In this document: piece by piece, positions 1 to 35,174 of the stretch
Layout: each line of letters begins with the position of its first letter
Position numbering within the stretch: the stretch's first letter is position 1
Origin: an uncultured Bacteroidota bacterium
Lineage (GTDB): Bacteria; Bacteroidota; Bacteroidia; Bacteroidales; CG2-30-32-10
Direction of reading: 5' to 3'
DNA length: 35,174 nucleotides
Assembly (NCBI GenBank): GCA_903889915.1
Contig: CAISZK010000040.1
Span: 1 to 35,174, forward strand
Position numbers and translations under genes: made by a program
The notes under the pieces: generated by a model
Seen by the model: the letters and a program-made list of their open reading frames with translations, nothing else
The model's database searches: none
Told to the model about the DNA's origin: nothing

Positions 1-132
1 GGAGAGATCATAAAGATGAAAACTGCTCACAACAAAATTTTGCTGCCTGCCATTGAAGCAATTTGCGAAAGAGAAGAGAAGAACAGCATCAGAAAAATTT
101 ATCTGTCGGCATTGAAAAAAGTGAAGAGTTAA
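1..132 (+). CDS. C-terminal end of an unidentified protein (cut by window edge)
   Basis: An open frame runs from the first base of the window to TAA at 130-132. The 43 visible residues are helical in character and rich in Lys and Glu (for example LLPAIEAICEREEKN), ending in a basic tail. This could be the last helices of a helical-repeat protein, but too little is visible to name it. An in-frame ATG at 16 preceded by GGAGAG would make a 38-residue peptide, which I consider less likely than a cut-off gene. A separate promoter-like sequence follows before the next gene. Confidence 0.45.
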   Translation, partial: GEIIKMKTAHNKILLPAIEAICEREEKNSIRKIYLSALKKVKS

Positions 133-156
133 ACTTAAGTTGAAAAACAAAATAAA

Positions 157-185
157 TTGACTGAAAATTTTATTCATTAACTTTG
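157..185 (+). promoter_or_regulatory. Bacteroidota-type promoter for the lipoprotein gene at 205
   Basis: TTG at 157-159 and TAACTTTG at 178-185 are separated by 18 bases. This fits the Bacteroidota -33/-7 pattern (TTG, then TAnnTTTG). The start codon follows 19 bases after the -7 box. Confidence 0.6.
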
Positions 186-204
186 CAACATCAATTTATC
201 ATTT

Positions 205-903
205 ATGAAAAAACTTATTCTTACCCTGTTCACATCAGCAATTCTTTTCTTTCTTCCGGCATGCGTTTCAAATGAAACAGCAAACTCGGACACAGTAAAA
301 CAAAGTGAGATCTATCAAAGTTATAACGTCACTTATGATGCCGGTGATCTGGAATTATCAGCATCGGCATTCTTTCGTTTTGGTGGCGCTGCAGGAACCA
401 CTTTAAGCCTTGTCAAACCAAGCAACATCACATTTAACGGGACAGAAATGGCTATGGGGAAAAACATTTTTTCGGGTACATTTTATGAAACCGACCAGCA
501 GGTCACGACCTCTGGCTCCTATACTTTTATTTTCATTGACACTGACAATAAAACCTATACCAACACTGCAAACATTGCCCCTCTTGAAATAAGCGAATAT
601 CCTTCTGAATTTAAAAAAGGTGATGGACTCAAGGTAAAATGGAAAGGGAAACCTGTGCAACAGGACGAAACTATTTATCTGTCGCTGGAAGGAAAAGAAT
701 ACATCAATTGTTCTTCATCAACAAATATTGTAGGAACTAATACAGTTGATATTTCACCTGACCTTTTAAAAGACCTGAAACCGGGAGATGCCAACATTGT
801 TTTGAAACGCGAAAAGAAAAGCAGTCTGGCCCAGGCTACTCATCTGGGCGGAAGCCTCACAATTACTTACATTGCGAAGAAAGTTGGCGTGAAAGTAGAA
901 TAG
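205..903 (+). CDS. Predicted lipoprotein, function unknown
   Basis: 232 residues. The N-terminus has two lysines, a hydrophobic stretch and a lipobox LPAC with Cys20, so it should be cleaved by signal peptidase II and lipid-anchored. The rest alternates short beta-type segments (FIFIDTDNKTYTNTANIAP, LEISEYPSEFKKGDGLKVKW), suggesting one or two immunoglobulin-like sandwiches. I do not recognise a catalytic motif. It has its own promoter-like box upstream and ends 44 bp from a convergent gene, so it is probably monocistronic. The exact family cannot be named from sequence reading alone. Confidence 0.85.
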   Translation: MKKLILTLFTSAILFFLPACVSNETANSDTVKQSEIYQSYNVTYDAGDLELSASAFFRFGGAAGTTLSLVKPSNITFNGTEMAMGKNIFSGTFYETDQQVTTSGSYTFIFIDTDNKTYTNTANIAPLEISEYPSEFKKGDGLKVKWKGKPVQQDETIYLSLEGKEYINCSSSTNIVGTNTVDISPDLLKDLKPGDANIVLKREKKSSLAQATHLGGSLTITYIAKKVGVKVE

Positions 904-911
904 GACAAAGT

Positions 912-946
912 CCCAAGACCCAAAACCCAAATTTCAAATTTGGAAT
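912..946. repeat. Seven-base-period repeat, CCCAAAA class
   Basis: Five consecutive seven-base units: CCCAAGA, CCCAAAA, CCCAAAT, TTCAAAT, TTGGAAT. They fill nearly all of the 44-bp gap between the convergent stop codons at 903 and 948. The middle (927-943) is also a perfect inverted repeat, with arms CCAAATTT and AAATTTGG around one C, and a wider pair CCAAAAC (920-926) / GTTTTGG (953-959) encloses it. It could fold in both transcripts, but it lacks a strong GC stem, so terminator function is only possible. Confidence 0.6.
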
Positions 947-947
947 T

Positions 948-1313
948 TCACCGTTTTGGCTCTTTCTTATTAAAACTCTCCAGTATCCCTGTCACCAACG
1001 ATAAAATGATACTAAAAGCAAGTGCCCACCAGAAGCCGTCAACTTTAAAACCATCCATTTTAAATTCAGCAACAATATGGCTGGCAAGAAGAATAATACC
1101 TGCATTGATAACTAAAAGAAAAAGTCCAAAGGTGAAAAAAGTAATGGGTATTGTAAGAACAATAAGTATGGGCTTTAAAATACTATTCAACACAGAGAGA
1201 ACAACAGCTACGAGCAACGCAGTTGTGAAATTAGCAACGTGAACACCCGGCAGCAAATACTGCGAGATCATTACTGCAATAGCAGAGATTATTATCTTAA
1301 CGATTGTCTTCAT
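948..1313 (-). CDS. YvlD / phage holin IV-type small membrane protein
   Basis: 121 residues with four hydrophobic segments (about 4-22, 29-46, 50-77 and 93-112) separated by short polar turns. The pattern VLNSILKPILIVLTIPITFFTFGLFLLVINAG is typical of the bacterial DUF360/YvlD family, which databases group with phage holin family 4. Despite the name, these are chromosomal inner-membrane proteins of unknown role and nothing here suggests a prophage. The C-terminus is short and basic (NKKEPKR). The neighbouring large gene on the same strand is 143 bp upstream. Confidence 0.85.
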   Translation of the reverse strand: MKTIVKIIISAIAVMISQYLLPGVHVANFTTALLVAVVLSVLNSILKPILIVLTIPITFFTFGLFLLVINAGIILLASHIVAEFKMDGFKVDGFWWALAFSIILSLVTGILESFNKKEPKR

Positions 1314-1326
1314 AAAAAATTGTCTT

Positions 1327-1347
1327 GGTCAATAGTCATCTGTCAAT
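1327..1347. repeat. Three seven-base units, GTCAAT class
   Basis: GGTCAAT, AGTCATC and TGTCAAT occur in tandem just upstream of the start codon at 1313. They match units of the larger arrays at 14325 and 33454. Relative to the minus-strand genes around it the orientation is opposite to that of the other loci. Confidence 0.5.
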
Positions 1348-1399
1348 ATTAATTCTTAGCAATTGGGGCATCAAATATACATTCATTTTCTGACACCCT

Positions 1400-1455
1400 T
1401 CGCTTTCTTTTCACTCTCTTCTGTTTTCTCTTTTCTATTATTTATCTTCTATCTT
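1400..1455. repeat. Seven-base-period pyrimidine repeat, CTATCTT class
   Basis: Clear units from 1414: CTCTCTT, CTGTTTT, CTCTTTT, CTATTAT, TTATCTT, CTATCTT; two looser units precede them. The array ends one base from the stop codon of the minus-strand gene at 1457. On that gene's coding strand it reads AAGATAG AAGATAA ATAATAG and so on. Three of the units recur at 30189-30223. Confidence 0.6.
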
Positions 1456-1456
1456 T

Positions 1457-4357
1457 TCAAAGTCCTCCTAAGTTCACACTGATCAAAAATTCGAAAACAG
1501 GCAAATTATAATCCGGTGTCAGGGACATTCTGACACCAGTATCAATAGGAATGATAAACCTAAGCACATTTACATCCGTAGTTAATTCCAGTCCTTCTGA
1601 ACTGAATTGCTTTTTTACTGAACCGGTAATTCCTTTGGCATAATCATAAAAAAGATTTGCCTTGAAGCGTTTGAAATAAAGCAGAGAACCAATGCGCATA
1701 TCAGGACAGATCAGCGGCAATTTATAATTGAGTGATAGGCTTGTCAACTCATCATTTGAAAGATCATTTTCGAATTCAGGAATCAAATTGTAGCCCCGTG
1801 GATAATTCAGCAAATCCGGAAAAGATTCTTTGCCTGCTTGTTTTTTTTGATAACCAGAAAGTATCATCAGACTATGATGTCTTCCAATGCCGGGAAAAAG
1901 CAACGACAAAGTAGTTGAAATTTCAGAACCATAGTTTGTACCACCAAATGGTGTATTCAAATATTCGAAACTCAATCCCTGCCCCCATCGTGGTCGCATA
2001 TCTCTCCCAACTGCCTTGATTTGGTTGGATGCAGAAAACGTATAATCCATGACCTGTCTTTTTGCAATCACAGTATGCCCCGGGATTATGGGGACATTAC
2101 TTGCCAGCAAAGAATAGGTTTTAATACCCGGATCAATATTCTGAATATATTTCCCATGAGAAAAAGCAAGCGGAAGCCTTGTCCCAAGCATAAGATTGGA
2201 TGCATTCCATGTGTATTTTGTTGTCTTGTTTTCCTTGTCAGTGACGTAAAGAGCTTCCTTCCCATATGAGTATGTCAGGTCAAAGATTGGATACCAGCCC
2301 AGGTATGAAATACCTGCATAATACTTACCAACTTTATCATTCAGATTATAATCATATCCCAGTGTTGCAGACAATGTACTTAGCATATTCTGCGACGCTA
2401 TTGAAACACCGGGGTGAAGTACCATGTTTGTTCCATCAATGAAAGCGGGAGCCCAACTATGAGGGTTGAAAAGGTGTTGCCATTTCCTGTATTTCTTGAC
2501 TTCATAAATCTTCTTTGGAATGTTTACGGAATCAACAAGGCCGGACTCCTGCGACAGTATGCTTTTATAAAGCTGAACCGTATTGTTTTTCACATTCTCA
2601 ACAGGAGTCCATGCAGATGGATTAAAATCACTTTCTACAAGCTGGAAGCCGGAAGGAGTATAATTGGTGTATAAGATTTTTTTACCATCAGGAGAAATAT
2701 CTGCATTGCCTGCGCCATACAAAGAAGAGGTGACCTGCCTGATTTTCCCAACCGAATCAAGTGCATAAATATTGTCTATTCCTGAGTAAACGGCATTATA
2801 AAACAAATAATTTTTGTACAAAAAAGGGTAGGATATCTCATCAAAAGTTGGCTGAAGAATAGTTTTAAACTTTCCTGTTATTGCATTAATAAAAACTATG
2901 CTCTTACCCGCATTATTAAATTCAATAGTTACGATGGTTTTGCCATCATCCGATACCGATGGGGTTTGGAACTGGGCATGTTCAGGGGCGTCATACTTTT
3001 TAATCACCTTGCCTGTTTTGCTTTCAATGATAACCAAAGAACAGGAATTGTTTTCAGTTATTTCAACAGCTATGATATGATCCCCATCCGGAAATAAACA
3101 AGGGGCAAAATACCGGGACCTCCTGGTAATTTGTTTCGTTTTTCCGGTCTTGATATTATGCAAAAGAATAACTGAGTAATCACGTTCAGGCCACCTGGGA
3201 TCGAATTTGTTTTCTGTCCAAACAATAAAATTATTTGAAAGGGAATCCTTCCCTCCTCCTGAATCAAGAACTGATGATTTAGAAATACTGAGGTTTTCGG
3301 ACGCATAAAAACCGGGAGTATGAATTATTTGTTCTTCTCCCTTACGGTTTATCTGAATCAGCCGGTCAATATCATCCATTCCTGACTTTACAGCAATGAC
3401 AGTGCTGTCGTTGATATAACGGGGAAATTTGTAATTGGTGTAATTTTTTTGTTTCACAGGAGTGATTGATCTGTATGCAGAGTATGTGATTTGAGATTTT
3501 TGAGCGTTCCACAAACTGTCAAGATCATTGTAAATGCTTTTGTATAGCATGGACTTTGAAAGTCCTGAAACTTTTTTGATTCCTTTATTAAATGGAGTGA
3601 CAAGGAAAGGATATTTGCCGGCATCTTCCATCGCAGTTTGCCAAATTCCGGAACCGAATTTCTTTCTTGCTCCTGCAACCATTGTGTATCCGAAATTATA
3701 CCGATCAGGAACAAAATCTTTGTAAGATCCCAACACAGCTTTATCGTAATTGAACATTTTATATCCCAAAACCTGCGCCCTGACAAGCATTTCAAATGAA
3801 GGCAATCTTCCCCTACCGGATTTTGAAAGCAAAGTTTCTGTAGCAACGGCATCACCTTCCATGAACCACAGAGGAACATATAAACCAAGAACAGCCGCTG
3901 TGGCTTGTTGTCCAAAAAGCCAGGTGAGGCCTTTTGTAATCCCTCTGTTGAGCATGTCAATCTGAACAGTGTGCCTGTATTCATGTGTTGCCAATTGTTC
4001 AAGCCAATCCTGTGCATAATTATCCTGTGGCGGGCAAGTAATGTATTCACTTCTTTTTGGCGCCCATAAAGAATACCCATTTGAAAGAACGCTGCGATCA
4101 TGCAAAATCACTGTCAGATGTTTTGGTTGATGACCCAGTGTTTTTGTTCCGTAAACTCGCACATACTGCAAAACATTGGCTAAATATTGTACATTCTTAG
4201 TAAACTCAACCGGATAAATAATTGTGAAATTTTCAGTTTTTAATTGCTGCCACTTCACACTTGCAGGATCCTGCCCAATTTCAAAATATTGTCCACGGGC
4301 TTGCAAAGTGAAGAGCGTTGCAATCAGAAAAAGGAAAGTTTTATTAAGGCAATTCAT
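1457..4357 (-). CDS. Secreted putative zinc metallopeptidase with beta-propeller and C-terminal barrel-like region
   Basis: 966 residues with a signal peptide (about 1-22, cleavage near ARG-QYF). Residues 120-180 contain HEYRH (125-129) followed by WFMEGDAVATET with Glu167. This is the HExxH plus downstream WF-EG arrangement of MA-clan gluzincin peptidases. Residues of about 300-590 hold repeated short blades of the TolB/PD40 beta-propeller type (SPDGKKILYTNY, SDDGKTIVTIEF, FPDGDHIIAVEI). From about 640 to the end, alternating aromatic strands (YYAGISYLGWYPIFDLTYSYG) finish in FLISVNLGGL, which suggests an outer-membrane barrel. Families of similar size are annotated in Bacteroidota only as TolB-like or PD40 proteins. 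Peptidase activity is inferred from the motif alone. It has its own -7-like box and is not obviously in an operon. Confidence 0.8.
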   Translation of the reverse strand: MNCLNKTFLFLIATLFTLQARGQYFEIGQDPASVKWQQLKTENFTIIYPVEFTKNVQYLANVLQYVRVYGTKTLGHQPKHLTVILHDRSVLSNGYSLWAPKRSEYITCPPQDNYAQDWLEQLATHEYRHTVQIDMLNRGITKGLTWLFGQQATAAVLGLYVPLWFMEGDAVATETLLSKSGRGRLPSFEMLVRAQVLGYKMFNYDKAVLGSYKDFVPDRYNFGYTMVAGARKKFGSGIWQTAMEDAGKYPFLVTPFNKGIKKVSGLSKSMLYKSIYNDLDSLWNAQKSQITYSAYRSITPVKQKNYTNYKFPRYINDSTVIAVKSGMDDIDRLIQINRKGEEQIIHTPGFYASENLSISKSSVLDSGGGKDSLSNNFIVWTENKFDPRWPERDYSVILLHNIKTGKTKQITRRSRYFAPCLFPDGDHIIAVEITENNSCSLVIIESKTGKVIKKYDAPEHAQFQTPSVSDDGKTIVTIEFNNAGKSIVFINAITGKFKTILQPTFDEISYPFLYKNYLFYNAVYSGIDNIYALDSVGKIRQVTSSLYGAGNADISPDGKKILYTNYTPSGFQLVESDFNPSAWTPVENVKNNTVQLYKSILSQESGLVDSVNIPKKIYEVKKYRKWQHLFNPHSWAPAFIDGTNMVLHPGVSIASQNMLSTLSATLGYDYNLNDKVGKYYAGISYLGWYPIFDLTYSYGKEALYVTDKENKTTKYTWNASNLMLGTRLPLAFSHGKYIQNIDPGIKTYSLLASNVPIIPGHTVIAKRQVMDYTFSASNQIKAVGRDMRPRWGQGLSFEYLNTPFGGTNYGSEISTTLSLLFPGIGRHHSLMILSGYQKKQAGKESFPDLLNYPRGYNLIPEFENDLSNDELTSLSLNYKLPLICPDMRIGSLLYFKRFKANLFYDYAKGITGSVKKQFSSEGLELTTDVNVLRFIIPIDTGVRMSLTPDYNLPVFEFLISVNLGGL

Positions 4358-4376
4358 AATTGCATTTTTATTGATA

Positions 4377-4384
4377 CAAAATTA
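4377..4384 (-). promoter_or_regulatory. -7 box TAATTTTG for the gene ending at 1457
   Basis: The complement reads TAATTTTG, 19 bases before the start codon, matching TAnnTTTG. No well-spaced TTG is visible upstream (the nearest is 14 bases away). Confidence 0.35.
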
Positions 4385-4563
4385 TACTAAAATTTTTACA
4401 ACCTCATCTATCAAAAAACAGAACACCAGAGATAATGATAACTATGAACCAGGCTGATCAAATTGAATACACGGATTTTTATTAATCAACTGTTATTGAA
4501 TAATGATTCCTTAACCCGCGCTGATACGTTTAGGAACTTTGAGACAAGGAAACAGTAGTAATG

Positions 4564-5259
4564 TTACTTTTTCGCAAATGCTTTCCAAAGAGAATTGTCC
4601 GGAGGCTCTGCAAGGACTATTATTTTTTCATTCTTTACAGGATGAACAAATTCAATACTTCTTGCATGCAGACATATTGATGCGTCTGGGTTTGAACGGG
4701 GAAAACCATATTTCAAATCACCTTTTATCGGACACCCAATTCCTGCCAGCTGTGCTCTTATCTGATGATGCCTCCCTGTCAGCAATTCCACTTCCAGCAA
4801 AAAATAATTATCGGATTTGCCAATTGTTTTATAAATCAATTCAGCTTTTAATGCCCCATCTGCATTAGGTTTGACAAGGTAGGATTTGTTTTGTTTTTCG
4901 TTTTTCAACAAGAAATTCAAAAGCCTGTCCTCTACTTTGGGAGGTTTGTTCTTTACAACTGCCCAATAGGTTTTCTTTATTTCCCTGTCATGAATAAGTT
5001 TATTCATTCGCGATAAACCTTTGTCTGTTTTAGCAAATATCACACAACCACTCACAGGTCTGTCAACACGATGTACAACTCCAAGAAAAACCAGACCAGG
5101 TTTACTGTATTTTATTTTCAGGTATTCCTTTACTAGTTCACTTAAAGGAGCGTCGCCGGTCTTATCACCCTGAACAATTTCAGATGGTCTTTTATTAATG
5201 ATGATAAAATGATTGTCTTCATAAAGGATCCTTGTTGCAATATCTTCGGCTGTGGTCAT
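4564..5259 (-). CDS. RluA-family RNA pseudouridine synthase
   Basis: 231 residues. The signature HRVDRPVSG at 63-71 is the RluA motif (HR-D-xx-G), with Asp66 as the predicted catalytic residue that attacks the uridine. A second family block, LLTGRHHQIRAQLAGIGCPIKGD, lies near 158-180. The protein is the short form with no N-terminal S4 domain. It isomerises uridine in rRNA or tRNA; the specific target (RluA, RluC, RluD or TruC-like) cannot be decided. It is encoded 127 bp after panB on the same strand, with a small heptad repeat between, so co-transcription is possible but not required. Confidence 0.92.
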   Translation of the reverse strand: MTTAEDIATRILYEDNHFIIINKRPSEIVQGDKTGDAPLSELVKEYLKIKYSKPGLVFLGVVHRVDRPVSGCVIFAKTDKGLSRMNKLIHDREIKKTYWAVVKNKPPKVEDRLLNFLLKNEKQNKSYLVKPNADGALKAELIYKTIGKSDNYFLLEVELLTGRHHQIRAQLAGIGCPIKGDLKYGFPRSNPDASICLHARSIEFVHPVKNEKIIVLAEPPDNSLWKAFAKK

Positions 5260-5365
5260 TAAAAGAAGTTAGAAAATAAATATCAGATGTTGTTCAAGAT
5301 TCTAATTGTTGATTCGTGATTTTATTGTGCAAGTTTCAAGGGTGCTGGATTACCACCAATTTTCC

Positions 5366-5386
5366 GATGACTATTGACAAATGACA
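5366..5386. repeat. Three seven-base units directly behind the panB stop
   Basis: GATGACT, ATTGACA and AATGACA on the plus strand. On the panB coding strand they read TGTCATT TGTCAAT AGTCATC, starting with the base after the TAG stop (5387-5389). Confidence 0.55.
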
Positions 5387-6223
5387 CTAATATTGTTCTC
5401 TCTGATTTGGGAAATCCACACTCTTCACATCTTTGATGTATGCTTCAACAGAACCCTTGATCTCTTCATAAAGGTTGTGATACCTGCGCAAATAACGCGG
5501 AGAGAATTCCTGGGTGATTCCAAGCATATCATGAAGAACAAGCACCTGCCCGTCAACACCACTTCCTGCACCTATCCCAATAGTAGGCATCTTTAATTGC
5601 TTTGTAACCTGTGTGGCAAGTTTGGCAGGTATCTTTTCCAGCACCAAAGCAAATGTTCCTGCCTTTTCAAGTAAATGCGCATCCTCAACCAATCGCTCTG
5701 CTTCATCTTTATCAGTCGCCCTTACAATGTATGTTCCAAATTTATGAATTGCCTGTGGTGTCAGTCCGAGGTGACCCATTACCGGGATTCCTGCAGACAA
5801 TATCCTTTCGATAGATTCGATCACTTCTTTTCCGCCTTCCAGTTTCACTGCATCAGCTCCCGATTCCTTCATGATACGAATAGCTGAATTCAAAGCTTCT
5901 TTTGAATTCCCCTGGTAAGTTCCGAAAGGCATATCAACAACTACCAAAGCTCTTGAAACAGCACGGGTAACTGATGAAGCATGATAGATCATTTCATTCA
6001 GTGTGATCGGAAGTGTTGTTTTATGACCGGCCATCACATTGGAGGCTGAATCCCCAACAAGGATCACATCTATTTTAGCGCTGTCAAGAATTCTTGCAGT
6101 AGAATAGTCATAGGCAGTCAGCATGGCTATCTTTTCGCCCTGCAATTTCATTTCTTTTAGAACATGGGTAGTGACTTTATTTACGATACGAAGGGTTGTC
6201 ATCTCTTTATTTTTCTTTTGCAT
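5387..6223 (-). CDS. panB: 3-methyl-2-oxobutanoate hydroxymethyltransferase
   Basis: PanB transfers a hydroxymethyl group from 5,10-methylene-tetrahydrofolate to 2-oxoisovalerate, giving ketopantoate, the first committed step of pantothenate and CoA synthesis. 278 residues, close to the usual 260-280. Visible family residues are VGDS with Asp58 and DMPFG with Asp97 (metal ligands), VKLEGG at 126-131, GHLGLTPQ at 150-157 and LVLEKIP with Glu196, the predicted general base. The start at 6223 gives MQKKNKE; an in-frame ATG at 6202 (MTTLRIV) is an equally credible start. panC and panD are not in the window. Confidence 0.97.
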
Positions 6224-6593
6224 GATTATTTTAAATTAGTCATTGTTCATTAATTATCTTTGATCAAAGGGTCATTTATCCGTGAAGGTTATTGATTATT
6301 GCAACATTAACGCAACTTTGATTATGACCATTTTCCGCAATATTTTGAAACACAAAACTACAAAAGAAAATATTAATAATGCCATTTTTATCAGGTGACA
6401 TTAAAAATTAATTGAATATCCGTTTTATACCGAAATAGAAAACCACCGGATGTTATTAATAAATCAAGATAATTGATTTCAGGAATATCTTACTTTTTTA
6501 TTTTTTTATTGTGAAAAACACAACCGGTATAATAACGGATATTCATTTTACTTTTTGTTGGAGTTATGAGTACCTAATCCAATGTCGCATTGA
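6224..6593. other. AT-rich gene-free stretch upstream of panB
   Basis: No convincing reading frame on either strand. The part next to panB contains a short palindrome CTTTGATCAAAG and should hold the panB promoter, but I cannot place a confident TTG/TAnnTTTG pair. The rest is plain AT-rich sequence. Confidence 0.5.
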
Positions 6594-6624
6594 GACTACA
6601 AAAGTTTTAAAAACTTTTGTAGTC
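6594..6624. repeat. Perfect 14-bp palindrome
   Basis: The arms 6594-6607 (GACTACAAAAGTTT) and 6611-6624 are exact inverse complements with only TAA between them. It is not followed by a T-run on either strand, so a simple intrinsic terminator is unlikely. It sits 117 bp before a 20-bp tandem array. Confidence 0.8.
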
Positions 6625-6740
6625 TGGCTTCAATTTCATTCCACATTCAGACATTTTCAACAAGATCGTTTTTAGAATGATTTTCAATCCAATATATTTC
6701 TTTGCAGCAAATTTGAGTTTAATACGAAACAATTGAATCA

Positions 6741-7000
6741 GGAGTGACGACCTTGAGGTAGGAGCGAAAACCTTGAGGTAGGAGCGACAACCTTGAGATA
6801 GGAGCGACAACCTTGAGGTAGGAGCGACAACCTTGAGATAGGAGCGACAACCTTGAGATAGGAGCGACAACCTTGAGGTAGGAGCGAAAACCTTGAGGTA
6901 GGAGCGAAAACCTTGAGATAGGAGCGAAAACCTTGAGGTAGGAGCGAAAACCTTGAGGTAGGAGCGAAAACCTTGAGATAGGAGCGACGATGTCGAGGAG
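6741..7000. repeat. 20-bp tandem repeat array, 12 regular units plus a decayed one
   Basis: Twelve contiguous 20-base units of the form GGAGCGAMAACCTTGAGRTA cover 6741-6980, followed by a diverged unit at 6981-7000. Variation is almost confined to two positions: base 8 (A or C) and base 18 (G or A). There are no spacers, so it is not CRISPR. Because 20 is not a multiple of three but 60 is, the minus strand stays open in all three frames and yields long meaningless frames rich in LLPQG and SYLKV. These should not be annotated as proteins. Confidence 0.95.
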
Positions 7001-7038
7001 GTTTATAACTTTGAAACCACTCCGACAAATCTTTTTCA

Positions 7039-7128
7039 CCACAAAAACTCAGAACTACAAAATTTCACGAATACTATTATACTGGATTTTATTATTTTGT
7101 ATGATTTCGTGAACTATTATTTTTGTGG
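7039..7128. repeat. Nested imperfect inverted repeat
   Basis: The outer arms CCACAAAAA (7039-7047) and TTTTTGTGG (7120-7128) enclose the inner arms TTCACGAA (7064-7071) and TTCGTGAA (7106-7113). The element starts 39 bp after the tandem array and precedes the promoter of the next gene by about 120 bp. Confidence 0.6.
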
Positions 7129-7248
7129 AAGTTTTCTCTTTTTTTACTTTTCGGAGTAGGCTCAACTTTGAAAATTTATTCTTGTTGAAAACAAAATTTA
7201 CTGCCGGCACCGGGAAAAAGAATTTATTGTCTTTTCATACTGGTAGGG

Positions 7249-7280
7249 TTGCGGATATTCAAAAAAAAATATTACTTTTG
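7249..7280 (+). promoter_or_regulatory. Promoter for the lipoprotein gene at 7309
   Basis: TTG at 7249-7251 and TACTTTTG at 7273-7280 are separated by 21 bases. This fits the Bacteroidota pattern, and the start codon lies 29 bases downstream. Confidence 0.55.
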
Positions 7281-7308
7281 CAATAAATAATCACACTGCA
7301 AGTGCTCA

Positions 7309-8280
7309 ATGAAAAAACTGCTTTACATTATTGTCTTTCTTACAATCTCTGTTTTTTCGTGTAAAACAGATTTTGATATTAATGCGAATTGGAAAGACAT
7401 AACCATCGTTTATGGTCTTTTAAACCAGAACGACACTACACACTACATAAAAATAAACAAAGCATTCCTCGGCAATGGCAACGCTCTTGTTATGGCTCAG
7501 AATCCTGATTCCAGCAGTTATGGAAATAATCTTGAAGTATGGGTTGAAGAATGGAAAAATAATTCTCAGACTAATTTGTGGTACCTCGACACTACAACAA
7601 TTTACAATAAAGACCCCGGAGTTTTCTATGCTCCAAAACAAGTCCTGTATAAATTCAAAGCTTTTCTTGATGTAAACGCCGTTTATAAGCTATACATCAA
7701 AAACAAATTAAACGGCAAATTAATTTCGTCTTCCACATCCCTCGTAGAACCGCTGGATATTGAAAAACCAACAGCACAGCAAACCGCAGTTTTCCATTCC
7801 AGCAGTCCGTATGAGGTAAAATGGTCAACAGGTCTAAATGGCAAACGTTATCAAATCGTGGTGAGATTTAATTACTGGGAAAAGGTATTTGGCGCAACTG
7901 ACAGTACTCAAAAATATGTTGACTGGGATCTGGGTTCTTATGTTTCCACAGGAACCAATGGTGGAGAAGAAATGGAAACAACGTACAACGGTCAGTCATT
8001 CTTCAGTTTTCTGCGTGCCAAAATAGGAAACCCTCCCAATATAATCAGGCATGTTGCTACACCCAACGTAGATTTCATTTTTTCAGTAGCAGCAGATGAA
8101 TTCAACACCTATATGGAAGTCAATGCACCTTCAACAGGAGTGACACAGGAAAAGCCACAGTACACCAATATTGATAATGGTATAGGAATATTTTCATCAC
8201 GTTTCCAGATGGACAGAAAATTAGCCATGCACCCGTATTCTTTGGACTCTCTTTACAATGGTCATTTAGGATTTCAATAA
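7309..8280 (+). CDS. Predicted lipoprotein, function unknown
   Basis: 323 residues. Residues 1-18 form a lipoprotein signal ending in VFSC, with Cys18 as the predicted lipidation site. The body is rich in beta-type segments and aromatic residues (DITIVYGLLNQNDTTHYIKINKAFLG near 31-56, YKFKAFLDVNAVYKLYI near 114-130), suggesting a surface or periplasmic beta-sandwich protein. The segment around KINKAFLGNGNAL followed by a substituent-rich loop resembles unnamed Bacteroidota lipoproteins such as the DUF4249 group, but I am not certain. It is transcribed alone, upstream of dnaK by 253 bp. No terminator is apparent after it. Confidence 0.85.
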   Translation: MKKLLYIIVFLTISVFSCKTDFDINANWKDITIVYGLLNQNDTTHYIKINKAFLGNGNALVMAQNPDSSSYGNNLEVWVEEWKNNSQTNLWYLDTTTIYNKDPGVFYAPKQVLYKFKAFLDVNAVYKLYIKNKLNGKLISSSTSLVEPLDIEKPTAQQTAVFHSSSPYEVKWSTGLNGKRYQIVVRFNYWEKVFGATDSTQKYVDWDLGSYVSTGTNGGEEMETTYNGQSFFSFLRAKIGNPPNIIRHVATPNVDFIFSVAADEFNTYMEVNAPSTGVTQEKPQYTNIDNGIGIFSSRFQMDRKLAMHPYSLDSLYNGHLGFQ

Positions 8281-8533
8281 TTGACGAAATCCGGAATAGT
8301 TTAAAATTTCTTCTACTTTTACTTATTCGCCTGTCAGCATTTCCGATTTTCCCATGTCATTAATTTAACAAATGACTGCCTTTTTGTCACCATTATTGAC
8401 AGAAAATTCAGCTTTTTTCAAAATTCAATATGTCATAATTTCTTAAAAAGCCCTATTTTCTCAATTGGCATTATCCTTGAGAAGGCAATTCAAAATTTCA
8501 TACTATAACTTTTAAACTTAAATAATTTATAAA

Positions 8534-10444
8534 ATGGGAAAAATTATCGGAATAGACCTTGGCACCACCAATTCATGTGTGGCAGTAATGGAAGGAAATG
8601 AACCTGTCGTAATTCCTAACAGCGAAGGAGGAAGAACCACCCCATCAATGGTGGCATTTACTGAAAACAATGAACGAAAAGTGGGTGAACCGGCCAAACG
8701 ACAGGCTATTACTAATCCATTAAAGACAGTCTTTTCAATAAAACGCTTTATGGGAGAATCCTACGACAGGGTTACAAAAGAAATTAACCGTGTTTCATAC
8801 AGTGTGGTACGTGGTGATAATAATACTCCCAGAGTAAAAATTGATGAAAGAATGTATTCTCCTCAGGAAATTTCGGCAATGGTTTTGCAGAAAATGAAAA
8901 AAACCGCTGAAGATTATCTTGGGCAGGAAGTAACCGAAGCTGTCATTACAGTTCCGGCTTATTTCAGCGATTCACAACGTCAGGCTACCAAAGAAGCAGG
9001 TGAAATTGCAGGACTGAAAGTAAAAAGAATAATCAACGAACCTACAGCTGCTGCTCTTGCTTATGGTCTTGATAAAAAACATAAAGATATTAAGGTTGCC
9101 GTTTTCGATCTTGGTGGCGGGACATTTGATATTTCTATACTCGAACTTGGTGAAGGTGTTTTTGAAGTAAAATCAACCAATGGTGATACTCACCTTGGCG
9201 GTGATGACTTCGACCATGAGATCATGAACTGGTTGGCAGAAGAATTTTTAAAGGAATGGGGGCTTGATTTAAGAAAAGATCCCATGGCTCTTCAACGTTT
9301 GAAAGAAGCTTCAGAAAAAGCCAAAGTTGAACTTTCCAGCAGCACACAGACTGAAATCAACCTGCCATACATTATGCCGGTTGAAGGAATTGCCCGCCAC
9401 CTTGTAAGATCTCTTACACGTGCAAAGTTCGAACAGCTTTGCGACAAACTTATCCAATCAACAATTGAGCCTTGTAAAAAAGCTCTGGCTGATGCAGGAC
9501 TTAATGCATCTCAGGTTGATGAAGTAATTCTTGTTGGTGGATCAACACGTATTCCGGCAATTCAAGCACTGGTTGAAAAATTCTTTGGCAGGACTCCGTC
9601 AAAAGGTGTTAATCCTGACGAAGTGGTTGCTGTTGGAGCCGCTATACAGGGAGGCGTTTTGACAGGCGAAGTAAAAGATGTTCTTTTGCTTGACATCACT
9701 CCTCTTTCTTTAGGAATTGAAACCTTAGGTGGCGTGTTTACTAAACTTATTGAAGCCAACACAACAATTCCTACCAAGAAATCGGAAGTTTTCTCGACTG
9801 CCAGTGACAACCAAACTTCAGTTGAAATTCATGTGTTACAGGGCGAACGCCCGATGGCTGCACAGAACAGAACAATCGGACGTTTCCATCTTGATGGAAT
9901 TCCACCTGCACCAAGAGGTATTCCACAGGTTGAAGTGACCTTTGATATTGATGCAAACGGAATTCTGAACGTAACTGCACATGACAAAGCTACAGGCAAA
10001 TCACAGAATATTCGTATTGAAGCTTCCTCAGGATTAACTGATGATGAGATCAAGAAAATGAAAATGGAAGCAGAGGCCAATGCTGAAAGTGACAGGAAAG
10101 CAAAAGAAGAAGTTGAGAAAATAAACGCAGCAGATGCAATGATATTCCAGACTGAAAAACAATTGAAGGAATACGGTGACAAAATACCTGCTGATAAAAA
10201 AGCTACAATTGAAAACGCTTTTGCTGAATTAAAAGAAGCTCACAAAAGCAGAAGTATCCCTGCAATTGATAGTGCAATGGCTAAAATGAACACTGCATGG
10301 CAGGCTGCAAGCGAAGAAATGTATAAAGCAACTCAGAACACACAACAACAACCTGCAGATAATGGTGGACCAAAAAATGAAGAGACCAATACCGGCAACA
10401 ACAGTGAAGTTACTGATGTGGATTTTGAAGAAGTGAAAAATTAA
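8534..10444 (+). CDS. dnaK: Molecular chaperone DnaK (Hsp70)
   Basis: 636 residues, the normal length. The ATPase domain begins [16 protein letters not shown] (5-20) and contains [44 protein letters not shown] and [11 protein letters not shown], all classic Hsp70 nucleotide-site blocks. The substrate domain has [17 protein letters not shown] and the linker-adjacent DVLLLD, and the C-terminus ends in an acidic [10 protein letters not shown], as in bacterial DnaK. It binds exposed hydrophobic segments of unfolded proteins in the cytoplasm and works with DnaJ and GrpE, neither of which is nearby. No CIRCE element is visible upstream. It ends in a strong terminator and so is probably monocistronic. 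Confidence 0.99.
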
Positions 10445-10464
10445 ATTAGTTCTTATTTACAAAT

Positions 10465-10498
10465 AAAAAAAGCCCCGCAATTTGTGGGGCTTTTTTTT
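10465..10498 (+). terminator. Intrinsic terminator after dnaK
   Basis: A stem of AGCCCCGCA paired with TGTGGGGCT (10471-10491, one G-U pair) around a three-base loop is followed by a run of eight T. An A-run precedes it, so it can also act on the minus strand for the gene ending at 10541 if transcription reads through. Confidence 0.95.
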
Positions 10499-10540
10499 AT
10501 TTGTGTAAAACTTTTTTTAGGCATTAAAGAATTAAGCTTT

Positions 10541-11095
10541 TTACGGCATTTTAGGTTTTTTCAGCGGTACCAGTCCATCAGTATTGGTATATAGTACAAG
10601 CTTCCAGGCTCCTGTTTTATCTTTTTTCCATTCTGACATGTATGATCCGTTGGAAGTCATTTCAGCACCATCAATTTTCCGTGTCTGAGTGAAAGTATAA
10701 GTTCCATAATCATACCCCAGATCTCCTGATGAAGCAACTGTGGCAGCAATAGGTGACAAAACTATTTTATCCTTTTTATTTTTTCTTTTATTCATCATGG
10801 CAGTAATAGAATCAACTCCCACAACAGGTCTGTGATTAGGTAGTAGTAGTACTGCATCATTATCAATAAAGTTTAAAAGAGCAGCTGAGACACCATTTGT
10901 AATTGAATAATCGGAAAACTCAACATCCTTTTTCAATAGGTCCTTTTGTGCCTGATCAAGATTAACAGTATCAGTTTTCACTATGGGTGCAGCAGTTTCT
11001 GGTGTTTTATCTTTAGGCTTACCATGATTACAAGATAGAATTGTAATCATAAACACCAATGATAGTAGTGCTAATAATGCTTGTTGATTTTTCAT
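10541..11095 (-). CDS. NTF2/SnoaL-like (DUF4440-type) lipoprotein
   Basis: 184 residues. The signal ends in TILSC, giving a lipidated Cys22, followed by a Lys/Pro/Thr linker (to about residue 48). From there the protein follows the SnoaL/DUF4440 layout: FSDYSITNGVSAALLNFIDNDAVLLLPNHRPVVGVDSITAMMNK, then alternating strands DLGYDYGTYTFTQ, NGSYMSEWKKDKTGAWKLVLYTNTDG. The final W-K-x-G-x-WK block is typical of the fold. Members are small cone-shaped domains that bind ligands or act as isomerases; no specific activity can be assigned here. It lies 34 bp downstream of the HEAT-like gene on the same strand and may be co-transcribed with it, although it has a -7-like box of its own. Confidence 0.8.
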   Translation of the reverse strand: MKNQQALLALLSLVFMITILSCNHGKPKDKTPETAAPIVKTDTVNLDQAQKDLLKKDVEFSDYSITNGVSAALLNFIDNDAVLLLPNHRPVVGVDSITAMMNKRKNKKDKIVLSPIAATVASSGDLGYDYGTYTFTQTRKIDGAEMTSNGSYMSEWKKDKTGAWKLVLYTNTDGLVPLKKPKMP

Positions 11096-11108
11096 TTCAT
11101 TTTTTTTA

Positions 11109-11116
11109 CAAAAGTA
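11109..11116 (-). promoter_or_regulatory. -7 box TACTTTTG before the NTF2-like gene
   Basis: The complement reads TACTTTTG, 13 bases upstream of the start codon. No TTG is at the right distance, so this is only a candidate. Confidence 0.35.
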
Positions 11117-11129
11117 AAAAATAGTTCAA

Positions 11130-11774
11130 CTAAGCCTTAAATCTTTTAATAAATAAATTTGCTTTTCTCCTGGTACCGCTGCGTGAGCTTGAAGCATGAC
11201 GGGCTGCAAACTCAAGTACATCTTTCTTTTTAGAGTTACTTAAAAGATCAAAAAACCTGGAAAATGAATCCAGCACATGTCCTGCCAGAATGCTTTTGCA
11301 CTCAGCGCTGATATTGGCATTCTCAGCTTTCAGCATTTCAACGGCCAATTTGTCTGCCGGATGTTTATCATTGATTGCAATCTTCCACAAATTACCAACA
11401 ACATGGCCGGCTGTAATAAGAGAATCACCCGTGATCATCTCAGTAAAACCATTAATAAGTTTCCTGTCAATTTTTTCTTCCTTATCTGCAAACGAAAAGT
11501 TACAGATGATATCTATGGCTGTCCACTTAAGAATATTGTTGTTCCCGGAAAGCAGATCCACAAACTTATGAAAGTATGGATAGATCAATTCCGGGTTGCG
11601 TTCACTCATAATCAACAAGGTTTTCGCAGAGCCATATTTAATTTTAGCTTTTCCGGATGTTACACCATCAATAACCATCGAGGTTTTGGATGGATCCTGA
11701 ATCAAAGCACGGGCAATTTCTGTAGCAGCCTGAGTGCCTTTATCAGTCAGCAGATTGGTTAGTTTATCTTTCAT
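11130..11774 (-). CDS. HEAT-repeat-like cytoplasmic protein
   Basis: 214 residues with no signal peptide or membrane segment. It is predicted to be mostly helical, with helix pairs such as SAKTLLIMSERNPELIYPYF, KFVDLLSGNNNILKWTAIDI and DRKLINGFTEMI, which resemble degenerate HEAT/ARM repeats (the proline and charged residue at the helix turn are visible). Such folds are scaffolds for protein or nucleic-acid binding, and no catalytic residues are visible. The last residues are basic (RRKANLFIKRFKA). It is the first gene of a likely two-gene unit with the NTF2-like lipoprotein. The partner is unknown. Confidence 0.7.
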   Translation of the reverse strand: MKDKLTNLLTDKGTQAATEIARALIQDPSKTSMVIDGVTSGKAKIKYGSAKTLLIMSERNPELIYPYFHKFVDLLSGNNNILKWTAIDIICNFSFADKEEKIDRKLINGFTEMITGDSLITAGHVVGNLWKIAINDKHPADKLAVEMLKAENANISAECKSILAGHVLDSFSRFFDLLSNSKKKDVLEFAARHASSSRSGTRRKANLFIKRFKA

Positions 11775-12201
11775 AGTAAATTTATTAAGCGTTAAACTAT
11801 TTCTTTTATTTCATGCAACTTTAAATATCCTATTGTTTTAAGTAATAATCATGTCAAATTTTCCTGTTTAAAAAACTTCTTCTCTCAGATTTTATTTCAA
11901 GAATTCAATTGTTTAAAATTCAGAATTCACAAGTTGATAAAGGCACTTTTTAAATAGACGATTATTGACAAGTATAGGTTGCTTGGAACATTCACGTTTA
12001 TTGCAAAATAAATACCTCACAGAGATAACTTTCAAAACAACAACTTTAAATCTTAGTCGGGTAGATTTTAATAGAAATTTGCAAAAATGATAACAATCGC
12101 AAACGGCCTGGCAAACCATCACGCTGAGCCTGGTTTCCTCGAATTTAAAAAAAAATAATAAAAGTATTCTGACCTACTGTTTCAAATACCTTCAGCTAAG
12201 A
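11775..12201. other. Gene-free stretch of about 430 bp
   Basis: AT-rich sequence with no frame that looks protein-like. The 69-codon minus-strand frame at 11913-12122 is Cys-rich and lacks any family resemblance, so I leave it out. I see no strong repeat, promoter or terminator here. Confidence 0.5.
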
Positions 12202-13434
12202 TCAATCTACTACCAGTTTTTTAGCGTAGTTTTTATTCTCATTTTGAATAGTCAGCACATAAAATCCCTTTGCCAGTCCTGCAGCATTTACAACATGAAA
12301 CATCATTTGGTTTGTATTGAAATGTTGTTTCAGAATTTGTTGTCCTGTAATACTCAAAATACTTATCTCAGTATTTGACTGATCACTGAAATTACCGCCA
12401 AAAACTGTTATCATTCTTGTGGTGGAATTATAAAAGACGTTGATATTATCAACTAAAGAATATCCATTAATACCGGCAGGGGTCAATATTTGCGGCAAAC
12501 CAGCCCACACAAAATTTGAATCAACAGTTATTATTCTGTAACCGCCTAAAAGCCCACCTGCGGTTTGTATGTATCGCGTTCCTCCAGTCCAGTTTTCATC
12601 AATCACATCACCAGGTCTGTCAGCAACTACATTTTGGTGCATGTGACCGGCAAGAACGATATCCACATTGTTCGAATCACAAATATTTAATAATGTCGTT
12701 CTGTTATAAAGGATTGAACCATCAGCAGTATCAACAATGTTTAAAGTAGAAGGAGTACCATCTGCATTTGTTCCAATCGCATCAACAGGGGGATGATGCA
12801 TCACAATAATTTTTCGCATATTCGCATTGTTGCTGAGTTCACTCCTTACCCAATTACATTGTGAATCTGAAATTCCGGAACCCTCAGGATTTGTAATATT
12901 AACATCAATCCACAAAGGACGGAAAACATCATAGCCGGAGCGAAGGAACAACAATGCTGCATTGTTATAAGTAATAGTATAATCGGTATCCGGTGCAAAA
13001 TAATTCTTATAATTTACAAGTCCTGTTGCAGAAAGAGGCGGAATTAAAGTAGTGTAATATTCATGATTCCCCGGAGTAAAATATATCGGAATTGTTTTGG
13101 CGGAATCAATAAAATAATCACCGGGTTGAGGGTTTGTGACCAAAGTTGGAAAGAGGTATTGTAAAAATACAGGGTCCGCACCATCACCAGCGCTACCAAC
13201 ATTTGTCAAATCACCAGAGGCAACAACAAAAGCCGGCTTGGGAGTTAAATTTCTTATGGTTTCAAGCATTTGGGAGAAGACTACTCCGTTAATGTCGGAA
13301 TTATTCACATAGGAGGTTCCATCTGAAACATGCAGGTCGGTGATATGAACAAAATTAAACTGCGAAAAACTTTCATTGTAAATAACCAATGACAAGAGAG
13401 CAGCACTTAAGAGTATCTTTATTATTGTTCTCAT
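12202..13434 (-). CDS. Secreted metallophosphoesterase with type IX secretion sorting tail
   Basis: 410 residues with a signal peptide (about 1-24, ending ESFSQ). The calcineurin-like phosphoesterase blocks are complete: D33-x-H35 in HITDLHVSDG, GD at 74-75 (ASGDLTNVG), GNHE at 122-125, HH at 213-214 (VMHHPP) and GHMH at 263-266. These bind a two-metal centre that hydrolyses phosphate esters. Residues from about 340 to 410 are a type A T9SS sorting domain (ISILSITGQQILKQHF, then KGFYVLTIQNENKNYAKKLVVD), so the enzyme is probably exported across the outer membrane and released or anchored. The substrate is unknown. It has its own promoter and its neighbour is divergent. Confidence 0.93.
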   Translation of the reverse strand: MRTIIKILLSAALLSLVIYNESFSQFNFVHITDLHVSDGTSYVNNSDINGVVFSQMLETIRNLTPKPAFVVASGDLTNVGSAGDGADPVFLQYLFPTLVTNPQPGDYFIDSAKTIPIYFTPGNHEYYTTLIPPLSATGLVNYKNYFAPDTDYTITYNNAALLFLRSGYDVFRPLWIDVNITNPEGSGISDSQCNWVRSELSNNANMRKIIVMHHPPVDAIGTNADGTPSTLNIVDTADGSILYNRTTLLNICDSNNVDIVLAGHMHQNVVADRPGDVIDENWTGGTRYIQTAGGLLGGYRIITVDSNFVWAGLPQILTPAGINGYSLVDNINVFYNSTTRMITVFGGNFSDQSNTEISILSITGQQILKQHFNTNQMMFHVVNAAGLAKGFYVLTIQNENKNYAKKLVVD

Positions 13435-13752
13435 TTGAAGAAAGTATAATTAAAGCAATGGCGTGAGTATCTTAAACAATAACCTATTCCAGAAAAATAG
13501 TTTTTTTGAACATGCAAATATAATAGTATGATATGCCAAAAGCAACCCTTAACGCAACTTTAACAAAACATTTTTAATTGACTATCAGACGCCATCCTTT
13601 CTTCGGATTAACAGCTATAAATAATGTGATTTTTATCAAGGTCAGTAATCGGAGTTCATTGTTCAAGTATGACAACACGGAATGTGTTTAAATTACTTTT
13701 TCCCCTCTCTTGTTATATTTTTTTGAATTAACTTTACAGCCAAATAAAATTC
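13435..13752. other. Divergent promoter region between metallophosphoesterase and PAP2 genes
   Basis: 318 bp between two divergent starts. It contains the metallophosphoesterase promoter (13515-13545) and a weaker TAACTTTA at 13729-13736 in front of the PAP2 gene. The middle part shows nothing further. Confidence 0.5.
13515..13545 (-). promoter_or_regulatory. Promoter for the metallophosphoesterase gene
   Basis: On the minus strand TTG (13545-13543) is followed after 20 bases by TATATTTG (13522-13515), a good Bacteroidota -33/-7 pair. The leader to the start codon is about 80 bases. Confidence 0.55.
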
Positions 13753-14340
13753 ATGATAGAGCAACTCATCAACTGGGACAAATCAATGCTTCTTTTCCTT
13801 AATGGAATGCACAATTCCTTCTGGGATTTTATGATGTACTGGGTGAGTTATAAATTCACATGGATTCCCTTTTATCTTTTTCTTCTTTTCCTTGTAATTA
13901 AAAATTACAAGATCAGAACTATTGATGTTTTAATTTGCGCAGCACTGTTGGTAGCATGCACAGATCTCTGTTCTGTTCATTTATTCAAAGAGGTTTTTCA
14001 TCGTCTGCGTCCATGTCAGGATCCAACAATAAAAGATATGGTGCACCTTGTGAATGGTGATTGTGGAGGCCTTTACGGCTTTGTTTCTTCACATGCTGCA
14101 AATACTTTTGGGGTGTGTTTCTTCGCGATAAACATTTTGGGTAAAAAAGTAAAACACCTGACCGTCGTATTGATTGTGTGGGCAATTGTTGTCTCTTACT
14201 CCCGCATTTACCTGGGTGTTCACTATCCTCTGGATGTGCTGTGTGGCGCTATAATCGGAATATTATTCGGCAGTGTTATTGGCAAAACATTTATTTGGTA
14301 CTACAATAAGTATATTCTGAAAAAAGTCAATGGTCAATAG
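13753..14340 (+). CDS. PAP2-family membrane phosphatase
   Basis: 195 residues with several membrane segments. All three PAP2 motifs are present: K79-x6-R86-P87 (KEVFHRLRP), SSH at 112-114 in place of the usual PSGH, and SRIYLGVHYPLD (150-161) with the catalytic His157 and Asp161. Such enzymes remove phosphate from lipid pyrophosphates or phosphatidic acid on the outer face of the inner membrane, for example undecaprenyl pyrophosphate or lipid A phosphate. The exact lipid is not decidable. The last codons (KVNGQ and the TAG stop) are made from a seven-base repeat that continues into the next gene's stop. The promoter is weak but possible at 13729. Confidence 0.93.
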   Translation: MIEQLINWDKSMLLFLNGMHNSFWDFMMYWVSYKFTWIPFYLFLLFLVIKNYKIRTIDVLICAALLVACTDLCSVHLFKEVFHRLRPCQDPTIKDMVHLVNGDCGGLYGFVSSHAANTFGVCFFAINILGKKVKHLTVVLIVWAIVVSYSRIYLGVHYPLDVLCGAIIGILFGSVIGKTFIWYYNKYILKKVNGQ

Positions 14341-14415
14341 TCAATAGTCAAAAGTCAAAAGTCAATGGTCACTAATGACTAATGACTAATGTCTGATGAC
14401 TGATGACTGATGACT
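14325..14415. repeat. Seven-base tandem array containing both convergent stop codons
   Basis: Thirteen units of exactly seven bases. The first seven are of the AGTCAAT type (AGTCAAT, GGTCAAT, AGTCAAT, AGTCAAA, AGTCAAA, AGTCAAT, GGTCACT). The last six are of the AATGACT/GATGACT type, which is the opposite orientation. The PAP2 TAG stop (14338-14340) lies inside the array and the Nim-like TAG stop (14416-14414) overlaps its end. The two halves could pair in the transcript. Confidence 0.9.
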
Positions 14416-14887
14416 AGTACAGATTCCCGAATTCTTTTCCTGTCATTTCATCAATCACAACTTTGTAAACAAGCACGCCATTAATGGAAGGAACAGAAAA
14501 TCCAAATTCTTTTCCTGTATATTGCTTCATGATGATGTTCATTGCTTCAACTTTCAGTTCATAATTCTCAATGAATTCAATATTGCCGTAACATAGGACA
14601 CTTTTATAAAACATGCTGTAACTGCAGGCCATATTTTCACTTTGAAAATTCAACTTGTGTGCAGTTGAAAAAGCAATGCAAACCTGGCTGCTCTTTTTCA
14701 AAATACTTATTTTTTTCCCTTCCGGTGCTGAGTGCAGGTAAATAGTATTTTCTCTGTATCCGAAATTAAAAGGAACCACATAAGGATTGTTGTTTTCATC
14801 CACCATACCCACATAGCAGCAATCGCAATTATTGATGATCTCTTCCTTTTCGCTAACGTTTGTAATGACTCTTTTCTTTTTTGGCAT
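14414..14887 (-). CDS. Nim-like pyridoxamine 5'-phosphate oxidase-fold flavoprotein
   Basis: 157 residues. The layout is that of the NimA/PPOX-like split barrel: CCYVGMVDENNNPYVVPFNFGY (about 23-44), then TIYLHSAPEGKKISIL (48-63), then QVCIAFSTAHKL, YSMFYKSVLCYGNIEFI and a C-terminal GKEFGF block. Nim proteins are FMN-binding reductases; some Bacteroides members confer 5-nitroimidazole resistance, while many homologues are harmless chromosomal flavoproteins of unknown substrate. No resistance claim is made. The gene is convergent with PAP2 and shares the heptad array with it. A TAATTTTG box lies before the start. Confidence 0.88.
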   Translation of the reverse strand: MPKKKRVITNVSEKEEIINNCDCCYVGMVDENNNPYVVPFNFGYRENTIYLHSAPEGKKISILKKSSQVCIAFSTAHKLNFQSENMACSYSMFYKSVLCYGNIEFIENYELKVEAMNIIMKQYTGKEFGFSVPSINGVLVYKVVIDEMTGKEFGNLY

Positions 14888-14908
14888 TGTTTGTATTTTA
14901 TGATTTTA

Positions 14909-14916
14909 CAAAATTA
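14909..14916 (-). promoter_or_regulatory. -7 box TAATTTTG for the Nim-like gene
   Basis: The complement reads TAATTTTG 21 bases before the start. A TTG on the same strand (14942-14940) lies 23 bases further upstream, at the long end of the accepted spacing. Confidence 0.4.
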
Positions 14917-14981
14917 TCAATTTTGACATGCTTTTGAAACAAAAAAATTTGTTCCTTTGATTAGAATTTAAAAGAAGAATT

Positions 14982-16565
14982 ATGATACGTAGGTTGCTGC
15001 TGACATTATTGTTTTGTTCGCTCGGAATGCTGGCGATGGTTTCAGCACAGAACAGTAAATACTGGGTGTTTCTGAAAAACAAAAAGAGTGTAACTTTTGA
15101 TCCGTACAGTTATTTTGATAAAAAAGCCATTGAAAGGAGAATCGCAAACGGGATATCTCTTGTTGACTCCACTGACTTTCCATTGAACAGCATCTATGAA
15201 ACATCAATTACATCTCTTGCTGATTCAGTCTCTCATTCTAGCAGGTGGTTCAATGCAATGTGTGTTTATGCATCATCTGAAAAAATTGAAGAAATCAGAA
15301 ATTTACCTTTCGTTTCTGATGTTGAATTAATGGAGTCAGCACCAATCGCATGTTCTGTTGAAGGGGCTGGCTGGGATACAACCCTGAATGCATCCATGAC
15401 TTCGATTCTCGAAAAACAAACAAAACGCATGGGAGGTGATCTTTTTGAGAATGCAGGAATTGATGGTAAAGGAATACGCATCGCCATATTCGACGGGGGT
15501 TTTCCTTCAGTAAACACAAGCCCAGTTTTCGAACAAATAAGGAAAGAAAACCGTATTATCAAGACATGGGATTTTGCAAAAAACAAAGAATTTGTGTACG
15601 GTTACATGTCGCATGGGACAATGACCATGTCATGTATTGCTGGAATGATAAAGGGAAAGAAGATAGGACTTGCAACGGGTGCAGAATTTCTTCTTGCCAG
15701 GACAGAGGTTAAACGTGAAATTTTTTCAGAAGAAGAAAACTGGCTTGCAGCCGTAGAATGGGCTGACAAAAACGGAGCAGACATTATCAGCAGTTCGCTT
15801 GGATATACATATCAGCGCTACTTCCAAAACCAGATGGATGGAAAAACCACGCTTGTTACAAGAGCCGCTAACTTTGCAGCCAGGAAAGGAATGTTGGTTG
15901 TGAATGCGGCAGGAAACGATGGCGATAACGACTGGCACATCGTCGGAGCGCCTGCCGATGCTGACAGTTGCTTGTCTGTAGGTGGTATTGATCCTATTAC
16001 AGATTTTCACATTACTTTCAGTTCGCTTGGCCCCACATGGGATAAGAGAGCGAAGCCTAACATCAGCACCTTCGGACATGTTGCTGCTGCAGGGAAAAAT
16101 GGAATGCAACAGGTGGACGGAACTTCTTTCGCCTGCCCTTTGGCAGCGGGTTTTGCAGCTTGTGCCTGGCAGATGAACAGAAGTTTGAAAAACATGCAGA
16201 TGTTTCTTGAGATAGAGAAGTCAGCCGATCTTTATCCTTACTTTGATTATGCGCATGGATTTGGTGTTCCACAGGCGTCTTATTTCACGGAAAACAAAAA
16301 ACAAATCTCTGATACTTCATTTGATTTTGTAAAAAAAGAAGATGTCCTGAAAGTGATGGTCAGACAAGCATACCTGGATAAAAAAACAGGTGGATTCCAA
16401 AGTCATCTTTATTACAACATTCAAGACACCGATGGTCTGTTGACCGAATACAATGTTATTCTTGTTTCGTCAAACGAGGTTTTAAGTTTTCGGACAAGTA
16501 ACTATAAAAAGGGCGAAAAGCTAAATGTTCATCTGGGTAGTTATACCGGTAGTTATACGTTTTAA
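14982..16565 (+). CDS. Secreted subtilisin-family serine peptidase (S8)
   Basis: 527 residues. A signal peptide (1-22, ending VSAQ) is followed by a pro-region with the typical NSKYWVFLKNKKSVTFDPYSYFDKKAIERR block. The catalytic triad is visible: Asp171 in IAIFDGGF, His211 in SHGTMTM and Ser382 in DGTSFACPLAAG; the oxyanion Asn312 is in NAAGNDGD. The domain is complete and the protein ends shortly after it with LGSYTGSYTF. No type IX sorting tail is visible, although many Bacteroidota homologues carry one, so it may stay in the periplasm or leave another way. The substrate is unknown. The following barrel gene is on the same strand 81 bp on and may be co-transcribed. Confidence 0.93.
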   Translation: MIRRLLLTLLFCSLGMLAMVSAQNSKYWVFLKNKKSVTFDPYSYFDKKAIERRIANGISLVDSTDFPLNSIYETSITSLADSVSHSSRWFNAMCVYASSEKIEEIRNLPFVSDVELMESAPIACSVEGAGWDTTLNASMTSILEKQTKRMGGDLFENAGIDGKGIRIAIFDGGFPSVNTSPVFEQIRKENRIIKTWDFAKNKEFVYGYMSHGTMTMSCIAGMIKGKKIGLATGAEFLLARTEVKREIFSEEENWLAAVEWADKNGADIISSSLGYTYQRYFQNQMDGKTTLVTRAANFAARKGMLVVNAAGNDGDNDWHIVGAPADADSCLSVGGIDPITDFHITFSSLGPTWDKRAKPNISTFGHVAAAGKNGMQQVDGTSFACPLAAGFAACAWQMNRSLKNMQMFLEIEKSADLYPYFDYAHGFGVPQASYFTENKKQISDTSFDFVKKEDVLKVMVRQAYLDKKTGGFQSHLYYNIQDTDGLLTEYNVILVSSNEVLSFRTSNYKKGEKLNVHLGSYTGSYTF

Positions 16566-16646
16566 GTTTTGTTCAATGTTTAAAATGCAAAGTAAAATAT
16601 TCAGAGTTTTCCGGCAGTTTCAATTAATTTCCATTTATTTCAAATC

Positions 16647-17354
16647 ATGAAAAAAATCCTGGCAATCGCAATCATTATTTTAATAAGCGGGCAGTGTTAC
16701 TCTCAGCAAATATTATTTCACAAGGATGTTAAAGATACAACTATGGGAAAGGTTGGGCCAAACCTCAAAAACTTTCATCATTTCTACATCGGCTTTGGCT
16801 TTATTGGTGGTGATAATAACGGCGCAGGAAATGATATTGTCCTGGGCAAGTCCACAAACTTCGTATTTGGATACAGGTACAAATTAAAAATCTGTAAGCA
16901 CTATGCCATAGGATATGATTTAGCTTTCAATTCGTACACATTTGCACTGGAGCAAAAGAAAGGAAAAATTTTTCCGGATACCATTTTGCACAACAAAAAA
17001 GAAACCTTCAGTTATTACAATGTAGGGCTGTCGCCTTATATGCGCTTTAATTACGGGCGAAGAGGCAACAGCATCGGAAAGTTTATTGACCTCGGCGCTT
17101 ATGGCGATTGGACTTATACAGCCAGAACTTTCGCCAAAGATAAAGTTGAAAATGGCAATATTGTAAAAATAACCACATCCAATTTGAAATACATCAACTC
17201 TTTTAATTATGGCGCACTGGTAAGGATTGGATTCAACAGGTGGGTGATATTTGGGAGTTACCGTTTGTCCGATATTTTCAAAACCAGCGACACTTATAAC
17301 TTCTCTGAATTACCGCGGACAACGCTGGGGTTGCAGGTTGGAATACACAAGTAG
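16647..17354 (+). CDS. Outer-membrane beta-barrel protein, unknown function
   Basis: 235 residues with a signal peptide (about 1-20, ending CYSQQ). The mature part is made of alternating strands with frequent Tyr, Phe and Gly (FHHFYIGFGFIGG, FVFGYRYKLKICKHYAIGYDLAFNSY, YNVGLSPYMRFNYGRRG, FNYGALVRIGFNRWVIFGSYRLSD), and it ends TTLGLQVGIHK. This is a small eight- to ten-stranded barrel of the kind annotated as porin-family or outer-membrane protein in Bacteroidota. No ligand can be assigned. It follows the subtilase on the same strand. A 20-bp repeat array starts about 70-90 bp after its stop. Confidence 0.8.
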   Translation: MKKILAIAIIILISGQCYSQQILFHKDVKDTTMGKVGPNLKNFHHFYIGFGFIGGDNNGAGNDIVLGKSTNFVFGYRYKLKICKHYAIGYDLAFNSYTFALEQKKGKIFPDTILHNKKETFSYYNVGLSPYMRFNYGRRGNSIGKFIDLGAYGDWTYTARTFAKDKVENGNIVKITTSNLKYINSFNYGALVRIGFNRWVIFGSYRLSDIFKTSDTYNFSELPRTTLGLQVGIHK

Positions 17355-17440
17355 TTTATACTTATGTATTAACAACCTATAACTTTGCTTACGAACATCT
17401 ATCAAAATCATTTTAATTCTGCTAAAATCACATCGTTTTC

Positions 17441-17620
17441 TCGCAAACAGGCTCATTTTCTTACAACGAGGTCCATTTTCTTACGATGAGCTTTTTTTTC
17501 TTACGATGAACTTCGTTTTCTTAGGACAAGGTCCATTTTCTTACGATGAGCCTCGTTTTCTTACGATGGGCTTTTTTTTCTTACGGTAAGGCTCGTTTTG
17601 TCAAAATGGGTTTTTTTATA
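17441..17620. repeat. Second 20-bp tandem repeat array
   Basis: Nine contiguous 20-base units from 17441 (a tenth, weaker, at 17421), with consensus TTACGATGAGSYYCRTTTTC. The units vary more than in the first array, especially in the second half, where the variants are GTCCATTTTC, CTTTTTTTTC and CNTCGTTTTC. It lies between the convergent stops of the barrel gene and the O-methyltransferase gene. Frames read through it are artefacts. Confidence 0.85.
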
Positions 17621-17646
17621 TTAAAACGATTGGAAATATTAAAGAT

Positions 17647-18288
17647 TTATCTTTTCCTTATTATCATCACCCCATCTCTTATCGGAAGCAACACATTCTC
17701 CACCCTGTCATCATTCTTCACATACTCATTGAATTCTTTAATTCCATTCGATTCTGTGTCGGATGAAGGTGTTTTTTTCAACACTTTTCCACCCCAAAGA
17801 ACATTATCTGCAAGGATAAATCCACCTTTTCTCACTTTATCAAAGATCATTTTGAAATAATTCAAATAATTCTCCTTGTCAGCATCAATAAACACCAAAT
17901 CGAAGGTGTCATCAAGTGTGAGAATTATATCAAGTGCATTACCGATATGCAACTTAACTTTATCAGAAATTCCTGCCTCAGCGAAATATCTTCTTATCAT
18001 TTCCTCAAGTTCAGGATTGACTTCTATAGTGTGCAAAACCCCATTTGCAGCGAGTCCTTCTGAAAGACAAATTGCGGAATAACCGGTAAAGGTTCCTATC
18101 TCCAAAATCTTTTCAGGACGAATCATTTTGCTGATCATTTTCAGCAAACTTCCCTGCAATTTTCCTGACAACATTTGAGGGTAAAGAATTTTCAGGTTCG
18201 TTTCCCTGTATAACTTTTGAAGCAAAGGCGATTCATCAGTGGTGAAATCCTCTGCATATTTTTCCAAATCAATATCTGTTGTTTGCAT
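17647..18288 (-). CDS. SAM-dependent O-methyltransferase (catechol/caffeoyl-CoA type fold)
   Basis: 213 residues, typical for the family. The SAM-binding motif I is LEIGTFTGYSAICL (62-75); the metal and SAM contact LVFIDADKENY is at 131-141, and DNVLWGG at 161-167 gives a further metal-binding Asp and Asn. These enzymes transfer a methyl group to hydroxyls of catechol-like small molecules, with a divalent cation; the substrate here is unknown. The gene starts 47 bp after the M16 peptidase stop on the same strand and has no visible promoter of its own, so the two probably form an operon. Confidence 0.93.
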   Translation of the reverse strand: MQTTDIDLEKYAEDFTTDESPLLQKLYRETNLKILYPQMLSGKLQGSLLKMISKMIRPEKILEIGTFTGYSAICLSEGLAANGVLHTIEVNPELEEMIRRYFAEAGISDKVKLHIGNALDIILTLDDTFDLVFIDADKENYLNYFKMIFDKVRKGGFILADNVLWGGKVLKKTPSSDTESNGIKEFNEYVKNDDRVENVLLPIRDGVMIIRKR

Positions 18289-18306
18289 AATGTTTTTTTT
18301 AAAAAC

Positions 18307-18327
18307 CCCGTAACCTGAAACCCGAAA
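18307..18327. repeat. Three seven-base units, CCTGAAA class
   Basis: CCCGTAA, CCTGAAA and CCCGAAA in tandem, 8 bp behind the stop of the M16 peptidase gene. On that gene's coding strand they read TTTCGGG TTTCAGG TTACGGG. Confidence 0.45.
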
Positions 18328-18335
18328 CTATTACT

Positions 18336-19571
18336 TTACTTGTCCGATTTAAACACAAGCGTACTTAGTTTTTCAAGATCAAAAATTTCGTTGGCTGTTT
18401 CCAATATCTGTTCAGTTGTGATTGCTTCAATTTTTGAATTTATCACCTCTATCGAATCCACTTTGTTGTAAACCAAAAAACTTTTCCCAACCGAAAGCAT
18501 TTCGTTCATGCCCTGTTCATACGATATTGCAAGCTGCCCTATCAACTGCAGTTTTGCCCTTTGTAATTGAAGTATTCCCAACTTTGATTTCCGCAATTTA
18601 TCCAGTTCTTTCAGCACAAGTGAATTTGTTTTTTCAACATTTTCCTGGTCGGTGCCAAAATAAATGGCAAACAAACCTGCATCAGAAAAGAGAGAATAAT
18701 TTGATTCAATGTTGTAACAAAACCCGTATTTCTCGCGGATATTCATACTTAAACGTGAATTCATTCCGGGTCCGCCAAGAATATTATTCAGCAATATCAA
18801 CGGAGTTCTTCGGTTATTATTCATATCATAAGCAACGTTCCCAATAATGCAATGCGACTGATGAATGGGCTTGGGAACAATTTTATTGAATGCTTTATAC
18901 CTTTTGAATTTGTTGCGTTTCCAACTTCTCGGATTACTTTTTAATTCAGAAAAATATTTTTCCAGGATTTTTAATAGTTGTGAAAACTCAATCTTACCAA
19001 TGGAACAGATCACAATTTCATCCGTATTGTAACTTCTTTTAATAAACTTTTGCAAATCCGTTTTTCCGAATTTCCTGATAAGATCAGGTTCACCCAGGAT
19101 ATATCTTCCCAAAGGATGGCTTGCAAAAACAAGCTTTTCGAACTCATCAAAAATTTCTTCTGCCGGTTCATCCTTGTAAGAATTGATCTCATCAATCACC
19201 ACCTCTTTTTCCTTTTTAAGTTCTTTTTCAGGAAATGTTGAATGAATGATAATGTCGGAAATAATATTTACCGCCCTTTCTAAAAATTCGGTTAAGAAAG
19301 ATGCATAAACACAGGTGTCTTCTTTGGTTGTAAAAGCATTGATCTCGCCGCCCACATTTTCCATATAGGAAAGAATCTGGTAAGATTTACGTTTCTTTGT
19401 TCCTTTGAAAATAACGTGCTCAATAAAATGAGCCATCCCCTGCTCATTATCGTTCTCATCTCTTGAACCCGCATTGATAATTATTCCGCAATGCGAAACG
19501 TAAGAATCCGTCTGTTTATGAATGACGCGGATACCGTTTTCAAAAGTATGTTGTTGATAGATCATGTTCAA
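18336..19571 (-). CDS. M16-family zinc peptidase (PqqL/processing-protease type)
   Basis: 411 residues, the usual size of a single two-domain M16 subunit. The inverted zinc motif HFIEH is at 48-52 (His48, Glu51 catalytic, His52), and the third ligand is Glu128 in VVIDEINSYKDEP. The C-terminal half has the R-x-x-Y-type block (NIREKYGFCYNIESNYSLF) of the family. There is no signal peptide, so it is probably cytoplasmic. Members cleave peptides or small proteins after unfolding; the substrate is unknown. It is the first gene of a pair with the O-methyltransferase, and a clear promoter precedes it. Confidence 0.94.
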   Translation of the reverse strand: MNMIYQQHTFENGIRVIHKQTDSYVSHCGIIINAGSRDENDNEQGMAHFIEHVIFKGTKKRKSYQILSYMENVGGEINAFTTKEDTCVYASFLTEFLERAVNIISDIIIHSTFPEKELKKEKEVVIDEINSYKDEPAEEIFDEFEKLVFASHPLGRYILGEPDLIRKFGKTDLQKFIKRSYNTDEIVICSIGKIEFSQLLKILEKYFSELKSNPRSWKRNKFKRYKAFNKIVPKPIHQSHCIIGNVAYDMNNNRRTPLILLNNILGGPGMNSRLSMNIREKYGFCYNIESNYSLFSDAGLFAIYFGTDQENVEKTNSLVLKELDKLRKSKLGILQLQRAKLQLIGQLAISYEQGMNEMLSVGKSFLVYNKVDSIEVINSKIEAITTEQILETANEIFDLEKLSTLVFKSDK

Positions 19572-19582
19572 AAAATGAACGG

Positions 19583-19612
19583 CAAAAGTAGTGAGAATAA
19601 TTGCATTCTCAA
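19583..19612 (-). promoter_or_regulatory. Promoter for the M16 peptidase / O-methyltransferase operon
   Basis: On the minus strand TTG (19612-19610) is followed after 19 bases by TACTTTTG (19590-19583), the ideal Bacteroidota arrangement. The start codon follows 11 bases after the -7 box, giving an almost leaderless message. Confidence 0.6.
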
Positions 19613-19865
19613 TCAGATCAGGATTAATTGAAAAGCATATTATTGTTTCAGGAAATATAAAATGCAGGAAAGTTGAACCGGAAAATTTATTGAACGGAAA
19701 TGAAAATTCAATTTGTTTTTCTCCTTAATTCAAAAAAATTATTACTTTTATGGACTCTTAAATAATTGAAATCAATAGTTATAGCAAATTGTCTTTTTCA
19801 TTAAATGTCAATCATAAGTGAGAAAATTTTATTAAAAATCAATCCAATTTTTAAACAATAAAACC

Positions 19866-22319
19866 ATGAAAAATTTAAAAAACTTTATCAGGGTGACTTT
19901 CATTCTTTCACTCTTTACTCTTTTCTTTACACCTGTCATTGCACAAATACCACAGGGATTAAACTACCAGTCTGTGGCACGTGATGCATCAGGGCATTTA
20001 ATTTCCAATCATGCAGTCAGTGTGAGGATCAATATCCTTTCGGGATCAGGAACAGGGATATTGCAATGGCAGGAATTGCACAGTGTGACAACAAACCAAT
20101 TTGGATTATTCACGCTTATCATTGGCCAGGGAACAAGCACCGGTCTGGGAGCATCGGCCTCTTTTTCCACTATCAACTGGATTAACGCAAGCTATTTTTT
20201 AAAGGTTGAAGTTGACTACACCGGTGGAACAAATTATACAGCTATGGGGACATCACAATTATGGTCTGTTCCATACGCTTTAGAAGCAGGAAACGCTCTT
20301 AATAACCAGGCAGGACCAACAGGAGCAACAGGTCCAACCGGTCCTTCGGGAATTGATGGTTCAACAGGGATCACAGGACCTACCGGATCCGGGGCAACAG
20401 GGCCAACAGGGCCAACAGGAATAATTGGACCCACAGGGCCAGGTGTAGGAGCTACAGGCCCAACAGGAGAAACAGGTTCAACAGGTCCATCAGGAGCTGA
20501 CGGAATCAATGGTGTTACAGGCCCAACAGGTGCATCAGGTTTGAACGGATCAACAGGTTCTACAGGACTAACAGGGCCTACAGGAGTGATAGGACCAACA
20601 GGACCCGGTGTAGGAGCTACAGGACCGACCGGAGCTACTGGCACGGCAGGAACAAATGGTTTAACAGGACCTACAGGCGCTACTGGTTTAGCAGGTACTG
20701 CTGGTACAACAGGAGTAACCGGACCTACAGGTTTAACAGGAGTTACAGGGACTACCGGACCATCATGGACTATCAGCAGTGTTGCATACAACACTACAGG
20801 AACTATCAGCGTTGGCACAAGTATCCCTTCAACTATAACATCAACAGGTGCAGCATGGCTTACAGCCGGAAACAGCGGAACAATTTCAGGAACTAATTTC
20901 ATAGGAACAACAGACAATCAAAATCTGATCATTAAAACCAATGGCACTGCAGCAACAAACGAAAGAATGCGTTTTATGACTACTCCGCAGGTCCTTATCA
21001 ACAGCACTTCAGCACAAACAGGCGACCTGTTCTCCGTTTACGGAACATCATACTCCGGCGCTCTTAATTCAATAGCAAATCAAACAGACTTCCCCATTAA
21101 TGGATACAGTGCAGGAACAGCATGTGCAATTTATGGCGAAAACACCGGTGCTGGACAGGGTGTTTTAGGGTACAACAGCAGCACAGGTGCAGGTGTTGTA
21201 GGCAGAAACAACAACAATGCAGGATATGGTGTTTATGGTATCAATTCAAATACTTTAGGGGTTGGAGTTATCGGAATCGGAAATAATATCACCTCTATTA
21301 ATATTCCTACAGGAGGCGCAGGAAGTGCATCTTTGGGAACCGGCGTTGGTTCTTACTCAAAAGCAACAGCAATATCTTCCGGAATCGGAGTGGTGGGTAT
21401 TGGTAATAACAGTTCGTCTTTCAGCTCCATTGCCGATGGTTGCGGGGGAGCTTTTACAGGTACTGCCAATGGTTCATATTCTTATGCAACCGATGTACAG
21501 GGCACGGGTGTGTTGGGTGTTGGAAATAATGCCGCGAATATCGGAGCATTGGCTGCCGGAAGCGGAGGCGCTTTTACGGGAACTTATGCAGGGGCTTATG
21601 GTCTTGGCCTCAATACAGGCAATGGAACAGGCGTGATTGGCGTAGGAAATAACCTTCCAAATGCACTAACACTAAGCCAGGGAAGTGGTGGCGCTTTCTT
21701 TGGCAATACAGTGGGTGTATATGGTTATTCAGCTACCATTGGCGGCGGTTTCGGTGGTTATTTCGAGAATAGCGGGGCAGACTATGCTTATGTTGGAGGA
21801 AATCAAGGCGGCACAAGTTATAAAATAATTGGTACCGGTACAGTTGCTACCATTGTTGACAGAACAGACGGCAGCAAAGCCACTATGTTTTGCGCTGAAT
21901 CACCTGAAATACTTTTCCAGGATTATGGAACAGGCAAACTTGTGAATGGCAAAGTTCACATTTCACTTGATTCGATTTTCAGCAACAATATTTTTGTTGA
22001 TGCAAATTATCCTTTGAAAGTTTTTGTTCAATTGAATGGTGACTGTAAAGGCGTCTATGTGACCAATCGCAGTGCTACAGGCTTTGATGTAATAGAACTA
22101 AACAGCGGGACATCCAATACAGAATTTACATGGACAGTGGTTGCCAACCGCAAAGACAGGTATGAAAACGGGCAACTTGTTTCGAAACATATTGGTGTCA
22201 GATTCCCGGATGCTCCTTTAAAACTTGATACCAAAACACAGAAAATAATTAAATCAACACCTGTTATCAACAACACTATTGATAAAAAAGGAATTGAAAT
22301 TTTGAAGAAAATGAAATAG
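19866..22319 (+). CDS. Secreted collagen-like (Gly-x-Thr) repeat surface protein
   Basis: 817 residues with a signal peptide (about 1-26, ending PVIAQ). The N-terminal domain (27-145) begins [16 protein letters not shown], a block common in Bacteroidota surface proteins. Residues 150-300 (20313-20766) form a collagen-like run of Gly-x-y triplets rich in GPTG and GATG; Thr in the third position is often glycosylated in bacterial collagen-like proteins. It is followed by glycine-rich repeats containing GVYG and GVIGIGNN (about 400-640) and a conserved beta-type end ([18 protein letters not shown] onward, about 676-785). It likely forms a fibre on the cell surface. No sorting tail of type A or B is recognised at the C-terminus. 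It has its own terminator. DNA repeats in the collagen part invite length variation by recombination or slippage. Confidence 0.9.
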
Positions 22320-22343
22320 TACGGAAATTTCAGAATTATATTT

Positions 22344-22380
22344 TAAAAAAAAGACCGGTTTCAAACCGGTCCTTTTTTTT
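22344..22380. terminator. Bidirectional terminator between the collagen-like gene and gyrB
   Basis: GACCGGTTT (22353-22361) and AAACCGGTC (22363-22371) form a perfect stem, with an A-run before it and a T-run after it. It can serve the collagen-like gene on the plus strand and gyrB on the minus strand. Confidence 0.9.
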
Positions 22381-22396
22381 TAAAATGAATTTCATA

Positions 22397-24364
<1,968 letters not shown>

Positions 24365-24386
24365 TTAATCGTTTTTTATAATGTGG

Positions 24387-24394
24387 CAAATGTA
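24387..24394 (-). promoter_or_regulatory. -7 box TACATTTG for gyrB
   Basis: The complement reads TACATTTG 25 bases before the gyrB start codon. No clear TTG at the expected distance. Confidence 0.45.
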
Positions 24395-24685
24395 TGAAAA
24401 CCGATCGAGATTACCTACATAAAAATGGTTTAAAAACGACTATTTTATAAACATTTTTCACACCAGACAAACCAAGGTTTTATCATAAATAATGATATCG
24501 TTGTCGAGTATTGAAAAGATTGTTAATAATGGAATTTAATCCTGCAAATATTCTACAGGAAATTCATCAAAGAAGAGCATTTTTTATCCTTAAATTCTAT
24601 CCGTAATACACAAATATTCTAAGTTTTCTAAAGATAAAGACGCAAGGGATAAGGAATTTTAGCGCCGACATTACACCCGACTCCT

Positions 24686-24699
24686 TTACCTGTTACCTG
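24686..24699. repeat. Two seven-base units, TTACCTG
   Basis: TTACCTG occurs twice in tandem, 39 bp behind the stop of the outer-membrane barrel gene. On that gene's coding strand it reads CAGGTAA CAGGTAA, close to the TTTCAGG class behind the M16 gene. Confidence 0.35.
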
Positions 24700-24738
24700 A
24701 ATATGCACACTCCAATCAGAGTAAGTCACCTCATCTGA

Positions 24739-26427
24739 TTAAAACGCATACGTAACACCACCCAGAACATTAAATCCATAGGAGGGATAACGATACCACT
24801 GCTTATAATTTTCTGCCGCAATATTGTTGAAGTTCAAAAATGCTGAAAGTATTTTAGAATAACGATATTCAAGACCAAGATTAAAATCAGCAGCGCCTTT
24901 TAATTTTACAGGTATAACCGTTGGATTCAATCCTTCACTAAAAGTTTTAGCATAAGTACTGCTGTATGCAAACACATCAGCTTTCAGTATAATTTTATCT
25001 TTAAGATTATAGGTAAATACAAATTTTACATCCGAGTTCGGTTTATGCCACGCATATTTTTCAGTATGCATCGTGTATTTATTATAATTCAGGATCAACA
25101 TCGCGTTAAACTTTTCTGATTTCTGATAAGTGATCTCAATGTGCGAATTCAGTATGCTTGCATTATCATAGATCACAAGGAACTTATTCATTAATTTTGA
25201 TGTGGTATCATTGACAAATAAAGGAAGTTTGTCAATTTTTGATTGAGTAACATTCGCATTAAATGAAAGCTCAGATCCCAAGCAGCCTTTAAAACCGCCT
25301 GTAAATTTCATTTCAGTGTGGGTGAATTCAAACCCGGGAAATGCAGTGTTGACAAAAGGATTTTCAGATGAGAAACTTCTCAAGCTATTTCTTTCCATAT
25401 CATTTGTCAATCTTGCATACAGGATAAAAACATTGTTGTACAAATTGACATCTAATTTCAAATCAGGGAAAGGTTTCACTTTGGTTTCATCGGCGGCTTT
25501 GATAAAAACATTGCATCCGATATCAAATTTGAGCACATCATAGCTCGCTGAAAAATGCGGAAGGAGTTTTACAACAGCGCCCCAACTTGTGTCAACACCA
25601 GTCCGGTCATTAAAATAATCAACATTGGCAACCAATCCAAGATCCTGTGAATTGATTGATTTTCCAAGGAATTTTACCTTTTTATCAATAGCTGATTTAA
25701 ATAAAATTTCAGACTCGTCAGCAAGATAAAAATCGGACAGGTTTGAATACCTTAGAAAAAATGAATGGTTAACTTTTGAGGAATCCCTGTAGGTGCTTTT
25801 AAAACCAATCTGACCGGCAACATTTGAGAAACGCTGTTTGATACTATCGTTGCTTATCCCGGGGTTTTCTGCCGGGTTGAAACCATAATAATGAACCACG
25901 TTCCTGTTGTAATCCACGGAACCTGTCAGAGCATGATTCTTATAAAACTTGCTGGCATAAATAGCTGCTTCATTATCACTGTAACCGGGAAATGCATAGT
26001 TCTTTATTTTCCCCGATGAAGAAATATGTCTGAAATAAAACCCGATTGACTGCTCCGTTGAACGCAGGTTATTAAAATAGAATTCACCGTAAGGCGTAGT
26101 CTTTGTGCCGAACCCTGCTCTGATATAAGACTTGTAAAATTTCACCAAAGGATCACCACCGATTTTGGCAGCTTTGATAGGCTCAACAGTAAAGGTGGTT
26201 TGATACAGTTTCGGATTTATGGTGTAGGTCAACTCCGGCTTTTTAACCACGGTATCATTGATCTTTGGATTTTCATTTTGTTTGAATGCATCATAAAGAA
26301 TCGGCGTGAAGGGTCCGGTAGTGACGATTGTCATTTTTTGTGATTTGACGGTGCTGCCAAACGCAATGATCAAAAGTCCCAGGATAAAAGCCCTTTTAAG
26401 AAAATATGTTGATTGATCTTTATTCAT
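24739..26427 (-). CDS. TonB-receptor-like outer-membrane barrel protein without plug
   Basis: 562 residues with a signal peptide (about 1-29). After a short Pro/Lys-rich periplasmic part (about 30-90), the rest is long amphipathic strands (YIRAGFGTKTTPYGEFYFNN, SIGFYFRHISSSG, HSFFLRYSNLSDFY, VVKLLPHFSASYDVLKFDIG) and it ends FNVLGGVTYAF, with the terminal aromatic typical of outer-membrane barrels. I see no TonB plug domain, so it may be a scaffold or porin-like partner rather than a transporter. Its ATG overlaps the stop of the upstream TPR gene by four bases (ATGA), which implies translational coupling and a shared function. Confidence 0.8.
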   Translation of the reverse strand: MNKDQSTYFLKRAFILGLLIIAFGSTVKSQKMTIVTTGPFTPILYDAFKQNENPKINDTVVKKPELTYTINPKLYQTTFTVEPIKAAKIGGDPLVKFYKSYIRAGFGTKTTPYGEFYFNNLRSTEQSIGFYFRHISSSGKIKNYAFPGYSDNEAAIYASKFYKNHALTGSVDYNRNVVHYYGFNPAENPGISNDSIKQRFSNVAGQIGFKSTYRDSSKVNHSFFLRYSNLSDFYLADESEILFKSAIDKKVKFLGKSINSQDLGLVANVDYFNDRTGVDTSWGAVVKLLPHFSASYDVLKFDIGCNVFIKAADETKVKPFPDLKLDVNLYNNVFILYARLTNDMERNSLRSFSSENPFVNTAFPGFEFTHTEMKFTGGFKGCLGSELSFNANVTQSKIDKLPLFVNDTTSKLMNKFLVIYDNASILNSHIEITYQKSEKFNAMLILNYNKYTMHTEKYAWHKPNSDVKFVFTYNLKDKIILKADVFAYSSTYAKTFSEGLNPTVIPVKLKGAADFNLGLEYRYSKILSAFLNFNNIAAENYKQWYRYPSYGFNVLGGVTYAF

Positions 26428-29400
26428 TTATTATCCTCCTTCTTTTTTGTGGGGTCCTCAATTAAAATATTATTTTCCTGATTATCGTTGAGATTGATCT
26501 CAATATCTTCCTGTGCTTTCTGAAGTTCTTTGGCTTTCTCATCGGCTGTAATGGCATTTAATTTAGTATGAGCAAGAGTTACCAGGTCTGGAAAAGCGCA
26601 ATAATCAATAATGCTTTGAAGTGTCGCCTTTGCCTGTGGGACATTTTTTATCCCCACATAAACATCAGCCAAAAGAATAAAACTTTTAGCATACCAGTAG
26701 TTGTTATCTGCAACAACCTTCAACAGTTCATTGATCCTGGTTTCTGACGAAGTGTAGTCCTTAAGTTTGTAATCAATGAGTGCCAGATCATACAACGCTT
26801 CTGCGCCATTGTCACTTGAGGGGCTTAACTTGTAAACCAGTTCAAACTCTGTTTGAGCAAGGGCATTGCTGTCAATTGCAAGTCCTGCCCTTCCTATGGT
26901 CATGTATGCTTCGATGAGCAGGTCGTTTGTTACTTTGTCAGTGTTGATAACTGCGCGGGCTGCCTCAATAGCTTTGGTATTGTTGCCGGTCTTCCAGTAG
27001 CAGCGCATGATCATTGTACGGGCATCAAGAATATTTGATTTATAATCTGCCATACTTTCCAGCCTTGTATAGTAAACCGCGGCGCTATCATATCTTTTAA
27101 ACTTGTAACATATCTCGGCAGCATTGATGATGGCATATTCTGAAAATTTATTATCAGGCTTGCCTGCCACATAAACATAACCTGCCAGGGCTTGTTCAAG
27201 ACTGTCTTTTTTGTAATCACAATCTGCCTTGTAATAATATGCGTTTGTTATAAAAAATCCGTCAGGAAATTGAGCTATATAGCTTCTGAAACCTTTGACA
27301 GCATTGTCGCAAAGACCTTTCATATACTGGTTTTCTGCTGCTGCATAGATCGTAGAGTCTTCTTCAGATTTTGAACCGCCATACTCAATTTTATTCTGCG
27401 CGATCCAGGCATAAAATGCAGCAACGCTATCCATTTCAACATAGATATTTTTAATGCTCAGCAAGGCATCCTGCGATGCATCTGAAGCAGGATAATTGCT
27501 CACAACTTTTTTGAATGCTTCAACAGCGAGTTGATTCTTGTCGGTGTTGTGATAGATCCAGCCTATTTTCAGCATTGCTTTCTGTGCATACAGTTTCGTA
27601 GGATAATCCGTGATTATTTGATTATAGTATTTCATGGCATTCACATTGTCCTCCTGCAAAAGATATGTTCCTGCAAGCTCATAGATCGCATCGTCAGCAT
27701 AAGCAGTCTTTGGATAAAGCCTCAGCAAATCCTCAAGCGTATTGATCTTTTGCTGGTATTTCCCCTGCGCACCAAGGCACAATCCCTTCTGGAAATGGGC
27801 ATAATCAGGATCCAGTGAGTTTGCTTTTATTGCCTTGTCATAATATTCAATGGCATTGCTGTATTCTTTTGAAATAAAATAGCAGTCAGCAGTGCGAAGA
27901 AAAGCATCTGTTAAAACCTTGGCCGAACTTGTGGTGTTATCTTTTGTGAATTTCCTGAAACTTATCTTGGCTTCTTTATAGTCTTTTTGCTTAAAGTAAC
28001 AGTAGCCGATATTATAATTTGCAGTTTTATACTCAGGCAAGCCAAAAGCGCCGGGCAGCAGAAGAAATGCATCGTAATAAGTTTTTGCCGAATCAAACTC
28101 CGAAAGTCTGTAATATGCTTCGCCTTTCCAGTAATAACATTCCGCTTTGATGGTATTGTCAATAGGCTGTGTGTTGGAAGTGTCGAACATTCCGATTGCA
28201 TGATCAAGATCTTTATTGTTGAACAATTCAATGGCACGGTAATAGGCTATTTTCTGAAAAGCCTTGTTCAGTTTTTCACTTCTGTTCTTGATTTTTCCCA
28301 GCGAAGCAAGAGCATTTTTATAATTTTTTGTTGTCAGAAAAATATCAACAAGATATTCGTTCGCCTCATCAATATTTGCTGAATTGGGGTAGTCTTTGAT
28401 GTATTTCTGCAAAGAAGTGATAGCTTCATTGTACGGATTAAGCGCCAATTCATAAGCCAGCTTTGAATAGTTAAAAAGAGATTGCTCTTTGATGTCAGGG
28501 TAAAACGAAAGCTTATAAGCGGCCATAAAAGAATTCATCGCGAATTTTTTGTTATCCGATTTCAGATAGCAGTCTGCAAGAATAAAGTCGGCATTTTGTG
28601 TCAGCGAATCCTGTGTTGTGATGACTTCGCTTAAATTTTCAATAGCGCCGGGATAATCGAAGCCGCTTTTATAATAAGCATAGCCCAGCTCGTAATAATC
28701 CTCACGTGTGATCAGGCTTTTTGTTTTGCTTTTATATTTTTCGAGATACTGGATTGAATTTGCATATTGACCCGACTTAAAATAAGACTCTCCCAGTATG
28801 CGTGCAATCTCATCGCGGCGGCTTGTAGTTGCTGAATCCAAAAGAGGTTTCGCATACTTTATTACTTCTTCGTAATTGGACTGCAAGTAATAGATCTGCG
28901 CAATGTAGTAAGGAACGATGCTCCCGAAATCCTTATCGCCTTCAAGTTTTATGAAACTTTTCAAAGCTGTTTCATAATTTTTCTGAGAGTAATTGATATA
29001 GGCGTAATAATAGTTTGCAGGACCGGCATATTTCGAATCAACATCTTTAATTTCGTAAAATTGTTTGCTCGCTTTATCAAGATCTTTCTCCATAAAATAG
29101 CAATAACCCAATTTGAAATAATACTCGCTGAGCTGATCACTACTCAGGTCATTGGGATCAACCTTTTCAAGGGTTTTCAATCCATCACTGTATTTTTTTA
29201 AACGGTATTGTAATTTCCCCAAATAAAATTCAGCAATTTTTACCCTTGCATTTTCAGGATGGCTGCCAATGAATTTTAGCAGCTCACTTTCTGCATCTTT
29301 GTGATACAATTCATAAGCGCAGATAGCAGAATAATATTCAGCATTGATCCTTAACTCCGATTGAACATCATCAACAGCGGCGATGATCTTGTTGAAACTT

Positions 29401-29555
29401 TCCAGCGCAGGATTATATTTTTCCTTGCTGAAAAGATCCAGTCCTGTCTGATATTCGGCAATGGGATTTTGGTAAACGAGTGTTTTCTGACCCAAAAGCA
29501 AATTGGCTGAAAGCACAAATGCAGTTACCATAATGGCGTTTAAAAACTTCTTCAT
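26424..29555 (-). CDS. Large exported tetratricopeptide-repeat protein
   Basis: 1043 residues with a signal peptide (about 1-22, ending LLLGQ). Almost the whole mature protein is TPR-type helix pairs, e.g. YYFKLGYCYFMEKDLDKASK, YYAYINYSQKNYETALKSF, YYKADCDYKKDSLEQALAG and YDLALIDYKLKDYTSSETR, with the usual Gly/Ala-Tyr pattern; I estimate more than 20 units. The end (KELQKAQEDIEINLNDNQENN) is charged and unrepetitive. This kind of protein is a periplasmic or outer-membrane-associated scaffold, reminiscent of BamD- or YbgF-like TPR proteins but much longer. It is the first gene of a two-gene unit with the barrel protein, overlapping by four bases. I infer a TPR-barrel complex in the envelope. 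Confidence 0.9.
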   Translation of the reverse strand: MKKFLNAIMVTAFVLSANLLLGQKTLVYQNPIAEYQTGLDLFSKEKYNPALESFNKIIAAVDDVQSELRINAEYYSAICAYELYHKDAESELLKFIGSHPENARVKIAEFYLGKLQYRLKKYSDGLKTLEKVDPNDLSSDQLSEYYFKLGYCYFMEKDLDKASKQFYEIKDVDSKYAGPANYYYAYINYSQKNYETALKSFIKLEGDKDFGSIVPYYIAQIYYLQSNYEEVIKYAKPLLDSATTSRRDEIARILGESYFKSGQYANSIQYLEKYKSKTKSLITREDYYELGYAYYKSGFDYPGAIENLSEVITTQDSLTQNADFILADCYLKSDNKKFAMNSFMAAYKLSFYPDIKEQSLFNYSKLAYELALNPYNEAITSLQKYIKDYPNSANIDEANEYLVDIFLTTKNYKNALASLGKIKNRSEKLNKAFQKIAYYRAIELFNNKDLDHAIGMFDTSNTQPIDNTIKAECYYWKGEAYYRLSEFDSAKTYYDAFLLLPGAFGLPEYKTANYNIGYCYFKQKDYKEAKISFRKFTKDNTTSSAKVLTDAFLRTADCYFISKEYSNAIEYYDKAIKANSLDPDYAHFQKGLCLGAQGKYQQKINTLEDLLRLYPKTAYADDAIYELAGTYLLQEDNVNAMKYYNQIITDYPTKLYAQKAMLKIGWIYHNTDKNQLAVEAFKKVVSNYPASDASQDALLSIKNIYVEMDSVAAFYAWIAQNKIEYGGSKSEEDSTIYAAAENQYMKGLCDNAVKGFRSYIAQFPDGFFITNAYYYKADCDYKKDSLEQALAGYVYVAGKPDNKFSEYAIINAAEICYKFKRYDSAAVYYTRLESMADYKSNILDARTMIMRCYWKTGNNTKAIEAARAVINTDKVTNDLLIEAYMTIGRAGLAIDSNALAQTEFELVYKLSPSSDNGAEALYDLALIDYKLKDYTSSETRINELLKVVADNNYWYAKSFILLADVYVGIKNVPQAKATLQSIIDYCAFPDLVTLAHTKLNAITADEKAKELQKAQEDIEINLNDNQENNILIEDPTKKKEDNK

Positions 29556-29755
29556 ACAGTGGGTAATATTAAAGTTGTAAAGGTTCTTTTCATTTAAAAT
29601 TCCTCATTCTTTCTTTTAAATTCTCGTATTTTCCTGCAATTGATAAGCCCGCTGACAATAATGAATTTTGAAAAAAGCTAAATTAATAATATTGAAAATT
29701 GAAAAAACACAAAAAATAATTAGTTATTCACAATGCATTATTCATAAATAGTATC

Positions 29756-29763
29756 TATCTTTG
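29756..29763 (+). promoter_or_regulatory. -7 box TATCTTTG for the cold-shock gene
   Basis: TATCTTTG matches TAnnTTTG exactly and lies 38 bases before the start codon. The upstream TTG is not obvious in this AT-rich sequence. Confidence 0.5.
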
Positions 29764-29801
29764 CCAAATATTAACAACATTTTCTATTATTCTAAATTTT
29801 T

Positions 29802-29993
29802 ATGAAAACAGGTTTAGTGAAGTTTTTTAATGAATCCAAAGGTTTTGGTTTTATTAAAATGGATGAATCCGGAGACGAGATTTTTGTCCACGCATCAGGA
29901 TTAATTGACAAAATTAAACAGGATGACAAAGTGTCTTTTGATGTTACAGAAGGGAAAAAAGGTCCCAACGCTGTAAACGTTAAAAAGATTTGA
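29802..29993 (+). CDS. Cold-shock domain protein (CspA family)
   Basis: 63 residues, a single cold-shock domain. The RNA-binding motifs are KGFGFI (13-18, RNP1) and IFVHAS (27-32, RNP2). Such proteins bind single-stranded RNA or DNA and keep mRNA unfolded, often during cold or growth changes. The region before the gene is gene-free and the message is short, followed by a terminator, so it is monocistronic. It is one of possibly several csp paralogues in the genome. Confidence 0.97.
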   Translation: MKTGLVKFFNESKGFGFIKMDESGDEIFVHASGLIDKIKQDDKVSFDVTEGKKGPNAVNVKKI

Positions 29994-30010
29994 TCATACA
30001 ACGTTTAATA

Positions 30011-30044
30011 AAAAAACCCGCCTCTTTACCAGACGGGTTTTTTT
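30011..30044 (+). terminator. Intrinsic terminator after the cold-shock gene
   Basis: AAACCCG pairs with CGGGTTT, extended by CT/AG across a C-A mismatch, with a loop CTTTACC region and a following T-run. An A-run precedes the stem, so it may act on both strands. Confidence 0.85.
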
Positions 30045-30188
30045 GTTTATCTTTCTTTGATTATGATTATTTCACCCTACTGTTTTAAAAGGTTGTTTTT
30101 ATTTACCACATAGAAACAATAGGAACATAGGTTTCACATAGTTTATTTTCAAAAAGAAAAATTCACGATTTTCACGTTTGTAAATTTT

Positions 30189-30223
30189 CTATTATCTCTC
30201 TTCTATCTTCTATTTTCTATTTT
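30189..30223. repeat. Seven-base pyrimidine repeat, CTATCTT class, behind rnpB
   Basis: Five units: CTATTAT, CTCTCTT, CTATCTT, CTATTTT, CTATTTT. It starts about 10 bp beyond the predicted 3' end of rnpB on the minus strand. CTATTAT, CTCTCTT and CTATCTT also occur in the array at 1414-1455. Confidence 0.6.
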
Positions 30224-30232
30224 TCAAAAAAA

Positions 30233-30644
30233 AAGCAGGCCTGTAAGCCGGATTCTGTGTCCCTGTTTTCACAAGGCTTCCTATCATTTATCTGGCCGCA
30301 ACATCACTGTTGCGATCTTGCAGTCTACCCCCCGGGAGCGGGCGAGCAGCCCTTTGTTCCATCACTATCCCAATGAAACTGGAACTTCCCGGTATATTTG
30401 ACCTTGCAACCCATAAGGTTTACCCTCCCGATATGTTACCATATCGCGACGTGAGCTTTTACCTCACATTTTCACCCATTCCCCGTCACTTGCGCAACAG
30501 GACGGTTATTTTCTGTGGCACTCTCTGTTCCCTGCACATAATGCAGGGACCTTCCCGTTAGGAAGTATGGCGCTCTTTGTTGTCCGGACTTTCCTCTGCA
30601 ATTCCAATAAACCCGGAACTGCAGCGATAGAACAGCCTGCTTTT
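30233..30644 (-). ncRNA. rnpB: RNase P RNA (class A)
   Basis: The catalytic RNA that removes 5' leaders from pre-tRNA. On the minus strand the conserved P4 block GAGGAAAGTCCGGAC lies at 30596-30582 near the 5' end and the matching 3' block ACAGAATCCGGCTTAC at 30258-30243 near the end. The ends AAGCAGGCTG and CCTGCTT pair as P1, fixing the limits to within a few bases. The length of about 410 bases fits bacterial type A. A TATCTTTG box is 25-32 bases upstream, and a U-run follows the P1 stem. A minus-strand T-run (A9 on the plus strand at 30226-30234) likely acts as terminator. The protein-like frame at 30310-30561 inside it is an artefact. Confidence 0.97.
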
Positions 30645-30668
30645 ACTTTATTAACTTTAAAACAAGTG

Positions 30669-30676
30669 CAAAGATA
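30669..30676 (-). promoter_or_regulatory. -7 box TATCTTTG for rnpB
   Basis: The complement reads TATCTTTG, matching TAnnTTTG, about 25 bases before the predicted mature 5' end. No TTG at the usual distance. Confidence 0.5.
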
Positions 30677-30807
30677 GTAAATTTAGAGGATTACCAGCGG
30701 TTTTTCAGTTTTGCAATTATGAAAATATTGACCAATTTTTCAATTCAAACATTCGTGAACATTAAGTTTTTTATCAGGATCAAAACGAGAATCGTTTATC
30801 GGATAAA

Positions 30808-31093
30808 GTCCCATAGGGCAATGTCATTAAGTTAAGAGTATAAAACATAAAACAAGGCTGTTGACAACCCCGCAAGGGGTTAAATATGAATAGTATTAAT
30901 TTCAATGTCAGCTGCAACCCTGGAAGGGTTGAATACAGATAATGAACAATATTCAACCCCTTCAGGGTTGCCGTTCCCTACAATTTATTTTCTATTCATA
31001 TTAAATCCTTTCAGGATTTCCCCTGGTCAAACACCTAAAATACCATTGAGTTAATTTGTTTTTCCTTAACTTAATGACATTGCCTAAAGGGAC
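30808..31093. mobile_element. MITE-like element with 29-bp terminal inverted repeats
   Basis: The ends 30808-30836 and 31065-31093 are inverse complements at 26 of 29 positions. Inside are four short hairpins: AACCCC/GGGGTT (30866-30881), CAACCC/GGGTTG (30915-30931), CAACCC/GGGTTG (30954-30970) and AAATCC/GGATTT (31003-31019). The first is followed by AAATATGAATAG and the last is preceded by CTATTCATATT, so the interior is itself symmetric. No coding frame and no clear target duplication. I infer a non-autonomous mobile or REP-type element. Confidence 0.65.
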
Positions 31094-31187
31094 GGTAGTA
31101 TGGTAGGAGATTATGTAAGTAGAAAATAAAAGTGCCATCCGTAGTCATTATTTATAACGAAATAAAATCAACGAATTGTTTTTGTAT

Positions 31188-31263
31188 CAAACTGTCGTCA
31201 CTCCGTGACTTTATTTGAACTTGTCAATTTGGCACTACCAAACTGCAGTCACTCCGTGACTTT
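31188..31263. repeat. Direct repeat of a 25-bp hairpin motif
   Basis: 31188-31212 and 31239-31263 are near-identical (CAAACTG, two variable bases, then GTCACTCCGTGAC-type sequence and TTT), 51 bp apart. Each carries a small stem GTCAC-TCC-GTGAC. Confidence 0.7.
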
Positions 31264-31368
31264 TCTCCCAAATGTTTTACGAAAAAGTCAGTGAATATTG
31301 GCAACATTTACACAAGAAAATTCAATTTGCAAACACTACTTAGTGTCTGCCTGAAAACGCCATATAAA

Positions 31369-31515
31369 AGAGATTCCTCACCTAAAGAGCGGTTCGGAAT
31401 GACAGCGTCTTTTGGTTGTAGAGGGGGGAGAGAGCAGGCGGCACTTCCGCCGCCTGCTCTCTCCCCCCCAAAAAACCTGCAGCGGCTGTCATTATGAACG
31501 AAGTGAAGAATCTCT
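31369..31515. repeat. Long palindromic repeat with a 20-bp GC-rich stem
   Basis: The outer arms (31369-31406 and 31485-31515) share AGAGATTC... and GCTGTCATT in inverse complement, with gaps. In the centre, 31423-31442 and 31449-31468 are perfectly complementary over 20 bases around the loop ACTTCC. This stem is strikingly GC-rich in an AT-rich region. There is no coding gene. It resembles REP/palindromic intergenic units. Confidence 0.8.
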
Positions 31516-31535
31516 CTTGACTTTTCGTGCAAACT

Positions 31536-31880
31536 CTACTTGACCGGAATATTTTTTTTATCCGTTACCGGGGCGATGTTGGCTTTATTTGCCGGTATTT
31601 TTTTACGTATAATAGTGGAATCAATAACCAATGGTTGTTGATTCCGAAGACTTCCTTGTGTTGGTTTATTTGTAACAGCAGGCAAATTCTTTTTTACCGC
31701 AACCGAAGTGTCTGAAGAAATCTTAACCTGTGTTGCAGTGTCCGCAGTTTTGTAATTTTTATCACTGCTGCCGGCATTTCCACGGGGGTTGTTCACCAGT
31801 ATCTGCTTTTTGTCAGACTGCGCCGATGCTATGGCAACTGTGAATAAACTGATCAAAAATCCAATTATTATCTTTTTCAT
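31536..31880 (-). CDS. Short secreted protein, unknown
   Basis: 114 residues with a signal peptide (about 1-20, ending IASAQ). The mature part is Lys-, Thr- and Ser-rich with no hydrophobic core (for example KTADTATQVKISSDTSVAVKKN), so it is probably extended or disordered. I recognise no domain. Its start is 16 bp after the stop of the collagen-like gene on the same strand, so the two are very likely co-transcribed. It could be a small envelope accessory of that protein, but this is inference from position only. Confidence 0.65.
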   Translation of the reverse strand: MKKIIIGFLISLFTVAIASAQSDKKQILVNNPRGNAGSSDKNYKTADTATQVKISSDTSVAVKKNLPAVTNKPTQGSLRNQQPLVIDSTIIRKKIPANKANIAPVTDKKNIPVK

Positions 31881-31896
31881 AGGTCACAAATTAAAA

Positions 31897-33444
31897 CTAT
31901 CTGAAAACAACAATGATCATACTTCCCTGCAACGCCGAAGTGTTGTCACCACCGGTTTCAACTTTGTAAGGACCGTAATCTCTGCCCTGCAATGTGAACA
32001 CATGTGAACCGGCTGTTGTAATTAATTGATAACCTACCAGGCTGTATTGTGCAAAAGGGATAAGGCCAAAATCAGCATCAACACTATACCTTCCCCATGC
32101 TCCGTTTGAAAAATCGTTGCCATCAAAGGCTACCCTGTAGTCAACTGTTGTGTAATAGGCATCGGATGTACCATTGCAATCGTTGTCAATCATCAATCCA
32201 CCGCTTGCCCACACCATTACTTTATCTCCTGCATTCAGTGTGATCGTCTGCGTACAGCCGGTGATATCAGTAAAGAGTGTTGTTGCCAATGCAGGCAGAC
32301 AAACAGTAGCGGAACTATTGATCGCATAAATATTATTCCCAAGCAATGCGCTTGCCCATGATAAATTTCCGCTTCCATCGTTTTTCAGAACCTGGTCAAC
32401 CGTGCCCTGTGTGGCCGGAAAGCTGTATGGAACATTATTTACCTTATTAAGATTACCTGTTGAATTAACCTGAAATTGCGAAGTTGTACCCACATTCAAT
32501 TTAGAAACCGGGCTTGTATTGCCTATACTGACATTTCCTGAACCATCTTCAAACACCGGCGCCGTTGTACATGTAGCCGAAGAGCCATTTGATTTCATCA
32601 AATAATTTGTGCTTGCACATCCAACAGGACCAGTTGCACCTGTTGCTCCAACTGCACCTGTTGGTCCCACAGAGCCTGCAATTCCTGCCGCACCTGTTGG
32701 TCCAATAGAACCTGCAACTCCTGCTGCACCTGTTGGTCCTGTCGCACCATTACTCCCTGCTGCTCCGGTAGCGCCAGTATTCCCTGTTGCACCGTTAGCG
32801 CCGTTAGCGCCGTTAGCGCCTGTTGGTCCCTGAATACCCTGAGCACCCGTTGCACCATCAGCGCCTGAAGGTCCTGTCGGACCAACATTACCCTGGATTC
32901 CTGTTGCTCCGTTTGCTCCTGCCGGGCCTGTTGGACCTATCTGTCCTTGTATTCCTGTCGCTCCGTCAGCGCCTGAAGGACCGGTAGGGCCTGTGATTCC
33001 TGCAATGCCTGTTGGTCCTGTAGCACCTTGTAATCCTGTTGCACCATTGGTGCCTGCAGGTCCTGTCGGACCTGTAATTCCGTTTGTTCCTGCAGCGCCT
33101 GTGGGACCTGCTACTCCTGCAGGACCTGTAGGCCCTGTGCCACCTGTCAATCCCATGATCGGCAACCATTGCGTTCCATCAAAATACCAAAACTGACTCA
33201 AATTGGTATCATAGACCAACAGTCCTTTTTGTGCTGCCCCGATGGGTGTTATGTTCAACCTTTGTGTTGTTGTCATTCTCGGTATCAGCACCCCTTTATT
33301 ACTCGAGGAAACATCGAGGATAGCAAACGGATCCGGCGGGTTGCCATTGTTGTTGATTGACACATTCTGATTCTGCGAGAATGCACTTATGCTAATCATT
33401 AAAAACAGAACCAATGCAAGGAAACTTTTTCTGATTTTTTTCAT
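31897..33444 (-). CDS. Second secreted collagen-like surface protein
   Basis: 515 residues with a signal peptide (about 1-23, ending AFSQ). The segment [19 protein letters not shown] (44-62) with [20 protein letters not shown] (74-93) is a block common in Bacteroidota fibre-like surface proteins. The collagen-like Gly-x-y run is at 98-276 (32617-33153), mostly GPTG, GATG and GANG. The C-terminal part (about 277-515) is beta-rich with Cys pairs ([20 protein letters not shown] near 415) and ends GSMIIVVFR. It is related in style, not in sequence, to the larger collagen-like protein at 19866. It lies in a minus-strand unit with the CHU_C gene upstream (113 bp gap filled by a heptad array) and the small secreted gene downstream. 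Confidence 0.9.
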
Positions 33445-33453
33445 AAAAATATT

Positions 33454-33558
33454 TTGACTAAAGACTTTTGACTATTGACTAATGACTATTGACTAATGAC
33501 TATTGACTAATGACTAATGACTAATGACTAATGACTAATGACTATTGACCATTGACTT
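33454..33558. repeat. Seven-base tandem array, 15 units, between CHU_C and collagen-like genes
   Basis: Fifteen in-phase units of exactly seven bases, mainly ATGACTA and TTGACTA. On the coding strand of the CHU_C gene it starts at the TAA stop and reads AGTCAAT GGTCAAT AGTCATT and so on. It occupies nearly the whole gap and ends 9 bp before the start codon of the collagen-like gene, so it also forms that gene's leader. A 21-base stretch (33539-33559, minus strand) is identical to 14323-14343. Confidence 0.92.
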
Positions 33559-34793
33559 TATTTCGAAACCACCATTATTACACCTTTTACAGTCTGATCG
33601 CCTCCCGACCCCGGTATTGTTGCGATATAGTAATAAGTTCCCGGAGAAACTTTTTTACCATTTACCGTACCGTCCCAGCCATCATTCCCATCCGACAATT
33701 GTTCACCCCAACGGTTCACGATCTTCACCTTGTAGCCTTTCAGGAAATAATCGTTGATCCCATCACCGTCGGGAGTAAATGCATTTGGTATCCTTAAATT
33801 AAATTCGCTCAAAGCCCACCACGAATAAAAATTATCGTTTGCAATGTCAGTTGCAGTTACAGTTTTATCTGCGGCATTGCAGGCGCCCATCAAACCTATG
33901 TCATTCCATTTATGAAGCACATCATTATAACGAATGGCTTTAAGATTCTCTTCTATCATCCCCGGATTGTCGGCCTGGTCAACATCATCTGAGGTGTACT
34001 GAAAACTTAATGAGACTTCAGGTTTTACCGTATAGTCAGGCCTGATCTCCCAATACCTGTCAGCAAGATTTTCAGTTTTAAAAGTATCCAGTGAACCGAC
34101 ACCGGTGGGTAAAGGTATATTTAATGAACCGCTGGTGGGATAGGTTGCAAAAACTACCGAGCCTGTTGCAGGACTTGCAGCAGTCAATGTTTGCATTTCA
34201 ATTTTCAGATCGTCCGACGAAGACATGCCCGAACCAAACGGGACCTTATACGTTCCTATTCCATTGCCGATTTTCCATTCCAGTTCACCCAGACTTCCGG
34301 GAAGAGTTTCACTTTTGATATAGCCGCTCAGGTAACTAATAGCCCCTGTTGCATCATTATTGATCCTGATCAAATGTTGATTCAGATCCAAAACCCCGTC
34401 AATTGTAAGTATCCCGTTCACTTCGCAATTACTCAGGTTGAGAGTTTTTGTGGAATTTTTTATTTCAAGGTTTTCAAAGAAAAAAGGTGTTGAACCCTGA
34501 ATATTCTGATTGGCGCCATCAAGAATAACATCGCCATCCGGTACTGATTCAATATTGATAAAAACGTTGCCTGAGGAAGTATTATTCAGGTCGCCATTGA
34601 TGATCAGTGTTCCGTCAAGGTCAATCTTGCCATCAGTTCCGCTTGTTTGGGTATTTGTAAAATCATGAACATTCACAAAGGCGCCCTGTTCAATGTTTAT
34701 GTTCATTCCATTATTTACAAAACCCGTTTGTCCTGTAACAGATTGGAAGAATAAAAAAGATATTGGGATAAGGAAGTAATTGATTTTTTTCAT
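33558..34793 (-). CDS. Secreted protein with CHU_C (type IX secretion, type B) sorting domain
   Basis: 411 residues with a signal peptide (about 1-21, ending SVTGQ). The body (about 25-325) is beta-rich with repeated short motifs (GTLIINGDLNNTSSGNVFINI, GILTIDGVLDLNQHLIRI), suggesting a beta-helix or adhesin-like stalk. Residues from about 328 begin FNLRIPNAFTPDGDGINDYF, then VKIVNRWGEQLSDGNDGWDG and GTYYYIATIPGSGGDQTVKGVIMVV, the gliding-motility-associated CHU_C domain. It should be exported through the type IX system and attached to the cell surface. The ligand is unknown. A weak promoter-like pair is upstream, and the gene leads the minus-strand surface-protein unit. Confidence 0.92.
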   Translation of the reverse strand: MKKINYFLIPISFLFFQSVTGQTGFVNNGMNINIEQGAFVNVHDFTNTQTSGTDGKIDLDGTLIINGDLNNTSSGNVFINIESVPDGDVILDGANQNIQGSTPFFFENLEIKNSTKTLNLSNCEVNGILTIDGVLDLNQHLIRINNDATGAISYLSGYIKSETLPGSLGELEWKIGNGIGTYKVPFGSGMSSSDDLKIEMQTLTAASPATGSVVFATYPTSGSLNIPLPTGVGSLDTFKTENLADRYWEIRPDYTVKPEVSLSFQYTSDDVDQADNPGMIEENLKAIRYNDVLHKWNDIGLMGACNAADKTVTATDIANDNFYSWWALSEFNLRIPNAFTPDGDGINDYFLKGYKVKIVNRWGEQLSDGNDGWDGTVNGKKVSPGTYYYIATIPGSGGDQTVKGVIMVVSK

Positions 34794-34820
34794 AAAAATT
34801 CCTTAATAAATTAGTCGGGG

Positions 34821-34851
34821 TAAAATTACAGTAATTACTTAAGGAAATCAA
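34821..34851 (-). promoter_or_regulatory. Candidate promoter for the CHU_C gene
   Basis: On the minus strand TTG (34851-34849) is followed after 20 bases by TAATTTTA (34828-34821), one base off TAnnTTTG. The start codon follows 27 bases later. Confidence 0.35.
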
Positions 34852-34875
34852 TTTTTGAAAAAATAAATTTTAAAC

Positions 34876-34910
34876 AAAGTTTAAAGTTTAAAGTTCAAGG
34901 TTTAAGGTTC
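34876..34910. repeat. Seven-base tandem repeat, AAAGTTT class
   Basis: Five units: AAAGTTT, AAAGTTT, AAAGTTC, AAGGTTT, AAGGTTC. It lies upstream of the CHU_C promoter region and has no gene visibly in front of it in this window. Confidence 0.65.
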
Positions 34911-34948
34911 ACGTAATAACACAAAGGAGCATAGAGGAGCATTTATTG

Positions 34949-34968
34949 CAGTTCATTTCAATGAACTG
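34949..34968. repeat. Perfect 9-bp hairpin
   Basis: The arms CAGTTCATT (34949-34957) and AATGAACTG (34960-34968) flank a two-base TC loop. An A-run follows, so on the minus strand a U-run precedes rather than follows it, which argues against an intrinsic terminator. Confidence 0.5.
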
Positions 34969-35027
34969 AAAAAAGTGAAAAAGGCAATTGACTTTAGTCG
35001 CATTTTGAAAGAGATTTTTTTGTTCAC

Positions 35028-35062
35028 AAAACGCTGTCAGGTTGAAAAAACGCTGACAGGTT
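35028..35062. repeat. Direct repeat of 16 bases
   Basis: AAAACGCTGTCAGGTT (35028-35043) and AAAACGCTGACAGGTT (35047-35062) differ at one base and are offset by 19 bases. Confidence 0.7.
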
Positions 35063-35069
35063 TTTCCTT

Positions 35070-35174
35070 AATCCCGGAGGGATTGAACATGAATAGAAAA
35101 GATTTTATCAGGGATTGTGCGACTCCGCAGGAGTCGAATATAATACCGTAATTCATTTTCTATAAACATTTGAA
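35070..35174. repeat. Second copy of the hairpin module found at 30866-31019
   Basis: A hairpin AATCCC/GGGATT (35070-35084) is followed by GAACATGAATAG, and a second hairpin CGACTCC/GGAGTCG (35120-35136) by AATATAATA. The spacing of the two hairpins (about 50 bases) and the ATGAATAG tail match the modules inside the MITE-like element. The copy is cut by the window end, so its limits are unknown. Confidence 0.6.

Follow-up and report, generated by a model that had tools for sequence, protein, structure and literature searches.

The closest described counterparts of the repeat considered here are the GGGANTN heptads of Xanthomonas and Nostoc, which are intergenic and conserved at positions 1–4 and 6 (Rehm et al. 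2015, PMC4692102). These heptads lie on the coding strand 0–50 bp past stop codons or overlapping them, and on the non-coding strand before starts; their pairs occur in convergent order only, and their positions are largely common to two Xanthomonas species (PMC4692102). A second heptad, TAACTGA, has been described in Beggiatoaceae, Cyanobacteria and some Bacteroidetes (MacGregor 2015, PMC4679880). In Beggiatoaceae it is found mainly just upstream of starts, in short sets of 2–6 units and with one inverted pair (PMC4679880). Two related findings are cited in these papers (PMC4679880, PMC4692102): among the longer microsatellites of bacteria a period of 7 predominates (Mrazek et al. 2007), and Calothrix has heptamer repeats (Mazel et al.).

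The window (the whole 35,174-nucleotide stretch of DNA analysed here) contains a pure heptad array at 14326–14414, in which seven GTCANNN units are followed by six NNNTGAC units between two convergent genes. The features of this locus and the two further GTCA arrays in the window are as follows.

13753–14340, + strand: PAP2-family phosphatase gene (domain PF01569)
14320–14325, − strand: six-U run directly 3' of the array hairpin in the Nim-like transcript, terminator-like on the − strand only
14326–14372, + strand: forward block of seven GTCANNN heptads, coding the last PAP2 codons (V-N-G-Q) and TAG
14338–14340, + strand: PAP2 stop codon TAG, in phase with the array
14373–14414, − strand: reverse block of six heptads, GTCANNN on the − strand (five exact GTCA, one GACA)
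14414–14416, − strand: Nim-like stop codon TAG, in phase with the array
14414–14887, − strand: Nim-like gene, pyridoxamine 5'-phosphate oxidase family (PF12900)
5365–5385, − strand: short GTCA array of three heptads, 1 bp past the TAG of the gene at 5387–6223
33452–33556, − strand: second GTCA array, 14 heptads in one direction, 1 bp past the TAA of the CHU_C-domain gene at 33558–34793

In the forward block GTCA recurs at 14326, 14333, 14340, 14347, 14354, 14361 and 14368, and the reverse block, read inward, has TGAC at 14411, 14404, 14397, 14383 and 14376 and TGTC at 14390. Both halves were detected as period-7 arrays by TRF. The reverse block abuts the Nim-like gene and provides its TAG, and the 73-bp spacer between the two stops is array throughout. 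The seven and six opposed heptads and both TAG stops lie where the sequence-only reading had placed them. The name Nim-like, which came from the same reading, needed correction: the domain matches of the protein are to PF12900/PF01243 (pyridoxamine 5'-phosphate oxidase fold), and we keep the name here as a label only. The PAP2 assignment was confirmed by PF01569.

The window also holds other repeats. Short heptad arrays of other units lie at 908–948, 1419–1455 and 30184–30223, the first two a few bp from predicted stops. Within a long intergenic stretch, 6740–6988 holds 12 tandem copies of a 20-bp repeat, AGGAGCGACAACCTTGAGGT, with a 60-bp higher-order period, and an intergenic 20-bp tandem repeat of TTTTCTTACGATGAGC type at 17449–17617 shows higher-order periods of 40 and 60 bp. 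Two long genes (19866–22319 and 31897–33444) encode collagen-like G-P-T/G-A-T triplet repeats, and the CHU_C gene at 33558–34793 belongs to type IX secretion.

The source draft genome comprises 5.55 Mb, and the array survey covered 1.42 Mb with 1033 genes predicted by a simple codon-usage method. Three consecutive TGACTAA units (TGACTAATGACTAATGACTAA, up to 3 mismatches) gave 1006 matches in the genome, compared with 9 for the reversed pattern. Composite arrays of GTCA heptads numbered 131 (156 blocks) in the 1.42 Mb and 1 in a Markov control, and 113 of the 131 run in one direction. Their density was about 44/Mb on contigs taken regardless of arrays, which corresponds to roughly 245 per genome, and 114/Mb on contigs picked for holding arrays. 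Period 7 alone was enriched, with 159 runs against at most 7 for every other period from 4 to 12.

Unit variation was measured on those arrays that were found by self-similarity only. The G, T, C and A of the core deviate from the array consensus in 6.5, 6.4, 7.2 and 4.5% of units, respectively, and the T at position 6 in 16%, whereas the free positions 5 and 7 deviate in 36% and 29%. Adjacent units are more alike than shuffled ones at lags 1–2 (0.35 vs 0.25), a signature that points to local tandem duplication. Plain duplication predicts neither the orientation rule described below nor the near-fixed GTCA; the latter could reflect constraint or, alternatively, the common ancestry of a small number of unit variants. 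A growth direction was looked for within the arrays, and the 5' and 3' halves and flanks proved alike. The longest convergent arrays, of 20–27 units (5256–5457 on L245; 2981–3127 and 8638–8779 on L266), contain single variants such as GTCAACA that are locally amplified, together with alternating 14-bp pairs.

The position and direction of the arrays follow the edges of coding sequence. Blocks beginning between −25 and +12 bp of a stop carry GTCA on the coding strand in 68 cases and on the other strand in 3; among genes with a high coding score and a product of 300 aa or more the counts are 35 sense and 2 antisense, and 62 of 65 stop-anchored ends are in sense orientation (p 2e-15). Placement within 10 bp of a stop was observed in 44%, compared with about 1.5% under uniform random placement, and stops outnumber starts as array sites. 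At starts, blocks sit on the non-coding strand (17 vs 3), a weaker bias that involves approximate start positions. Since the coding strand is used at stops and the non-coding strand at starts, a block points outward at either edge. The bases between the stop and the first GTCA mostly form one more decayed unit, as judged by eye, so that the array starts directly where the coding sequence ends. Only 2 of the 131 arrays fall inside coding sequence. Blocks paired within 80 bp are convergent in all 25 instances and in no other order, and the earlier description of the locus as two 3' tails meeting fits this genome-wide rule, by which a gene end comes with a block of its own that points outward.

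About 6–7% of genes carry an array. TAG is over-represented among the stops at arrays (OR 2.7, p 0.0009), and arrays are found at 11.3% of convergent 3' ends compared with 5.1% of co-directional ends, a two-fold excess that could indicate a 3'-end function. Heptads without GTCA (AAATTCC, AAAATAG, AAACAAC and more) also gather at stops, with 54 edges no more than 12 bp away against 23.5 expected, and are not start-anchored (18 vs 17.6 expected). Near tRNA 3' ends, two antisense arrays lie 48 and 83 bp away, although with only 17 tRNAs the sample is too small for power. We considered an artefact in which open reading frames tend to end within stop-bearing arrays; 50 of the 68 anchored stops precede the array, and such an effect would be visible in antisense orientation too. 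A role in supplying stops in all frames was rejected, because the antisense orientation, with a TGA in each unit, offers a larger number of stops but hardly occurs at stop codons. According to one report, fail-safe stops are not selected in eubacteria (PMC6764699).

Comparison with relatives supports lineage specificity of the heptad units, as five members of the same family (G001–G005) gave 0–6 pattern matches against 1006 in the source genome. Across the order, 287 of 393 genomes have zero matches to the unit; after the source genome, the highest counts are 201 and 153. In G001, the nearest relative compared, non-repetitive DNA follows both genes; its PAP2 protein (70% identity) has 196 aa and ends KIVIPTQ-TAG, where the source protein has 195 aa and ends KKVNGQ-TAG, and its Nim-like protein (68% identity) has 157 aa and ends EFGNLS-TAA, where that of the source has 157 aa and ends EFGNLY-TAG. 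G003 has PAP2 and Nim-like as a tight convergent pair without an array. Because both relatives are array-free at this locus, the array is new in the source lineage, where it replaced the gene ends and changed protein length by at most one residue. Array-free orthologues end at nearly the same residue, and none combines a retained KVNGQ with absence of the repeat. The proposal that the repeat overwrote both gene ends holds for approximately four PAP2 codons; for the Nim-like gene it applies to the stop alone.

Arrays of other sequence occur elsewhere in the order. G041, from another family, carries TKACTAA blocks downstream of stops and AGTMATT blocks upstream of starts, with a stop orientation of 11 to 1 in what are small counts; most of its anchored stops lie inside the array, and only the orientation bias was used. 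The outward rule holds in G041 too, with another sequence on the outward strand. Four further genomes of the order (G177, G195, G143 and G252) have many matches to the reversed control pattern, which lies within 3 mismatches of TAACTGA-like units, and this suggests lineage-specific heptads of yet other sequence.

With moderate confidence, we interpret the stretch as a lineage-specific heptad array that is bounded by coding edges and is one copy of a genome-wide period-7 class. Its units would arise through local tandem duplication, and an array would persist wherever coding sequence is the only limit. The stop edge may be open to takeover because the array brings its own TAG, while the start edge would not be; an array that carries its own stop can replace a gene end without lengthening the protein. 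In the PAP2/Nim-like pair, two outward blocks would in this way have filled the entire 73-bp spacer.

The main rival to an array bounded by coding edges is outward transcript termination, which we regard as possible, if rather doubtful. The blocks would then be transcript-end elements at which the outgoing RNA, reading GUCANUN, is bound or terminated, and a convergent pair would form a two-way boundary. The constancy of the outward-reading strand at both stops and starts agrees with this proposal, as does the enrichment at convergent ends; moreover, a simple scan found ordinary terminators beside only 2 of 62 arrays, compared with 24 of 250 other gene ends, and in Xanthomonas transcripts start or stop more often in G4-capable than in control heptads (PMC4692102). 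However, the outward sequence is a different one, TKACTAA, in G041, arrays accompany only a small minority of genes, and most genomes of the order lack the GTCA unit. At the PAP2/Nim-like array, a stem-loop with a U-run is seen on the Nim-like strand and is absent on the PAP2 strand, and a terminator consensus scan of 14200–14550 gave no match. Rho loading was considered as well: in sense, GUCA gives one UC per heptad, whereas the G041 equivalent UKACUAA gives none. The absence of YC dimers from the G041 block, with which Rho loading is inconsistent, makes a simple Rho loading site unlikely.

It seems improbable that the opposed halves exist for the sake of a long RNA or DNA hairpin common to both transcripts, for example as a bidirectional terminator or a post-stop structure. 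The sequence-only reading had noted that the halves can pair into a shared hairpin, and a strong fold is indeed predicted on both strands (−37.4 kcal/mol, z −7.64, on the + strand; −32.8 kcal/mol, z −5.98, on the − strand), with the six-U run following the stem on the Nim-like strand. One report describes structures just past stop codons that insulate translation (PMC7518266). As a purpose, however, pairing is not supported by the arms themselves. Across 25 convergent pairs, identical units are shared between arms at 5.4%, half the 10.9% of random pairing (0 of 3000 shuffles), and the folds of real pairs are less stable than those of pairs made from pooled units (mean z +0.8). Arms that share fewer units than chance indicate that the hairpin is not maintained for pairing, and we rejected it as a selected feature on this ground; the dissimilarity agrees with perfect palindromes being selected against or lost. 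In addition, single-direction arrays, which are the great majority, cannot fold in this way, and G041 has no paired blocks.

Deposition of the arrays by a mobile or templated machine, for example a Y1 transposase of the RAYT type or a reverse transcriptase akin to telomerase, is very improbable. High copy number, patchy spread and a conserved tetranucleotide would suit such an origin, and Y1 transposase genes are present. Yet the three genomes richest in arrays (G000, G073 and G041) yielded no reverse transcriptase (PF00078), Y1_Tnp is equally common in array-poor relatives, and neither a target duplication nor an element core was seen. Both enzymes were rejected as array makers, as neither shows an association. 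Finally, the view that ordinary gene ends happen to match the repeat, so that its overlap with the stops is due to chance, can draw on the array-free G001 PAP2, whose Q-TAG ending means that a CAATAG seed may be ancestral, but it is hardly credible given genome-wide anchoring with 62 of 65 stop-anchored ends in sense orientation (p 2e-15).

The likeness between lineages raises a broader idea, which we consider unlikely, namely that a single undescribed process working in a seven-base register makes or reads these arrays in several phyla, recognising where coding ends and placing outward arrays at gene edges independently of the unit. This would group the GTCANTN of the source genome with the TKACTAA of another family, the GGGANTN of Xanthomonas and the TAACTGA of Beggiatoaceae. 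The heptads of Xanthomonas and Nostoc have been studied as G-quadruplex formers, and finding the same layout without the G-runs that had seemed to account for it separates layout from quadruplex structure. It suggests that the layout, rather than the unit sequence, is what needs explaining, and the excess of 7-nt repeats that has long been observed in bacteria becomes a testable rule on coding edges.

REP/BIME elements with RAYT transposases are likewise high-copy, intergenic and often located just downstream of genes. REPs are palindromes of 20–40 nt. The arrays described here resemble them in copy number, intergenic location and proximity to gene 3' ends; unlike REPs, a heptad block is non-palindromic and shows no link to the abundance of Y1_Tnp. 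The period of 7 is shared with the microsatellites of Mrazek et al. 2007 and the Calothrix heptamers, as these are cited in the papers above. With TAACTGA (PMC4679880) the arrays have in common an intergenic seven-base tandem structure, one orientation per gene edge and a patchy distribution across phyla, but they lie mainly at stops, reach about 20 units and form many convergent pairs, and GTCANTN is neither a rotation nor a complement of TAACTGA. The likeness to GGGANTN (PMC4692102) extends to the seven-base unit with positions 1–4 and 6 conserved and 5 and 7 free, to the use of the coding strand at or overlapping stops and the non-coding strand upstream of starts, and to pairs that are convergent only. 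The differences are that anchoring here is tighter, mostly 0–10 bp, and that the core is GTCA rather than GGGA, with no G-tracts, so that GTCANTN cannot form G-quadruplexes. Whereas the two Xanthomonas species largely share repeat positions, the relatives compared here are more distant and lack the GTCA unit. Since no GGG run recurs per GTCANNN unit, the repeat belongs to a sister class of the GGGANTN repeat and is not that repeat itself; the class represented at 14326–14414 is a non-G-quadruplex variant of the known gene-edge heptad arrays.
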